From the NCBI RefSeq assembly GCF_002197845.1, contig NZ_NIDE01000014.1, positions 434,001 through 498,000 on the forward strand: 64,000 bases of DNA. Reading direction: 5' to 3'. This document shows positions 1 to 64,000 of this stretch, in pieces; within the stretch, counting starts at the first letter, position 1; the number at the start of each line of letters is the position of its first letter. Under the pieces are notes generated by a model. It had not been told where the DNA came from. It ran no database searches and saw only the letters and a program-made list of their open reading frames with translations. The position numbers and the translations under genes were made by a program. Source of the DNA: Fimbriiglobus ruber (GTDB lineage: Bacteria; Planctomycetota; Planctomycetia; Gemmatales; Gemmataceae).

Positions 1-82
1 GAAACGTGCCCCCACAACTGAGGGCGCCGGTACCAATCAGAAGGGAAGCCCCCCTGCCAGGGTAACAAACGGCTACCGCGAG

Positions 83-187
83 CGGTTGGTGGGACGATCC
101 GCTTTGGGATCGTCCCACCAACCGGGAGCAGAAAGGGAGGTCCGGAGGGACTCGGTCCCTCCGGCGGGGTTTGGGGCAGAGCCCCAA
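83..187. repeat. Three tandem hairpins upstream of cusA
   Basis: Three inverted repeats lie back to back. The first has a perfect 18-bp stem (83-100 with 107-124) around a 6-nt loop. The second has a 9-bp stem (142-150 with 156-164). The third has a 7-bp stem (171-177 with 181-187) around AGA. None is followed by a T-run, so these look like a dispersed intergenic repeat or an RNA-structure element rather than a classical terminator. The first bases of the window (about 2-20) resemble a palindromic repeat seen again near 59050 and 62415. Confidence 0.6.
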
Positions 188-249
188 GGCTCCCACCCAC
201 GAAAGTCGTCCACGGCAAGCACTGACCACACGGGGAAGTCGGGGAAGTC

Positions 250-3200
250 ATGATCGAGCGACTGATCGAGGCGTCCGTCCGGAACCGGTTCGTGGTTCTC
301 GCCCTGGCCGCGGCGCTCGCCGTGGGCGGGGTCTATGCCACCCTCCAGACGCCGGTGGACGCGATCCCGGACCTCAGCGAGAACCAGGTCATTGTCTTCA
401 CCGACTGGCCGGGCCGGAGCCCGCGCGAGATCGAGGATCAGATCACCTACCCGCTCTCGTTGCGGCTCCAGGGGCTCGCCGGCATCAAGGCGGTCCGGTC
501 GTCGTCCGAGTTCAACTTCTCGATGATCACCCTCATCTTCGAGGAGAGTACTGACTTCTACTTCGCCCGGCAGCGGGTACTCGAACGGCTGACGCAAGCG
601 GGGGCCTTCCTGCCCGCGGGCGTCGTCCCTTACATGGCCCCCGACGCGACCGCCCTCGGCCAGGTGTTCTGGTACACGGTCGAGCCGAGCCCGTCCCACC
701 CGGTCGACCCGGGCCGGCTGTGGGCCGTCAACAAGTTCTACATCGCCCCGCAGCTCAACTCGGCCGCCGGGGTCGCGGAAGTCGCCCCCGTCGGGGGGAC
801 GCCGCTCGAATACCAGATCGATGTCCGGCCGGAAACGCTTCGGACTTATGGGGTCACGGTCGGGGAACTGTTCTCGGCGGTGAGCCGAAGCAACCTCCCA
901 GCCGGCGGCGGGGTCATCCAGAAGAACAACGCCGAGTACATCGTCCGCGGCGTCGGTTGGCTCAAGGACACGGCCGACATCGAGAACACGGTGGTCAAGG
1001 AGATCAACGGCATCCCGGTCTACGTGAAGACGGTGGCGACTGTGCAGGTCGGGACGCAGTTCCGGCGGAGCGTGTTCGAGAAGGACGGGAACGAGGTCGT
1101 GGGCGGGGTGGTCCTCATGCGGCACGGGGGGAACCCGTTGGCCGTGACGGAGCGGGTGAAGGCGAAGATCCAAGAACTCCAGCCCGGTCTCCCGCCGGGT
1201 GTCCAGATCGTCCCCGCCTACGACCGCACGCGACTCATCACGGGGGCCATCCACACGCTCACCGAAGTGATGTGGCACGAGATGCTGATCGCGGGCGTCG
1301 CCATCCTGCTCATCCTGGGGCACGTCCGGAGCGTGTTCGTCATCTGCGTGACGCTGCCCCTCTCGGTCCTGTTTTCGTTCCTGTTGATGTTCCTACTTCG
1401 GAAGCTTGGCGTCATCGACATCCAAGCGAACGTAATGTCCCTCGCCGGGATCACGATCTCGATTGGCATCCTCGTCGACCAGGCGATCGTGATGACGGAG
1501 AACGCGACACACCACCTCAAGGAACGCTTCGGCGACCAGAAGGTGACCGGAGACACCCGGGAAATCGTCGTCCGCGCTTGCCGCACCGTCGGCCGGCCGA
1601 TCTTCTTTTCCGTCCTCATCATGCTGCTCTCGTTCGTCCCGGTGTTCATGCTCTCGGGGCGGGAAGGGAAGTATTTTCACCCACTCGCGTTCACCAAGAG
1701 CTTCGCCCTCCTCGGTGTCGCCCTGATCTCGGTCACGGTGGTGCCGGCGCTGATTCCGACCTTCATCCGCGGGCGGCTCCGAAGCGAAGAGGAGAACTGG
1801 ATCGTTCGGGGCTTCATCCGCGTCTACCGGCCGCTCCTCACCTGGGCGCTGCCGCGGCGGAATCTGGTCATGTGGGCGTTCGCCGCGCTGCTCATCCTCG
1901 CGGCCGGCCTCTTCCCCGTTCAGGCGCTCGTTGGGATGGGGGCTTCCGAGTCGGCGTGGGGGGCGATGTTCCTTATTGTCTTCGGCGTTGTGACCGTTCT
2001 CACGGTCGCGTTCACCCGCGGGTTCCTGCCGCAGGCGGTCTCACTCGCGACCCTCGTCCTGCTCGCGCTCTGGGCCTGGCACTTCCCGAAGATCGGCGTC
2101 TCGTTCATGCCGGCTCTCGACGAGGGGACGACGCTCGACATGCCGGTCACGGTGCCGCGGGTGAGCGTGACCGAGGCGGCGGACGACCTCAAGGCCCGCG
2201 ACGCACTGCTCCGCGGGTTCCCGGAGGTCGAGTCGGTCGTCGGCAAGGCGGGCCGGGCGGACACCCCGACCGACCCGGCCCCGCTCGACATGGTGGAGAC
2301 CTTCGTGAACTTTCGGCCGCGCGAGTTGTGGCCGAAGCGCGTCCTCCGGTTTCCGGACGCCGACCTCCAGACACGGGCCGTCCTCCGGGCGCTTGAGGAC
2401 CGGGGGTATCTCCTCCCGGCTCCGCACGCCGACGACCGGGAAAACGTGGTCAACGAGGCGGCGCAGCGGGCGCTGGAGCGGTTCGACGAGACGATACGGG
2501 AACTCGCGCTGCGGCACTACGTCGAGTTCGAGCAGGAATTGGGGCCAATGCTCACCCGGTTCGTGGTCGCGGAGACGCTTCGCCGGATGCGTGAGGCGGG
2601 GCACCTCGACGCCCTCACGGCTGGCGACGAGGCGAAACTCGCCGAGGAATTGTCCACACAATTGACCCCGGACGAGGGAGTACGGCTCGCCAAACAACCT
2701 GCCCTGGAAGCGATCACCCGCATCCAACGTCAGACGACCGAGACCCTCGCCGCTCGGAAGGTCATTGGGGATGCCGCGGTCGCCCTGGAGATACACGAAG
2801 GGCGACTCGGCCAGGCGTTGGGTACTCTGAGGGAATCTCTCGGCGGGGTACGTGAGACGCTTGCCGGTGCGGTACTCCGGGCGACCAACGACCGGCGGCA
2901 CGGGGCCTGGATCGAGAGCGTAAACAAGGTGAATTGGGAACTCTTCGACCGCGGGACCGAGGCGTTTACCTGGTACGCCATCGACGAACTCGTCGCGAGC
3001 GGGAGCCGGGTCGCACTCGTCCAAGCTGCTCCGTTGGGGATCGAGGCCGAACGGTTTGCCGCGGCATCAAAGAACGTTCGCCTTGGGAAACCTTACGACG
3101 CGGACGCGCTGGAACCGTTGGGGAAACTCCGGGCGGAACTCGAAGGGCCGTTCCGCGAACGGGTCTTCCTCTGGCGGCGGACCGGCGGGCCGAAGGGGGA

Positions 3201-4635
3201 CCTCGTGGACGACGAGTTTGGCCGTGTTCTCCAGGTGCCGGGGTGGTCGAATATTTTTACCCAGCCCATCATCAACCGGATCGAGATGCTTTCGACCGGG
3301 GTGCGGACGGACATCGGCATCAAGGTGTTCGGCCCGGACCTCGACACCGTGGACCGGGTGTGCAAGCGGATCGAGGCGGCGGTCAAGCCCGTCCCCGGTG
3401 CCCGCGATGTCATCGCCGCGCCGATCATGGGAAAGGGCTACCTGGATGTCACCATCGACCGCGAGCGGGCAGCCCGCTACGGCGTCACGGTCGAAGACAT
3501 TGAGACCGAGATCGAGATGGCGCTCGGCGGGCGGGTCGTCACCCAAACGGTCGAGAAGCGGGATCGGTTCCCGGTCCGCGTCCGCTACGCCCGCGCGGGG
3601 CGGGAGGACGAGGAGGCGGTGAAGCGGCTCCTCGTGACCGGGAGCGCCCGGGCCGACCGGCCGGCCGGGGACGCCATGTCGGCCAACACAACGACCGTGG
3701 CCGCGCACCCCGCGGCGCCCGGCCCGGCCCACGCGGCGAGGGGCAAAGTGCTCATTCCGCTCGCGTCCGTCGCCGATGTCCGGATCGTCGAAGGGCCGGC
3801 GGTCATCAAGAGCGAGAACGGCCGCCTGCTGAACTACGTGACACTCAACGTCCGCGGCCGGGACGCGGTCGGGTTCGTCGAGGAGGCGCGGCGGGTCGTC
3901 GAGCAGAAAGTGAAGCTCCCCGAAGGCGTTCACGTCGAATGGGCCGGCGAGTTCGAACACCAGGAGCGGGCCGCGCGGACGCTCAAGATCGTCTTGCCCG
4001 TAGTCATTCTCGTTATCTTCCTCCTCCTCTATCTCACGTACCACGACTTCGCCGACGCCGTCCTGATGATGCTCGCCGTCCCCGAAGCGCTCGCGGGCGG
4101 GGCGTTCTTTCTCTACTTCTTCCCGAAGCTGGTCTACGGCTGGCACTCGCCGCCCGTCGACTTCAGTGTCGCCGTCTGGGTCGGGTTCATCGCCTGCTTC
4201 GGGATGGCGACCGAGACCGGCATCATCATGCTGGTCTACCTCCGGGAGGCGATCGAGAAGCGGGGCGGCCTGGAGAACATCCGGTCGCTTGACGAACTCC
4301 GCGAGGCGGTCATCGAGGGGGCCGTCCACCGGCTCCGGCCGAAGCTTCTCACGGAAGGAGTGGCGATCGTCGCCATCTTCCCGATGGTCTTCGCGTCGGG
4401 AGTCGGTGGCGAGGTACTCGCCCCAATGGCCCTACCCGTGTTGGGCGGGTTGCTGATCTCGGACGAGGTGGTGGATCTATTCCTCCCGGTGCGCTTTTAT
4501 TGGGTGCGGCGGGCGCGGTGGCTCAAGCTCCAGGAGGAGAAGGCCCGGTCGGCGGCCGCGGCGGAGCAAGTCGCGCTCGTTCGCGCGATGGACGGCTCCG
4601 ATGTTGTGGCGGGGACGGCTGGCGGTGTAGTGTGA
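250..4635 (+). CDS. cusA: CusA-like heavy-metal RND efflux pump with a large periplasmic insertion
   Basis: Inner-membrane proton antiporter of the heavy-metal-efflux RND family, expected to export Cu(I)/Ag(I) with an adaptor and an outer-membrane channel. The protein has 1461 residues; CusA has about 1050. TM1 is near residues 11-31, and the TM4 motif GILVDQAIV contains the proton-relay Asp410. The three methionines that bind copper in CusA are found by context: Met631 (TLDMP), Met681 (PLDMVET) and Met1013 (RIEMLSTG). In CusA the last two are about 50 residues apart; here they are 332 apart, so about 280 residues, largely charged and probably helical, are inserted in the porter domain. A second low-complexity insertion (Ala/Pro/His-rich) lies near residues 1135-1165. 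No adaptor gene is adjacent within the window. ATG chosen; the ribosome site is weak. Confidence 0.9.
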   Translation: MIERLIEASVRNRFVVLALAAALAVGGVYATLQTPVDAIPDLSENQVIVFTDWPGRSPREIEDQITYPLSLRLQGLAGIKAVRSSSEFNFSMITLIFEESTDFYFARQRVLERLTQAGAFLPAGVVPYMAPDATALGQVFWYTVEPSPSHPVDPGRLWAVNKFYIAPQLNSAAGVAEVAPVGGTPLEYQIDVRPETLRTYGVTVGELFSAVSRSNLPAGGGVIQKNNAEYIVRGVGWLKDTADIENTVVKEINGIPVYVKTVATVQVGTQFRRSVFEKDGNEVVGGVVLMRHGGNPLAVTERVKAKIQELQPGLPPGVQIVPAYDRTRLITGAIHTLTEVMWHEMLIAGVAILLILGHVRSVFVICVTLPLSVLFSFLLMFLLRKLGVIDIQANVMSLAGITISIGILVDQAIVMTENATHHLKERFGDQKVTGDTREIVVRACRTVGRPIFFSVLIMLLSFVPVFMLSGREGKYFHPLAFTKSFALLGVALISVTVVPALIPTFIRGRLRSEEENWIVRGFIRVYRPLLTWALPRRNLVMWAFAALLILAAGLFPVQALVGMGASESAWGAMFLIVFGVVTVLTVAFTRGFLPQAVSLATLVLLALWAWHFPKIGVSFMPALDEGTTLDMPVTVPRVSVTEAADDLKARDALLRGFPEVESVVGKAGRADTPTDPAPLDMVETFVNFRPRELWPKRVLRFPDADLQTRAVLRALEDRGYLLPAPHADDRENVVNEAAQRALERFDETIRELALRHYVEFEQELGPMLTRFVVAETLRRMREAGHLDALTAGDEAKLAEELSTQLTPDEGVRLAKQPALEAITRIQRQTTETLAARKVIGDAAVALEIHEGRLGQALGTLRESLGGVRETLAGAVLRATNDRRHGAWIESVNKVNWELFDRGTEAFTWYAIDELVASGSRVALVQAAPLGIEAERFAAASKNVRLGKPYDADALEPLGKLRAELEGPFRERVFLWRRTGGPKGDLVDDEFGRVLQVPGWSNIFTQPIINRIEMLSTGVRTDIGIKVFGPDLDTVDRVCKRIEAAVKPVPGARDVIAAPIMGKGYLDVTIDRERAARYGVTVEDIETEIEMALGGRVVTQTVEKRDRFPVRVRYARAGREDEEAVKRLLVTGSARADRPAGDAMSANTTTVAAHPAAPGPAHAARGKVLIPLASVADVRIVEGPAVIKSENGRLLNYVTLNVRGRDAVGFVEEARRVVEQKVKLPEGVHVEWAGEFEHQERAARTLKIVLPVVILVIFLLLYLTYHDFADAVLMMLAVPEALAGGAFFLYFFPKLVYGWHSPPVDFSVAVWVGFIACFGMATETGIIMLVYLREAIEKRGGLENIRSLDELREAVIEGAVHRLRPKLLTEGVAIVAIFPMVFASGVGGEVLAPMALPVLGGLLISDEVVDLFLPVRFYWVRRARWLKLQEEKARSAAAAEQVALVRAMDGSDVVAGTAGGVV

Positions 4636-4795
4636 GATCCGGGGTCAACGATCGTTTTGCGGCCCAGGATTGTTGTGGGAGTAGTCCGGTCCTACAAGTG
4701 GACCGGCTCTCGATAGGTGGTTTTAACGGACGGCTCGGTCGCTCGGCCTTGTGGCCGGCGGGCCGTCCGGAGACCCAACGATGGAGGATGGTTCG

Positions 4796-5149
4796 ATGAT
4801 CCGCGCGTTTTCTCTGTTTGCGGCCCTCGTGGTCGGAACCTTGGGCTCTGTGCAGTTACTCGCCGCCGACAAGCCGGCGGCCGACAAGGAGGTCAAGCTC
4901 ACCGGCACGCTGGTCTGCGCGAAGTGCAAGCTCAAGGCCGAGGGCATCAAGAAATGCACGAACGCCCTCCAGGTGAAAGAAGGCGAGAAGACCGTCACCT
5001 ACTTCCTGGAGGACAAGGGGAACGGTGAAGGCTACCACGAGGACGTCTGCGGCGGCAGCGAGAAGGCCAATGTCACCGTCGTCGGCACGGTGAGCGAAAA
5101 GGATGGGAAGAAGTGGGTGAAGCCCACGAAGGTTGAGGCGCCGAAATAG
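4796..5149 (+). CDS. Small secreted CxxC protein, DUF6370-like
   Basis: A 117-residue protein with a signal peptide at about residues 1-24 (cleavage near LLAA-DK). The mature part is Lys-rich with Cys41 and Cys44 (CAKC), Cys54 and Cys85, and one His beside the last Cys (YHEDVC). From memory it resembles the planctomycete family DUF6370; function is unknown, but the Cys pattern suggests metal binding or disulphides in the periplasm. It follows cusA by 160 bp, which fits a copper-related role (inference). The start at 4796 is preferred over an in-frame upstream one because GGAGG lies 8 bases before it and the signal peptide begins there. A terminator hairpin follows. Confidence 0.75.
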   Translation: MIRAFSLFAALVVGTLGSVQLLAADKPAADKEVKLTGTLVCAKCKLKAEGIKKCTNALQVKEGEKTVTYFLEDKGNGEGYHEDVCGGSEKANVTVVGTVSEKDGKKWVKPTKVEAPK

Positions 5150-5172
5150 CACGTGACTACGTCGCGAACGCG

Positions 5173-5207
5173 GACGGCTCCCTTTAACGGGGAGCCGTCT
5201 CGTTTTT
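5173..5207. terminator. Intrinsic terminator between convergent genes
   Basis: A 10-bp perfect GC-rich stem (5173-5182 with 5190-5199) with a 7-nt loop, followed by five T residues at 5203-5207 on the plus strand. It ends the small CxxC gene. The stop codon of the opposing TolC-like gene (5184-5186) lies inside the loop, so the terminator overlaps the last codons of that gene. Confidence 0.8.
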
Positions 5208-6638
5208 CGGGTCTGCGGAATTGGCAGCGAGAACGGCCCCACCGATGACGCGCTCCAGCACCGCCCGTCGCTGCTGGTAGTCGGCGCCGGTCTGGTAGTA
5301 GCGGTCCCGGAGGTCGACGAGGTTTCTCTGGGCCTCGATGAGTGTCAGGAAGGGAACCTTGCCGGTAACGTAAGCCGTCTGGGCGGCCTTCACGTTCTCT
5401 CGCGCGGCCGGGAGAATCTTTTCTTCGTAAAGCTTCAACCCCTGCTCGCTCTCCCGCACCTGGGCGGCCGACTGTTCGACCTCCAATCCGACCTGGTTCA
5501 CCTGTTGGGTGAGCTGGGCCTGACGTTGGGCGAGCTGGGCCGCGGCCTCGGCCACGGCACCGCGCCGGCGGTCGAGCCGGACCGGGAGGTTCATCCGGAC
5601 GCCGACCTGCGGCCGTAGCCGTTGCTGGCCGTCGGACGCCTGCCAGAACGAGTCGTAAGCCGCCATCGCTTCGATGTCCGGGTAGTACTCCCGTTGGGCG
5701 AGGGCGAGCGACGCTTGGTCGGCGGAGATGCGGGCCGCGAGCGCCTGGAGGTCCGGCCGGCGGGCGACGGCCACCTCCCGGAGCGCGGCCGTTTCGGGCA
5801 CGGCCGAGGGCTTGGCGAGCCCCTTCGGCGGGGGCGGTAGGGGTGAGTCGGCGGGGAGGTTCATGAGTGTGTTCAGCCGGGCCGCGGCGACCCGCCGGGC
5901 GCGCACCAGCGACAGCTTCCGCTCGAACAATTTCCCGGTCTCCACCTCTGCCTGGAGGACGTCTTGTTGCGGGGCCTGCCCGGTCTGGTATCGGGTCTCC
6001 GCGTTCTTCTTGAACTCGGCGAGGAGTTTGAGTCCTTCTCCGTTAACTTCGAGCCCGCGCTCGGCGAGGTAATAGTCGGCGAACGCCAGCCGGGCACTCT
6101 CGACGAGTTGAAGGCGTGTGTCGTCGAGGTCGTGCCCGGCGGCCGACGCCTGGGCGAGAGCCGACTGCCCCCGGAGCGATCGCTTCCCGAAGAAGGGGAG
6201 CTTCTGGCTAACTTCAAACCGGGCCGAATCGTTGACCTTGCTCGACCCGAGGCTCGCCGGGGCGACCCAGGACGTGAACGAGGGATCGTCGAGCGAGGTG
6301 ACTTGCGGGTAGCGGGCCGCGGCGGCGTCCACCGCGGCCGCCATCTGGGCGATCGTCGGGTTGCGGGCGAGAACCTGGTCGACGACGAAATCCGCCGAGA
6401 GTTCGTTGACCACAGGCAGCGGCTTCACGTCCGGAGCGGCGGGCGCGGGAGCAACCGCCGCGGCCTGGAGTACGGGGGCAGGAGACGGTGGGACCGACGG
6501 CATCTCAGGTATGCTTCGGGATTCATAAACGGGCGGCGGCACCCGGGACGGGGTGGCCGCGCAGCCGAGTGCCATGAACCCGGAGAGGCAAAGGAGCGAA
6601 CCGACGAACTGGCGGATACGCGGCTCGATCAGATCCAT
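5184..6638 (-). CDS. TolC/CusC-type outer-membrane efflux lipoprotein
   Basis: Outer-membrane factor of tripartite efflux systems, 484 residues. The N-terminus has a hydrophobic segment and lipobox ALGC with Cys26, so it is probably lipid-anchored. A Pro/Ala-rich linker (about 30-75) precedes two OEP repeats with the usual long helices; motifs include RFEVSQKLPFFGKR near 140 and repeated Gln/Ala/Glu heptad stretches near 370-410 and 430-470. It is the obvious channel partner for the CusA-like pump, although it is transcribed convergently. The ATG at 6638 has a good upstream AAAGGA. The 3' end overlaps a bidirectional-looking hairpin. Confidence 0.88.
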   Translation of the reverse strand: MDLIEPRIRQFVGSLLCLSGFMALGCAATPSRVPPPVYESRSIPEMPSVPPSPAPVLQAAAVAPAPAAPDVKPLPVVNELSADFVVDQVLARNPTIAQMAAAVDAAAARYPQVTSLDDPSFTSWVAPASLGSSKVNDSARFEVSQKLPFFGKRSLRGQSALAQASAAGHDLDDTRLQLVESARLAFADYYLAERGLEVNGEGLKLLAEFKKNAETRYQTGQAPQQDVLQAEVETGKLFERKLSLVRARRVAAARLNTLMNLPADSPLPPPPKGLAKPSAVPETAALREVAVARRPDLQALAARISADQASLALAQREYYPDIEAMAAYDSFWQASDGQQRLRPQVGVRMNLPVRLDRRRGAVAEAAAQLAQRQAQLTQQVNQVGLEVEQSAAQVRESEQGLKLYEEKILPAARENVKAAQTAYVTGKVPFLTLIEAQRNLVDLRDRYYQTGADYQQRRAVLERVIGGAVLAANSADPKNETAPR

Positions 6639-6787
6639 CGGACTTTCCTTTTATCACTCACCGCCACGTACCGCGAGGTCTCCTTCTTCATCGGTTTTGC
6701 CGCCTTTATCGGTTAAACGTATTTTGTTGCCGCGACGTTGGGATCGTCCGGCCTGGCCGCACCCCCACACGGACCGAAGGGGCCGGC

Positions 6788-6793
6788 TATAAT
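6788..6793 (+). promoter_or_regulatory. Possible -10 box (TATAAT)
   Basis: A perfect TATAAT lies 42 bases before the ABC permease ATG in a GC-rich context. No recognisable -35 hexamer sits 16-18 bases upstream, so support is limited to the -10 match. Confidence 0.3.
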
Positions 6794-6835
6794 CCCCGTG
6801 TCCGTACCGCCCCCATTCATTTGAGTACCGAACGC

Positions 6836-8146
6836 ATGCGGTGGTCCGTCGTCCGGCTGATTGCCGGGAAGGAATTGCGCGACTTGCTCCGGGACCGCCG
6901 GACCGTCATGCTGATCCTCGTTCTCCCGGCCGTCCTGTACCCCCTGTTCGGTGGCGTCGCGCTGTCGTTCGCATACGCCTTGAAGTCGCAGCCGGCGGTG
7001 GTCGGCGTCGTGGGCGGCGACCGCCTCCCGGGTCCGGGGTCCGGGCTGCCGTCGCTCGTCACTGGTGAGCGCGCGGCCGACGGGTTGGACGCCAACGAGG
7101 ACGATTTCGGCCCGGTCGTCTTCCGCCCCCTCGACGGCGACCCGGCCGCCGCCCTCCGGGAAAAGCGGGCGGACGTGGTTCTCGTCGTCGCCCCGGACTT
7201 CGCCCTCAACCTGGGAGACACCGGCCACAAGCCAAAGTTGACCATCCTGCACCGCGAGGGGGACGAGAAGGCCAAGCTCGCGGGCCGGCGCCTGAGCGGG
7301 ATCATCCGCGTGTGGGAGAAGCAACTTCGCGAGCGCCGGTTTGAGCGGGCGCACTTGCCGAAAGACTTCGACAAAGTCCTCACCGTCGACGACCCGCAGA
7401 CCGACAAACCCAAGGAAAAGCGGGCGGCCGACGAACTGCGGGACACGTTTTGCCGCATTTTCCCCTTCATCGTGATGATGTGGCTGGTAGCCGGGGCGAT
7501 CCAACCGGCCGTCGACATGACCGCCGGGGAAAAGGAGCGGGGGACGATGGAGACCCTGCTCATCAGCCCGGCCGAGCGGTCCGAGATCGTGGCCGGGAAG
7601 TTCCTGGCGACGACCGCGTTCTCCTTCGCGTCGATGGTCTGGAACGTCCTCTGGCTGACGGCCGGCGCGGTCGTGATCGAGCGACTCTTCGACAACCCGA
7701 TCGTCAACTTCCCCGGCGTGTTCGGCTGTGTGGTCTTGGGCGTGCCGCTGGCGATGGTGTTCAGCGCGGTGGGGGTGGCCCTCGGCGTGTTCGCCAAGAG
7801 TACGAAGGAAGGCCAGTATTACCTGATGCCGATCATGCTGGTGTCCATGCCGCTCGCGTTCTGGAGTATGCTGCCGGGGGCCGAACTGACGCCCGGGACG
7901 TTCTGGGTTCCGGTCACCGGCCCGCTGTTGCTGCAACGGCGGTTACTGACCGTGTCCGGCGAGCCGATCCCGTGGGAATATTTCGGGCCGGTCCTCGGGG
8001 CGCAGGCCGTCTGGGTGGCCGCGGCACTGGCCTTCGCGGTCCGCCAGTTCCATCGGGAAAGTGTGCTGTTCCGCGAGACCGGACCGCAGAAGCGCATCGG
8101 GTTGTTCAGCCGGCTGTTCCGCCGCGACGCGGGACCGGTGGAATGA
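6836..8146 (+). CDS. ABC-2 type permease, NatB-like
   Basis: Integral membrane subunit of an ABC exporter, 436 residues. It begins with the family signature AGKELRDLLRDRRT, then TM1 (about 26-48), a large extracytoplasmic domain (about 50-205) and a C-terminal bundle of about five TM helices containing the motif AGEKERGTMETLLISP. This is the NatB/ABC-2 layout: substrate may be sodium, a drug or a lipid, and cannot be decided. There is no ATPase gene next to it, which is unusual. A TTG 15 bases upstream is in frame, but ATG at 6836 places the conserved MRWSVVRLIAGKEL at the N-terminus. Confidence 0.85.
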   Translation: MRWSVVRLIAGKELRDLLRDRRTVMLILVLPAVLYPLFGGVALSFAYALKSQPAVVGVVGGDRLPGPGSGLPSLVTGERAADGLDANEDDFGPVVFRPLDGDPAAALREKRADVVLVVAPDFALNLGDTGHKPKLTILHREGDEKAKLAGRRLSGIIRVWEKQLRERRFERAHLPKDFDKVLTVDDPQTDKPKEKRAADELRDTFCRIFPFIVMMWLVAGAIQPAVDMTAGEKERGTMETLLISPAERSEIVAGKFLATTAFSFASMVWNVLWLTAGAVVIERLFDNPIVNFPGVFGCVVLGVPLAMVFSAVGVALGVFAKSTKEGQYYLMPIMLVSMPLAFWSMLPGAELTPGTFWVPVTGPLLLQRRLLTVSGEPIPWEYFGPVLGAQAVWVAAALAFAVRQFHRESVLFRETGPQKRIGLFSRLFRRDAGPVE

Positions 8147-8260
8147 AAAGCCGTGGTCGCAAAAAGGCGTAAATGCGCAAATGCAGGATTGAATAAAAGC
8201 GGCTCTGATCCGATTCCCGATCTGGGTAGTGGTGATGTCCGATCTTGGTCCAAGTCGGGC

Positions 8261-8420
8261 CCCGGTGTCCCCGGGCTCCCGCCCGGGTCTACGTTCGGCC
8301 GCCCCGGAGGGGCGGAAAACCACGAACGGTCGTTGCGTCTGGTCTCTCACGCGGGCGCCGGATTTCCGCCCCTCCGGGGCGGCCGAACGTAGACCCGGGC
8401 GGGAGCCCGGGGACACCGGG
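8261..8420. repeat. 58-bp perfect inverted repeat
   Basis: Within a 378-bp gene-free gap, arms 8261-8318 and 8363-8420 are exact reverse complements separated by 44 bp. No ORF of note lies inside. It resembles a miniature non-coding mobile element or a large REP/BIME-type structure. RNA from it would form a very stable cruciform-like hairpin. Confidence 0.8.
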
Positions 8421-8524
8421 GAAACGACTGCACCGACACCAAAGACCGGCCGGGATCGGACACCACCCGGACCTGAATCAGAGCGATACCCCAACGCCTT
8501 TCGTGCCTCTTTGTGGCCATTCTT

Positions 8525-9445
8525 ATGACTCCGATCGTCGGCATCGGCGAGCTCCTCTGGGACGTTTACCCGGACGGCCGGAAGGTGGCCGGCGGGGCGC
8601 CGTTCAACTTCGCGTTCCACTGCCAACAACTCGGGCACGAGACGGTGATCGTCAGCCGCGTCGGCGACGACGACCTCGGCCGCGAGTTGCGCGAAGAAGT
8701 CCGCCGCTTGGGGATGACGGACGAATTCATTCAGACCGACCCCAACCACCCGACCGGCACCGTGCGCGTGTCGGTCGACGCGGGAGGCCAACCGACGTAC
8801 ACGATCGCGGAAGACGTCGCGTGGGATTACATCACCTGGGACGAACACCTCAAGAGGCTCGCGGCGTCCGCGACCGCCGTATGCTTCGGGACACTGGCGC
8901 AGCGGCAATCGGTCAGCCGCGACGCGATCCGCCGGCTCGTTGATCCGACGACGTCCGCACTTCGGGTTTGTGACCTGAATTTCCGCTGGCCGTTCGTCAC
9001 GAGCGACGTGGTCAAAGCGTCCCTGGCGTCGGCGAACTGGGTGAAATTGAATCACGACGAGTTAGCCCTGGTGCCCGAACTTGTCGATTGGCGAATTGCC
9101 GCTTCGTCGCCGGACGAACGAACGGCGGAAACGATCGACCGCCTGAAATCCGACTTCCCGCTCAAACTCATCTGCGTCACCCGCGGAGGCCACGGGTGCA
9201 AGATCGTCTCGGAATGGGGCGATGTGGACTTGCCGGGAGTGCCCGTCAACCTGGTCGACACCGTCGGCGCCGGCGACGCGTTCACGGCCGCCCTGTTGGT
9301 TCTGCAGCTGGAACGCGCGCGGCCCCTTTCCGAAGTGGCGCGATCCGCCCTCCATTACGCGGGCCGCGTGTGCGAGTTCCGGGGCGGGACGCCGCGGATC
9401 GACCGGGCCGATGTTGAGCGGGCAGCGTTCGGGAGATTGTCGTGA
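8525..9445 (+). CDS. PfkB-family sugar kinase (fructokinase-like)
   Basis: ATP-dependent carbohydrate kinase of the ribokinase/PfkB family, 306 residues, cytosolic. The N-terminal signature is GELLWDVYPDG followed by GGAPFNFAFH (substrate pocket). The C-terminal signature DTVGAGDAF contains the catalytic base Asp251 and the anion hole. The short N-terminus and GGAPFN variant are most like fructokinases, but the sugar is uncertain. A GTG 12 bases upstream is also possible; ATG at 8525 matches the family start. The stop overlaps the GTG start of the next gene (GTGA), so the two are probably co-translated. Confidence 0.88.
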   Translation: MTPIVGIGELLWDVYPDGRKVAGGAPFNFAFHCQQLGHETVIVSRVGDDDLGRELREEVRRLGMTDEFIQTDPNHPTGTVRVSVDAGGQPTYTIAEDVAWDYITWDEHLKRLAASATAVCFGTLAQRQSVSRDAIRRLVDPTTSALRVCDLNFRWPFVTSDVVKASLASANWVKLNHDELALVPELVDWRIAASSPDERTAETIDRLKSDFPLKLICVTRGGHGCKIVSEWGDVDLPGVPVNLVDTVGAGDAFTAALLVLQLERARPLSEVARSALHYAGRVCEFRGGTPRIDRADVERAAFGRLS

Positions 9446-10005
9446 ACCCGCAGTGGCTCCCGCCGAATATCGAAACCGCGCGGCTCATCCTTCGTCCCGT
9501 CACCCCGGACGATGCCGACGCCGTGTTCGCCGCGTGTTCGAACCCAAATGTCACCAGATATACGTTGTTTGATGCGCACCGGAGACGCGATGAGAGTCTG
9601 GCGTTCGTTTGCGACTACGCACCGGCCGGCTACGCCCGACAAGTCCCGGACCCGCTCGCCATCACCCTCAAACAAGACCCCGACCCCCGCCTCGTCGGAT
9701 GCATTGGGTGTTACTGGGTGTCCGAATCGAACCGGACGATGGAAGCCGGCTACTGGCTCACCGAACACCTCTGGGGTCGCGGGCTGGCGGCCGAGGCGCT
9801 GGCCGCCGTCGTCGGGCACGTGTTCACCGAATATCCTGTCGACCGGATTCAGGCCCGGGTCATTGTGGGCAACCCGGCGAGCGCGCGGGTGCTGGAGAAG
9901 GTCGGCTTCCGGCACGAGGGGACGATGCGGGCGTCCCTGGTCCGCCGCGGGCAAACCGAGGACGTGATGATTTTTGCCCTGTTGCGCGCCGAAAATGCTG
10001 GGTAG
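9442..10005 (+). CDS. GNAT N-acetyltransferase, RimJ/RimL type
   Basis: 187-residue acetyl-CoA-dependent acetyltransferase. The N-terminal stretch ETARLILRPVTPDDADAVF is typical of RimJ/RimL-like GNATs. The acetyl-CoA loop appears as LWGRGLAAEALAAVV (about 111-125), followed by ARVIVGNPASARVLEKVGF (about 136-154), the usual beta5/alpha4 segment. The acceptor is unknown; proteins of this group acetylate N-termini or small amines. It starts at a GTG overlapping the kinase stop codon. Confidence 0.85.
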   Translation: MNPQWLPPNIETARLILRPVTPDDADAVFAACSNPNVTRYTLFDAHRRRDESLAFVCDYAPAGYARQVPDPLAITLKQDPDPRLVGCIGCYWVSESNRTMEAGYWLTEHLWGRGLAAEALAAVVGHVFTEYPVDRIQARVIVGNPASARVLEKVGFRHEGTMRASLVRRGQTEDVMIFALLRAENAG

Positions 10006-10043
10006 AGTCCGCGTCGCCCGGTCTCACGGCAATGGAGTTGCCC

Positions 10044-11168
10044 ATGTCCCGCATCTTACTCGCCCTGACACTGGTCCTGATGTCGGCTCTGGCTGCCCCG
10101 GCTGCTTCGATTCCCGAGCGCGACGCCCTCATGCGTCGGGCCGCCGCCGTCCGGCCGAACGAGGGCGACTTCCGCTGGCAACAAATCCCCTGGCAGATCG
10201 ACCCGGCCGAGGCGTTGAAACTCGCGCGGGACGAGCAGCGGCCGCTGTTCGTCTGGCTCGCGGGCGGCCGGGACCGGGACGGCTCGCCGCTGGAGCGGTG
10301 CTGAGGGTACGCCGCCGGGCTCCGTGCGGGCCCCCTGAACGACGAGCGGGTCATCCGCCTCGTCGCGACCCATTTCATCCCCGTCGCGCTCAACACCGAC
10401 CGCCTGCCGGACACGGACGCGGGCCGCTTTTTCCGCAACCTGATGCGGCAGTGGCCGCAAGGGCTGTGGGTGGTCACGCCGGACGGGAAGACGCTCGGGT
10501 TTCACTACCACAAACCCGTGCCCGGGGACAACTACCGGCAGAACCAGCAGCGCTGGGTCGACGACACGGTCAAGATGCTCGAAGCCGCGGCGAAGGCGGC
10601 CGGCCCGTTGCCGCCGCGCACCGCCCGCGCCAGCAACCCGTTCCCCGACCGGGGCGTCGGCCCCACGAAGGACGGCGGAGTGCGGCTCGCCGTGAGTGTG
10701 ATCGGTCTCCAAAACGGCCGACAGGACGGACCGCCAGCGGTGGACAGCATCCTCCTTAGTAAGGAGGAGTGGACCGCGTTCGCGCCACCCGAGGGGAAAA
10801 CCGCGTGGGCGCTCCCGGAGGCAGTGGCGAAGAGGTTCGCGCCCGCGCTCGCCCCGGTCACCGACTCGATCTTCGTCCCGCGGCCGACGGACGTGAACTA
10901 CGCCATCATCAAAGCGGCGTCCGGCCTTACGGCAGACGGCGTCGGCGTGGTCCGGTACGCCGGCGCGTGGTCGTCATTGCACAACCGGGACGGCGACCCG
11001 AATTTGCCTATCCGCTGTGACATGACCGGCGAAGGATTCGCGACTTACGACGCGAAGACGAAACAGATTCGGTCATTCTTGTGGGTGTTGAAAGGCACTT
11101 ACCGCAACGGCGCGAATGGAACGCCGATTCCGACCGCGGCCGTGGTCGAGTGGGAAGAGAAGGAGTGA
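10044..11168 (+). CDS. Thioredoxin-like secreted protein with in-frame TGA (Cys-Sec candidate)
   Basis: Read through the TGA at 10302-10304 this is one 374-residue ORF; read as a stop it is an 86-residue fragment. A signal peptide covers about residues 1-22. Cys86 precedes the TGA (codon 87), giving a Cys-Sec pair where thioredoxin-fold proteins carry their redox cysteine (context PLFVWLAGG before, GYAAGLRAG after). Downstream the frame stays open for 288 codons with unchanged GC3 bias, and its start lacks any independent initiation signal. A GC-rich hairpin with a GUGC loop at 10324-10327 lies 20-23 nt after the TGA, the distance expected of a bacterial SECIS. The start has GGAG 6 bases upstream. 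The alternative is a point nonsense mutation making a pseudogene. Confidence 0.65.
10302..10334 (+). promoter_or_regulatory. Candidate bacterial SECIS hairpin
   Basis: TGA at 10302-10304 is followed by a stem 10317-10323 with 10328-10334 (three G-C pairs, one C-C mismatch, one U-G pair, two C-G pairs) and a GUGC apical loop at 10324-10327. A loop 16-37 nt downstream that begins with G or GU is typical of bacterial SECIS elements. Found by eye; energy was not computed. Confidence 0.4.
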
Positions 11169-11206
11169 TCTGTCAATTGCGACGAAAGGCGTCGGGAAAC
11201 GACCAC

Positions 11207-11242
11207 GGCCCGGGGAGACATGCCCCGGGCCGCGACGTTTTT
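11207..11242 (+). terminator. Intrinsic terminator
   Basis: A perfect 9-bp GC stem (11207-11215 with 11223-11231) with a 7-nt loop, followed by TTTTT at 11238-11242. It ends the thioredoxin-like gene and lies just 3' of the convergent gene at 11255. Confidence 0.75.
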
Positions 11243-11254
11243 ACTTAAGTAAAA

Positions 11255-11809
11255 TTACCGCCGGCAGTTCGGGCAGCTGCTCACCCCGAAGCTCGGGGCG
11301 AGGTACGGATTGAACGCCGGGGCGTACACCGGAGCCGGGGCCGCCACAACGGGGGCGGGGGCCGCGGGGGTTGCTACGTTGGTCGCCGTCGTGGTGACCG
11401 TGTTGGTTTGGCTGTACCGTTCGAGGTACGTGGCCAGGTCGGTGGGCGAAACGGCCCCTTCGTGCCGGAGCGCCTGGACAGTACCGGACTTGTTGCTGAT
11501 CACAAGCCCCTTGGACATCCCGAACGAGCCCGCCAGGTCTTTGCCGGACTTCGTGTCGGTATCGACGTACACGCACACGTAGCTTTGCTTGAGCAACTTG
11601 GCGGCGTCCGCCCCGATGCCCCCGTCGGTGACCAGCTTCGCGTACCCGTCCCCACCGTGGGCGATGAAAACAGCCACCGGCTTCTGCGACTCGACCGATT
11701 GGGTGAGGGCCGTCCGGTAATCGGACACCCACGCGGGCTGCGCGGGGATCGATCCGTAAGCCAGCAGACCGGTGACCGCCATCGCGGTCAGGGAGGTAGA
11801 AAACATCAT
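11255..11809 (-). CDS. Secreted thioredoxin-like protein with C-terminal CPNC
   Basis: 184-residue exported protein. A signal peptide (about 1-25) precedes a thioredoxin-fold-like domain (about 28-125) with the typical SQKPVAVFIAHGGDGYAKL and YVCVYVDTDT strands, but no CxxC at the usual active-site position. An Ala/Pro/Val-rich tail follows, ending in SSCPNCRR, so the only CxxC is at the extreme C-terminus. The role is unknown, perhaps periplasmic redox or a binding fold. The start at 11809 is chosen because AAGGAGG lies 8 bases upstream; an in-frame start 24 bases earlier lacks this. Confidence 0.7.
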   Translation of the reverse strand: MMFSTSLTAMAVTGLLAYGSIPAQPAWVSDYRTALTQSVESQKPVAVFIAHGGDGYAKLVTDGGIGADAAKLLKQSYVCVYVDTDTKSGKDLAGSFGMSKGLVISNKSGTVQALRHEGAVSPTDLATYLERYSQTNTVTTTATNVATPAAPAPVVAAPAPVYAPAFNPYLAPSFGVSSCPNCRR

Positions 11810-12207
11810 ACGCTGCGCCTCCTTGGTGCACACCTCATGGATTCCCGTGACATCCGCATGCCCCGGGAAGACAACTTTTTAGACGATTCCACCTGCATGT
11901 CAACAAAAATGGCCGGCACGTTCGGCAAATACGGCACAAATGGGCCTGTTTGCTCGGGCCTGATTTCGTGTGTTAGCGTAAAATTAATTATGCGTCTGCC
12001 CAATATGAAAGCGTTACCTGAGCGAAAACAACCAATTACGCAAAAGGGAAAAAGTGATGATTTTTTGGAACTATGCCGAGAGAAAAAGTGCGGACGTGCG
12101 TAAAATAGGGGGCTTTTTTTCGGCGAAACAGTCAGTATATTTATGAGACCGTCATGGTAAATAGGGAAAAATGGATAATCTGCTGCGTTGTGTCAGAAAA
12201 TCTTTCG
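11810..12207. other. AT-rich gene-free island
   Basis: About 400 bp with no supported gene. From about 11870 to 12240 the composition turns sharply AT-rich, with runs such as TTTTTT near 12061 and 12114, against a GC-rich background. It holds the promoter region of the CPNC protein gene and the 3' side of the DUF5522 gene, but no clear hexamers or terminators were resolved. Confidence 0.5.
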
Positions 12208-12417
12208 TTATTGATTTTCCGAAACCAAATCCATTTTGCCGCCCCTGTCGTCACTCTGATAAGGGCAGTGCCGACAACCGTTCCCACAACAGTACCCGCG
12301 TTCGCGTAAGTAGTGTGCTGTGAAGACCCAACGGCCGGCCTCGATGTAGTAGTCGAGCCCTTCGACTAACGGCCGCGGCGCGGGAGGCGGGCTCGGGTTG
12401 CGGTCCGGGACAGACAC
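12208..12417 (-). CDS. DUF5522 family small Cys-rich protein
   Basis: 69-residue protein with the DUF5522 core: LVEGLDYYIEAGRWVFTA then HYLRERGYCCGNGCRHCPY (about 35-53). The CCxxxCxxC cluster suggests metal binding, but no function is established. The GTG at 12417 is the best start: GGAG lies about 9 bases before it and the product has the usual size. A longer ORF reading from 12789 overlaps malQ and is unlikely. A copy of the sequence around this start recurs upstream (see direct repeat). Confidence 0.75.
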   Translation of the reverse strand: MSVPDRNPSPPPAPRPLVEGLDYYIEAGRWVFTAHYLRERGYCCGNGCRHCPYQSDDRGGKMDLVSENQ

Positions 12418-12600
12418 GTTGGCACACTCCGGGAAGGGCTTTCTCAGAACCGAGACGATGAGCGGCGCGGCTTTTCCTTTTGCACACAAATATTCGTACC
12501 GTCTTCCCGCATTCGATTCGCCGTATCGCCGCCGCGAGCGGACACGTTGGCACACATCGGGCAGGACGTATACAGAATCGAGACGATGATCCGGCGCGGC
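12414..12600. repeat. Imperfect direct repeat, about 58 bp
   Basis: Copies at about 12414-12471 and 12542-12600 start with ACACGTTGGCACAC and end with GGCGCGGC, about 80% identical by eye. They overlap the DUF5522 start region and the malQ upstream region, suggesting a local duplication. Confidence 0.6.
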
Positions 12601-12642
12601 CGCGTGGCTCCCTCTCCCGCGCGACACTTCCCCGAGTACACA

Positions 12643-14154
<1,512 letters not shown>

Positions 14155-14510
14155 CGACCGGGGAATAACGTGGCTGGAAGGGCGTCTTATCTTCAGACGA
14201 CCGACCGCCACCTCTTCTCCGAGAATCGCCGATCATGTCACGCCCCAACTGGTTGACCCCGTTGACAGTATTCGCGTTCGCCACCGTCGTGGTGGGATGC
14301 GGTGGCGCGGACAATGCACGCGTAGTCCGGGAAGGGGCCGGCCCGGAGATGCCCGCTCTTGCCCCTGCCGGCGCGGTCGCCCAGGCCGGCGGCGGAAAGC
14401 CCGCCGTCGCGGGCGAACCGGCAGTCGAGCGGAAAATCATTTACAACGGCGCGATCGAAGTTGTGGTGAAGGAATTGGACGTCGCGCGGAAGGAAGTCGA
14501 GCGCATCATC

Positions 14511-15762
14511 CAGGGCCTTTCCTTGTTTCATCTTGTTGAATCGACCTGGGCTGGGTAAACGGGGCACCTTCCGATTCCCAGGAGCTGCCCATGCCCGCGT
14601 GTACGCTGTACGAGGCCCTCGCCACCCTCCCCGATCCCCGCAGCCGCCACGGTCGCATTCATCCCCTCCCGGCGGTCATGGGACTGGTCGCTCTGGCCAT
14701 GCTGAGTGGCCGCAAGAGCTTGGCCGGGATCTCCCGGTTCGGACGGCAGCACGGGGCTCCGCTGGCTCACGCCCTGGGCTTCCGGCGGGGCAAAACGCCG
14801 ACCGTCTCGACCCTCTCCCGAACCCTCCGCCGCTTCGACCCCCAGGACCTCGAAGCGGCCCTGTCCCGGTGGGTGACCGGCCGGTTCGACCCCCACGCGT
14901 TCGAGCACATCGCGATCGACGGCAAGACGTTGCGAGGCAGCCGCCACGGGGACGTGCCCGGCCACCACTTGGTGGCCGCCTACGCACCCGCCGTCCAGGC
15001 CGTCCTCGCTCAGGTCCGGGTCGATGCCAAAACGAACGAACACAAGGCCGCCCTCGAACTCCTCGGTATCCTCCCCGTGCGGGGCAAAGTGGTCACCGGG
15101 GACGCCATGTTCTGTCAGCGCGATCTGGCCACCCAGGTGATCGATTCCGGGGGCGACTACGTCCTCGTGGCCAAGGACAACCAACCGGCCTTGGTCGCCG
15201 ATATCCGAGCCGGATTCGCCTTCGCGACCGCCGCCCGATCGATCGCGGCGGCCACTTCCCCCTGAGGACCTGCCAACGGCACCCGATCCCGACCGGGTGG
15301 CCACGTCGGTCGACAAGGGACATGGGCGGATCGAGAAGCGAACCCTCCACACGACGACGATTCTGACCGCCGAGGGGAAGTGGAAGGGGGCCAAGCAAGG
15401 GTTCCACGTCACCCGCGAGCGGACGGTCAAAGGGAAGAAGACGATCGAGGATGTGTACGGAATCACCAGTCTGTCGATCCAACAGGCGAATGCGGCGACA
15501 CGTCTGTCCATCCTCCGGGATCACTGGCCGATCGAGAACGGATTGCATTGGGTCCGGGATGAGACCCTGGGCGAGGACCGCTGCCGGGTGCGGATGGGTG
15601 CGGCTCCGCACGTCCTGGCCGCCATCCGGAACGCCGTCGTCCATCTGTTGGCCGATGTCGACACCGAGAACCGTCCGGAGGCCATCGAGTGGCTGCAAAT
15701 CCACCACGATGAAGCCCGGGCGCTGATTGGGATCCCACAAAGTGAATAAAGGAAAGGCCCTG
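14511..15762 (+). mobile_element. ISAs1-like insertion sequence, 1252 bp
   Basis: Both ends begin CAGGGCCTTTCCTT (reading inwards), giving imperfect terminal inverted repeats of about 25 bp. The flanks carry an exact 10-bp target duplication, GCGCATCATC, at 14501-14510 and 15763-15772. Length, duplication size and transposase all fit the ISAs1 family. The element splits the DUF4349 gene. Confidence 0.9.
14591..15749 (+). pseudogene. ISAs1-family transposase, frameshifted
   Basis: Two ORFs in different frames, 14591-15265 (224 residues) and 15297-15749 (150), together equal one normal ISAs1 transposase. The first begins LYEALATLPDPRSRHGRIHPL and carries the first DDE Asp in AIDGKTLRGS and the second in VTGDAMFCQ. 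The second carries VDKGHGRIEKRTL and the Glu in HWPIENGLHWVRDET. The frame changes by +1 at a C5 run near 15257-15261; the upper frame reaches TGA at once. This is probably an inactivating insertion in the homopolymer; programmed shifting is possible but not typical of the family. AGGAG precedes the ATG. Confidence 0.8.
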
Positions 15763-16533
15763 GCGCATCATCGAGGAACACAAGGGGTACGTTTCCAAAT
15801 CGGACGTGACCGGCGATATTGGTTCCCGGCGCACGGCGACGTGGACGTTGAAGGTGCCCGTGGACCAGTTCCGGGCCGTCCTGGCCGCACTCGCGGCCCT
15901 CGGCCACCCGGTCCGGAACTCGTCCGATTCGCAGGACGTGACCGAGGAGTTCGTCGACCTGCAGGCGCGCGTCAAGAACTTCAAGGTGGAAGAGGAAACG
16001 CTCAACAAGCTGCTCAAGGAGTCGGCCGTCAAGATCGAGGACATCCTGAAAATCCGCGAACAAATCAAGAACGTCCGCGGCGATATCGAACGGGCCGAGG
16101 GGCGGATGAAGTACCTCTCCACGATGGCCGCCATGTCCACCGTCACGATGACCGCCCGGGAGGACATGACCTACGTTCCCCCGCTGCCCGAGACGGCACC
16201 GACGTTCGGGGACGAGATCGAAGGGACGTTTTCGCGGTCGGTCAACGCGCTCAAGAATACCGGCCAGCAGCTCACACTCGTCGCCGTCGGGCTCGCCCCG
16301 TGGTCGCCGTTCATCCTGATCGGGCTGCTCTTCTTCCGCTGGGCGATCAAAAAGCTGATCGCGTCGGGGAACACGCCCGCGACCCACCGCTCACCCCGCG
16401 AGCCGCGGCGGTCCCGCTCTGACGCCGACCCGGCGCCAGTCGCGCTTCCGCTCGCCCATCCCCCGGCGCACCCCGAGCCGGAAAAGCCCGCCGGCGGAGA
16501 AGGTGGCTGACGCGTTTCGCGGTCGGGACGGAA

Positions 16534-17919
16534 TCAGTACCTGTATTCCAGCCCGAGCATGAGCCCCTGGGCCCAAAAGTCCGACCGCGCCATGAGCGGC
16601 GCGGGCCGGTCGGTCACGATCTGCCCGGTGTTCGTCTTGGAGAAGAGCGCGAGTTGGCTCGGGTCGATGGTCGTGTCGATCTGGTTGCCGGCGCGGACCA
16701 CGTCGCTCAGGTAAAGAAAGTTGTAGCCCACGTAGACCCGCGACTTGTTCTGGAACTTGTAGCCAAGCTTGACCGTCGCTTCCGGCAGGACCGCGAACCC
16801 GGACCGGGTGAACCGTCCACTGTTCGACGGCTGGGCGAGTACGCCGCCCTGGTACCATTGCAGGGCCGGGTACGGGTAACCCGGGGTGAACGCCTCGGTC
16901 TGGCCGCTCGTTCGGACCACTGTGATCGCCTGCCCGAGGGCGATTTTCCCGGTCGCTTCCAGGAAGAGCGAGTTGTGGGTCAGGTCTGCGGTCAGCCCGA
17001 ACTGCCCGCCGTGGAAGCGGTTGTTCGCCTCGAACTGGTCGCTCGTGGCCCCGTAGACCGGCGGCCCCGCGGTCGAGCCCGCGAACTGGGCGTACTGATC
17101 GATGCGGACGCCCTCGTTCATCATGAAGTAGCGGTACCCGGCGAGTGCCGTGATCTTCACGCCCGGCGCGTCGTACAAATTCCCGACGCCGGACACTTCC
17201 CACCCGGACAGTCGCGGCGACGTGACGGCGACCCGAACCGTCCCACTTTGGCTGCCGGGGATCGAAACCGGGATCACGTCTTGCGCCCCCGTCTGGGCGT
17301 TCACGAACGGCCGGCCGTAAGTCATCGCGCCGGGGCCGGTGAAACCCACGAAGTTGTCCGTCGCGGTGCGGGAGGCGAGAAACAGGTACGTGACCGCCAT
17401 CCCGATTGTTTGCGACTCGTTGAGCGACACGCCCAGGTTGATGCGCGTCCCGGACGCATCCGGGTTGTCCAATCGCGTCCCGCCCACGAGCAGCGTCGTG
17501 TTCGGCCCGCCGAGGACGGCCGGGGCACCCCCGCCGGCCGCCGTCACCAGGGGCGGAAGGAATTGCGACTTCGGCCACCAGAGCAGGTATTCGGCGCTGA
17601 CCCAGATCTGGCCCAGCGGACCGCCCGGTTGGACCGGGTCGGAATTGGTATCCAGGCACGATTTGGATTCCGACGGAAACAGTGCGGACGATTTATTGAT
17701 CGGGTCGAGGAAGACGGGCTGGAGCGGCCGCGAAACGGTGACGCCGCTCGGGATGCCGTCGTCGATGATCGCGAACGAACCAATGGGCGGCGCGTCTTGC
17801 GGGATCTTGGTCCGCACGGACGCCGTGATCGGGAGCAGTGCGGCGGCCCCGTCGTCGGCCGAGCCCACGCCTATGCACCCGAGCAAGCAAATCCACGCGA
17901 TGCCGACCTTGTTGCGCAT
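16534..17919 (-). CDS. BBP7-type outer-membrane beta-barrel protein
   Basis: 461-residue exported protein with a signal peptide (about 1-22). The segment IWVSAEYLLWWPKSQFLPPLV near 105 is the signature opening strand of the BBP7 barrel family, common in Planctomycetota. Alternating hydrophobic/aromatic strands follow (for example GVKITALAGYRYFMMNEGV and RVYVGYNFLYLSD), and the protein ends with an aromatic residue (GLEYRY), as outer-membrane barrels do. Ligand and role are unknown. ATG at 17919 is chosen over an in-frame TTG six bases earlier. Confidence 0.82.
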   Translation of the reverse strand: MRNKVGIAWICLLGCIGVGSADDGAAALLPITASVRTKIPQDAPPIGSFAIIDDGIPSGVTVSRPLQPVFLDPINKSSALFPSESKSCLDTNSDPVQPGGPLGQIWVSAEYLLWWPKSQFLPPLVTAAGGGAPAVLGGPNTTLLVGGTRLDNPDASGTRINLGVSLNESQTIGMAVTYLFLASRTATDNFVGFTGPGAMTYGRPFVNAQTGAQDVIPVSIPGSQSGTVRVAVTSPRLSGWEVSGVGNLYDAPGVKITALAGYRYFMMNEGVRIDQYAQFAGSTAGPPVYGATSDQFEANNRFHGGQFGLTADLTHNSLFLEATGKIALGQAITVVRTSGQTEAFTPGYPYPALQWYQGGVLAQPSNSGRFTRSGFAVLPEATVKLGYKFQNKSRVYVGYNFLYLSDVVRAGNQIDTTIDPSQLALFSKTNTGQIVTDRPAPLMARSDFWAQGLMLGLEYRY

Positions 17920-18022
17920 ACCCAACCCCGGCCTCCGGTCCGACCGCGAGGCGAGCGATATGCCATCCGGTCTAGCACCTGTCTAGGCCGACCGGCGGTT
18001 GCCGGTCGGCGTGGGTCGCTGT

Positions 18023-18520
18023 GCTCGGCGCGGGTCTCCGACCCCGCCGTTCGGCCCGACCGCAGGTCTCCCGTCCTACGGCGCGTGCCCATCCCGTCGG
18101 TGTCTCGTACGGCGAGCGTCGGGAGACCTGCGGTCGGGCCGAACGGCGGGGTCGGAGACCCGCGCCGAGCGCGGTGGGAGGGGGAACCATTTCGGCGGGA
18201 TGGTTACGCCCTTCCGTCTCTGCCGCACCATGAGCTAACAGGGGTTTTCATCGCAATAAATGCAAAAAATACTCACGCGCCGTAGGTCGGGAGACCTGCG
18301 GTCGGGCCGAACGGCGGGGTCGGAGACCCGCGCCGAGCGCGGTGGGAGGGGGAACCATTTCAGCGGGATGGTTGCGCCCTTCCGCCTCTGCCGCCTCATG
18401 AGCCAACAGTGGGTTTCAGCGCAATAAATGCAAAAAATGTTCCCCGGCGCTACGGCTCGGTGGTCGCGAAGACGCGCCCGTCCCAAAATAGAGGTTTCAG
18501 CGCAATAAATGCAAAAAATG
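18023..18520. repeat. REP-like palindromes and 168-bp tandem duplication
   Basis: The 692-bp gap before the S24-like gene holds three copies of a 50-bp REP-like element: forward at 18023-18072, reverse at 18121-18170 and 18289-18338, identical in all three. The last two belong to a 168-bp tandem unit. Each unit ends in an AT-rich motif (CGCAATAAATGCAAAAAAT) near 18252 and 18420, with a third copy near 18500. The same 50-bp family surrounds the RAYT gene at 39.6-40.9 kb. Confidence 0.85.
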
Positions 18521-18611
18521 CTCCCAGGCTGTGCCGTGAGGAGTTCCGCAGGTCGGTTGGAATGGGTCAATTATCAACTGCCGAACGCGTTAAACTCAGA
18601 CCGTGGCCCGA

Positions 18612-18914
18612 TCACGCCTCGACGCGGACGCACTTACCGAAAATCGCGCTCGCGGTCACCCAACCGTTGATCCCGCCGCGGTTGTTGCCGATCTGGAACC
18701 GCGGCCCCTGGATTGCCTTGATTAAGTGCAAGTATTCCCGGCCGCGCACCTTGCACAACACAATATCGCCGACGCCGAGCGTGTTCGCGTCGACCGGCTC
18801 GACCGTGCAGAGTTGCCCGGACTCGACCTTGCCTTTCATCGATTGCCCGCGCGGGCGGAACGAGACCGTTTCCCCGTTGACCAGTCTGGCAATGTAACCG
18901 GACGCCCAACCCAT
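18612..18914 (-). CDS. Stand-alone S24/LexA-like peptidase domain protein
   Basis: A 100-residue protein consisting only of an S24-type fold: [18 protein letters not shown] places a Ser25 nucleophile candidate (GxSM motif), and [10 protein letters not shown] gives Lys66 as the general-base candidate; DIVLCKV and [10 protein letters not shown] are the flanking strands. LexA and phage repressors also have an N-terminal DNA-binding domain, which is absent here. It may be a signal-peptidase-like fold without known substrate. The start at 18914 has AAGGGG upstream. Confidence 0.65.
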
Positions 18915-19060
18915 ACGACGCCCCTTTGCGCGCGAGTGAACGGAGTTGGCAAATCCGGGAATGGACACGGCCGGGGCGGGTTCGGTTCGGGCGGCCAGGT
19001 GACCGGCGTTGCGTCGGGCTGGTAAACTGGGTGAGACCCACCCGCCTCCCAAGGTACGCC

Positions 19061-20083
19061 ATGACCGACCCGCTCCCGCAACCGACCCGCCCCGGCTTCC
19101 CGACCGTCCGGCCCCGCCGCCTGCGCAGCTCGCCCCTCATCCGCGGCCTGGTGCGCGAGACCGAAGTCACGGTCGACGACTTCATCCTCCCGCTGTTCGT
19201 CAAACCGGGGACCGGCGTGCGGGTCGAAATCGGCTCGATGCCGGGCAACTACCAGCTCAGCCCGGACACGCTCGTCCAGGAAATCGGCGCCGCGAAAGAC
19301 CTCGGGGTCAAGTCGTTCATGCTCTTCGGCATCCCGCCCGTGAAGGACGCCAAGGGGATGGTCGCGCTCGACGACGGGGGGATCGTGCAGGTGGCCCTGC
19401 GCACCCTGCGGAAGGCGTTCGGCCACGACATCCTGCTGATGACCGACGAGTGCTTCTGCGAGTACACGAGCCACGGGCACTGCGGCGTACTGCATGAAGT
19501 GAACGGCCGCACGGACGTGGACAACGACGCCACGCTGCCGCTGTTGGCGGAACAGTGCGTGAGCCACGCGCGGGCCGGGGCGGACGTGATCGCCCCGAGC
19601 GGGATGCTGGACGGCATGGTCGGCGCGATCCGCCGGGGGCTGGACGCCGCCGGGTTTTCGCACGTGCCCATCTTGAGCTACGCGGCCAAGTACGCGAGCG
19701 GCTTTTACGGCCCCTTCCGCGAGGCGGCCGAGAGCCCCCCGCAGTTCGGCGACCGGACCACCTACCAGATGGACCCGGCGAACGCGGCCGAAGCCCTCCG
19801 CGAGGTGGCGCTGGACGTGGCCGAGGGGGCGGACATGGTGATGGTCAAGCCCGCGCTGTCGTACCTCGACATCATCCGCCGGGTCAAGGACGAGTTCCGC
19901 CTGCCGACCGCCGCGTACAACGTGAGCGGCGAGTTCGCGATGGTGAAGGCGGCCGCCTGCAACGGGTGGATTGACGAGCGGCGGGTAACGCTCGAAATCC
20001 TGACCAGCATCAAGCGCGCGGGGGCCGACATGATCCTGACGTACCACGCCCCCGACGCCGCACGCTGGCTGAAGCAGGGGTAG
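19061..20083 (+). CDS. hemB: Delta-aminolevulinic acid dehydratase (porphobilinogen synthase)
   Basis: Condenses two 5-aminolevulinate molecules into porphobilinogen in haem synthesis; cytosolic octamer in the family. 340 residues, normal length. Active-site lysines are Lys210 in [15 protein letters not shown] and Lys263 in [12 protein letters not shown]. The zinc-type cysteines are present: Cys131, Cys133 and Cys141 in [14 protein letters not shown], so this is a zinc-dependent rather than a magnesium-only enzyme. The ATG at 19061 is chosen because the product then starts as in other HemB proteins. No other haem gene is adjacent. Confidence 0.96.
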
Positions 20084-20252
20084 AAATGTTAGCCGCAGAT
20101 TTCCGCCGATAAACGCGGATCAGAAAAGATGGGAACTGGATCGGGCCTGAAAGCGAAGAAACTTGCGGCTGCCCTGGAACCTGATGGCGGGCAACACTGT
20201 CCGTCAGCCGGGCGTAGGCCGCGCTTGCGGCACGCTCTCCCAGGAGCCCGCC

Positions 20253-20849
20253 GTGCATAAGCAAGAACTCGCCGGTCCGGACATTTTCGTCGTCCATGAC
20301 TTCCTTTCGCGGGACGAGTGCTGGCAATTCGTCGCCCGCAGCGAGGCGGCCGGGTTCGGCGACGCGCCCATCAACGCCGGGATCGCCGGCGCGGTCGTCC
20401 GGAAGGACGTGCGGAACAACGAGCGCGTCATGATCGACGACTGGTCCCTGGCCCGCGATTTGTGGGCGCGGGCCAAGGCGTTTGTCCCGCCCGCGTTCGG
20501 CCGGTGGCACGCGGTCGGACTCAACGAGCGGTTCCGGTTCTACCGGTACGATCCCGGCCAGCGCTTCACCTGGCACTTCGACGGCCCGTTCGAGCGCGAC
20601 GTCGGCGACCGCAGCCGACTGACGTTTATGCTCTACCTGAACGACGACTTCGAAGGTGGCGAAACGCAGTTCAACCTCAGCCCGCACAACACCGTCCGGG
20701 TCGATGATCCCATGTTGCGAGTGACGCCGAAGAGCGGCCAGGCGCTCGTGTTCCAGCACGCGATCCTGCACCAGGGCGCGACGGTCACGAAAGGCCGGAA
20801 ATACGTGCTGCGGACCGACGTGATGTACCGCTTCGGTGGGGCCGAATGA
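20253..20849 (+). CDS. 2OG-Fe(II) oxygenase, prolyl-4-hydroxylase-like (copy 1)
   Basis: 198-residue non-haem iron dioxygenase using 2-oxoglutarate. The double-stranded beta-helix motifs are HxD in TWHFDG (His108, Asp110), the distal His173 in AILHQG, and a basic pair Arg182-Lys183 for 2-oxoglutarate, followed by YVLRTDVMYR. The substrate is unknown; the family hydroxylates proline or other side chains. GTG at 20253 is chosen because AGGAG lies 6 bases before it, and the paralog at 22670 has the same arrangement and the same first residues (HKQELAGPDIFV). Confidence 0.85.
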   Translation: MHKQELAGPDIFVVHDFLSRDECWQFVARSEAAGFGDAPINAGIAGAVVRKDVRNNERVMIDDWSLARDLWARAKAFVPPAFGRWHAVGLNERFRFYRYDPGQRFTWHFDGPFERDVGDRSRLTFMLYLNDDFEGGETQFNLSPHNTVRVDDPMLRVTPKSGQALVFQHAILHQGATVTKGRKYVLRTDVMYRFGGAE

Positions 20850-20867
20850 GTTTCACCGGACTACTTT

Positions 20868-21341
20868 TTACGCCCGCCCGTTCGCCGGTTTCGGTGGCGC
20901 CGATCCATTTTGTTGGAAGAATGTGACGAGAAGAACGAGCCTCGAATCCGGCGTGGAAACCATCCACTTGAAGTGATTCTCCAGAGCCATAACGGTTAGG
21001 AACTCTTGTACGGATTTCTCGGGATCGACCTCCCACGCATTCCGCGAGTACCAGCGCCGAATGGGATATCCCGCCGCGCTGACGCTGTAAACTCCCAGGT
21101 CAGATGGCGGCGCCTCACTGTCAACTTTGCGGAGCTGAAGTTGGTAGGTCGGTTCGGCGTTTTCGCCTTGATTAATGGGAGCCAATTCGAGGACTGCGGC
21201 CCCCCCGGTCACACCGGCGACGGCCTCGTTCGCTTGCGACGCGCACCGGAGAAGATCGTGGACCGCGCGGGGGGCGTTTGCCCGAGCTTGTTTGATGGCT
21301 TCTCGAAGCAGTTCCGCGTAGTCGACAGTCGAATTACTCAT
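20868..21341 (-). CDS. Hypothetical protein, coupled to EEP-fold nuclease
   Basis: 157 residues, no signal peptide or membrane segment, and no family I recognise. The N-terminus is helical (YAELLREAIKQARANAPRAVHDLLRCA), the middle is beta-rich with a YPIRRWYSRNAWEV segment, and the C-terminus is unstructured (Pro/Lys/Asn). Its ATG overlaps the stop of the upstream gene by four bases (ATGA), so it is probably co-translated with it. It ends 19 bp from the convergent oxygenase gene. Confidence 0.6.
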   Translation of the reverse strand: MSNSTVDYAELLREAIKQARANAPRAVHDLLRCASQANEAVAGVTGGAAVLELAPINQGENAEPTYQLQLRKVDSEAPPSDLGVYSVSAAGYPIRRWYSRNAWEVDPEKSVQEFLTVMALENHFKWMVSTPDSRLVLLVTFFQQNGSAPPKPANGRA

Positions 21342-22342
21342 TGCGAGTCCTCCGGAAGCACAAGACGACCCACGATAGGAAGGTGGTCCGATACACCGCG
21401 CGTCTTGCCGGGTTCGAACGGCCGCGGCAAGCCGTCCTCACCTACCATTATTGGCGTCGGAACTACTCTTGTCTGGGCCTCGTCCAGGTACGGAGGACTT
21501 GCCCCGAGTAGGCCGCTCGACACAAGGAGATGGTCGAAGGTCCGCCAATCGTGCGGGTCTTGGAAATAAGTCCCGGCTGCCCCAAGGCCGCGGACCGCGG
21601 GGTTTCCGTGGGCGACTTGCTCCCCCAAATACCGCCACGCCGCATTGTACAGCCTGACCCGTCTGACCTGCGTGTCTCGCCAGTGCCTGGCGTGACTCGA
21701 CTCGCGGTCGCGCCGCCCGACGAGCCGGCTTTTGAAAATGCCGGACGTGGGCTCTTCGTTCAAGTCCCCAAGGATGACGACGTAGCGACACTGCCCCGGC
21801 TTCGGAACTTCAGGTTCCAGAAAAGCGTGGGAGTCGCGCCGGAGTACGTCCGCCAGTCGCTCCCTGGCTTCCCGAGAGGAATCGGAATCGAACGCGGTCC
21901 AGTGGCACGCCACGAAACGGATCACGTGCGACTGGAAGGTAAAATGCACCGGAATCATCGGGCGCGTTCCCGCCGCGACATCTTCCACGGCACTCGCAAA
22001 TAACGGAGGTTCGGGCGAAAAACCCTTGCCCTGCCGATAAAAAACCGCCACTTGAAAGCCGTCGTCGTGTGGGTAGGTCGGGGAAACCGCCAGATTGTAG
22101 CCACCCGGCAACCTGGCCGTTAAATCTCGAGCGGCTTCCCGCGTGATCTCGCAGACTGCCAGAAGATCAGGAAACTCGTCTGCAAACAACTCTTGAAAGG
22201 CGGTAAGGATAACCGTCCTTTTGGCTTCATAATGCGCGAGCAGCCTGGGCCATCTGGGGTCACTCGTCCGGTCCGCGTCGTAATGCGCAAAATTGTGCAG
22301 ATTCCACCAGCCGAAAGTCAGGAAATGAGGCCGCTCATCCAT
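21338..22342 (-). CDS. Endonuclease/exonuclease/phosphatase family protein
   Basis: 334-residue member of the EEP (DNase I-like) fold. Motifs in order: TFGWWNLHNF (Asn), DLLAVCEIT (metal-binding Glu), FVACHWTAF, VILGDLNEEP (GDxN) and SDHLPIV (catalytic SDH). Substrate could be nucleic acid, a phosphoinositide-like phosphate or another phosphodiester. No signal peptide is seen. ATG at 22342 (MDERPHFLTFGWWN) is preferred over a TTG 36 bases upstream. It forms a two-gene unit with the hypothetical gene at 20868. Confidence 0.82.
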   Translation of the reverse strand: MDERPHFLTFGWWNLHNFAHYDADRTSDPRWPRLLAHYEAKRTVILTAFQELFADEFPDLLAVCEITREAARDLTARLPGGYNLAVSPTYPHDDGFQVAVFYRQGKGFSPEPPLFASAVEDVAAGTRPMIPVHFTFQSHVIRFVACHWTAFDSDSSREARERLADVLRRDSHAFLEPEVPKPGQCRYVVILGDLNEEPTSGIFKSRLVGRRDRESSHARHWRDTQVRRVRLYNAAWRYLGEQVAHGNPAVRGLGAAGTYFQDPHDWRTFDHLLVSSGLLGASPPYLDEAQTRVVPTPIMVGEDGLPRPFEPGKTRGVSDHLPIVGRLVLPEDSQ

Positions 22343-22669
22343 CGCAGCAATCCAAAAGCGGGCAACACCATCGCCCAAAACATCACGTTTCCAAGCGGGA
22401 CCAGCGTCTTGAACCTGTAAATCCGAGCCGCGGAATCAGCTTTCGTCCAATATCTTCGATAATCTTACTGCCAGCTTTACCGCCCGTCATTCGCAACAGC
22501 GACCGCGTGGTACTCGGATGAGTTGACGGGCGGGAGAAAGGTCGAGAGTTGAAAGTGTGTCGTGCGCTCGGTCGATGAATCCACCACTGTCCCGGAACCT
22601 GAACGCGGCAGCTGTGTCCATCCACATGATAGAGGCTGCGATCCCGGTCTGCTGACTCAGGAGCCCGCC

Positions 22670-23269
22670 GTGCACAAGCAAGAACTTGCCGGCCCGGACA
22701 TCTTCGTCATCCACGATTTTCTCTCGCCCGCCGAGTGCTGGCAGCACCTCGTTCGGTGCGAGGAAGCCGGGTTCGACGACGCCCCGATCGCGACGGGCCG
22801 CGGGGCCGTCATGCAGAAGGACATCCGCAACAACGACCGCGTGATCTTCGACGACGTCGACCTCGCGCGGGACCTGTGGGCCCGCGCGGCCCCGTTCTTC
22901 CCGCCGAATTTTCTCGCCTGGGTTCCCGTCGGATTGAACGAGCGGTTCCGGTCTTATCGGTACACGTCCGGGCAGAAATTCGACTGGCACAACGACGGCT
23001 TCTTCGACCGGGGTAATGGCGAGCGGAGCCGGTACACGTTCATGATCTACCTGAACGAGGGCTGCGACGGGGGCGAAACGATCTTCAACCTCCGCCGCCT
23101 CGGCGCCGTCCGGGATGGCGAGGAACTGTTGCGCGTGGCCCCGGGAACCGGGAAGGCCCTCGCGTTCCGCCACGACGTACTCCACACCGGGGCCGTCGTG
23201 ACGGCCGGCACCAAGTACGTCCTCCGCACCGACGTGATGTACCGCGCCGCCGAGCCGACGCAGCGCTGA
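22670..23269 (+). CDS. 2OG-Fe(II) oxygenase, prolyl-4-hydroxylase-like (copy 2)
   Basis: 199-residue paralog of the gene at 20253, sharing the N-terminus HKQELAGPDIF, HxD in DWHNDG, the distal His in VLHTG and the tail KYVLRTDVMYR. Even the ribosome site is conserved (AGGAG, six bases, GTG). The middle differs considerably (for example EGCDGGETIFNLRRLG against DDFEGGETQFNLSPHN), so the copies have probably diverged in substrate. A hairpin follows the gene at 23282-23321. Confidence 0.85.
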   Translation: MHKQELAGPDIFVIHDFLSPAECWQHLVRCEEAGFDDAPIATGRGAVMQKDIRNNDRVIFDDVDLARDLWARAAPFFPPNFLAWVPVGLNERFRSYRYTSGQKFDWHNDGFFDRGNGERSRYTFMIYLNEGCDGGETIFNLRRLGAVRDGEELLRVAPGTGKALAFRHDVLHTGAVVTAGTKYVLRTDVMYRAAEPTQR

Positions 23270-23281
23270 ACGAGTGGCGGT

Positions 23282-23321
23282 GGCGGGCTGCCAGAGCAGA
23301 ATCACTCTGGCCGCGCCCGCC
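23282..23321. other. Hairpin between oxygenase and crcB
   Basis: Two nested stems, 23282-23288 with 23315-23321 and 23290-23296 with 23305-23311, around an 8-nt loop. There is no T-run, so termination is uncertain. It lies 24 bases before crcB, but the fluoride riboswitch consensus is not visible. Confidence 0.45.
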
Positions 23322-23344
23322 ACGCGCGGCATAGTCTTCACTTC

Positions 23345-23758
23345 ATGCGAGAAATCTTCGAAGCGATCGGCGACGCCATCGCGGCGTGGGTCAACCCGAT
23401 AGCCGTCTTTTTCGGCGGGGCGGTCGGGTCGCTGGCCCGGTACGCCATCGGGCGGTGGGCGTCGTCGTACCCCGCCATCGAAACCTTCCCGTGGCACACG
23501 TTCGGGATTAACGTCCTCGGGTCGTTCATCCTCGGCCTCGTCGCCGTTTGGTGCAAGGACGCGGACCGGCGGACGTGGTTTCTGCTCTTCGGGACGGGCG
23601 TGTGTGGCGGGTTCACCACATTTTCCACGTTCGCCGTCGAAACCTTGACCATGCTCGAGAAGGACCGGGTGGCCGCGGCCGGCGCCTACGTCGGCGGGTC
23701 GATCGCCGCGGGGTTGCTCGGCGCGATGATCGCCGTGCGAATCGCGCGGGCGGTGTGA
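23345..23758 (+). CDS. crcB: Fluoride ion channel CrcB/Fluc
   Basis: 137-residue membrane protein with four hydrophobic helices, functioning as a dual-topology dimer that exports fluoride. Family motifs are FFGGAVGSLARYAIG (about 22-36), FGINVLGSFILG (about 55-66, with the conserved Asn) and GTGVCGGFTTFSTF (about 83-96, containing the TFST phenylalanine track). The N-terminus has about 15 extra residues. Fluoride riboswitches often precede crcB genes, but I do not see one here. Confidence 0.92.
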   Translation: MREIFEAIGDAIAAWVNPIAVFFGGAVGSLARYAIGRWASSYPAIETFPWHTFGINVLGSFILGLVAVWCKDADRRTWFLLFGTGVCGGFTTFSTFAVETLTMLEKDRVAAAGAYVGGSIAAGLLGAMIAVRIARAV

Positions 23759-23783
23759 CCGACCGCGCCTAGAATGCATACGT

Positions 23784-24797
23784 ATGGACACACTCGCGAT
23801 CCGCACCGACAACCTGACCCGGACCTACCGTAAGCCGAAGAAGGGCTGGTTCCGCAAAAAGTCCACCGCCCCGGCCGAATTCGTCGCCCTCGCCGGGGTG
23901 TCGCTGGAAGTTCACCCCGGCGAACTCTTCGGGCTGCTCGGACCGAACGGGGCCGGCAAAACCACCCTCATCAAAATCTTGACGACCCTCCTCGCCCCCA
24001 CTTCTGGCGGCGCGTGGGTCGATGGCGTTGACGTCGTCGCCAACCCGGAGGCGGTTCGGCCGAGAATCAACATGGTCTCCGGCGGCGAGTCGAGCGGGTA
24101 CGGCATCCTGAACGTCCGCGAAAACCTCTGGCTCTTCTCCCGCATCTACGGCGTCCCCGGGGCCGACGTGAAGGCGCGGACGGACCGCCTCCTCGAAGTG
24201 GTCGGTTTGACCGACAAAGCGACCAGTCGCGTCAGCCACCTGTCCACGGGGCAGCGACAAAAGATGAACTTCTGCCGCGGCTTCCTCACCGACCCGAAGA
24301 TCCTCTTTCTGGACGAGCCGACCCTCGGCCTGGACGTGACCAGCGCCCGGGCGATCCGCGTCTTCATCAAGGAATGGATGAAGGAGAAGCCGGACCGCAC
24401 GATGCTGCTCACCACGCACTACATGGCCGAGGCGGACGAACTCTGTGACCGCCTCGCGATCATCGACAAGGGCAAGGTGCTCGCCTGCGACACGCCCGCG
24501 AACCTCAAGCGGCGCGTGCAAAAGTACCCGATCTTCGAGATGAGCCTGTCCCCCGGCGCCGACGGGGCCGTGGCCGACCTGCACCACGTCCCGGGCGTCC
24601 ATCAGGCGACGAAGACCGAGACGCCGACGACGGCCGAACTCAAAGTCTCGCTGGCGGACGAGTCCGCGATCGGCGCGGTCGTCCAGCGGGTGATTCAAGC
24701 GGGCGGCAAGATCCTGACGTTGAAGAAGGTCGAGCCGACGCTCGAAGACGTGTTCATCGAGCTGGTCGGCCACGGTTTGGCGGACGAGGCGAAGTGA
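23784..24797 (+). CDS. ABC transporter ATP-binding protein (exporter type)
   Basis: 337-residue cytosolic ATPase. Walker A GPNGAGKT (about 53-60), the Q-loop region MVSGGESSGYG, signature LSTGQRQKM, Walker B ILFLDEPTLGLD and switch His in TTHYMAEA. The C-terminal part (about 245-335) matches the extra domain of DrrA/CcmA/NatA-like exporters. No permease gene follows it, so it must pair with a subunit encoded elsewhere, possibly the NatB-like permease at 6836 (speculative). It is 25 bp after crcB. Confidence 0.88.
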   Translation: MDTLAIRTDNLTRTYRKPKKGWFRKKSTAPAEFVALAGVSLEVHPGELFGLLGPNGAGKTTLIKILTTLLAPTSGGAWVDGVDVVANPEAVRPRINMVSGGESSGYGILNVRENLWLFSRIYGVPGADVKARTDRLLEVVGLTDKATSRVSHLSTGQRQKMNFCRGFLTDPKILFLDEPTLGLDVTSARAIRVFIKEWMKEKPDRTMLLTTHYMAEADELCDRLAIIDKGKVLACDTPANLKRRVQKYPIFEMSLSPGADGAVADLHHVPGVHQATKTETPTTAELKVSLADESAIGAVVQRVIQAGGKILTLKKVEPTLEDVFIELVGHGLADEAK

Positions 24798-24929
24798 GGG
24801 CACACACGGGCGTGAGGCATGTCTACGGGCGATCCCGGTCCATGTCGTTGGCGCGGGTCGATCGTCCGGGGGCACTGGGCAATGACGGCACCCAGAGCCG
24901 ATTAAGGCGGCTCGGTCAATGCAACTGCC

Positions 24930-26582
24930 TCACTCACCCTGCGCTTTCACATCCTCTGTCTCTGTCTCCGGCTTCCCGACACGGCCGAGAACGATCAGAC
25001 AGGCCGCGACTCCCAGGTAGGCCGCGGCCATCGTCCACGGCGTCAGCTGGGGAGCCGCGGCGATCCGCCCCTCCTCAGTCGCGCGTTGGATCAGTTGGTC
25101 CGGCCACCCGATCGCCGACGACGACAGCGGGGAATGCATCACCCCAACCGCCGACAACATGGCAGCCGCCACCGCGACGATTGCCCCGGCGACGGCCCGC
25201 CCGTCGATGAGTCGGACGACCAAGGTCGTCCACAGCAGGCTCGTGATCAGGAACCCGTTCGCGAGTACCGTCAGGGTCTGCAAACTCGTCTGATTCGCCG
25301 AGGGAAGTTTCGAGAACGGTATTTGCAAGCCCGACACGAGTTGGTTCACTTCGATCAGAACCAGATAAGCCACGACGGGGATAAATCCGAAGACCACCGC
25401 CGGGTAATGCCGACGGGGCGTGGCGGCGAACGATTGGGCCGCGATCTCCAGCCCGATGAACACCAGGATCGGGAAGATGATGCACTTGGGCAGCAAGGCG
25501 AACGCCGGCCCGACCAGGCCGAACAGCCCGACTCCGCCGACGAACAACGCCGTCCCGACCGTGTATCCGACCCGGCCGCCCATACGCTTGTACGCCGGGT
25601 GGCCGATGTAGGGCGTCGTTTGGATCACGCCGCCGAAGATGGCCCCGGCCAAGGTCGCGACGCCTTCCCCGGCGATCACCCAACCCGTCGGGTACTCGTC
25701 ACCCGCCGCCGTCGCGCTCTCGACGCAATCGATTCCGCCCACGACGGTCGCCAGGGCGAACGGGAACGCGATCGGCACATACCCGAGCAATTCGGCCCAG
25801 TGCTGACCAACCCACGTCGACCACCCGGTCCAGGGCAGTGGCAGGGCGAATCCGGTGTTCGGGGCCTTGAACGCCTTTTCGGTCGGCGTCATCCCAACTT
25901 GGTCCAGGATCATGTAAACGATTCCGCCCACCGCCACCGCGACCAGGGCACCGGGCACGCCGCCCGGCAACCGCCACCGCGCCGTCAGGGTAGCCAGCAC
26001 GATCGCCAGGGTGACCAGGCCGGGGATTGGGCAAGCCAGGACTTCCAGTAGTGGTTGGAAGCTAATAAAGACGAGGCCGATGGCCGCCAGCGAGCCCAGC
26101 AATCCAGCCCGGGGGACAGCCCGGCGAATCCATCCGCAGACCGGGGCCACAGCCACTTTGAAGATGCCCGTGAGAAACGTGATCCCGACTCCCACGTACC
26201 AGGCGTGTTCCGCTGCCAGTTCCTCAGTTATGCCCTGTTGTTTCGCCACCACAAAGGCTGGTCCCATCACCAGGAACACCATCCCGAACATGCTCGGCGT
26301 GTCCAACCCGAGCGGCATGGCGGTGACATCCGCGCGGCCGGTGCGCCGGGCGAGTCGGACCGCCAGGACGCTATACATCAAATCCCCGACCAGAACCCCG
26401 ACGGCCGTCCCGGGGATCATCCGACTCAGGACGAACTCGGCCGGGAACTGGAACACGCCGATGAGCAGACTGGCCATCAAGATGAGGTTGCCGACGTTGT
26501 CGAGGACCAGGCCGAAGAACGCGTTCACGTCGCCGGGCGCCACCAGGCGGCCGAGGGTCGAAGAGACAGCGCGCTGGGTCAT
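24930..26582 (-). CDS. NCS2-type nucleobase permease (xanthine/uracil family)
   Basis: 550-residue membrane transporter with about 12-14 helices. The N-terminus FFGLVLDNVGNLILMASLLIG, the GGIDCVESATAAGDEY segment (the TM8 substrate/proton-binding Glu position) and QTTPYIGHPAYKRMGGRVGYT (TM10 region) fit the NCS2 family, closest in feel to AzgA/uncharacterised solute permeases. Nucleobase specificity cannot be assigned. The C-terminal 100 residues hold additional helices and an acidic tail (ETETEDVKAQ). No purine genes adjoin. Confidence 0.8.
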   Translation of the reverse strand: MTQRAVSSTLGRLVAPGDVNAFFGLVLDNVGNLILMASLLIGVFQFPAEFVLSRMIPGTAVGVLVGDLMYSVLAVRLARRTGRADVTAMPLGLDTPSMFGMVFLVMGPAFVVAKQQGITEELAAEHAWYVGVGITFLTGIFKVAVAPVCGWIRRAVPRAGLLGSLAAIGLVFISFQPLLEVLACPIPGLVTLAIVLATLTARWRLPGGVPGALVAVAVGGIVYMILDQVGMTPTEKAFKAPNTGFALPLPWTGWSTWVGQHWAELLGYVPIAFPFALATVVGGIDCVESATAAGDEYPTGWVIAGEGVATLAGAIFGGVIQTTPYIGHPAYKRMGGRVGYTVGTALFVGGVGLFGLVGPAFALLPKCIIFPILVFIGLEIAAQSFAATPRRHYPAVVFGFIPVVAYLVLIEVNQLVSGLQIPFSKLPSANQTSLQTLTVLANGFLITSLLWTTLVVRLIDGRAVAGAIVAVAAAMLSAVGVMHSPLSSSAIGWPDQLIQRATEEGRIAAAPQLTPWTMAAAYLGVAACLIVLGRVGKPETETEDVKAQGE

Positions 26583-26926
26583 GGGTGATTTTCGGTGGGT
26601 GGAGGTCGGGTACGGTTGGCAGGAAGCTTTCGCTGAGCAAACGGGAGAGGTATGCAGAGTGCAGGGTAGCGATCGAACGGGGAGTGGACCATGCGCGACG
26701 CGGTTTAAACATTTAAAGTCGTCCGGCGTTTAAACAATTCCCGGGCGGCGTGATTGGTATGTCGCGGGGTCGGGATCAAGGTACAATCGGCCAACGATGT
26801 GGGCGGCGACGGGGTCTCTGCGATAGGGAGGAATCTGACTCGTAGGCCAGAGATTCCGCCCTATCCGTACGCACCCGATCTGTACCCCTCAACTCGTTTC
26901 ATTCATCGACACTACGGAGGATTCAA
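26583..26926. other. Intergenic region with hairpin
   Basis: 344 bp between divergent genes. It holds two TTTAAAC boxes near 26705 and 26731, and a hairpin with stems 26822-26828/26859-26865 and 26830-26836/26851-26857. The hairpin lies about 60 bases before the PQQ-like gene and may be part of its leader. A strong ribosome site (GGAGG) precedes that gene. Confidence 0.5.
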
Positions 26927-28267
26927 ATGACCATTCGTCACCTGTTGGGAATCGGTGCGTTCGTGAACCTCCTTGTAGCCACTCTCTTGGTCTCGTCCGA
27001 ACAGAACGCGACCGGCGCTGACTGGCCTCAGTACCGCGGGCCGCAACGCGACGGCATTTCGGGCGATCGCGGCCTGCTGCAGGAGTGGCCCGCGGGCGGT
27101 CCCAAGCTCCTGTGGCGATATTCGGAAGCCGGCCTCGGCTACGCCGGCCCCGCGATCGTCGGCGACCGGTTGTACACGGCGGGCGGCCGGGGCGATTCCG
27201 AGTACGTCTTCGCCCTCGACCTCAAGACCGCCGAGGGCGGTAAGCCGCGCGAACTGTGGTCGACACGGGTCGGCCCGCTGTTTACCTGGAAGGGCAACAG
27301 CTGGAACGCCGGGCCGAACGTCACGCCGACCGTCGACGGGGATCTCATCTACACTCTCGGCGGGTTCGGCGACCTCGTGTGCGTCGAAGCCGCGACCGGC
27401 AAGGAGCGGTGGCGGGTGAACCTGCCGGGCGACCTGGGCGGCGCGGTCAACCCCATCGGCGGCGGCCTGGAAGAACCAACGCCGTTGGGCTGGGGGTATG
27501 CGGCCGCCCCGCTCGTCGATGGGGACAAACTCATCTGCGTGCCAGGAGGGAAGAAGGGGTTGCTCGCGGCCCTCGATAAGACCACGGGCAAAGTCCTCTG
27601 GCGGAGCGCGGAAGTAACGGACCAGGCCAGCTACTCCTCGCCCCTGGCGGTCGACGTCGGCGGCGTCCGGCAGTACATCCAGGCCACTAACAAAGGGATC
27701 GTCGGGGTGGCGGCCGCGGACGGGAAACGGCTCTGGTCCTACGACCGCAGCCCGGCTTACGACGACGTCGTCATCGCGACCCCGGTCTTTCACGACAACG
27801 CCGTTTACTCGTCCGTCGGATTCGACCAGGGCTGCGATCTCGCCAGGCTCATCGTCCAGGGTCAGTCGATTGCGGCCGAGAAGGTGTATTCGACCAAGGT
27901 GGTGCAGAGCCGCGACGGCGGAATCGTCCGGGTCCGCGAACACCTGTACGGGTACTCCGAGAAAGGCGGCTGGATCTGCCAGGAGTTCAAGACCGGGAAG
28001 ATCGTCTGGTCGGAAGCGGAAGCCCTCGGCCGCGGCTCGCTCACGCTCGCAGACGGGCGGCTGTATTGTTGCGCGGAGAAGGGCGGGGTGGTGGCGCTGG
28101 TCGAGCCCAGCCCGGAGGGGTGGAAGGAACACGGGCGACTGAAGTTGCCGCAGGAGTCGAAACAGCGGCGGCCGAGCGGCGGCTTGTGGACGCACCCGGT
28201 CATCGCCAACGGCCGCCTCTACATCCGGGACCAGGAGTTCGTGTACTGTTACGACGTGAAGAAATAG
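26927..28267 (+). CDS. Secreted PQQ-like beta-propeller protein
   Basis: 446 residues with a signal peptide (about 1-31) and WPQYRGPQRDGIS at the start of the mature chain, the hallmark of planctomycete outer-membrane/periplasmic PQQ-like propeller proteins. Several blades show the WxxxxG and ALDxxTGKxxW pattern, for example VEAATGKERWRV, LDKTTGKVLWRS and AAADGKRLWSY. It is usually non-enzymatic or of unknown activity; PQQ binding is not shown. The start has GGAGG 7 bases upstream. It appears monocistronic. Confidence 0.85.
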   Translation: MTIRHLLGIGAFVNLLVATLLVSSEQNATGADWPQYRGPQRDGISGDRGLLQEWPAGGPKLLWRYSEAGLGYAGPAIVGDRLYTAGGRGDSEYVFALDLKTAEGGKPRELWSTRVGPLFTWKGNSWNAGPNVTPTVDGDLIYTLGGFGDLVCVEAATGKERWRVNLPGDLGGAVNPIGGGLEEPTPLGWGYAAAPLVDGDKLICVPGGKKGLLAALDKTTGKVLWRSAEVTDQASYSSPLAVDVGGVRQYIQATNKGIVGVAAADGKRLWSYDRSPAYDDVVIATPVFHDNAVYSSVGFDQGCDLARLIVQGQSIAAEKVYSTKVVQSRDGGIVRVREHLYGYSEKGGWICQEFKTGKIVWSEAEALGRGSLTLADGRLYCCAEKGGVVALVEPSPEGWKEHGRLKLPQESKQRRPSGGLWTHPVIANGRLYIRDQEFVYCYDVKK

Positions 28268-28341
28268 GCGCGGTTTGGGCAGTGGTTCGGTGTCGAGCAC
28301 GCTATTGCGTGCCGGCCCAATCCCGTGAGGAAATGGCCGTC

Positions 28342-28950
28342 GTGCCGATGCATGATTGGACAAAAGCCGACGCGGGGCTGTTTCACCACTTCCATCAAGG
28401 GTGGTGTTGGGAAATCGGCCGCGAATTGAATCGGGGTCAGCTGCCCGACGGCTACACCGCCCTGGTGGAGCAGAGTCGTTCTTCCCGAGAATACTACGCG
28501 GACAAGGCGAGCCGCGTGGCGATCCACCATCGGCTCGGCCGGGTTGTCGCGTTTATCGAGATCGTTTCGCCGGGGAATAAACACGACCAAATTTCGCTCG
28601 ACAATTTTTGCGACAAAATCGTCGAGGCGATTCGATCACGGGTTCACGTTTTGGTGGTCGATCTCTTTCCGCCAACCCGCCGCGATCCGGTAGGCATCCA
28701 CAAACAGATTTGGGACCACTTTGAACCTGAAGAGATATTTGAACTGACGGACCCTCAGAACCGAGTCCTTGCGTCTTACGAAGCCGATGGGGTGAATACC
28801 GCGTTTATCGAAACAGTGGCGGTCGGTGAACCGTTGCCCCCAATGCCGCTGTTCATTGCCCCCGGTGCCCACATCCTCGTGCCGTTGGAGGAGACCTACG
28901 CCCGAACCTGGGCCGACACGCCGAGAGCCGTTCGCAGCTTGGTGGAGTGA
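28342..28950 (+). CDS. DUF4058-like protein
   Basis: 202-residue protein beginning PMHDWTKADAGLFHHFHQGWCWEIGRELN, which matches a common planctomycete/cyanobacterial family usually annotated DUF4058. The middle has AIHHRLGRVVAFIEIVSPGNK (about 83-103) with the conserved EIVSPGNK loop, a feature that recalls restriction-endonuclease-like folds, but no activity is known. GTG at 28342 gives the family N-terminus; an ATG nine bases earlier is possible. Composition of the second half is less GC-rich than its neighbours. Confidence 0.7.
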   Translation: MPMHDWTKADAGLFHHFHQGWCWEIGRELNRGQLPDGYTALVEQSRSSREYYADKASRVAIHHRLGRVVAFIEIVSPGNKHDQISLDNFCDKIVEAIRSRVHVLVVDLFPPTRRDPVGIHKQIWDHFEPEEIFELTDPQNRVLASYEADGVNTAFIETVAVGEPLPPMPLFIAPGAHILVPLEETYARTWADTPRAVRSLVE

Positions 28951-29037
28951 ACAGTGAGCTATGGGAAACCATTTGGAATGAAAGAAACGAATTAGTCGAC
29001 CAGCGGGTGAGCGTCACGTAAGGGGGCAGAAGCTGGT

Positions 29038-30195
29038 CTAATTCTTAGACCAAAACGCCGCCCACTGGTTATCCGAGCTACAAAACAGCGCGCGCAAGTG
29101 GCTCATCGCATCGGCGCCGTCCTCGCCCCAACGCATTCCCCCGCCCTTCATGCGTTCCCCGATGACCGTCTTGCAGGCACTCTCCACCGGACCACTGCCG
29201 ATCTGCCAGCCCTGGGCCAAGTAGTGCGGGTAATCCATCCGATGGGTCTGATTCGTGAAGTACGTCACGACCTCCGCACGAACACTCGCCGCCCCGGCCC
29301 GGTCGGCGAGATCCAACGACCGGACCTTCTCTAGCACGGCGGATCCGCCGGAGGTCTTGAGTTCCTCGCACGTCGTCTCCCGCCATCGCCGGTCCGCGTC
29401 CGCGTCCCCCGGATGCAGGACGCGGGACAGTTTGGCGACGTATTCGGCCACGTGGTAGAAGTCCAAGATGACGGCTTCCACACGGGGGAAATTCGCCCGC
29501 AGGAAGTCCTCCAACCCAATGCCCCCGTCGGACAACGCGACCCATCGATCGGCACCGCCCAGATTCACCTGGGAGGCTTGTCGCCGCAACGGCTCGGCCA
29601 ACTCCGCGAGCGACCGCACCTGGGACACGTACCGGGCCTTCCACTCCGGTCGCTTGGCCGCCGTCGGATTCGCCCACCGTGGGCGTTCCTCGGGGACCGG
29701 GTTGTCAATCATCCCGATGTACGCCATCCGCCCCTCGGCCTTGGCACCGCGGGAACCTTGTTGCCCGACGCCGGTGGCGTCGACCGACACGTAACCGACC
29801 GTTTTCCCGTCGGCATCCTTGTGCCACGCCCACGGGGTCGACGGGCCGAACGTCTGGCCCGCATGTTGGGCTTCGGCCAACCGCTCGCCGGCGGCCTCGG
29901 TCGCCCGCTGGACCGTCGACTCACTCACTCGCAGACCGGCCAACCGCGGCAACACCGTGTCGGCGGCCGTGGCGAAACTATCCTCCAACCCGGACAGGCA
30001 GACGACCTCGTCGGCGGCCGGGGTCAGGTCGTGAGCCCGTAACCCGAGCACCCCGTCCAGGGGCGATATCCCGTGGTGGCAGTGCCGGCACAAGTAGTAG
30101 TGCCGGGAGTACTCGAGCGGACCGAACAGGCTGACCAATTGACGGGACTTGAATCCCTTGCACCGGGCCGATTCCCGGCAGTGCGGGCACGTCAT
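29038..30195 (-). CDS. ISKra4-family transposase
   Basis: 385-residue DDE transposase. The N-terminal zinc ribbon has CPHC and CRHCHHG; the first catalytic Asp is in VGYVSVDATGVG, the second near VILDFYHVAEYVAKL, and the Glu in SGPVESACKTVIGERMKGGGMRW. The ATG overlaps the stop of the upstream small ORF (ATGA), suggesting translational coupling. The gene looks intact. Confidence 0.88.
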   Translation of the reverse strand: MTCPHCRESARCKGFKSRQLVSLFGPLEYSRHYYLCRHCHHGISPLDGVLGLRAHDLTPAADEVVCLSGLEDSFATAADTVLPRLAGLRVSESTVQRATEAAGERLAEAQHAGQTFGPSTPWAWHKDADGKTVGYVSVDATGVGQQGSRGAKAEGRMAYIGMIDNPVPEERPRWANPTAAKRPEWKARYVSQVRSLAELAEPLRRQASQVNLGGADRWVALSDGGIGLEDFLRANFPRVEAVILDFYHVAEYVAKLSRVLHPGDADADRRWRETTCEELKTSGGSAVLEKVRSLDLADRAGAASVRAEVVTYFTNQTHRMDYPHYLAQGWQIGSGPVESACKTVIGERMKGGGMRWGEDGADAMSHLRALFCSSDNQWAAFWSKN

Positions 30196-30434
30196 GGTCG
30201 ACCCCTGGTACCCCCTTTTTTCCGCTCGTCGAGAGCGGTCTGAAGACTCCGGGCGGCCAGTTCGTGGACCCGATCCCGGAGTTCGAACTCGGTCTTCCCG
30301 AGGAGTTGATCGTCGGACTTACTGGCGAACAGGCGGGCGACCCGCTTGGCTTCCTCGCAGAACAGATCCTGGAACCGCTGGTAGAGTTCGTCGGCCCGTT
30401 GCTCTTGTTCCGGGGTCAGAGTGAGTGTGTCCAT
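30192..30434 (-). CDS. Small ORF of the ISKra4-like element
   Basis: An 80-residue, highly charged helical protein (TPEQEQRADELYQRFQDLFCEEAKR) translated just before the transposase with a 4-base overlap. It corresponds to the N-terminal helical part that many ISKra4 transposases carry as one chain, so here the protein is split into two coupled ORFs or encodes a separate accessory. Confidence 0.7.
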   Translation of the reverse strand: MDTLTLTPEQEQRADELYQRFQDLFCEEAKRVARLFASKSDDQLLGKTEFELRDRVHELAARSLQTALDERKKGGTRGRP

Positions 30435-30687
30435 GACGGGGCTCGGGGGTTCGGACGGGGATTTTTAACCTCACCAAAATGCCACCATTAGAGTATCAAA
30501 AAATCCGCCCCCTTTTGAGCTGCCCACCCTCGACCAGCATGGGCGCGGCCTAATGATTTGCATCAGCCGCCCGTTCGTTTCATAATCAATCAACATAGGG
30601 TGTGGCTACAAGTCGCGTTCGTGATCCGCCGGACATGTTTTTCGGGCAACGGATCGGATTCGGCCCGTACTCAAAGTCAGGTGGCCC

Positions 30688-31395
30688 ATGACCGGGTGGC
30701 ACCGCAATTCGGACGACCTCCTGCCCGACGAGGCGGAACTGGCTCTGACGGCTTCCCGGGTGCGATCGGTGAAGACGACCGTGATCCACGGCCGGGTCGA
30801 GTGTGACGAGCTGCGCGTGGGGGATATGGTCGTGGCGGTCGGTGCGTCCCCCATCTGCCGCGGGCTCGTAACCCACATGGAACAGTCGGGCCGGCCGGCG
30901 ACAGCGGGCCGCCTCGGTCAATCGGTCACTATCTGGCTGGACCGGTGGCCGTGGTACGATCTTCCGCAAGACGTGCAGCTGTTCCGCGTCCCGCCCCGGG
31001 AAAACGACACGGTGGTCGCGGGCACGGCGGTCGCCCTGCTCACGATCGTGGCCGCCGCGATCGGGCAACTGGTTCCCACGTGCTACCTCTGGCCGTCCAA
31101 GGTGCCGACGCCCGCGGGCCTTTTTTTCCTGGCCTTCTACATGGCTTACTCGGCAGTACCTCTTGCCGGGCTCGGACTGACGGCGTGGGTGTGGCGGGTG
31201 AACGTGAGTGCGTCGCTGGCGGTTGCGTTCGGGGTCGCGGTCGCCGTACTGATCAGCGCGTGTGCGTGGTGGAAAGGGGCACAAGATCCGAAGGGGATAG
31301 ACCTGCTCGTCTCGGCTCTTCTGGTGCCATGTATCCAAGTGATGATCTGGGGCTGTTCCTACCTACTCGTCCGCGTCGCGATTCGGTCTTCCTGA
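30688..31395 (+). CDS. Hypothetical membrane protein with four TM helices
   Basis: 235 residues. The N-terminal 105 residues are soluble, with HGRVECDELRVGDMVVAVG reading like a small beta-barrel (translation-factor domain-2-like; weak similarity by eye). Four hydrophobic helices follow at about 109-130, 143-168, 174-195 and 204-228. No family was recognised. The ATG is preceded by AGGTGG. It stands between an IS and the FG-GAP gene. Confidence 0.65.
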   Translation: MTGWHRNSDDLLPDEAELALTASRVRSVKTTVIHGRVECDELRVGDMVVAVGASPICRGLVTHMEQSGRPATAGRLGQSVTIWLDRWPWYDLPQDVQLFRVPPRENDTVVAGTAVALLTIVAAAIGQLVPTCYLWPSKVPTPAGLFFLAFYMAYSAVPLAGLGLTAWVWRVNVSASLAVAFGVAVAVLISACAWWKGAQDPKGIDLLVSALLVPCIQVMIWGCSYLLVRVAIRSS

Positions 31396-31580
31396 CACTC
31401 CGTCGGCCGAAAATGACTCGCGGGCATTCGAGTTTCACGGCCAAACCCGTTCGGCTCCTGCGCCGTGCCGCATCTCGTCGCTTTTCCTGCCCACTGCTTG
31501 CGTCTCGCCTTCGGTTTCTTCATAATCACCCCGTCCCGCCGATACACCCTTTTTGCTCCCCGACCCAAGGAACCTTTCCC

Positions 31581-32816
31581 ATGCGCCGCTTGTGGATATT
31601 GTCCGCCGGGCTCTGTGCCGCGGCTGTTGCCGGGCCGTCGCCGGCCCAGGAGCCCGTCTCGCCGTCGCCCATCACCTGGAAAAAGACCGTCCTCGACCGC
31701 AAGTTCCGTAGCGAAGGCGTGGCCGTCGCGGACGTGAACAAGGACGGTAAAAAGGACGTGATGAACGGCGAATACTGGTACGAGGCGCCCGAGTGGACGC
31801 CGCACGAAATGCAGCCGCCGGTCGACCACAAGGACGGCCTCGGGAACTACAGCCGGGTGTTCGCGTGCTGGGCCGAGGACCTGAACAAGGACGGCTACCC
31901 GGACCTGATCGTGATCGACTTCCCCGGTGCCCCGTGCTACTGGTTGGAAAACCCCAAGGACAGTAGCAAGCACTGGACCCGGCACACGATCTGGCACAGC
32001 GCCTGCAACGAGACGCCGCAGTACCTCGACCTCCTCGGCACCGGCCAGCGCGTCCTCATCATGGGCACCCAACCGACGGGGAAGAAGCAGGACGGGAACG
32101 AAGGGCAGATGGCCTACTTCACCCCCGACCCCAAAGACCCGAACGCCCTCTGGATTCTCCACCCGATCAGCCCGCCGAGCGAGTCCGGCAAGACGATCCC
32201 CGGGACCAACCGCTTCAGCCACGGGCTGGGCGTCGGCGACATTAACGGAGACGGCAAGGGCGACGTGATCTGTACCGACGGGTGGTGGGAGCAACCGGCG
32301 AAGGCGGACGGGACGACCCCGTGGGTGTTCCACCCCGCGAACCTCGGCCCGGCCGCCTCGGACATGTACGCGGTCGACATGGACGGGGACGGACTGGCCG
32401 ACGTCCTCAGCACGTCCGCCCACAAATTCGGGATCTGGTGGCACAAGCAGGGCCCGACCGAAAAGAACGGTAACCCCAAGTTCACCACGGTCGAACTCTA
32501 CAAGGATCTCCTCTCCGAGACCCACGCCGCCCACTTCGTCGACATCAACGGCGACGGCCTCAAGGACCTCGTCACCGGCAAGCGGTGGTGGTCGCACGGG
32601 CGGGGCGAGCCGGGGTCGGACAAGCCGGCGATGATCTACTGGTTCCAGGCGTCCAAGGGCGCCGACAAGAAGATTACATTTACGCCCCACGTGATCGACG
32701 ACGACTCCGGGGTCGGCACGCAATTCGAAGTGACCGACATCAACGGGGACGGGCTACTCGACGTGGTGGTGTCCAACAAGAAGGGCGTCAAGGTCATCAT
32801 CCAGGAACGGAAGTAA
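31581..32816 (+). CDS. Secreted FG-GAP/VCBS-repeat protein
   Basis: 411 residues with a signal peptide (about 1-22). At least six calcium-loop motifs of DxNxDGxxD type are visible (DVNKDGKKD, DLNKDGYPD, DINGDGKGD, DMDGDGLAD, DINGDGLKD, DINGDGLLD), which define a seven-bladed integrin-like propeller. Planctomycetes encode many of these; they probably bind calcium and act in adhesion or as unknown surface proteins. No enzymatic motif was seen. ATG at 31581 is chosen for the signal peptide; the ORF itself is open far upstream. A terminator follows. Confidence 0.85.
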   Translation: MRRLWILSAGLCAAAVAGPSPAQEPVSPSPITWKKTVLDRKFRSEGVAVADVNKDGKKDVMNGEYWYEAPEWTPHEMQPPVDHKDGLGNYSRVFACWAEDLNKDGYPDLIVIDFPGAPCYWLENPKDSSKHWTRHTIWHSACNETPQYLDLLGTGQRVLIMGTQPTGKKQDGNEGQMAYFTPDPKDPNALWILHPISPPSESGKTIPGTNRFSHGLGVGDINGDGKGDVICTDGWWEQPAKADGTTPWVFHPANLGPAASDMYAVDMDGDGLADVLSTSAHKFGIWWHKQGPTEKNGNPKFTTVELYKDLLSETHAAHFVDINGDGLKDLVTGKRWWSHGRGEPGSDKPAMIYWFQASKGADKKITFTPHVIDDDSGVGTQFEVTDINGDGLLDVVVSNKKGVKVIIQERK

Positions 32817-32854
32817 CGCCCCACCAGGCTCGCAGAGATTGAGTGAATTCAAGA

Positions 32855-32880
32855 CCCCGGGCTCCGGCCCGGGGTTCTTT
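32855..32880 (+). terminator. Intrinsic terminator
   Basis: A perfect 8-bp GC stem (32855-32862 with 32867-32874), 4-nt loop, then TTCTTT. It ends the FG-GAP gene just before a convergent gene. Confidence 0.75.
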
Positions 32881-32890
32881 CGTTAATCCG

Positions 32891-33484
32891 TCAGTCCAAT
32901 GCCGGTCTAGACACTACCTCACTCCCGACGTGCCCCCCGGCCGTCTGAATCAGGCTCAGGATCTCGTCGGCCGTTTCGTCGAAATCCGTGTCCCGTTCAA
33001 ACGCCTCCCTCGGAAGAACGAACGGCGTCGGCCCCGGGAACGTGACGATGAGATAGTCATCATTCAACGACGTCCGGGCGGCCGACCGCCACAGAAGTTC
33101 CCCCTTCGCGTGCGCCGTCTGGAATGCCAGCCGGTCTGTATAAATGTCGTACACGCGCCGGCCGAGGGCCATGTTGTACGCCGGGTCGGACATCGAGTTG
33201 CGGATGTGCTTGGTCACGGCCGCGATGTACTTCGCTTCCGTCGGCCATGCTCTGATGACAAAGAGAGCGAGAACAACGGCTGCCACCGTCACCGCCTCGA
33301 CCAGGGCCACGTCTGTCAGTACGAGACTCGCCACGATAAACGCCCACACCGCGCCCAATACGAGCACATTTCGCTTCTGTTGCGCCCTCACCTTTTTGAC
33401 GGCCGGATTGGCCCGCACGCCGGCGACCGCGGCGGCGATCAGGTCGTCTTCGGTCAGGTCGAATTCCACGCGCGTGACCGCCAT
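32891..33484 (-). CDS. YcxB-like membrane protein
   Basis: 197 residues. The N-terminus EFDLTEDDLIAAAVAGVRANPAV and the paired helices at about 39-85 (VLVLGAVWAFIVASLVL, VTVAAVVLALFVIRAW) match the YcxB-like layout, followed by a pleckstrin-like beta domain with DIYTDRLAFQT, SLNDDYLIVTF and FVLPREAFE. Function is unknown. It starts 20 bp after the HflK-like gene and probably shares its transcript; GGGGGA precedes the ATG. Confidence 0.65.
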   Translation of the reverse strand: MAVTRVEFDLTEDDLIAAAVAGVRANPAVKKVRAQQKRNVLVLGAVWAFIVASLVLTDVALVEAVTVAAVVLALFVIRAWPTEAKYIAAVTKHIRNSMSDPAYNMALGRRVYDIYTDRLAFQTAHAKGELLWRSAARTSLNDDYLIVTFPGPTPFVLPREAFERDTDFDETADEILSLIQTAGGHVGSEVVSRPALD

Positions 33485-33504
33485 CGGAACGTCCCCCGGT
33501 AAAC

Positions 33505-34446
33505 TCACTGTTTTTTCTTCGGCGGCAGGAACTGGGTGACGTCCAGCCCGTTCGGGCCGATGTACTGGTCGAGCAGGTCGACGCGGCCGCGGTCCTTCAT
33601 GCCCAGGAGCGTTCGGCCCATCTCGTCCCACCACAGGGCTGTCAGCAGGTCGGGGTTCGAGGGTTCGAGCCGGCGGTATTGTTCGAGCCGCTTGAGAAAG
33701 GATTCGGCGTCGGCCCGGGCGTATGCGAGTCGCTCCGTCCGGTACGCGGTCGCCTGCTGCTCCAGCCGGAACTTCACGGCCTCGGCCTCCCGCAGCCGCT
33801 GGCTGGCTTCCTGTTCCGCCTGGTTCTCGCGGGTGCGGATCGCGGTCTGGGCCTGATTCACCGCTTCAAACGCGTCCCGCACTTCCGGCGGGGCGGCGAG
33901 GTGGTCGACGCTCACCCGCTGCACGACCACGCCCAACCGCTGGGCGTCGATCCGGGCCGGCACCCGGTCCATGACCCAAAGGGCGAGGGCCGCCCGGCCG
34001 GTGAGCAACACCTCATCCACTTCGCGGCCGCCGACCCATTCGCCGGCCGCCGCTTCGACCTCGCGCGTGAGGACGGCGTCCGTCTGGTCGCGGTGCGCGA
34101 GATAGTTTTCGAGTTCGCCGTCGCGGTCGTCGATCGCATATTCCAGCACCAGGCGGACGTCGACGAGGTTCTGGTCGCCGGTGAGCAACCGCCCGGGCGG
34201 GGTACTCGGCATGTCTTCGATCGCGTCGAGCGAGTAGCCGACTTCAAGCTGGCGGACGGTGCGGACCTGGACCCGGTCGACGCGGTCGATCTCCCACGGT
34301 AGGCCGACCCACAGTCCCGGCCCCGGCCGCGCGACGACCCGACCGAACCGCCGGACGACCGCCCGCTCGTCCGGGCCGACCTGGGTGACGCCCGTGGCGA
34401 GGTACGCGGCGAGTGCGGCGAGCAGGACGTAAACGTATCGCGGCAT
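33505..34446 (-). CDS. SPFH/Band 7 membrane protein, HflK-like
   Basis: 313 residues: one N-terminal TM helix (about 3-20), then a Band 7 domain beginning VGPDERAVVRRFGRVVARPGPGLWVGLPWEI (about 24-54), the typical HflK opening. A charged coiled coil (QTAIRTRENQAEQEASQRLREAEAV) follows near 210-245, and the tail ends PPKKKQ. HflK/HflC complexes modulate FtsH protease; no hflC or ftsH is next to it. The ATG at 34446 starts right before the TM helix; the ORF track upstream is ignored because it has no ribosome site. Confidence 0.82.
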   Translation of the reverse strand: MPRYVYVLLAALAAYLATGVTQVGPDERAVVRRFGRVVARPGPGLWVGLPWEIDRVDRVQVRTVRQLEVGYSLDAIEDMPSTPPGRLLTGDQNLVDVRLVLEYAIDDRDGELENYLAHRDQTDAVLTREVEAAAGEWVGGREVDEVLLTGRAALALWVMDRVPARIDAQRLGVVVQRVSVDHLAAPPEVRDAFEAVNQAQTAIRTRENQAEQEASQRLREAEAVKFRLEQQATAYRTERLAYARADAESFLKRLEQYRRLEPSNPDLLTALWWDEMGRTLLGMKDRGRVDLLDQYIGPNGLDVTQFLPPKKKQ

Positions 34447-34784
34447 GGTCACGATTTCGGCCGGGCGGACAAACGGCCATCGCAGTAGGGAACAACATCT
34501 TTGGACGCACGGAAAAGTTATACCGAATGCCCGCGAAGTTGACGTCAGACATCGCCCAGGCACCAGCCGCCGATTCCTGCGGCCGCGACGGATTCGGACG
34601 GCGGTGACTGGACACCGTGAAAGGAAGTGTGAAAATCAGCCGTATCAATATGATGCGGCCGGCCCAGTCCGCGTTTCCTCTCTCGCGTGAAGATTGCGAG
34701 TTTTCGCCCCGTTTTGATTTTGACCGGCCTCTACGCCTATAGAAGATACGTCGCTCTCACCATTGCCGCCACTGGAGCGCTGCC
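34447..34784. other. Divergent intergenic region
   Basis: 338 bp between the HflK-like gene and the RND adaptor. Apart from the candidate promoter below, no gene, repeat or terminator is evident. Confidence 0.4.
34714..34743 (+). promoter_or_regulatory. Possible sigma-70-like promoter for the RND operon
   Basis: TTGATT (34714-34719) and TATAGA (34738-34743) with an 18-bp spacer, 42 bases before the adaptor ATG. Each hexamer matches four of six consensus bases. Confidence 0.3.
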
Positions 34785-36050
34785 ATGCACCGTGCCACAC
34801 GGGCCGTCGGAGTTCTGTGCCTACTCGTCGCGTGCGGGTGCGGCAAATCGCAAGCGCCGATCGCTCCCCCCGAACCGCCGCTCGTCGTCGCCGAAAATCC
34901 GGTCGAGCGGACCCTCGATTCGTTCACCGAATTCACGGGCTACATGCGGTCCGTCGAATTACAGGAGGTGCGGGCGCAGGTGACGGGGTACCTCAAGACG
35001 ATCTACTTCGCGGACGGGGACATCGTCACCGAAGGGCAAAAGCTGTACGAGATCGACCCCGAGCCGTACCAGGCCGCGTTCGACAACGCCAAGGCGACCG
35101 TCGAGAAAGCCCAGGCGGACGAGAAGAACGCCGATGCGCAGCGGGTGGTCGCCCGGGCCGACTTCGACCGGGCCGAGGCGGTCATGAAGAAGGGCGGGTC
35201 GGCGCTTAGCCAGGAAGAATACGACAAGCGGAAGGCCACCTGGGAGTCCGCCGTCGCCAGTTGCGGCGCCGCCAAGGCGACGATCGGGGCGGCCGAGGCG
35301 GCCCTGCACAAGGCCAGGTTCGACCTGACGAACTGCGTCATCAAGTCCGACGTCAAGGGCGTCGGCCGGATCAGCCGGACCCTACTCACCAAGGGGAACC
35401 TGGTGAAAACCGGCGACACGGTCCTTTGCCGGATTACCTCCCTGGACCCAATTTACGCATACGTGGACGTGGACGAACTGACGTCCCTCGCGTGCCGGGC
35501 GAAGATCTTCGACAAAAAGGAACTGCCCGACCCGCGGGATAAGTCGAGCCGGCTCAAGTGCTGGTTCGGTCAGAAGGACGAGAACGGCTTCCCGCACGCC
35601 GGAGTGGTCGATTACATCGGCCCCGAGATCACCCGGGGGACCGGAACCCGTGAGGTCCGCGGTGTCTTCCCGAACCCGCCGCCCTACCGGTACGGCCCCG
35701 GCGAATCGGTTCGGGTGAAGATCGAGACCGGGGTGCCGCAGAAGTACCTGACCGTGCCCGAACTCGCCGTCGGTAGCCAGCAACAGCAGAAGTTCGTCTA
35801 CGTCATCGACAAGAACGAGAAGGGCGAAGAGTCGGCCACGTTTCTCCCGGTACGCGTGGGGCCGGTCCGCGACGTCGGCGGGGTCCGGCTCCAGGTGATC
35901 GAGACCACGAGCGGCGACGGCGCCCGCCAGTTGTCGCCCGCGGACCGGGTAGTGGTCAATGGGCTGCTCCGCGTCCGCCCGGGCGTCCCCGTGACGGTGA
36001 AGCTCCAGTCTCCGACGGTGCCGGCCAAAACCGAAGTCGCCGCCAAGTAA
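34785..36050 (+). CDS. RND periplasmic adaptor lipoprotein (AcrA/MexE-like)
   Basis: Membrane-fusion subunit linking an RND pump to an outer-membrane channel, 421 residues. Lipobox LVAC with Cys17 anchors it to the inner membrane. The lipoyl half-motif VTGYLKTIYFADGDIVTEGQKLYEIDP is at about 66-92, then a helical hairpin (about 93-175), the second lipoyl half CVIKSDVKGVGRISRTLLTKGNLVKTGDTV and a beta-barrel/MP domain. The gene precedes the HAE1 pump by 27 bp. No outer-membrane factor gene follows; a TolC elsewhere is needed. Confidence 0.92.
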   Translation: MHRATRAVGVLCLLVACGCGKSQAPIAPPEPPLVVAENPVERTLDSFTEFTGYMRSVELQEVRAQVTGYLKTIYFADGDIVTEGQKLYEIDPEPYQAAFDNAKATVEKAQADEKNADAQRVVARADFDRAEAVMKKGGSALSQEEYDKRKATWESAVASCGAAKATIGAAEAALHKARFDLTNCVIKSDVKGVGRISRTLLTKGNLVKTGDTVLCRITSLDPIYAYVDVDELTSLACRAKIFDKKELPDPRDKSSRLKCWFGQKDENGFPHAGVVDYIGPEITRGTGTREVRGVFPNPPPYRYGPGESVRVKIETGVPQKYLTVPELAVGSQQQQKFVYVIDKNEKGEESATFLPVRVGPVRDVGGVRLQVIETTSGDGARQLSPADRVVVNGLLRVRPGVPVTVKLQSPTVPAKTEVAAK

Positions 36051-36077
36051 TTCGTCCCCACACCAGGCTGACCACCT

Positions 36078-39000
36078 ATGTTTGCCGTCTTTTTCATTCG
36101 CCGGCCGGTGTTCGCCGCGGTCATCGCCCTGTCGACCGTCCTCGCCGGGGTACTCTCGCTGACCGCCCTGCCGATCGCGCAATACCCGGACGTCGTGCCG
36201 CCCCAGGTGGTGGTGACGGCGTCGTACCCCGGGGCGAACGCCACGGTCGTGTCCGAGACCGTGGCCTCGCCGATCGAGGAGCAGGTCAACGGCGTCGAAG
36301 ACATGCTGTACATGGAGTCGCAGTGTACCAACGACGGGTCGATGCGATTGACCATCACGTTCAAGACCGGGACCGACCCGGACAAGGCCCAGGTTCTCGT
36401 CCAAAACCGGGTAGCGATCGCGACGCCGAAACTGCCGGACACCGTGCGGACCATCGGCGTCACCACCAAGAAGCAGTCGACCGCGATCCTTCTCGCCGTC
36501 TCGCTCTTCTCCCCAAACGACCCGAAGACCGGCAAGCCCAAACAAGACCAACTCAAGGTCAGTAACTACGCCCGCCTGCAGGTGAAGGACGACCTCGCGC
36601 GGATCGACGGCGTCGGCGACGTGGCGACCCTGGGCGAGCGCGAGTATTCGATGCGGGTGTGGCTCGACCCGAACAAGATGGCGGACGTGAACCTGACGGC
36701 CGCCGAGGTCGCGTCCGCGATCCGGGCTCAGAACCAACAGGTGGCCGCCGGACAGATCGGGCAGCAGCCGTCGACCACAGGGCAGTCGTTCCAGCTCGTC
36801 ATCAACACCCAGGGCCGGCTGCCGGACGCGGCCGCGTTCGGGGAGATCGTCGTCAAGGCCGGCGACGGGAGCGACGGCGAACAACTCATCCACATCAAGG
36901 ATGTGGGACGGGTCGAACTCGGCGCCCGGAGTTACGACTCGACGGCCACCACGGACGGACGGCCCGCGGTCACGCTGCCGATCTTCCAGTTGCCCGGGGC
37001 GAACGCGTTCCGCACGGCTACCCTCGTCCGCGAGAAGATGAAGGCCCTCCGCGCTCAGCCGGGCTGGCCGGACGGCATCGAGTACGCGATCGTCTTCGAC
37101 CCAACGACGTTCGTCCAGGCCTCGGTCGAGGCGGTCGTCCAGACACTGTTCGAGGCCATCGTCCTGGTCGCGATCGTGGTCCTCGTCTTCCTGCAGAACT
37201 GGCGCGCGGCGCTGATCCCGATGCTGGCCGTGCCGGTCGCCCTGATCGGCTCGCTGGCGGCGATGCTCGTCCTCGGCTATTCGATCAACAACCTCACGCT
37301 GTTCGGCATGGTGCTGGCCATCGGGATCGTCGTGGACGATGCGATCGTCGTCGTCGAGGCGGTCGAGGTCCACATTGCGCGGGGGCTCGCCCCCGTGGCG
37401 GCGACCGAGCGGGCGATGGGCGAGGTGGCCGGGGCGGTGATCGGGGTCTCCCTCGTCCTGACGGCCGTGTTCCTCCCGTCGGCCGTTCTCCCGGGCCTCA
37501 CCGGGCAGTTCTTCCGACAGTTCGCGGTCACGGTCGCCGTCGCCACGATCTTGTCCGCCATCAACTCGCTGACCCTGACGCCCGCCCTCTGCCCGCTCCT
37601 CCTGCGGCCACACGGTGCGGGCGGCGAACACCACGAGGGGGAAGCCAAGGGCCGACCCGCTGTTCGCAAGGACGCGCTGCCGGCGCTGGGTATCGCCCTG
37701 CTTATCGGCTACCTGGTCGCCGACCTGATCGGGGGGCATGTCGCGGGCCTGGTCCCGGCCGGTTGGCCGAAGTGGGCCGGGACGGCGACCGTCGTGCTGG
37801 TCGCAGCCATCCCGGGCTACTTCCTGGCCAAGCCGATCAATCTCGCCCTCGGGTGGTTCTTCGTCGGGTTCAACTGGGCGTTCGAGCGGGCGACCGGGGC
37901 TTACGGGTGGGCGGTCGGCAAGCTGATTCGCATCTCCGTGGTCGTCCTGCTCGTCTACGTCGGCCTGCTCGCGCTGACGGGCGTCGGGTTCGGCAAGGTG
38001 CCGGGCGGGTTCATTCCCCAGCAGGACCAGGGCTATCTCGTCATCAACGCCCAACTCCCGGACGGGGCCTCACTCCCCCGGACGGAAGCGGTGATGAAAA
38101 AGGTGACGGACATGTGCCTGGGTGAACTCCAACCGGACGGCACCCGGGTCGGCGGGATCGAGGGCATTCAGCACATCATCGCCTTCCCTGGTTATTCAGT
38201 GTTCGCCAGCGCGAACATCTCGAACGCCGGGGGAGCCTACGTCTCGTTCACCCCGTTCGAGCAACGGAAGGGGCGGCACGCCGACGCGATCCTGGCCGAC
38301 CTCAACCGCAAGCTCGCGACCATCGCAGAAGGTCAAGTGACGGCGTTCGGTGCCCCACCGATCCTGGGACTCGGAAACGCAGGCGGCTTCAAACTCCAGA
38401 TCCAGGACCGGAACAACTACGGCCCCGGTGTGCTGGAGGGGATGACCTGGAACCTGATCGGGCAGGTGGCCAAGGACGCCGAAACGCACCCCGGCATCGT
38501 CGGCTCGTTCAGCACGTACCGGTCCGGCGCCCCGCAGCTGTTCGTCTCCGTGGACCGCGAGCGGTGCCAGAAGATGGGCGTGTCCGTCCAGTCGGTCAAC
38601 GACACGCTGCAGATTTACCTCGGTTCGCTGTACGTGAACGACGTGACGCTGGAGAGCCGGAACTGGCAGGTGAACGTCCAGGCGGACGCCCAGTTCCGCG
38701 ACCAGGAAGAGGACATTGGTAAACTCAAGGTCCGGGCGCCGAGCGGGATGGTTCCGATCGCCGGCCTGATCGACATCAAGCGGATCGACGGGCCGACCAA
38801 GGTGAACCGGTATCAGATGATCCCGGCGGCCGACGTCAACGGCTTCACCATCCCGGCGTTCATCAGCTCCGCACAGGCGCTCGACAAGATGGAGACGCTG
38901 GCCAAGCGGGAACTGCCGCCGGGGATGACCTACGAATGGACCGACATGGCGTACCAGCAGAAACTGGCGTCAAACACGCGGGTCGAGATCCCCGGCGTGT

Positions 39001-39620
39001 TCGCCTTCAACGGCGACACCACCATCCTCGTCTTCGGGCTGAGCATCCTGGCCGCGTTCCTGGTGCTGTCCGCCCTGTACGAAAGCTGGCTCTTGCCGCT
39101 GGCGGTCGTGTTGATCGTGCCAATGTGTCTCTTCTCGGCCCTCATCGGCTTACTCATCGTGAGCCTGGACCTGAACATCTTCACCCAGATCGGGTTGGTA
39201 GTGCTGGTCGGGTTGGCGAGCAAGAACGCGATCCTGATCGTCGAGTTCGCCAAGCAGAAGCGTGAGGCCGGCGAGCCGCGGTTCGACGCCGCCGTCGACG
39301 CCGCCCGGCAGCGGTTGCGGCCGATCCTGATGACATCGTTCGCGTTCATCCTCGGCGTCCTCCCGCTGGTCGTGGCGGAGGGGGCCGGGGCCGAAATGCG
39401 GCGGGCGCTCGGGACGGCGGTGTTCTCTGGGATGATCGGCGTGACCGTGTTCGGGATCTTCTTCACCCCCGTCTTCTACGTCGTCCTTCAGCGGTTCCGC
39501 GACCGCGGCGGCGAGAGTCCGCCGCCCGCCGAGAAAAGCGGTGAAGTGTCTGCGAACGGGCACAATGGGGTGTTGGTGCCGCCGGTCATGCAAGACGGTA
39601 ACAAGGTGCCGGCGGGGTGA
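36078..39620 (+). CDS. HAE1-family RND multidrug efflux pump (AcrB-like)
   Basis: 1180-residue inner-membrane drug/proton antiporter; AcrB has 1049. The N-terminus MFAVFFIRRPVFAAVIAL, PIAQYPDVVPPQV and SYPGANATVV are typical, and TM4 has the proton-relay pair Asp420-Asp421 in GIVVDDAIVVVEAVE. Between TM6 and TM7 (about 510-610) a His/Glu-rich linker and two additional hydrophobic segments (ALGIALLIGYLVADLIGG and TVVLVAAIPGYFL) are inserted. The C-terminus adds a 40-residue polar tail. It forms an operon with the adaptor. Substrates cannot be predicted. Confidence 0.93.
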   Translation: MFAVFFIRRPVFAAVIALSTVLAGVLSLTALPIAQYPDVVPPQVVVTASYPGANATVVSETVASPIEEQVNGVEDMLYMESQCTNDGSMRLTITFKTGTDPDKAQVLVQNRVAIATPKLPDTVRTIGVTTKKQSTAILLAVSLFSPNDPKTGKPKQDQLKVSNYARLQVKDDLARIDGVGDVATLGEREYSMRVWLDPNKMADVNLTAAEVASAIRAQNQQVAAGQIGQQPSTTGQSFQLVINTQGRLPDAAAFGEIVVKAGDGSDGEQLIHIKDVGRVELGARSYDSTATTDGRPAVTLPIFQLPGANAFRTATLVREKMKALRAQPGWPDGIEYAIVFDPTTFVQASVEAVVQTLFEAIVLVAIVVLVFLQNWRAALIPMLAVPVALIGSLAAMLVLGYSINNLTLFGMVLAIGIVVDDAIVVVEAVEVHIARGLAPVAATERAMGEVAGAVIGVSLVLTAVFLPSAVLPGLTGQFFRQFAVTVAVATILSAINSLTLTPALCPLLLRPHGAGGEHHEGEAKGRPAVRKDALPALGIALLIGYLVADLIGGHVAGLVPAGWPKWAGTATVVLVAAIPGYFLAKPINLALGWFFVGFNWAFERATGAYGWAVGKLIRISVVVLLVYVGLLALTGVGFGKVPGGFIPQQDQGYLVINAQLPDGASLPRTEAVMKKVTDMCLGELQPDGTRVGGIEGIQHIIAFPGYSVFASANISNAGGAYVSFTPFEQRKGRHADAILADLNRKLATIAEGQVTAFGAPPILGLGNAGGFKLQIQDRNNYGPGVLEGMTWNLIGQVAKDAETHPGIVGSFSTYRSGAPQLFVSVDRERCQKMGVSVQSVNDTLQIYLGSLYVNDVTLESRNWQVNVQADAQFRDQEEDIGKLKVRAPSGMVPIAGLIDIKRIDGPTKVNRYQMIPAADVNGFTIPAFISSAQALDKMETLAKRELPPGMTYEWTDMAYQQKLASNTRVEIPGVFAFNGDTTILVFGLSILAAFLVLSALYESWLLPLAVVLIVPMCLFSALIGLLIVSLDLNIFTQIGLVVLVGLASKNAILIVEFAKQKREAGEPRFDAAVDAARQRLRPILMTSFAFILGVLPLVVAEGAGAEMRRALGTAVFSGMIGVTVFGIFFTPVFYVVLQRFRDRGGESPPPAEKSGEVSANGHNGVLVPPVMQDGNKVPAG

Positions 39621-39655
39621 GGCATAGTCGCGACGATACGCAGGGCTTGGCCGAG

Positions 39656-39901
39656 GCTCGGCGCGGGTCTCCGACCCCGCCGTGCTTCGGACCGCAGGTC
39701 TCCCACACCTCGCCCCCTCGAACACCGCCGCCTGCGCCAGGGTGGGGTTGGAGACCTGCGGTCCGAAGAGCGGCGGGGTCGGAGACCCGCGCCGAGCGCA
39801 ACGGCAGCAAGGTGCCGACGGGTCGAGGCGATAAAAATACCAGCCCGCCGCGCTCGGCGCGGGTCTCCGACCCCGCCGCTCTTCGTGACCGCAGGTCTCC
39901 C
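39656..39901. repeat. REP-like palindromes flanking RAYT (3' side)
   Basis: Three copies of the 48-50 bp family occupy this gap: forward at 39656-39704, reverse at 39750-39797, forward at 39852-39901. The core is CGCGGGTCTCCGACCCCGCC plus a GACCGCAGGTCTCC arm. Neighbouring inverse copies can pair into long hairpins. Related copies are at 18.0-18.3 and 40.5-40.9 kb. Confidence 0.85.
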
Positions 39902-39927
39902 GATGCTCCACGCCTCACCAACCTCGT

Positions 39928-40473
39928 TCACCACACGATCTCGCTGAGGAGAACGTCATTGTCCGTTTCCCCACCCGACGCCCAGTAACTCGCCGACGAG
40001 AAGCGCCAGTGCTCGGCTTCTCTCACGAGGCCCTTGCGGACGGGGTTTTGGTGCAGATAGTCGAGCTTTACTTGCCAGAACGTGTCCGTCTCGATCTGCA
40101 CCGGGTGGCGGGTCGGCTGCCACAGACGCCGTTCGCGGTCACTCCCGGCACGTTCCGACAGCACAGTGTGGAAACTGGCCGGCATGTGTTGGGCACAAAA
40201 ATCGGCCAGCTTGTGGCCGGTGAACTTTCGAAAGTCTGTCACGACTTGTTCAAGCGGCTCGGCCTGAAAATCCGCGTGGAAGAGGATGGCGTGGAGGTGC
40301 GTCGGCATGATCACGTAGGCATTGATACGCAAGCCCTTCTGGTGATGGCAGAAGTTGAGGCTGTCCGTGACGATCTTGCAGGCGGCTTCCGAGACAAAGA
40401 TCGGCAGCCAGTCCACCACACTGAAGGTGACGTAGAAAAGAGCCCCGTCGGAATGGAAGCGATAGCGTTCCAT
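39928..40473 (-). CDS. REP-associated tyrosine transposase (RAYT, Y1_Tnp)
   Basis: 181-residue HUH-type single-strand DNA transposase. The HUH motif is HLH in AYVIMPTHLHAILF (about 59-72), and the catalytic Tyr lies in KLDYLHQNPVRKGLV (about 144-158), with WRFSSASYW after it as in IS200/IS605-like RAYTs. RAYTs are domesticated enzymes thought to move or maintain REP palindromes. Here the gene sits between three and six REP-like copies, the classic arrangement. It looks intact. The start at 40473 (MERYRFHSDGALFYVTFS) fits the family. Confidence 0.88.
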   Translation of the reverse strand: MERYRFHSDGALFYVTFSVVDWLPIFVSEAACKIVTDSLNFCHHQKGLRINAYVIMPTHLHAILFHADFQAEPLEQVVTDFRKFTGHKLADFCAQHMPASFHTVLSERAGSDRERRLWQPTRHPVQIETDTFWQVKLDYLHQNPVRKGLVREAEHWRFSSASYWASGGETDNDVLLSEIVW

Positions 40474-40506
40474 GACGAGCACCCTTATGCTGCCCGGGTT
40501 AGAAGA

Positions 40507-40920
40507 GGAGACCTTCGGTCCGAAGAGCGGCGGGGTCGGAGACCCGCGCCGAGCGCGGTGGCAGGAAGGTGCCGACGGGTCGAGGCAGAAAAATACTAGC
40601 CCGCCGCGCTCGGCGCGGGTCTCCGACCCCGCCGCTCTTTGTGAGCCCCGCTCGGCGCGGGTCTCCGACCCCGCCGCTCTTTGTGACCGAAGGTCTCCCG
40701 ACGCTTGAGCCCGCCCCGCTCGGCGCACGTCTCCGACCCCCGCCGCTCTTTGGTCTCCCGACGCTTGAGCCCGCCGCGCTCGGCGCGGGTCTCCGACCCC
40801 GCCGCTCTTTGTGACCGAAGGTCTCCCGACGCTTGAGCCCTCGGACACCGCCGTCTGCGCCGGGTGGAACTGGAGACCTGCGGTCGGGTAGAACGGCGGG
40901 GTCAGAGACCCGTGCCGAGC
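40507..40920. repeat. Cluster of six REP-like palindromes (5' side of RAYT)
   Basis: Reverse copies at 40507-40554 and 40872-40920; forward copies at about 40608, 40650-40699, 40718-40759 and 40778-40827, the last three in near-tandem at 60-70 bp spacing with a shared GACGCTTGAGCCCGCC linker. Two are shortened. A related linker (ACACCGCCG...TGCGCC) is also found on the other side of RAYT near 39722. Confidence 0.85.
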
Positions 40921-40927
40921 GCCGGCG

Positions 40928-41158
40928 TCACTCCATGTACTCCTTGAAATCATCGAGCGGGGCGTCAAAGTCCGGGGCCATCCAGAAGCCCGGCTTCTTG
41001 TAACTCCCTGCCTTGCTCGGCCACGAAGTTCGCTCGGCCTTCTTCACTTGGGCAATGGGCTGACCCTGAGCGGTGATGGTGATCTCTTCACCAGGTTGGA
41101 GTCGGTCGAGGAGTTCAGGCAGTTGCGCTTGGGCCTCTTCGAGAGTAACGGTATTCAT
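40928..41158 (-). CDS. Phd/YefM-type antitoxin without a toxin
   Basis: 76 residues. The N-terminus MNTVTLEEAQAQLPELLDRLQPGEEITITAQGQPIA is the Phd/YefM DNA-binding fold; the C-terminus WMAPDFDAPLDDFKEYME is the toxin-clamping tail seen in antitoxins paired with VapC/PIN or RelE toxins. The toxin normally begins at or just after the antitoxin stop; here a REP-like repeat begins within about ten bases and no toxin ORF is present. It is therefore an orphan, perhaps cut off by repeat expansion. Confidence 0.8.
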   Translation of the reverse strand: MNTVTLEEAQAQLPELLDRLQPGEEITITAQGQPIAQVKKAERTSWPSKAGSYKKPGFWMAPDFDAPLDDFKEYME

Positions 41159-41483
41159 GAATCGTATCCATCTGCGCCGATTCTGTGGCCAACGGAAGTT
41201 ACCGAAGCGGCACGATCAGTTTATCACGGATCTGATGTCACTGGGCCCTGTGAACCAACACTTCGTCGTCGGTTGAAGTGCTTTTATCTGGGCCAATTCG
41301 GCAGGCCAGTACGTTTGGGAACGGTGAGGTGCAACGCGGAAGTCATCCCGCAAATGAAGACAGCTGCATTGTCGTCTCGAAGGGACGACCGACTGCGGCA
41401 GCATCTCGGAATCTGTGGTGGAACGGCGTTGCCCAACAAAAAAACGCGGGGGATGGCCCCCCGCGGTCCGAACCCGTCGGCGA
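41159..41483. other. Intergenic region
   Basis: 325 bp between two minus-strand genes. Only the terminator of the PilZ gene (41438-41465) is recognisable; no supported gene or repeat. Confidence 0.4.
41438..41465 (-). terminator. Intrinsic terminator of the PilZ gene
   Basis: On the minus strand an 8-bp perfect GC stem (41458-41465 with 41445-41452), 5-nt loop, followed by seven T residues (41438-41444 as A on plus). Confidence 0.8.
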
Positions 41484-41960
41484 TCATCCGAACAGCAGGA
41501 GTACGTTCCACGGCGGCGTCTTCTCGAATTCACACCCGATCTCGAAGTGCTGGCCGGCGTTCCGACAGTTCCGGACGATCACCGAAACCCACGGGATGCT
41601 GTCCGGTGCGTTGTTCGCGCGGATTTGCATGGTGCTGCCGGGTGCCATCGCCAGGCTCATCGCGATCCGCACGCCGCCCGTGGACCGATCGAGGACGTAA
41701 CCCCCGTCTCGGCCGCTTCGCAGGGACGGCGACGTGATCCGGATCGGGACGGGCTTGCCCTCGCGACGAAGAGCCGACCGCCGGTTGGAGTAATTCGGGT
41801 CGGTCGTATCTTCCGGGTCTTCTGCCCCTTCCGGCACGGCCAGTTGGACGAGCGGGGTCTTTCCTCTTTCGCGCCGTTTAAAAAGGATGAAAACGGCGAT
41901 CGCGACGCCCCCCGCGATCGCGGCATACGGTAGCCAGGGAACGAATGTGTCGAAGTTCAC
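41484..41960 (-). CDS. PilZ-domain membrane protein
   Basis: 158 residues: one N-terminal TM helix (about 9-27), a charged linker, and a PilZ-like domain (about 59-158) with RRSALRREGKPVPIRI and YVLDRSTGGVRIAM. The RxxxR and DxSxxG motifs are those used by PilZ domains to bind cyclic di-GMP, so it is probably a membrane-attached c-di-GMP receptor. Planctomycetes often have such short membrane PilZ proteins. It is monocistronic with a strong terminator. Confidence 0.75.
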   Translation of the reverse strand: MNFDTFVPWLPYAAIAGGVAIAVFILFKRRERGKTPLVQLAVPEGAEDPEDTTDPNYSNRRSALRREGKPVPIRITSPSLRSGRDGGYVLDRSTGGVRIAMSLAMAPGSTMQIRANNAPDSIPWVSVIVRNCRNAGQHFEIGCEFEKTPPWNVLLLFG

Positions 41961-42319
41961 GGTGAACTTGGGGTTAGAGTTAGCTGGGGCAAAACCGCAC
42001 CCAACCCGACAAAAAGATTCGATTCCACGGCCGGCGCCGCGCCCGGATCTCTGACAACCCTAGTACAAAGCCGGCGAGCAACGAGTGAAGAAGGTGTGGA
42101 ACCGGCAGAAAATTCGATAAAGTCATCAACACAAGACCGTCACGGGCGCGAATTTTCCTCCACCGGCAAGATTTCTCATGTTGATTCCAGCTGACAATCA
42201 GTTGTTATATCGCGATTAAGAATTATGCAGATGTGGCGGCATGTTGTGGCGCCCAACCCAGGGGCACAAGGCGGCTCAAGGGTTGTGATATCCAGTTACG
42301 ATCGTCTTTTGGCTGCCGA
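41961..42319. other. Intergenic region
   Basis: 359 bp upstream of the PilZ gene and downstream of hpnE. It becomes AT-richer around 42110-42235. No gene, repeat or terminator with a T-run was identified. Confidence 0.4.
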
Positions 42320-43699
42320 TCACGGTCGCGCTCCCAGGTCGAGTTGCACGAGGCGTTCGGGGCGACCGACGCGGGCGAGGACGACCTCGGCCGCGAGGTA
42401 GCCGCTCCGGACCGCCCCCTCCATCGTCGCCGGCCACCCGGTTCGGGTCCAATCCCCGGCGAGCACGAGGTTCGGAATCGGGGAAGCCTGTTCGGGTCGG
42501 AATCGGTCGACGCCCGGTATGGCACTAAACGTCGCCGCGTGTTCGGTCACGACCTTCGTCCGGCGGACGACGGCAGTCCTGGCCGGCGGGAAGAGGCGGC
42601 CGAGTTCCTCGACGGTTCTTCGCAGCACTTCGTCCTGCCCGAGTCCGCGAAACGCTCGCGTCGCGCTCGTTACGACCTGGACGTAGTGTTCCCCGGGCGC
42701 CGTCTCCCCGCGGTTAAAAGCCCAGTGCCCGAAGCAATCGATCAAGACCGCGTGCGGGAGCGACATGACCGGCCGGTCGTACCAGAGGTGAACACTGGTG
42801 ATGGGCGAAGCCGCCAGCCCTTGGGGCGCCGAAAAGTACGGGTCAGCGGCGAGGCCAGCGGGCAGCAAGTCAATCACCCGGTCGAACGGAACGGCCAGGA
42901 CGTAGTGGTCGGCCCGAACCGTCGACCCGTCGCGAAGCAGGGCGTGAGAAATCGCAGGCCGGCTTATGCCGGTCTGTGACTCTTCCGCCAACCGCTTGAC
43001 CCCGACGCCTTCGCGGACGGTGACGCCCCGTGCCGCAAGCCACCCGCGCAATTCGTCGCCGTACAACCGCCCGAGCGGGACCGTTGGTACATGGACGACG
43101 AACCCGTCGCGGTGGCGGAGGAAGCCGTCGCGGAAGACCTTTCGCGCGTATTTCAGACCGACGCGGTCGGGCGTCTCGTTGAGCGCGCTGGTGAGAACCA
43201 CGCCCCAGAATCGGTCGATGGTCCGCGGCGTCTGGTGGTGGCGGAGGAGCCAGTCGTGCAGCGGCGGGTCGGCGTCGGGCGGTTCGCGAAGGAGGGCGAG
43301 CAACCCGTAGCCGATGCGGACCTTTTCCCCCTCGGTGAGGTAGTGGGCGGACGCGAGAGCCCGGCCGAGGTGGAACGGCGCGGGCCAGGGGTCGGCCGCG
43401 AACCGGCTCACCCGACCGTCCGGGGTCATGAAATAGAGGATCGGCTGGGGTTCCAGAAAGTGGCCGACGCCGACCGTGTCGAAGAAGTGTGCGAGGTTCG
43501 TGCAACAGCCCATGCTCGCGTGTTGACATGCGTCGACGAACTGGCCGCTCGCGGGATCGACGAACGACCCGGCCCGCCCGCCGAGCCGCCCGCGCGCTTC
43601 CAGAACCGTCACCCGGAACCCGCGCGGCGCGAGCGAGACCGCCGCGGCCAACCCGGCGAGGCCGCCGCCGACGATCAGGACTGACGGGCAATCAAGCAT
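42320..43699 (-). CDS. hpnE: Hydroxysqualene dehydroxylase
   Basis: 459-residue FAD-dependent amine-oxidase-fold enzyme which reduces hydroxysqualene to squalene in the HpnCDE route. The N-terminal dinucleotide motif VLIVGGGLAGLAAAVSL is at about 6-22, followed by RLGGRAGSF. Conserved HpnE features include FVDACQHASMGCCTNL near 60 and the C-terminal FAD-binding NLVLAGDWTRTGWPATMEGAVRSG. ATG at 43699 puts the flavin motif at the N-terminus. It follows hpnD by 186 bp on the same strand. Confidence 0.9.
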   Translation of the reverse strand: MLDCPSVLIVGGGLAGLAAAVSLAPRGFRVTVLEARGRLGGRAGSFVDPASGQFVDACQHASMGCCTNLAHFFDTVGVGHFLEPQPILYFMTPDGRVSRFAADPWPAPFHLGRALASAHYLTEGEKVRIGYGLLALLREPPDADPPLHDWLLRHHQTPRTIDRFWGVVLTSALNETPDRVGLKYARKVFRDGFLRHRDGFVVHVPTVPLGRLYGDELRGWLAARGVTVREGVGVKRLAEESQTGISRPAISHALLRDGSTVRADHYVLAVPFDRVIDLLPAGLAADPYFSAPQGLAASPITSVHLWYDRPVMSLPHAVLIDCFGHWAFNRGETAPGEHYVQVVTSATRAFRGLGQDEVLRRTVEELGRLFPPARTAVVRRTKVVTEHAATFSAIPGVDRFRPEQASPIPNLVLAGDWTRTGWPATMEGAVRSGYLAAEVVLARVGRPERLVQLDLGARP

Positions 43700-43705
43700 G
43701 AAATG

Positions 43706-43873
43706 GCCACAAAAAGGCACAAAAATCCACAAAAATGAAACACGGAATCAGAACGATGGGCGTGAAAAATTCCTTCGGCGGTTCGCAATTTTTTAACTGC
43801 GGCACATCTTGTCGCGTGTGGCTGATGTCTATTTGGTATTTATTTTTGTGCTTCTTTGTGCCTTTTTGTGGCG
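43706..43873. repeat. Inverted repeat between hpnD and hpnE
   Basis: GCCACAAAAAGGCACAAA at about 43706-43723 is matched by its exact reverse complement at about 43856-43873. A related CTTTGTGGCCATTCTT string precedes the PfkB gene near 8508, so this may be a dispersed motif. Confidence 0.55.
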
Positions 43874-43885
43874 ATTCTCATCTTC

Positions 43886-44773
43886 TCACGTAATCCATTC
43901 CCATTTCCGCGGCCACGCCGTCATCATGAGGCGCAGTTTCGCGAGCCGCCCGACCCGCACGCGGGTGGTGAAGACGTCGTAGTCTCGGGCTTCGATCTCG
44001 CGCAGAAGTTGCCGGTAGACGCCGAACATCACGCCGAAGATCGCCCGCCCTTCGGGCGACAACAGCGGGCCGAGCGCGGCGCCGCGGTCGTAATAGCCGG
44101 CGGCCCGCGCGACCTGGAAGCGCATCATCGCGCGGAACGCCTCCCGGCTCGTCGGCTCGCACCACGTGCCAGGCGGACAGCCGAATCGGGTCAATTCGTC
44201 GGCGGGTAGGTAGACGCGGCCCGCGGCCCGGTCTTCGCCCAGGTCGCGGAGGATGTTCGTTAACTGGAACGCGATCCCGACCGCCTCGGCGTACTTTCGG
44301 GCGACGGGCCACGCGGCCGGGTCGCGGAGCCCCCACACCGGAAGGCACGCCAGCCCGACCGCGGACGCCACGCGGTAGCAGTACGGGTATAAGTCGTCGA
44401 AGGTCGCGAACGATACCGGATCGAGATCGGTCTCGACCCCGTTGAGTACGTCGTAAAGGTGACGGGCGGGGATGTCGTAGGTCCGAACGACCTGGTCCAA
44501 AACGGCGTGGACGCGGTGGGTGTAGCGGCCGTCGAGGGCGGCCGTCAGCCGGTCCCGCCACGCGGCCAGCGCGGCCCGCTTGGCAGCCGGTTCGCCCGGT
44601 CCGTCCGCCAGGTCGTCGGTCACGCGCATGAACGCGTACAGCGCGGTCATCGCGTCCCGCTTGGGGCGGGGCAGCACGTGAAAAGCGAGCGGGAATGAAC
44701 TTCGCGAGCGACGGGTGACGCGCCGGCAGTAACGGTGGGACGAAAGACTCGACTCCGGGGGCAGAAGACCCAC
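43886..44773 (-). CDS. hpnD: Presqualene diphosphate synthase (squalene/phytoene synthase family)
   Basis: About 295 residues. Trans-prenyltransferase joining two farnesyl diphosphates to presqualene diphosphate. First Asp-rich motif RVTDDLADG, second NILRDLGEDRAAGRVYLP; SHRYCRRVTRRSRSSFPLAF and RRDAMTALYAFMR mark the N-terminal substrate region. It precedes hpnE, which supports HpnD identity; HpnC is not in the window. The start is uncertain: GTG at 44773 gives a family-like N-terminus, while a GTG at 44878 overlaps the adaptor stop (GTGA) and would add 35 residues. Confidence 0.85.
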   Translation of the reverse strand: MGLLPPESSLSSHRYCRRVTRRSRSSFPLAFHVLPRPKRDAMTALYAFMRVTDDLADGPGEPAAKRAALAAWRDRLTAALDGRYTHRVHAVLDQVVRTYDIPARHLYDVLNGVETDLDPVSFATFDDLYPYCYRVASAVGLACLPVWGLRDPAAWPVARKYAEAVGIAFQLTNILRDLGEDRAAGRVYLPADELTRFGCPPGTWCEPTSREAFRAMMRFQVARAAGYYDRGAALGPLLSPEGRAIFGVMFGVYRQLLREIEARDYDVFTTRVRVGRLAKLRLMMTAWPRKWEWIT

Positions 44774-44874
44774 GACTGACCCCGGCTGTGGTTCGACAAA
44801 CGATCCGTCTGTGGCGACATCTATAGCCGTCGGACGGCCCGGGGTGGGGGAAAAAAAGGAAAAAATGCCGCCGG

Positions 44875-46038
44875 TCACGGGATGGATACGCGGACCGGTT
44901 GGCCGACCAGGAGCGGCGGTTTGCCGGCCGGGGCGGGGTCGGTGATCTCGACGATGCACTCGATCACCTTGGACGTACTTGGGACGAACGCGTCGAAGGA
45001 CGAACGCTTGGGCAGGTACGCGCCCGGAATCCGGGTCACCACGCCGTCGTACGTCAGGGCAAAGTTGTTCGCGTCGTACACGACGACCTTCTTGCCGACC
45101 TTGTCCGTCACCTTGAACGCGAACTCGGCTTCCACCTCGGCCCGGACGATCCGTTTGCCGTGCGGGACGAGTACCAACACCGGCTCGCGGGACGACGGCC
45201 CGAACGTCATCCCCGGGGCGGCGAAGACCTGTTCGATCACACCGCCGAGGTTGGCCGGCACCCGGATCAGGCAGGCGTCGACGGCCGCCTGAGCTTCGCT
45301 GATCTGGGCCGCCATCTCCTCGACCTTGGCCTTCGCGACCCGGACGCCGACTTCGGGCGAGATCAGGTCGAGTTCCTTGACTTTATTCTGTTCGTCCTCG
45401 ACGCTCGTGCGGAGGGACAACAACATTCCCTTCAGTTGACGGAGGTCGGGATCTTCCTCCCGCTGGCGGGTCAGTTCTTGCTCCCGTTCCGTTGGGGTGA
45501 AATCGACCCCGGTCCTGGGGTTCGTTTTCGGGAGCGCGCGATCGAATTTTTCCGTCGCGATCCCGAGCGATTTCTCGCCGAACTCGAGTCGGTCTTGGGC
45601 CAGCTTCAGGGCGTCTTTTTGCCGAGCCACCTTGATCGGGTACTCTTTGCCGTCGGTTTCGGCTTTCTTCAACCCTTGTGTGGCCTGTTCGAGCCCGGCC
45701 CGGGCCTGCTTGAGTTTGGCCTGGTAGACCGCGTCGTCGAACTGCACGAGCGCGCTGTTTTCCTTGACCTCGTCCCCCTCCTTCACCAACACCTGCTTTA
45801 CGGTGGCCAGCATCATGACGCCGGGCGGGCCGAACCGGATCGGCCCCGGGACCGAGTCGACGGTGCCGAGCAGGACCACGCCGCCCTCGGTGGCCGGGAC
45901 GGGGGGGCGCGGGGGCGCGCCCGGGCCGCCCGGCGCGTCGGCGGGGTGGAGCAGTTTGTTCGCCCCGATCGCGGTGAACGCGAGCAGGGACACCCCGATG
46001 ACCCAGGGGAGGGCGCGCGTCCGGTTCGTTGCGGTCAT
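44875..46038 (-). CDS. HlyD-like periplasmic adaptor of an ABC exporter
   Basis: 387 residues: an N-terminal TM helix (about 10-27), lipoyl half VKQVLVKEGDEVKENSALVQFDD (about 79-101), a long helical hairpin (about 105-250), second half VPANLGGVIEQVFAAPGMTFG, and a beta domain. This is the adaptor layout of DevB/HlyD/MacA-type exporters. Its ATG overlaps the ATPase stop (ATGA), so permease, ATPase and adaptor form one operon. The next gene downstream is hpnD. Confidence 0.85.
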   Translation of the reverse strand: MTATNRTRALPWVIGVSLLAFTAIGANKLLHPADAPGGPGAPPRPPVPATEGGVVLLGTVDSVPGPIRFGPPGVMMLATVKQVLVKEGDEVKENSALVQFDDAVYQAKLKQARAGLEQATQGLKKAETDGKEYPIKVARQKDALKLAQDRLEFGEKSLGIATEKFDRALPKTNPRTGVDFTPTEREQELTRQREEDPDLRQLKGMLLSLRTSVEDEQNKVKELDLISPEVGVRVAKAKVEEMAAQISEAQAAVDACLIRVPANLGGVIEQVFAAPGMTFGPSSREPVLVLVPHGKRIVRAEVEAEFAFKVTDKVGKKVVVYDANNFALTYDGVVTRIPGAYLPKRSSFDAFVPSTSKVIECIVEITDPAPAGKPPLLVGQPVRVSIP

Positions 46039-46784
46039 GCTTCACCTTTCGTTCGGTCCCCGTGCGACCCGGCTCGCTCGGTCTCTTCGAGCCGCCCGTC
46101 TTCGAGGTGGTAGGCGGTATCCACGTAGGGCAGCATCCGGTGGTCGTGGGACACGACGAAGATCGTCGCCCCGCGCGTGTGGGCCGCGTCCCGGAGGAGT
46201 TCGACCACGTGCTGCCCGTTCTCCCAGTCGAGCGCGGACGTCGGCTCGTCCGCGAAAATGAACATCGGGTCCTTCACCAGCGCCCGGCCGATGGCCACCC
46301 GCTGCTTTTCCCCGCCGGACAGCTGGGCCGGCTTCTTGTTCGCCTGGGCGCCCATCCCGAGTCGGTCGAGCATCTCGCCGGCCTTCCGGCGGGCGTCACG
46401 AGTCGAGGCGTCCTGCCCCCACTTGAGAATGATTTCTAACTGCTGGCTGGCACTCAAGGCAGGGAACAGGTTGTACCCCTGGAAGATGAAGCCGGTGTTC
46501 CGCAGGCGGAACTGCTCCCGTTCGTCGGGGGACAATCCCCATACGTCCGTGAAGCCCGGCCCGTCCTTGGCCATCACCTGACCGGAATCCGGGTTGAGCA
46601 GTCCGGACAGGATTGCGAGCAAAGTCGATTTACCGCTCCCGGACGGCCCCATGAGCAGCGCCAGCTGGCTCGGGTACAGTTGGAACGACACGTCGTTCAG
46701 CGCGACCCGCCGTTGCGCGCCGTCGCCGAACGTCCGCATCAGGCGGACGGCTCGGAGGGACGGTTCGGCGGACGGTAGCGGCAT
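46035..46784 (-). CDS. ABC exporter ATPase, MacB/LolD/DevA-like
   Basis: 249-residue ATPase. Walker A GPSGSGKST (about 46-54), Q-loop GFIFQGYNLFPALSA, signature LSGGEKQRVAIGRAL, Walker B MFIFADEPTSALD, and switch His in VVSHDHRM. The GYNLFPALSA segment is typical of the MacB/LolD clade, which work with FtsX-type permeases like the gene upstream. It is 72 bp after the permease and overlaps the adaptor start. Confidence 0.9.
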   Translation of the reverse strand: MPLPSAEPSLRAVRLMRTFGDGAQRRVALNDVSFQLYPSQLALLMGPSGSGKSTLLAILSGLLNPDSGQVMAKDGPGFTDVWGLSPDEREQFRLRNTGFIFQGYNLFPALSASQQLEIILKWGQDASTRDARRKAGEMLDRLGMGAQANKKPAQLSGGEKQRVAIGRALVKDPMFIFADEPTSALDWENGQHVVELLRDAAHTRGATIFVVSHDHRMLPYVDTAYHLEDGRLEETERAGSHGDRTKGEA

Positions 46785-46856
46785 CGGGTCAAATTCCTTC
46801 AGGCGTCGGGCTCTCGGTTCGTTTTTCCGCAGTCGTTATCGTGTCAGGGTTGCACG

Positions 46857-47990
46857 TCACCGCAACAGACTCATTGGTTCGATCTGGCGGACCGACCGCA
46901 ACGCGAAGAGGCCGGCGATCATCGCCGTGATCAGCGTCACGGCGGCCGTCCCCAGGAGGATCTCCCACCGGAGGACGACCCGGGTGCCCGCTTGCTCGGC
47001 CAACTTGCTCAACGTCCAGACGGCCGGGTACGCCAGCGAAACGCCAATCACCCCGACCCAGAACGATTGTGCGAGAACCATCCGGTAAATCTTTCGCCGC
47101 GGAATGCCGAGCGCCAGCAGGGTGGCGAACTCCTTCGCGCTGCCCATTGTGGCCGAATACAACGTCTGGGCCGTGATCAGCGAGCCGACGAGCAACCCGA
47201 GGAGGGCAGCGTAACCCAGAGCGAGCCCGGCCTTCGTCCGGAGCAACCAGTACACTCGGGTTTTCGTCGAGAACTCCTCAGACGTGTAAGCCGACATCTC
47301 GGGATATTCGCTCCGCAATTCGGAGACTACTTCCGCGGCCCGCTCCTTGGTCGTACAGCGGGCCAGCAGGTACGTGCTGTGGTCGACGTACTTCGGGTTG
47401 TTCACCCCGAGCAGTTCCCGGGCGGTCGTCTGGCAGCAAAAAATCCACGGTGCGGCCAGGCTCTTGAGCCCGCTGACGATGCCGACGACGCGGACTTCTT
47501 TCCCGTTGATTTTCCCCCGCGACCCGATCCCGGCCAGGCCCAGGCGGTCGCTGCTCATGTCGGACCGGTCGACAACAACCGTCATCGGCTCGGCCAGCGC
47601 GGCCCGGATCTCGGGGGTGATTTCGGTCACGCACGCGGCACTGTCCGGGTTGACCGGGCTCCCCTCGACGACGCAGTTCACCGAAGTCCCGTCCGACTTC
47701 TTCCACTCGGCGAACGCGAGGTACAGGAACTCCGGCATGCCGACCCCGGGCTTGTCGAGGCGGGCGATCAGGCTGGTCGGGATCGGCCGCCCGATGTCGA
47801 CGCTGGGCGCCCCGTTGCTCCCGACCCAGATGTCCGCGGTCGTGTGGTCCACCGGGATCGACGTGATCTCGAACAGCCCGAGGAGTAACCCGATCTGGAG
47901 CGCGATCAGCACCGCGCTGAACGCGACCGCCCCGACCCCGGCGGCGTACCGGGAGCGTTCGTGCCACAGGGTTTGCAGGGCGTACGACAT
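46857..47990 (-). CDS. FtsX/DevC-like ABC permease
   Basis: 377 residues: TM1 (about 17-41), a large periplasmic domain (about 45-250) starting VDHTTADIWVGSNGAPSVDIG, then three C-terminal TM helices (about 256-275, 305-330, 345-362). This one-plus-three topology is that of FtsX/MacB/DevC permeases. With the ATPase and adaptor it makes a DevCA-B-like exporter that could move glycolipids, lipoproteins or small molecules. A perfect TATAAT lies 91 bases upstream. Confidence 0.85.
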   Translation of the reverse strand: MSYALQTLWHERSRYAAGVGAVAFSAVLIALQIGLLLGLFEITSIPVDHTTADIWVGSNGAPSVDIGRPIPTSLIARLDKPGVGMPEFLYLAFAEWKKSDGTSVNCVVEGSPVNPDSAACVTEITPEIRAALAEPMTVVVDRSDMSSDRLGLAGIGSRGKINGKEVRVVGIVSGLKSLAAPWIFCCQTTARELLGVNNPKYVDHSTYLLARCTTKERAAEVVSELRSEYPEMSAYTSEEFSTKTRVYWLLRTKAGLALGYAALLGLLVGSLITAQTLYSATMGSAKEFATLLALGIPRRKIYRMVLAQSFWVGVIGVSLAYPAVWTLSKLAEQAGTRVVLRWEILLGTAAVTLITAMIAGLFALRSVRQIEPMSLLR

Positions 47991-48080
47991 AGAGCGATTC
48001 ACCTGCCTGTTCGATATCCTTCGCGGCTCTGACCCGGAACCCGTCACTTCCAACCCGACTACCAGATCCTTCTTAAACCC

Positions 48081-48086
48081 ATTATA
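48081..48086 (-). promoter_or_regulatory. Possible -10 box for the ABC exporter operon
   Basis: A perfect TATAAT on the minus strand, 91 bases before the permease ATG. No convincing -35 was seen at 16-18 bp. Confidence 0.3.
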
Positions 48087-48118
48087 GTGCGGACCCGACT
48101 ACTCATTCCTGCCGCCCG

Positions 48119-50137
48119 TCAAGCGGCTTCACCCAGCGACTCGGCAGAACTCGGCACGCGCGACGGCAACGCGGCGAGATCGCCCGAGACGTACAGGTGG
48201 TGCCACAGCTGAGTGGCGACAACGGCAGTGAGACCCATTTCGAGCCCGGTTTTACCAAGACTTCCGGCCCGCGCCCGCGCCAGTTTCTGCCGGGCTGCCG
48301 TAATGGCAGTGTGATCGAAGAAGCCCGTCTTATTAACCGATTCCGGGGACAGGACTTGGTCGACCCAGGCGTCCGCACTGGTGCCCGCGTCGTGGCCCTT
48401 GATCCACGAATCCATTGGGGCACGGAACATCACCTTCCGCCGCCACGCAACTTCTTTCGGTAGCCACCGTTCGGCCACCTTCCGCTCGATGTACTTGTCG
48501 CGGAACAGCCCCCGCAACTTCCAGCGGGGATGAACCTTGGCCATGTACGCGACGACGTCCTCGTCCAGGAAGGGATACCGCCCCTCGACCGACGAGTGCA
48601 TGGCGACCCGGTCGCCCTTGGACGCGAGCAGGTGCCCGGCGAGCATGATCCGCGCGCCCAGGTACATCTGCCGGTTGAACGGGTGCCACCGGTGCATGTT
48701 CGGTGTCAGCTCGAGGTTGTCGTAAGCCGACTGGAGGAGGATGCGTTCTTTCAACGCGGGGGAGAAGAACCGGATCTTGTTGAGGCTCATCATCCCGTAC
48801 ACGTCCATCCAGCCGTTGTGCCCCCCGAGCGCCTTTTGGACCGAATAGACCAGGTCCGCCGGGTACGTCGGCTCGCCGCTGGCCTTGAGGATGAGGCTCC
48901 GGACGCGGTATCCGAGGGGGAAGCCGGGAATGGCGTCCAGGAACTGGGTCGCCCGGTGGATCTTGAACCACGGGTACCCGCCCAGCCACTCGTCCGCGCC
49001 TTCGCCGGTGAGGACGACTTTATACCCGTTGTTTCGGACGGCCCGGGCGAGGTGCATCAGCCCGAGGCAGGCGGTGTCGATGACCGGGAACTCGGCCGCC
49101 TCGATCAGCTCCGGGTAGTTCGCCCGCAATTCGTCGTGGCCGCACTTCACGACCACGGGCGTGCAGCCCAGGTGCTTCGCGGTCTGCAGCGCCTCGTTTT
49201 CTTCGTTCAGCCCCTTCTCTTGAACGGAGACGGTGAACGTCGGGATCGGCCGCCCGAGCGCGCGGGACGCCATCGCGACGACCAGGGATGAGTCGACCCC
49301 GCCGGACAGGTACGAAACGACCGGCACGTCCGCCCGCAACCGCCGGGAGACGGCGGCGTACAGCACTTCCTCAAATCCTTTGACCAGTGCGGCTTCGTCC
49401 CGCCCGTAGTCTTCGTGCCCCTGGTCCGGGTAGTTCACTTCCCAGTACGTTCGCTGGCGCAGAAGCCTCTCCGGCGACCCGGCCCCGGGCGTGAATTGCA
49501 TGTACCGTCCGGGCGTGACGACGGACACGCCTTCGTAGACGGTCGTCGGACCGGGCATGGCGAAGAACGTGAAGATGTGGTTGATGCCGTCCAGGTCGGG
49601 CCGGGCGGTCACCAACCCGGACGCGAACAGCGCCTTCGCCTCGGAGGCGAAGAGGAGCCAGTCGGTCCCGTCGATCTTGCGGTGGGCGTAAAACAGCGGG
49701 CAGATTCCGGCCCGGTCGCGGGCGAGAATAAACTCGTTCGTCCGGCTGTCCCACAGGCAGATCGCAAACTGCCCGCGGAGGTGATCGAACATCTTGTCGC
49801 CGTACTCTTCCCACAGGTGGGGGATGAGTTCGGTGTCGGTGTGCGTGCGAAAGACGTGCCCTTTGCCTTCGAGTTCCTTCCGCTTTTCCGGGTAGTCGAA
49901 CAGTTCGCCGTTGAAGACGGTCCACACGGTCTGGTTTTCGTTACTGATCGGCTGCTTCCCGTCCGCGAGCCCGACGATGGACAGCCGCCGGTTCGCGAGG
50001 TGCATGCCCGGCCGTTCGAGAAACCCGTCCTCGTCCGGCCCGCGGTGTACGATGGCCCGCGCCATCCGCGCGACCACCCCGCGTGGGGCGGGGCGCCTGG
50101 CGGCGCTCAGATCGATCATCCCCGCAATTCCGCACAT
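48119..50137 (-). CDS. asnB: Glutamine-hydrolysing asparagine synthase
   Basis: 672-residue two-domain amidotransferase. Cys2 (MCGIAG) is the glutaminase nucleophile, with NRRLSIVGL and FNGELFDY in the class II amidotransferase domain; the synthetase domain has the PPi loop SGGVDSS at 278-284 and GEGADEWLGGY. AsnB-like proteins of this length often serve envelope or polysaccharide pathways rather than bulk asparagine synthesis, so the acceptor is uncertain. The TTG before the ATG is ignored; GAGGA precedes the start. It stands between an ABC exporter and a phosphatase. Confidence 0.9.
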   Translation of the reverse strand: MCGIAGMIDLSAARRPAPRGVVARMARAIVHRGPDEDGFLERPGMHLANRRLSIVGLADGKQPISNENQTVWTVFNGELFDYPEKRKELEGKGHVFRTHTDTELIPHLWEEYGDKMFDHLRGQFAICLWDSRTNEFILARDRAGICPLFYAHRKIDGTDWLLFASEAKALFASGLVTARPDLDGINHIFTFFAMPGPTTVYEGVSVVTPGRYMQFTPGAGSPERLLRQRTYWEVNYPDQGHEDYGRDEAALVKGFEEVLYAAVSRRLRADVPVVSYLSGGVDSSLVVAMASRALGRPIPTFTVSVQEKGLNEENEALQTAKHLGCTPVVVKCGHDELRANYPELIEAAEFPVIDTACLGLMHLARAVRNNGYKVVLTGEGADEWLGGYPWFKIHRATQFLDAIPGFPLGYRVRSLILKASGEPTYPADLVYSVQKALGGHNGWMDVYGMMSLNKIRFFSPALKERILLQSAYDNLELTPNMHRWHPFNRQMYLGARIMLAGHLLASKGDRVAMHSSVEGRYPFLDEDVVAYMAKVHPRWKLRGLFRDKYIERKVAERWLPKEVAWRRKVMFRAPMDSWIKGHDAGTSADAWVDQVLSPESVNKTGFFDHTAITAARQKLARARAGSLGKTGLEMGLTAVVATQLWHHLYVSGDLAALPSRVPSSAESLGEAA

Positions 50138-50185
50138 CAATCCGGTCCTCGTGAGGCACGCTCCGCATGCCGGTCTGTCGTCGTC

Positions 50186-50623
50186 TCAAAATCGACCATT
50201 CGGCCGTGCGTCTTGGCACACAAGTCGCAAACTCTGCCACAACCCCGGCGAAACGTCGACCGGACCGACGCCCCGCAGGCGCTCCAACACGCTTTCCGCC
50301 GGCTCGTTATTCAGCTGAGCGACCGCCGTGGACACCACAGCTGGCGATCGACTCATTCCCGCGCTGCATGCCACCAGCGTCGGGATGTTGTTCGCGAGCA
50401 ACTGCCGGATGCCGTTCACGGCCAATTGCAACAGCCACAGCGGCTTGCCGTCGCCATCCAGCAACGGAAACCGCAGGTACACCAGCTCCCGAGTCGGCGA
50501 GACCGGCGGCTCTTCCATCGCGAGGTCGACAATCGCCTCAATTCCGGCGTCCAATACGCTTCGCAAATCACGGGCGTCACGGGCGGTCCCGATCCAGAGC
50601 GGCAGGTGGTCGACACGCCGCAC
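50186..50623 (-). CDS. Small dual-specificity-like phosphatase
   Basis: 145-residue cysteine phosphatase. The P-loop CX5R is ACSAGMSRSPAVV (about 85-97) with the nucleophile Cys and Arg; the general acid may lie in PLLDGDGKP (about 53-61). The start LPLWIGTARDARDLRSVLDAGIEAIVDLA is typical of small DSP-like enzymes. Substrate could be phosphotyrosine, a phospholipid or RNA cap-like phosphate. GTG start with GAGGG upstream. It lies 48 bp before asnB on the same strand and may share its transcript. Confidence 0.8.
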   Translation of the reverse strand: MRRVDHLPLWIGTARDARDLRSVLDAGIEAIVDLAMEEPPVSPTRELVYLRFPLLDGDGKPLWLLQLAVNGIRQLLANNIPTLVACSAGMSRSPAVVSTAVAQLNNEPAESVLERLRGVGPVDVSPGLWQSLRLVCQDARPNGRF

Positions 50624-50658
50624 GGCGAAACCCTCGGCATCGGGTTGACCTCGTGAAT

Positions 50659-50778
50659 CCCAAATCCCAGGGCGTTGCCCTGGGAACTGCCCACGGCAAT
50701 GACCCGACGAATTCGGAACACCCTCCTACCGCCTTGTCGCCTTGCCCCAGTAATCCCAGGGCGTTGCCCTGGGCTGAG
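50659..50778. repeat. Two CCCAGGGCGTTGCCCTGGG palindromes
   Basis: Two near-identical palindromes near 50664-50682 and 50755-50773, and a third in reverse form near 51880-51898 on the far side of the IS5-like element, each beside GAACTG/CTGAGAACC strings. They look like a second REP-type family in which the IS has landed. Confidence 0.7.
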
Positions 50779-50820
50779 AACCATCAGTCCTTCGGACTGA
50801 AATCAACCGGGCGGAAGTCA

Positions 50821-51817
50821 GAGCCTGTTTGGGAATCCTGGCTATCTACATCCGTCTGCACTCGTAGTTTAGGTATTCTGGGCCGTCATTCGCCGTCTGT
50901 CGTTAGGCACACTTATTCAGGCGACGAAGCATGAGTCGGATGCTGCTGACCTGGACCATGGCCTCGCTCGACGATTCGGTCCGCTCGTAATCCTTGCTAT
51001 TCCGCCGACACCGTCCGATCCACGCGAACGTCCGCTCGACCACCCATCGGACCCGCAACGGCTGGAAGGTGGTCGCCCCCGGGGGGCGGGACGAGATCTC
51101 CAACCGCACCCCCGGGCGGTGACCGGACAACCACGCCTCGAACGCATGGTTGTGATACTTCTGGTCGGCGAACACCGCCCGGACCCGCGAATACACCCCG
51201 GGATCGAGTCGCCCGAGGACGGTCGCGGCGGCCGCTCCGTCGTCCACGTTGGCCGCCGTCACGACGACCACCAACAGCAACCCGAGCGTGTCCGTCAGGA
51301 TGTGCCGCTTCCGCCCCTGGATCTTCTTTCCCCCATCATATCCGGGGCTTTCCGTGCATTCCGTCCCCTTGACGGATTGGCTATCGATGCACGTCGCACT
51401 CGGGGTCGGGTCCGGCCGGCCTTCGGCTACCCGGACCTGGGCGGCCAACGCGGCATTCAGCCGGGTCCATGTCCCGTTCCGCTTCCACGTGGCGAAATAC
51501 GCGTACACCGTCTGCCATGGGGTGCCCAAATCGTTCGGCAACATCCGCCACTGGCAACCGGTCCGATTGAGATACAGGATGCTGTTCAGGACGGATCGGA
51601 AGTTCACCGTTCGGGGAGCCCCGGCTCCCGTCGGGGGCGGGACGAACGGTTGTACGAGAGCCCATTCGGACTCGGTCAGGTCGGTCGGGTAACCCGTTCG
51701 CATGATCCCTCCGGGGAAAGCGGCCATTGGGCTGACCGGCCTATACCCCGAGTCGAGATCTTCTCCAGACCGACACCACCACCACCACCCAAATCCCATA
51801 GATTCCCAAACAGGCTC
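50821..51817 (-). mobile_element. IS5-family (IS1031-like) insertion sequence, 997 bp
   Basis: Perfect 17-bp terminal inverted repeats GAGCCTGTTTGGGAATC at 50821-50837 and 51801-51817, flanked by a TCA target duplication (50818-50820 and 51818-51820), which fits the TNA duplication of the IS1031 group. One intact transposase gene fills it. Confidence 0.93.
50903..51703 (-). CDS. IS5/IS1031-type transposase
   Basis: 266-residue DDE transposase. The N-terminus YPTDLTESEWALVQPFVPP is the usual helix-turn-helix opening; SVLNSILYLNRTGCQWRMLP follows; catalytic Asp residues are in CIDSQSVKGTE and VFADQKYHN, and the Glu in VVERTFAWIGRCRRNSKDYE. No frameshift. ATG at 51703 gives the family start. 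Confidence 0.92.
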   Translation of the reverse strand: MRTGYPTDLTESEWALVQPFVPPPTGAGAPRTVNFRSVLNSILYLNRTGCQWRMLPNDLGTPWQTVYAYFATWKRNGTWTRLNAALAAQVRVAEGRPDPTPSATCIDSQSVKGTECTESPGYDGGKKIQGRKRHILTDTLGLLLVVVVTAANVDDGAAAATVLGRLDPGVYSRVRAVFADQKYHNHAFEAWLSGHRPGVRLEISSRPPGATTFQPLRVRWVVERTFAWIGRCRRNSKDYERTESSSEAMVQVSSIRLMLRRLNKCA

Positions 51818-51905
51818 TCAGTCGTCACAACAAACACTCCAAGGGCCGGATCTTCACCCCGAAGGGGTGATGGTTCTCAGCCCAGGGCAACGCCCTGGGT
51901 TCTCT

Positions 51906-52751
51906 TTACGCTTGCGCCCCTGCCCCCGCCCTCTTCATGTACCTCGCGACTTTCCGCTGCATGACCCAGCGTACGACTCGGGGTGCCGCGCGCTTGCCGA
52001 ACCAGACCCACCACGACACGAACCCGACCGCCGCCTCGGTGCGGTTGCGGATTAGGCTCCGGGCTACACTCACGCCGACCTCTTCTGGCCGCTGAGCGCC
52101 TTCAAAGTCCAGATAAATCCGTCCGTCGTTCCGCAACAGGTGGCGGTTCAGGTCGTCGCTGCGGACCACGCCGGGGAGGACCAGTAGCACGTCGATGTCG
52201 TACCGGGCGAACTCGCCCCGCAGCGCTTCCGTCAAACCGACCAGGGCGTGTTTGCTCCCGCAATGTTCCGACAAGCTCGGAATACCCCACCGCCCGCAGA
52301 TGCTGGCCACGTTCACGACGGCCGCCCGCCAGCCCTTCGGCCCCTTGAGCGAACTCGCCATCAGGTGCGGCTGACACAGGCGGATCATCTCCGCCGGGGC
52401 GAAGAAGTTAATCTCCGTCACCTTGCGCAGAATCTCGGGCGTCGAGGTCGCGAACTCGCCGAAACTGGCCACGCCGGCACAGTTCACCAACACATCCAAC
52501 GCCCCGAACCGGGCCACCACATCCGCGACGAGCCGCTCGCGGGCGGCCGGGTCGGTCAGGTCGCACGGGTACGTCTCCACCTCCGCGCCCGCGCCACGGA
52601 GTTGCGCGGCCAGCTTGGCCAGTTCATCGGCCGAACGGGCGGTGAGGGCGAGTTTTGCGCCGTGCGGGGCGAGATTTTCCGCGGCCCGGCGGCCGATCCC
52701 CCGGGACGCCCCGGTTACCAGCACTACCCGATTTCGCAAGTCCCTGCGCAT
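51906..52751 (-). CDS. Short-chain dehydrogenase/reductase with His at the Tyr site
   Basis: 281 residues. The Rossmann motif TGASRGIG (about 13-20) and NCAG (about 90) are intact, and Ser150 in NVASICGR and Lys167 are in the right places, but the catalytic Tyr of YxxxK is His163 (SEHCGSKHAL, codon CAT). Thirteen residues separate Ser150 and His163 as in active SDRs. The enzyme may be inactive, altered, or represent a point mutation. The C-terminal basic region (APRVVRWVMQRKVARYMKRA) suggests membrane association. The start at 52751 follows an in-frame GTG. Confidence 0.82.
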   Translation of the reverse strand: MRRDLRNRVVLVTGASRGIGRRAAENLAPHGAKLALTARSADELAKLAAQLRGAGAEVETYPCDLTDPAARERLVADVVARFGALDVLVNCAGVASFGEFATSTPEILRKVTEINFFAPAEMIRLCQPHLMASSLKGPKGWRAAVVNVASICGRWGIPSLSEHCGSKHALVGLTEALRGEFARYDIDVLLVLPGVVRSDDLNRHLLRNDGRIYLDFEGAQRPEEVGVSVARSLIRNRTEAAVGFVSWWVWFGKRAAPRVVRWVMQRKVARYMKRAGAGAQA

Positions 52752-53090
52752 CACCCATCCTTTTTCATCGAGCGTGCCCGACCGCTATATCCACATCGAT
52801 CGTTGATTTTAGTCCAACCACTCGGTTCTGGTTAGCCGAACTGCGAGACGACCTCGGCCGGACCCCCGCGCCATTGCTACGGTCCCGCCATTTTACCATT
52901 TCCAACCCGTCTCGGAATTGTTCCACAGCCGTCAGATGCGCACTTCGTGCGAAGCCGGGCAAGATGGGGGCTTCGGGGGTTGAGTGGACGACAGGTTCGG
53001 TTCCGACGAATCTATTGAAGTTGACCCACCCTGCGTATCGTGGCTATTGTTTGGCTCAGAGTCCAACGCGCCGGGCAGACGAGGGTGAGG
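52752..53090. other. Divergent intergenic region
   Basis: 339 bp between the SDR and the glycosyltransferase operon. Holds a possible promoter (53021-53050) and no supported gene or repeat. Confidence 0.4.
53021..53050 (+). promoter_or_regulatory. Possible promoter for the glycosyltransferase operon
   Basis: TTGACC (53021-53026) and TATTGT (53045-53050), 18-bp spacer, 40 bases before the ATG. Confidence 0.3.
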
Positions 53091-54080
53091 ATGCACGCGG
53101 CCGCTCCGTCGTTATCGGTTGTGGTTCCCTGTTACAACGAGGAACTCGTTCTCGACGCCCTGCACGACCGCCTGGCGCGGGTGTGCGACGCGCTGGCGGT
53201 TGACCACGAACTGGTATTCATCAACGACGGATCGAAGGACGCGACCTGGACGAAAATGACCGCGCTGGCGGCCCGCGACCCGAACATGGTGTGCGTGAAC
53301 CTGTCGCGGAACCACGGGCACCAACTCGCCCTGACGGCCGGCTTGAGCGTCTGTCAGGGCGACCAAATCCTGATTATCGACGCCGACCTGCAAGACCCGC
53401 CCGAAGCTCTGCCGGAGATGCTGGCGCTCATGGCCCGCGAAAGGGCCGACGTCGTTTACGGCCAGCGGGCGTCGCGACAGGGAGAGACGTTCTTCAAGCG
53501 GGCGACCGCCTACCTCTTTTACCGCGCCCTGGGCTGGCTCGCGGACGCACCCATCCCGCAGGACACCGGCGACTTCCGGCTCATGACCCGCCGCGTCCTC
53601 GACCAGTTCCTGTCCATGCCGGAGCGGCATCGCTTCGTCCGCGGCATGGTGAGCTGGCTGGGGTACAAACAAGTCCCGTACCTGTACGAACGGCACCCCC
53701 GGGCTGCCGGGGAAACGCACTACACCATTCGCAAGATGGTCCGGTTCGCCGGCGACGCGGTCACGGGCTTTTCGGTCAAGCCGCTGGCGCTCCCTCTCCG
53801 CGTGGGCGGGTTGTGCGGGGCGGCAGCCGTCGTAACGACCGCTCTGGCCGGATGGTGGTGGGTCGCACACGGGGAGATACCGTCCGTGGGCTTGCTCGCG
53901 GCCCTGGTCCTTTTGCTGGCGGGCGGGCAGTTCCTGACTTTGGGCGTGATCGGCGAATACCTCGGGCGGATGTACACGGAAGTCCGCGGCCGGCCGCTCT
54001 ACGTGATCGAACAAGTCGTCCGCGGCCAGGAAGCGGCCACCCTGCCGGTCGGCGAGCGGGCGCGGCGGGAAGTCGCGTGA
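53091..54080 (+). CDS. GT2 glycosyltransferase, DPM1/GtrB-like
   Basis: 329 residues. The GT-A domain starts LSVVVPCYNEELVLDALHDRL, with the metal motif DADLQDPPEAL (about 101-111) and QDTGDFRLMTRRVLDQ (about 165-180), typical of polyprenyl-phosphate sugar transferases. Two C-terminal TM helices (about 245-265, 277-300) anchor it to the membrane. It probably loads a sugar onto undecaprenyl phosphate for the membrane glycosyltransferase encoded next. GAGG and GTGAGG lie just before the ATG. The stop overlaps the next GTG. Confidence 0.88.
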   Translation: MHAAAPSLSVVVPCYNEELVLDALHDRLARVCDALAVDHELVFINDGSKDATWTKMTALAARDPNMVCVNLSRNHGHQLALTAGLSVCQGDQILIIDADLQDPPEALPEMLALMARERADVVYGQRASRQGETFFKRATAYLFYRALGWLADAPIPQDTGDFRLMTRRVLDQFLSMPERHRFVRGMVSWLGYKQVPYLYERHPRAAGETHYTIRKMVRFAGDAVTGFSVKPLALPLRVGGLCGAAAVVTTALAGWWWVAHGEIPSVGLLAALVLLLAGGQFLTLGVIGEYLGRMYTEVRGRPLYVIEQVVRGQEAATLPVGERARREVA

Positions 54081-56320
54081 GCCCACAGCATTTTCGCCCC
54101 ACCACCGGCGGGATTCTCGCCGTGGTTCTCGCGCACGCGGCCGCGCTCACGATCGTCTGCCACTACCACTATTTCGCCCCACCGCCGACGCGGCAACTCT
54201 GGGTCTGGCTCGAACTCGGCCTGTCCGTTTTCTTTTGGCTCCCGGCCCGCCTCTACGTCTTCCGCGTCCTGGCATCGGGATATCGCGCGGTGGAAGCGAC
54301 CGAGCACCGGACGTTCGTCGCGATCCCCTGCGTGCTGGGGTTCGTCGTCGCCCGGTGGTGGGCGGGCACGTTCGCGGACACCCTCTGGCTGCACCCGGTA
54401 GTCGTACACGAGATCCTGGATGTGGTCCTCGCGGCCGCCCACGCCGCCCTACTCGCCGCGGCTTACGGCGGCCTGGTCACGGCATTAGTCCTCAGTGACA
54501 AGTTCCTGGGCGGCGGATCTCAAGCTGTTCCCTCTATGCCTCCCGACCCGATTGCCGCGGTTCCTAACGACAGACCTGCCGGCTCTCTGCGGGGCTGGCT
54601 CATTTTCGCCCTGCTCCTGGGAGCGGCGAACGCATTTGTCGTCTGGTACATTGGCCAGGAACACGTCGCGTATTACTGGGACTACATGGTCTACTGGACG
54701 CGGGCGAGCGATTTCGCCGAGGTGATCCGCGTTGCCCCCGAGACCGCGTGGGACCGATTCCGGCTGTCGGTCCGGAACGACGATTACGGACTCACGCCGG
54801 CCGTCTTGCCGGCGCTTTTCGAAGCCGTGTTCGGCGACAGCCGCCTGGCGTACATCCTGGCCATCGTGAACCTCTACCTCGCCGCGGTCGCGGTCGCCGG
54901 CTGGTGGTTCGTGCGGCGGTTCGCCCCGACCGCCCCCGCCGCGCTGGTCGTCGCCGTGCCGGCGGTCGTCACGTTCACTTCGCCGATCGCGTGGGCGCCG
55001 CTCCTTCACGGCTACCTCGACATCGGCGGCGTCGCGATCGCGACCGTCGCCCTGACCTTATACCTGTCTCATCCGGTGGGCCGCCTGCGCTGGCACCACA
55101 TCCTCACACTGGCGGCGCTGCTAGCCCTGCTCGCCCTGTTCCGCCGGTGGTACACATTCTTCATCGTGGCGTTCGTCCTGCTCGCCGGCCTGGAGTCGGT
55201 CGCGGCGTTCGCCCGGACATACTCTCGGGACGGTTGGCGAAAAGCCATCCGCGGCCTCTGGGCGGTCGGGAGTATCGGTTTCGGATTCCTGCTCCTAATC
55301 ATCTCGTTCGCGGAGCCGTGGGTCGAGCGAGTCCTGAAGACGAATTACGCGGCCGATTACACCGCTTACCACACAGAGGAACCGTTCGCGGTCCGGGCGG
55401 GTCACGTACTCAACAACTGCGGTCCGGGATTTCTCGCCGCGGCTCTCGCCGGTCTGGTCGTACTCGTCTGTTTTCAAACCACGCGGCGGCCCGCCCTGTT
55501 CGTGGCCGCGCTTTACCCGATCATCCTTACGCACTTCCTTCGAACGCAGGAATTCGGTCCGCACCATCATTACCTGCTTCTGCCGGCGTACCTCCTGCTT
55601 CCGTCACTGGCACTGACGCGGGTGCTGACCCCGGCGGCGCCGGCAGTGCGGTGGCTGAGTGTGTCCGTGGTAGGAGGGCTCGGCGGGTTGGCCGCGGCCG
55701 TGATGTTCGTGCCCGCGCTGGTGCCGTGGCGCGAACCGCTCAGGCCGGTCATCTCCGGATTAGACAACACGCCGATCGTTCGCAACGACCTACCCGAGTT
55801 CTTGCGAATGGTGCGATATCTTGGGGCCGCGACCGCCGCGGACGGGGGAAAGGTCACGCTGATCGGCAGTTCGCTGACGATCAACGTCAGCATGCTCTAC
55901 ACGGCGGACCAGTCGTTTCGGGAACCACTCCTGCCGCGCGAGCGTGTCCTCTTTTGTTCCGAAGTCGACCGCGTGGGCGGCTTCCCGGCCGCGCTGTTTC
56001 AAGCCGAAGTGGTGGCCGTCGCCGCGCCGCTGCAAACGCACCTCCGCGAGTCCGAACAACAGGCCGTGGTGATCGCGACCGACAGTTTGTTGAACCACAA
56101 AGACGTCGGCAACGCCTTCGAGAAACTGCCCGCGTCGTTCCACCTGGATCACGGGGTCACGGTCTACGTTTACCGCCGGGTGCGACCGGTCGCGGCGAAC
56201 GACTTCAAAGCCTTCTGCGCCCGGCTCGAAGCGGCCCACCCGGACGTCCCGGTCTTCTTTCAGCCCCCCGTCGGCCCCGGCTTCGATCTCACCGACTGGC
56301 CGCAATCCGAGGGGAGATGA
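54077..56320 (+). CDS. Polytopic membrane protein, glycosyltransferase 39-like
   Basis: 747 residues with about 12-14 TM helices and a C-terminal soluble domain (about 590-747). It has a GT-C-like arrangement, including an early acidic extracytoplasmic loop HVAYYWDYMVYWTRASDFAEV (about 195-215) in the second half's first loop, where PMT/ArnT-like enzymes have their catalytic acid. The family is not certain. The GTG start overlaps the GT2 gene stop (GTGA), supporting a lipid-linked sugar donor/acceptor pair. The product probably glycosylates an envelope polymer or protein. Confidence 0.7.
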   Translation: MSPQHFRPTTGGILAVVLAHAAALTIVCHYHYFAPPPTRQLWVWLELGLSVFFWLPARLYVFRVLASGYRAVEATEHRTFVAIPCVLGFVVARWWAGTFADTLWLHPVVVHEILDVVLAAAHAALLAAAYGGLVTALVLSDKFLGGGSQAVPSMPPDPIAAVPNDRPAGSLRGWLIFALLLGAANAFVVWYIGQEHVAYYWDYMVYWTRASDFAEVIRVAPETAWDRFRLSVRNDDYGLTPAVLPALFEAVFGDSRLAYILAIVNLYLAAVAVAGWWFVRRFAPTAPAALVVAVPAVVTFTSPIAWAPLLHGYLDIGGVAIATVALTLYLSHPVGRLRWHHILTLAALLALLALFRRWYTFFIVAFVLLAGLESVAAFARTYSRDGWRKAIRGLWAVGSIGFGFLLLIISFAEPWVERVLKTNYAADYTAYHTEEPFAVRAGHVLNNCGPGFLAAALAGLVVLVCFQTTRRPALFVAALYPIILTHFLRTQEFGPHHHYLLLPAYLLLPSLALTRVLTPAAPAVRWLSVSVVGGLGGLAAAVMFVPALVPWREPLRPVISGLDNTPIVRNDLPEFLRMVRYLGAATAADGGKVTLIGSSLTINVSMLYTADQSFREPLLPRERVLFCSEVDRVGGFPAALFQAEVVAVAAPLQTHLRESEQQAVVIATDSLLNHKDVGNAFEKLPASFHLDHGVTVYVYRRVRPVAANDFKAFCARLEAAHPDVPVFFQPPVGPGFDLTDWPQSEGR

Positions 56321-56481
56321 CCGCGGTCGCGCGGCGTGCGGTGGAAAGACGGGCAACCCAACTCGTGAGCTCAACTCCCTCAGCGTGAATAAACGCGAGG
56401 AGCTCGAATCATGGATATTTCGGCGCTCTCGTCGTGGCATCGCCATAAAGGGGAAGGACACTCCCGGCCGCCGGCGCCATC

Positions 56482-58725
56482 TTACCGGGGGTGCTGTTGA
56501 TAGATCTGATCGAACTGGGGGGCCGCCGCCTGGAACGCGGCCGCCAGCAGCGGGTCGAACTGGTTCGGGCTCTCGGCCGTGATGATCCGGACCGACCGGG
56601 CGTGGGTGAACCCGGGCCGCGCGGGCCGGCGGGACCGCAGGGCGTCGTACACGGAAACGAGTCCGACCACGCGGGCGGCCAGCGGGATGCCCGCCCCTTT
56701 GAGCCCGTCCGGGTATCCGCTGCCGTCCCACCGCTCGTGGTGCGACCGGACCACCTCGGCGGCCAACGCCAGGTACGGTAGGGCTTGGCCGTACTTGGCG
56801 ACCAGGTCCGCGATCACGTCCGCCCCGATCGTCGTGTGCATCTGGACGGCCATCATCTCCTCGGCGTCCAACCGCCCCGGCTTCATCAGCAGCGGCGTCG
56901 GGATTGCCATCAACCCCACGTCGTGGAGCGGGGCCACGGCCACCAGCATGTCCAGGTACGTCTGGTCCTTGAGCCGCGCGTACTCGGCGTGGTCGGGCGC
57001 GGCGGCGGCCAGGGCCGACACGTACCGCGCGAGCCGGGAACTGTGCCCGCGGCTCAGGACGGTGACTTCTTCCAGAAGTCGGGTGACGATCAACCCCAGG
57101 GCCTTCGCGGTCGTGTACGGCGGCGGGCCGGCGACCGGGTCGTTGGGCGAGGGGCCCGCCAGCGTCTGGGGCTCGAACCGCGTGTCCGCGACCGCCGTGC
57201 GGGTCGTGGCCCGCGCGGGAATCCGAACGGTGTCGCGGGCCGACGGACTTTGGGGCGGCCGCGCCTCGAGCCCGCGCCGGCGGTTCAACAACCCCCGGAC
57301 GCGGGACAGGAACTCGGACGGCTGGAGCGGCTTGCGGATGAAATCGTCCGCCCCTTCGAGCAGTAAATTGCCGAGCGCTTCGGTCGTGACCACCCCGGAC
57401 ATCAACATCACCATCGGGAGCGGATCCGGGGTCCGGGCCTGGATCCGCGCCGTCAGGCCCGCCCCGTCCAGCCCCGGCATGTTCATGTCCGAGATCACCA
57501 GATCGAACGGCTGGCGTTCGAGGGCGTCCCAGGCGGCATCCCCCGTCTCGGCTTCGGTACACGTACACTCGCGGGCGAGGAGGTTCCGGACGAAGATCCG
57601 GACGTCGACGTCGTCGTCGGCGACGAGTACGCGGAATTTCGGGGTCGCGTCCGCGCCGGCGGCGACCGGTTGCCATCGGACAAACGGGCCGAGGGCGGCG
57701 GCGACCGCGGCGGCCGACGACAGCCGCCGGTCGGGGTCCGGTTGCATCAACCGGGCGATCAGGTCGCTCAGCCCGACCGGGTACTCCGGGCGGACCGCCC
57801 GGAGTTCCGGTGGTGGGGCGTTCAGGCGGAGCTGCAGGTCGACGATGGCCGCCCCCGTCGCGGGGAACGGTTCCTTGCCCGTCAGCGCCCAGAACAGCGA
57901 CGCCCCGAGGGAAAACAGGTCGGCCCGGACGTCGACCCGGTGCGGGTCGCGGGCCTGTTCCGGGGCCATGTACCCGACCGACCCGAGCAGGACGCCCGGT
58001 TCGGTCACATGCAGCTGGGGGTGCAGGGCCAGGCCGAAGTCGAGAACCTTGGCCTGCCAGTCCGGGGTGACCACGATGTTCTGCGGCTTGATGTCCCGGT
58101 GGATCAGCCCGTGGCGGTGGGCTTCCGTCAGGGCGTCCGCGACCTGCCGGAAGAGGGCGGCCGCCCGGTGAACCGGGACCGGCCCGTTCTCCGCGACGAA
58201 CGCGTGGAGATCCCGCCCCGGGACGAGTTCCATCACGTAGTAGTCCCGCACCTCGCGGGCGCCGGGCGGGCGGTGCTGGCCGGCGTCCTGACAGCCGACG
58301 ATGTTCGGGTGTTGGAGGCGGGCGATCGACCGGGCTTCCAGGTAGAACCGGTGCAGGCGGGCGTGGTCCCCGTGGCCGGCGGACACGAGCTTGACGGCGA
58401 CCTGCCGGCGGAGGTGGATGTGCTCGGCCCGGTAGACGACGCCCATGCCGCCCCTGCCGAGCGGCTCAAGTAAGCGGTAGTGACCGACCACCAGGTCCGT
58501 ACTCTGGCCGCTCCGGATCATCTGGGCCTGGAACTCGGTGAGCAGTTGCCGCCCGACCAGTTTATCGAGGAGGGATTCGATTTGTTCGGAGGACGCGATG
58601 TCGGACAGGACCGGGGCCGGGAGTTCGCACCACTCTTCCGGGTGAATGATCGACTGTTCGAGAAGATCGTTGAGGAAGTCCAGCCCCGGCGGGACCGTGG
58701 CGGCCTTCAGTACGAGGGTACTCAT
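56482..58725 (-). CDS. Ser/Thr kinase - receiver - HD-GYP-like fusion protein
   Basis: 747 residues. A kinase domain spans about 83-345: GRGGMGVVY (90-98), Lys112, HRDIKPQN (Asp211), DFG Asp229, GYMAPEQ. A receiver domain spans about 365-480: acidic Asp370/Asp371, phospho-acceptor Asp413, Lys465. An HD-GYP-like domain spans about 545-735: His601-Asp602, His630, His662-His663, GSGYPDGL. Two usual HD-GYP metal-site residues differ: HDIGK reads HDVGL (Leu605) and the late DvfDAL reads SVYDAL (Ser691), so phosphodiesterase activity is doubtful. No TM helix. It links Hanks-type phosphorylation with two-component and c-di-GMP-like modules in one chain. Confidence 0.9.
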   Translation of the reverse strand: MSTLVLKAATVPPGLDFLNDLLEQSIIHPEEWCELPAPVLSDIASSEQIESLLDKLVGRQLLTEFQAQMIRSGQSTDLVVGHYRLLEPLGRGGMGVVYRAEHIHLRRQVAVKLVSAGHGDHARLHRFYLEARSIARLQHPNIVGCQDAGQHRPPGAREVRDYYVMELVPGRDLHAFVAENGPVPVHRAAALFRQVADALTEAHRHGLIHRDIKPQNIVVTPDWQAKVLDFGLALHPQLHVTEPGVLLGSVGYMAPEQARDPHRVDVRADLFSLGASLFWALTGKEPFPATGAAIVDLQLRLNAPPPELRAVRPEYPVGLSDLIARLMQPDPDRRLSSAAAVAAALGPFVRWQPVAAGADATPKFRVLVADDDVDVRIFVRNLLARECTCTEAETGDAAWDALERQPFDLVISDMNMPGLDGAGLTARIQARTPDPLPMVMLMSGVVTTEALGNLLLEGADDFIRKPLQPSEFLSRVRGLLNRRRGLEARPPQSPSARDTVRIPARATTRTAVADTRFEPQTLAGPSPNDPVAGPPPYTTAKALGLIVTRLLEEVTVLSRGHSSRLARYVSALAAAAPDHAEYARLKDQTYLDMLVAVAPLHDVGLMAIPTPLLMKPGRLDAEEMMAVQMHTTIGADVIADLVAKYGQALPYLALAAEVVRSHHERWDGSGYPDGLKGAGIPLAARVVGLVSVYDALRSRRPARPGFTHARSVRIITAESPNQFDPLLAAAFQAAAPQFDQIYQQHPR

Positions 58726-59088
58726 GTTCGCGACCCAGCCGAATCGGATTCCGATCGATCACCGTCCGCGTGGGGTCGGGTCGGTCGGGATGGTGCGGTG
58801 GGCGATCAGAACTGTAGTTCGCGTCTGATGATAGTGATGCAACGAATCAATATTTTGCAAACGGAAATCATTCCGTGAAAAAATATTGATACCCTTCTCG
58901 CAATGAAGTTTGAGACGAGATGAGAGTCGGCGTTTCGTCCCGCCGCCCCTTTTGACGTGGGCCGAATGGTTTGACGTGTGAAGAGTTCACGACAGGCGCG
59001 TTGGGGCGAGCTGTCCGTGTTCTGCACTGAGGTGCCAGCCGTCGGTTGTGGCGGCACGTTTCCAACGTGCCGATCCCCTCCCCACCTG
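58726..59088. other. Intergenic region with AT-rich hairpin
   Basis: A long hairpin at 58846-58890 has an 11-bp AT stem (58846-58856 with 58880-58890) and an inner 6-bp stem (58861-58866 with 58871-58876) around ATCA. It lies about 120 bases upstream of the kinase fusion gene in a locally AT-rich patch. It could be an operator or an IS scar. Near 59050-59071 a GGCACGTTTCCAACGTGCC palindrome occurs. Confidence 0.6.
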
Positions 59089-60887
59089 CGGCACGTTGGA
59101 AACCAGCAATTCCCGCCCCCCTGCGTTTTCGCTTGGTTTAGCGGCCATTACGAAGTGTCCTTTCGTAATGGTCCGGGTATCTTATCTTGCATACCCTTCC
59201 CACATTAACATTGGCAAAGGATTCTTGCCATGTTGCCACCGCCCGAATCGCCCCTGGCCGCGGATCGGTTGATCCGGATCATCCGCGATCGGTTCCAACA
59301 CCTCCCCGACACACGCACCGCACCGACCATCTCGTTGCGGGATGCGTTGCTCTCCGGATTCGCCCTCTTCTTCCTCAAGTCGCCCTCCCTGTTGGCCTTC
59401 GAACACGAACGCACCAGCAACACGTTCAATCTGCAGGCCCTGTTCGGGTTGAAACAGATCCCCTGCGACACCCACATGCGGACCATCCTGGATGACGTCG
59501 ACCCCCGCCTCCTCCGTCCGGCCTTCACCGATCTGTTTCGTCATCTGCAGCGCGGCAAATACCTCGAACGGTTCGTCTATTTCCGGGGACATGATTTGCT
59601 GGCCAACGATGGCACGACCCACTTCTCGTCCGACAAGATCCATTGCCCGCGTTGCCTCCAGAAACGCAGCCGCAACGGCGGCGTCAGCTACTCCCACCGC
59701 ATGCTCGGGATGGCGTTGGTCCATCCCGACTTCCGGGAAGTCGTTCCCCGGTGCCCGGAACCCATCATCCAACAAGCGGGACCACGAAGGGGGATGGCGA
59801 GCGGAGCGCCTCGGCCCGGGCGTTGGACGACTTCCGCCGGGAACATCCGAAACTCCCGGTGATCATCGTGGAAGACGCCCTCCGCGCTGAGGGGCCGCAT
59901 GTCCGCATCCTCAAGCCACACCGCATCCCCTTGATTTTGAGCGTCAAGCCCGGCAAACAGACGCACCTGTTCGCACAGATGAACCAGGCGGACGAGGATC
60001 GCCGCCAGGCGGACGAAGGGGTCCGCGCGCAGATGGCCCAGGATCTCGGCGCGCAGATGGACCAGGCCGACCAGAATGGACCAGGCCGACCAGGATCGCC
60101 GCGTCCACGTGTTGACGTTGGTCGACCCGGACGGGACCGTTCACCATGACCGCTGGCTGACCGACGCCGCCCTGAACAAGACCTACGCCGACGAGCGGGT
60201 CGGCATGCTCGACTACTGGGAGATCGGCGGGCGGGACATGCGGCATTTCCGTTGGATCACCGATCTCGAACTGACCGCCGGAACCGTGTCCGACATCACC
60301 CGGGCGGGCGGGCGCGGTGGCGGATCGAGAACGAGACGTTCAACACCCTCAAGAACCGGGACTATGCATTTGAACACAATTTCGGCCACGGCCAGAATCA
60401 CTTGGCGACGGTCTTTGCCCTGCTGATGATGTTGGCGTTTCTGGTCGACCAAGCCCAGCAGGTCGGCGACAGTCTATTCCAAGCGCTGTGGGCGAAGATG
60501 GGAAGCAAGCGGCGGTTGTGGAAGAAGGTGCTGAGCCTGTTCGAGTGCTTCCATTTCCCCTCGTTCCGGCGACTCTACGAGACGTTGTTAGACTTTCAGA
60601 AGATCCCGCTCCCGAATACCAGTTAGTGAACCCCGTCGGTGAATCGAAACGAACCGGTCAGACGAAGCGTCGGCTTGGTCTCCCGGGTGGGGTACGCGCG
60701 TGGAGTCAAAGTCGGCATCAATCCGAATGAATATCAGATCATAGAAGGGTTACCCGCAGGCAAAACCAGCTCACTTCTGGGTAAAAGCAGCTGATCCGCC
60801 GTCAAAGTTCTAATGGCCAATAGCAGCCCAGACTAATCGCTGGGCTGCAAAAAGCCAAAGCGGGAATTGCTGGTTTCCAACGTGCCG
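59089..60887 (+). mobile_element. Degraded IS-like unit between 28-bp inverted repeats
   Basis: Exact 28-bp inverted repeats at 59089-59116 and 60860-60887 (begin CGGCACGTTGGAAACCAGCA) enclose one broken transposase gene and hairpins at about 59148-59172 and 60824-60847. The repeats also resemble the dispersed GGCACGTTGGAAACGTGCC palindrome, so they may be host repeats rather than true IS ends. Confidence 0.55.
59230..60626 (+). pseudogene. Frameshifted DDE transposase
   Basis: One transposase reading is spread over three or four frames: 59230-about 59780, about 59780-60080, about 60076-60320, then about 60310-60626. First Asp region ANDGTTHFSSDKIHCPRCLQ, a second in LPVIIVEDAL, and the final Glu region IENETFNTLKNRDYAFEHNFGHG. 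It belongs to the IS4-like DDE superfamily, exact family not assigned. The segment 59980-60090 has expanded CAGGCGGACGA/CAGATGG-type repeats encoding Gln/Asp/Ala, a likely source of frame loss. Inactive. Confidence 0.8.
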
Positions 60888-60903
60888 GAGGGGTGGCGTA
60901 TAG

Positions 60904-62408
60904 TTCTACTGTTTCCCGGGTTGCTGCAACTCTTTCCTCAACTTGGGCAAGATGTTACGCGCACGATGCCAATAGAAGCGTGCCTGTTCGATCCGTTGGA
61001 GCCAACGGGTTGTTCGCCAGCGAACCTTCGGCGGGGTGTGGTACTCCAACTCCTCCACCAACAGGCTGGCGATGATGTCCTTCCATCGCGGGGCCGTCAG
61101 AGCCGGGGTCTCTTTTTCCCCCCGCCGCGTTTCCACGCTCAGGAACCACGACGCGATTAATGCCAACGTCTGGTGATGGTGCCAACCCATCCCATTCCGT
61201 ACTTGATAGTCGCCCCACCCGGCCTGGCTCTTCGCCTGCCGGAAGCACTCCTCGATCTCGTGCGCGGCCTTGGTCACCCGAGCGAATTCCGCCGGGGTCG
61301 TCCCGTCCGCCGCGGACGCCAGATCGTAGTCGTGCTTGGACCCTCCGTCCGACAGGCGCTCGCGGGTCACGAACAGGGTCTCCGGTGCACCCACCTTCCG
61401 GCCCATCCGGGCGGTCACCCGACGGCACACCACGTCCACGGCCAGTGGTCCTTTCTCGCCATCGCGGACCGTGATCGTCGTCCACGCGGACGCCGGCAAG
61501 GCGGTGACCCAGCGGTCCACTCGACCGAACGGCACTCCGGGTCGCCGACCCCGACCGGTGTACGCGGGGGGATCGGCCTCGTCGTCCCGGACGAGCGTGT
61601 TCGACGGGACGGCCAGGACGTAGTGTTCACCCCGGGCCCGTAATTCCTGGCGGAAACTCGACGAGCGGCCCCTCTCGTCATCCCCGGTGACCCACCCATG
61701 GGGCAACCGCGGACCGTGCTCGGCGAGCATCTCCCGAGCCTGCTCGTGACGGGTCTGGAATCGAACCGCCTTCGGAACACCGGCCTTCCGACATCGCTTC
61801 CGATCCCGCGTCCACTCCTCCGGCAGATACAACCGGACGTCAACCCGGGCATGATCCCGGCGGGACACATACCCCAGATACACGCCGACCTGACAATTAT
61901 CGATCTTGCCCTGCCGGCCGCACCATTGACGGGCCACCCCGACCGACGTCGTCCCCTTCTTGGCGAACCCCGATGGATCGAACACGATCACCCCGTCCGG
62001 TTCCCCGATCGTCTGACCCACTTGCTCGGCCAAGACCGCGATCCGGGGCCGATGGTCCCACGGGACATGACCCATAAACTTCTGAATCCCCTGCCGCTCG
62101 TGCTCGTGGAGATAGGCGATCGCTTCCCCAGTCTTCCGCTCCAACGGAGATAACAGTCCGCTCACATACTCGTGGGTGTGCGTCCGCTGTTCCGGCTCCG
62201 ACAACGACGCGGCGAATGGGACGACGAACCCGCGCAGCCGTTCCAACAACCCCGTTGTGACCCCCGCGGTGAGTTCCGTTTCGGCCATCATCTCGCGTAA
62301 GCGAACGTTAAATCGGTCGTCCATGATGACTCCCCTCCGTGGCATGGCATGCACGGAAGAGATTGTCCGAAAACCAGTTGCGTGTCGTCAACCCGGGAAA
62401 CAGTAGAA
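60904..62408 (-). mobile_element. IS701-like insertion sequence, 1505 bp
   Basis: 20-bp terminal inverted repeats TTCTACTGTTTCCCGGGTTG at 60904-60923 and 62389-62408, flanked by ATAG at 60900-60903 and 62409-62412, a 4-bp target duplication. The element landed inside a GGCACGTTGG-type palindrome. The transposase stop codon lies in the left terminal repeat. Confidence 0.93.
60906..62324 (-). CDS. IS701-family transposase
   Basis: 472-residue intact DDE transposase. The segment VIVFDPSGFAKKGTTSVGVARQWCGRQGKIDNCQVGVYLGY is the family hallmark and carries the first Asp; WVTGDDERGRSSSFRQEL has the second; the Glu is in IEECFRQAKSQAGWGDYQVRN. ATG at 62324 (MDDRFNVRLREMM) fits family starts. Confidence 0.92.
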   Translation of the reverse strand: MDDRFNVRLREMMAETELTAGVTTGLLERLRGFVVPFAASLSEPEQRTHTHEYVSGLLSPLERKTGEAIAYLHEHERQGIQKFMGHVPWDHRPRIAVLAEQVGQTIGEPDGVIVFDPSGFAKKGTTSVGVARQWCGRQGKIDNCQVGVYLGYVSRRDHARVDVRLYLPEEWTRDRKRCRKAGVPKAVRFQTRHEQAREMLAEHGPRLPHGWVTGDDERGRSSSFRQELRARGEHYVLAVPSNTLVRDDEADPPAYTGRGRRPGVPFGRVDRWVTALPASAWTTITVRDGEKGPLAVDVVCRRVTARMGRKVGAPETLFVTRERLSDGGSKHDYDLASAADGTTPAEFARVTKAAHEIEECFRQAKSQAGWGDYQVRNGMGWHHHQTLALIASWFLSVETRRGEKETPALTAPRWKDIIASLLVEELEYHTPPKVRWRTTRWLQRIEQARFYWHRARNILPKLRKELQQPGKQ

Positions 62409-62439
62409 ATAGGCACGTTGGAAACGTGTCGCCACAACT

Positions 62440-62886
62440 TTAATCCGGCCATCGCCTCACCGCCTCCAACACCCGCGCCGTCCAATTCGGATCGCGTGGC
62501 GAAACGACCAGCACGTTGAACCGGTGCCGTCGCCCTTCCTCGGCCACGCCTTCGGAGTCGTCGACGTGCAGGTCGATGCCGAACGCGGGCGGAAACTTCG
62601 ACGGCCCGCGGCGGCCGACGGCGCGTTCGTGCCGGTGCTGGTTCACCACTCCCCCGATGCCGACGCCGAAAGTCCGGAACCAGCTTCGCAGGTAGAACCC
62701 GCCGCGGTACGAAGTCGTGTAAATCCAGAGTTCGTGGCGACCCGTCTGGAGAGCCCGCATCAGGTCCCGCGTGCCGGCGCGGAGGCGTTCGGGATACCAT
62801 AACCGGAGCCACCGCGGGACGTGCCGCTCGACCGGCACGGACGGGTCGCAGACGAGCGTGTCGTCGACGTCAAAGGAGATCCGCAT
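62440..62886 (-). CDS. HAD-like hydrolase
   Basis: 148-residue small haloacid-dehalogenase-fold protein. Motif I is DVDDTLVCD (nucleophile Asp in the DxDxT motif), motif II IYTTSYRGG, the Lys of motif III in GPSKFPP, and motif IV HVDDSEGVAEEG. No cap domain is present, so it is a C0-type phosphatase, perhaps acting on a protein or nucleic-acid end. ATG at 62886 follows an in-frame TTG. No functional partner is adjacent. Confidence 0.8.
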   Translation of the reverse strand: MRISFDVDDTLVCDPSVPVERHVPRWLRLWYPERLRAGTRDLMRALQTGRHELWIYTTSYRGGFYLRSWFRTFGVGIGGVVNQHRHERAVGRRGPSKFPPAFGIDLHVDDSEGVAEEGRRHRFNVLVVSPRDPNWTARVLEAVRRWPD

Positions 62887-63327
62887 CAAGGCTCTCCGTC
62901 GTCACTATTTGACGTTACCGGTTGGTCGGTAATTCCTCCACCGGATCTACGCAGCTTTGGGCCCGCGACAAGTTCGTTCGACTCGCCGCTCAGCGGAACG
63001 AAGGCCCGATCCCAGGAGTGGCGGTCGACACGTCCGTGTCACGCGGGGTTCGGGACCACCCGATCCAGAATCCGAAGGGAATGACCCGGGCGAGAAGGGC
63101 GCCCACACTCTCAAGATACTTGATGTGGGCGGTGCGGGGACGTGTCGGGTTCGGCCCTCGGACCGCGGCCGAACCCGACGATGACGGTGATGTCGCGGTT
63201 CCGGAAGCGGCACGCGAAAGGGGGCCGGATCGGGGTGAACGCCGGCGAACCAAGGACCGGAGCGACGTGTGTCGACAGGTGATCCACCCAGCACCCGGCG
63301 GGGTGGATTTGGCGGCTGATACTGAAC
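62887..63327. other. Intergenic region with a 13-bp hairpin
   Basis: 441 bp without a supported gene. A perfect 13-bp stem (63144-63156 with 63167-63179, loop 10 nt) sits in the middle without a T-run. Nothing else was recognised. Confidence 0.5.
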
Positions 63328-63768
63328 TTACTTCATACGGATGTCAATCTTGTTGTCCTTCTCGTCGACGGTGATCTTCAGGGAGGAACTCTTTTTATCG
63401 CGGAACGATGCGGGGACGCGCGCCGCGTTACTCCCCGGAAGTTCTCCGACCTCGCGGGAATCGACCGTTACGACGTATTCGCCCGGGACGAGTCCTTTCC
63501 CGTCTTGGTTCCGGCCCGCGGTGTATTTCCCCTGAGCGTCGACGAGCGACGCCCCGTCGAACCGCAATTTGCTCCCGGCCTCGGCCTGGACGGGGTAAAA
63601 CATCACGATCCCGCCTTTGAGCGGCGTGCCGTCCTCGAACGTCACCGTGCCGTGGACCGGCGAGGGCGTGCCGATGGGGGCCCCGGGCGGCGGCCCCTTC
63701 TCGCCGCAGCCGGAGACGGCGGCGAGGAAGGCGAGGCCGAACATCGATAAGGTTAAGCGGTGAGACAT
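63328..63768 (-). CDS. Small lipoprotein with transthyretin-like fold
   Basis: 146 residues with a lipoprotein signal: VSGC, Cys21. The mature chain opens with Pro/Gly, then PVHGTVTFEDGTPLKGGIVMFYPVQ and GKGLVPGEYVVTVDSREVG, the pattern of the planctomycete carboxypeptidase-regulatory/transthyretin-like lipoproteins. Function is unknown. AAAGGCG precedes the ATG. It follows the DUF1559 gene (63855 to the window edge) on the same strand, the usual pairing in this phylum. Confidence 0.8.
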   Translation of the reverse strand: MSHRLTLSMFGLAFLAAVSGCGEKGPPPGAPIGTPSPVHGTVTFEDGTPLKGGIVMFYPVQAEAGSKLRFDGASLVDAQGKYTAGRNQDGKGLVPGEYVVTVDSREVGELPGSNAARVPASFRDKKSSSLKITVDEKDNKIDIRMK

Positions 63769-63854
63769 ATCGCCTTTCGGGTAAGGGCAGACGGAAAGGG
63801 GACGGGCGGGAGACGGCCCGTCCCGATCAAATCCGGAACGGCCGGCGGCCGGGA

Positions 63855-64000
63855 TCAATAGTCGGGGGTCGTTTCCCCGCCCGCGCGCGAGACCAGGGCC
63901 GCGACGGCCGTCGGCTGCATGCTGTCCCGGAGGAAGGCCACGTGCCCGTCGCAGAACACGACCATCGCCCCGCCGGTGTGAAAGCTGAACAGTTCGTCGT
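63855..64000 (-). CDS. DUF1559 prepilin-like protein, C-terminal fragment
   Basis: Only the last 48 codons are in the window; the gene continues past the edge. The peptide FHTGGAMVVFCDGHVAFL is the H-x9-DG motif that ends DUF1559 type II/IV pseudopilin-like proteins, which are greatly expanded in Planctomycetota. Followed by SMQPTAVAALVSRAGGE. The stop is TGA at 63857-63855. It is upstream of the small lipoprotein gene and probably co-transcribed with it. Confidence 0.88.
   Translation of the reverse strand, partial: DELFSFHTGGAMVVFCDGHVAFLRDSMQPTAVAALVSRAGGETTPDY

Follow-up and report, generated by a model that had tools for sequence, protein, structure and literature searches.

The gene at positions 10044–11168 (plus strand) of the 64,000-nucleotide stretch of the Fimbriiglobus ruber genome analysed here, hereafter the window, is very probably a genuine selenoprotein gene, judging from sequence comparison. 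It would encode 374 residues with the TGA at codon 87 read as selenocysteine (Sec). The initial annotation had proposed a selenoprotein with Sec at this position, and we uphold that reading because the TGA is conserved among relatives, the host genome carries the Sec machinery genes and a hairpin downstream of the TGA covaries; Sec incorporation is what these three lines point to, and none of the refuting conditions named with the initial proposal applies. With less assurance, we favour the wider view that Planctomycetota possess a widespread and repeatedly duplicated group of exported thioredoxin-fold selenoproteins with a new CU or CxU site layout, in which the partner cysteine has moved N-terminally and whose genes are truncated by ordinary gene calling.

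The gene and its interrupting TGA

The frame that begins with ATG 10044 is open as far as a terminal TGA at 11166–11168, and its sole interruption is the TGA at 10302–10304, which is codon 87. The earlier statement that one frame runs on both sides of this TGA is therefore correct, as is the statement that a cysteine precedes it (Cys86, codon 10299–10301). The extent of the gene was taken from the frame translation and from an alignment with homologues of 13 loci, which are 32–62% identical to the window protein. A GGAG at 10034–10037, six bases upstream of the ATG, is likely to be the ribosome-binding site, and the hydrophobic N-terminus of the translation is a probable signal peptide (residues 1–22, 10044–10109). 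The next in-frame ATG, GTG or TTG after codon 87 is ATG 10443, with 46 codons in between, exactly as had been claimed; it opens a frame of 241 amino acids and falls within the predicted thioredoxin domain.

Conservation of the TGA among relatives

A protein search of 95 family genomes gave a match in 61, of which 56 have a TGA-bearing match and five have stop-free matches only. In this search, the 80 further TGA-bearing sequences described below are 24–62% identical to the window protein. We examined 91 loci (L017–L047 and L053–L112), 90 of them from the family search and one, L017, from another search; weaker family-search matches lie outside these loci, and the member counts given below apply to the examined set. 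Ninety of the 91 loci gave a match, in 101 segments. Four segments were removed as duplicates (L017 and L023, apparently a single contig, were counted once), which left 81 distinct sequences with the TGA, one of them from the window, and 16 without TGA, one of the latter being the downstream half of a gene only. Locus L061 had no match in the segment search; it is a TGA member by profile and is not among the 81.

The TGA of all 81 members, which is the codon at the place of residue 87 that the initial annotation had proposed to compare, stands at a single place in the alignment, across several sub-groups with the motifs RCUGYAxGLRxGPL (that of the window), GHPLGCxUNNGV, and the CUxAGxGGRAP and xGRCUxGAxxMRxSSLS types. 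Elsewhere in the 16,800 matched codons TGA occurs just three times, always at the C-terminal end, and one of the three is the window's own stop. This single conserved position, with no other internal TGA, speaks against both decay and a changed code; a reassigned genetic code was considered and rejected on these grounds. Since the same TGA recurs in homologues from many other assemblies, neither a read error at 10302, which is very unlikely, nor a fresh nonsense mutation explains it.

In one contig (L070 1312–11873, G061:C62), seven or eight family members stand in a row with a TGA at each motif (nt 1615, 3136, 3910, 5272, 6631, 8038, 9392 and 10743, of which 3136 was judged by motif only), and a single family search found eleven TGA-bearing matches in the genome concerned. 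One orthologue (L029 1501–2511, genome G062) has a TAG besides the TGA and is either a damaged copy or an assembly error.

When the host genome was searched with the full window protein, the gene itself was the sole match. A search with a core profile retrieved two more TGA-bearing relatives there, which are candidate selenoproteins of the same superfamily: L115 (TGA 1594–1596, minus strand; match G000:C1:1505229–1505429), with the motif FCUTN, and L118 (TGA 1588–1590, minus strand; match G000:C1:355504–355683), with FTUNN. A CGTG-containing loop follows each TGA, the isolated hairpins being of −4.9 and −6.9 kcal/mol, respectively.

Distribution over the phylum

The core profile A2 was built from TGA-bearing rows with C in place of U. 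Of 392 genomes sampled across the phylum, 276 gave a match at E ≤ 1e-6, although the weak ones among these matches may be ordinary thioredoxins. Each row stronger than 3.3e-20 among the matches listed has exactly one TGA, and TGA-bearing rows occur in at least 92 of the 392 genomes and at least 33 families. Within the window's class but outside its family, one of 38 matching genomes has a TGA-bearing row among the matches listed. The spread of TGA-bearing members over the phylum is patchy. In a hold-out of 40 regions from other families, 39 of them picked for a flagged TGA, the profile column of residue 87 holds TGA in 40 of 42 matches; the remaining two have N and S there. On a tree of 143 rows the Sec label needs 11 changes, a figure that rests on few columns and on rows chosen partly by their TGA state.

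Selenocysteine insertion genes

A search for selA, selB, selC and selD, suggested as a check of the selenoprotein reading, found all four in the host assembly (12.36 Mb, 97% complete), each above its cut-off. The tRNA-Sec scored 70.7 bits against a gathering score of 47 and was called tRNA-SeC with anticodon TCA by ARAGORN, which assigned two further host tRNA matches above the Rfam cut-off to tRNA-Ser. SelB scored 362.6 bits in frame (cut-off 242) with its C-terminal stretch 399–577 included, SelA 557.4 (267.9) and SelD 361.8 (125).

Over the 95 family genomes, tRNA-Sec was detected at E 1e-9 in 77, as compared with 3 of 14 named genomes that served as a control, and SelB at E 1e-70 in 76; five of the remaining 19 exceed the SelB cut-off once neighbouring matches are added. 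The 56 TGA-type genomes include 49 with tRNA-Sec and 55 with tRNA-Sec or SelB. In the seven where tRNA-Sec was not detected, one (G082, 88% complete) is also without a detected SelB. The presence of tRNA-Sec and that of a TGA-type gene are weakly associated, which is suggestive only (Fisher p 0.066). Three family genomes (G001, G027 and G052) have two tRNA-Sec matches above the cut-off each.

A hairpin downstream of the TGA

The putative SECIS hairpin of the window gene (10317–10333) consists of a 6-bp stem, 10317–10322 with 10328–10333, and a loop of five nucleotides, CGUGC, at 10323–10327, with a spacing of 18 and −9.0 kcal/mol as an isolated hairpin. The GUGC at 10324–10327 is the 20th to 23rd nucleotide past the UGA, which is where the initial annotation had placed it, and it lies within the loop of the stem that covaries among relatives (see below). 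When the proposed check of folding was carried out on 10299–10345 alone, it gave z = 0.32 and an optimal structure that does not fully coincide with the 6-bp stem. Moreover, 37% of synonymous shuffles of the window gene reach an equally good hairpin. Taken alone, the hairpin of the window gene is not significant. A scan of 10200–10500 against Rfam gave no meaningful match (one miRNA model, 16.8 bits against a gathering score of 80).

The comparison of relatives gives a different picture. We analysed the members with CGTG exactly 18 nt after the TGA (50 of 81, 44 of them distinct). In these 44 sequences, 98.5% of the 264 cells of the 6-bp stem around the 5-nt loop are paired, versus 66.6% with shuffled partners and 31–53% with slid partners. 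Changes on both sides of a pair account for 79 cells, as compared with 25.8 in shuffled controls, these counts being of cells rather than of events and inflated by the kinship of the sequences. One pair of the stem is invariant, and another shows changes on a single side. RNAalifold recovered the same 6-bp stem from this set unprompted.

The best hairpin of the remaining 31 members is often spaced differently from the TGA, as with GAGAGCGAGTTCGCTCTC and GAGAGTGAGTTCACTCTC, with the loop AGTT at +24. Under the limits for bacterial SECIS elements given in section 5 of PMC13188914, a hairpin of −7.5 kcal/mol or below (isolated) is present in 56 of the 81 members and missed in 25; in 100 synonymous-codon shuffles, on average 13.0 and never more than 23 of the 81 reached this energy. 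A CGNG loop at +18 was also found in 24 of the 40 hold-out regions. In the 21 distinct sequences among these 24, 109 of 126 cells pair, and 102 of 105 do so in the inner five pairs; the outermost pair is mostly lost outside the family.

Predicted fold and active site

An AlphaFold2 model of the whole window protein, made from an input alignment of 14 sequences, has a mean pLDDT of 89.5 and a pTM of 0.85. In this model, residues from about 41 to 190 (10164–10613) clearly adopt a thioredoxin fold: VIA-align superimposes 124 residues on 3f9u with a Z of 12.6 and an rmsd of 3.4, which bears out the earlier description of the protein as thioredoxin-like at the level of a predicted structure. Other matches of the same part are DsbH 2ju5 (Z 10.8), AGR3 3ph9 (10.6) and the C-terminal domain of DsbD (9.4). 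Residues 190–374 (10611–11165), modelled alone with a mean pLDDT of 92.9, are predicted to form a beta-rich domain whose best VIA match, the beta-barrel OmpX (Z 8.2), is not distinctive. Foldseek found no match in the PDB at E ≤ 0.001 for either the whole protein or the C-terminal domain. Thioredoxins are expected to have a proline before strand 4; inspection of the alignment by eye did not reveal it at QGLW.

Codon 87 falls in the same alignment column as the first cysteine of relatives that carry CxxC, three of which are encoded in the host genome. The site itself reads U87-G-Y-A90, with the second cysteine of CxxC replaced by alanine. Position +3 in the 81 members is G in 36, A in 34, V in nine and C in two. 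The CxxC of thioredoxins is absent from the window protein, which may act like a thioredoxin-fold enzyme and not as a classical thioredoxin. A cysteine stands upstream of Sec at −1 in 52 members and at −2 in 26; three have neither. As Cys86, Sec87 and Cys325 are the only residues of their kind in the window protein, Cys86 is likely to be the resolving partner of Sec.

Another 24 relatives, selected for absence of the TGA, have a sense codon at the Sec site, namely C in 11, D in four, S in four, G in two and R, P and N in one each. The 11 Cys forms include L044 and the CxxC proteins. The residues of the other 13 are unusual for the position of a catalytic Sec, and seven of these 13 retain a cysteine just before the site (by eye). 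Genomes G029 and G032 hold relatives (L059, L078, L086, L102, L103, L111 and L112) with G, D, S or P at the Sec site or, in L112, Cys. Sec has been lost there mostly with no Cys taking its place, and the preceding cysteine is mostly kept; both genomes have tRNA-Sec and SelB.

Proposed decoding and alternative explanations

We propose that SelB and tRNA-Sec insert selenocysteine at UGA87, directed by a bacterial SECIS hairpin that lies in the coding sequence and would start 12 nt past the UGA. The product would be an exported protein with Sec in place of the first, nucleophilic cysteine of a thioredoxin CxxC. With the second cysteine replaced, the neighbouring one (Cys86 here, the cysteine at −2 in others) probably pairs with Sec and would be its selenenylsulfide partner. 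A redox role is likely, the putative Cys-Sec pair being its centre; the protein would then most likely be a thiol/selenol oxidoreductase or a peroxide reductase that acts outside the cytoplasm.

A nonsense mutation would mean that the gene encoded an ordinary thioredoxin-like protein and has recently become a pseudogene. The TGA does break the frame, and SelB and tRNA-Sec could serve other proteins, yet the same TGA is found in 80 further distinct sequences from the 91 loci and again in 40 of the 42 matches of the hold-out, and members have no other internal TGA, which makes such a mutation scarcely credible. It is also quite improbable, if slightly less so, that the locus yields two products, one of 86 residues and one started at ATG 10443 with its in-frame 241 codons, or that Trp or some other residue is misincorporated at the UGA. 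Conservation spans the TGA and is strong in its immediate surroundings, and initiation at 10443 would split the thioredoxin domain; Trp is absent from the sense residues found at the site in the 24 relatives, and the covarying SECIS-type hairpin and the Sec machinery also speak against these versions.

The alternative that deserves most weight accepts a genuine selenoprotein and questions what its Sec does: instead of thioredoxin-type catalysis, the Cys-Sec pair could, for instance, bind a metal or metalloid. The loss of the second cysteine of CxxC (+3 is C in two of 81 members) fits this possibility, as do the preceding cysteines kept by seven of 13 relatives that lack both Sec and Cys at the site. 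On the other hand, Sec stands where a thioredoxin fold has its first cysteine, and section 7 of PMC13188914 regards redox functions as likely for most uncharacterised selenoproteins. We hold a Sec outside thioredoxin-type catalysis to be distinctly less probable than a redox-active one.

Relation to known selenoproteins

No curated family of NCBIfam or Pfam was matched above its cut-off by the window protein. The VPGUxxT families NF041382 and NF041383 are likewise thioredoxin-like (seleno)proteins; their motif differs from the RCUGYA or GCxUNN of the present family. The window protein had no match in NCBIfam, these two included, and no protein of the host genome exceeds the cut-off of either. 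Of 46 members, ten match NF041383 weakly (best E 4.4e-06; five of the ten score 12.8–26.5 bits against a cut-off of 275) and four match NF041382 (best E 0.0012). The fold of residues from about 41 to 190 is shared with DsbH/DUF255 (PF03190; PDB 2ju5, 3ira and 7tkv) and with AGR2 and AGR3 (Z 10.3–10.8). These proteins have CxxC where the window protein has CU-G-Y-A, and the PF03190 Thioredox_DsbH model gave 15.0 bits for the whole window protein and 18.6 bits for its core (E 0.0019), below the gathering score of 27. Sec in a thioredoxin-like protein is also known from the selenoprotein thioredoxin (UxxC) and Sec.1 (CxU, PF13192), both in Table 1 of PMC13188914. Relative to both, the second cysteine is missing in 79 of 81 members of the present family and the window protein has an extra C-terminal domain; PF13192 matched none of 46 members at E 0.01.

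The 119 prokaryotic selenoprotein families and subfamilies of that table include no fitting entry, and the string "planctomyc-" is absent from the accessible text of the review; planctomycetes are not named in PMC9312934 either. A description of the family was not found in the accessible literature searched on planctomycete and Gemmataceae selenoproteins. PMC4807772 describes Sec-insertion genes for Gemmata obscuriglobus and Isosphaera pallida; its table S9 gives selenoprotein candidates of two other planctomycetes. The authors of deep-Sep (PMC12013277) point out that selenoproteins without Cys homologues may escape their method, and the present family may have been overlooked because the Cys form is uncommon among the examined relatives. 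The mechanism of Sec insertion is already known; the family itself looks uncatalogued in the literature covered.

Cultured relatives of Fimbriiglobus ruber are aerobic. Selenoproteins are rarely retained in aerobic bacteria, according to section 10 of PMC13188914. If the wider view is true, parts of Planctomycetota join the selenoprotein-rich groups, and a large family is apparently missing from the catalogue of prokaryotic selenoproteins as given in Table 1 of that review. Ordinary gene calling would split the genes of this family at the TGA. The size of the planctomycete selenoproteome and the role of an extracytoplasmic Cys-Sec pair become directly testable.

Neighbouring genes

The convergent neighbour of the gene (11255–11833, minus strand) encodes a protein that is probably exported and, inspected by eye, looks like a thioredoxin fold; there is a CPNC at its end and no CxxC in the part that resembles thioredoxin. 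A match to this gene adjoins the orthologue in L021 and in L017/L023. The acetyltransferase-like gene upstream (9442–10005) has a match near the orthologue in L021, L025 and L017/L023. Further along the window, the open frames at 14591–15749 resemble what we take to be a two-piece transposase; they sit between 14235–14558 and 15806–16510, which are maybe the halves of one interrupted gene.
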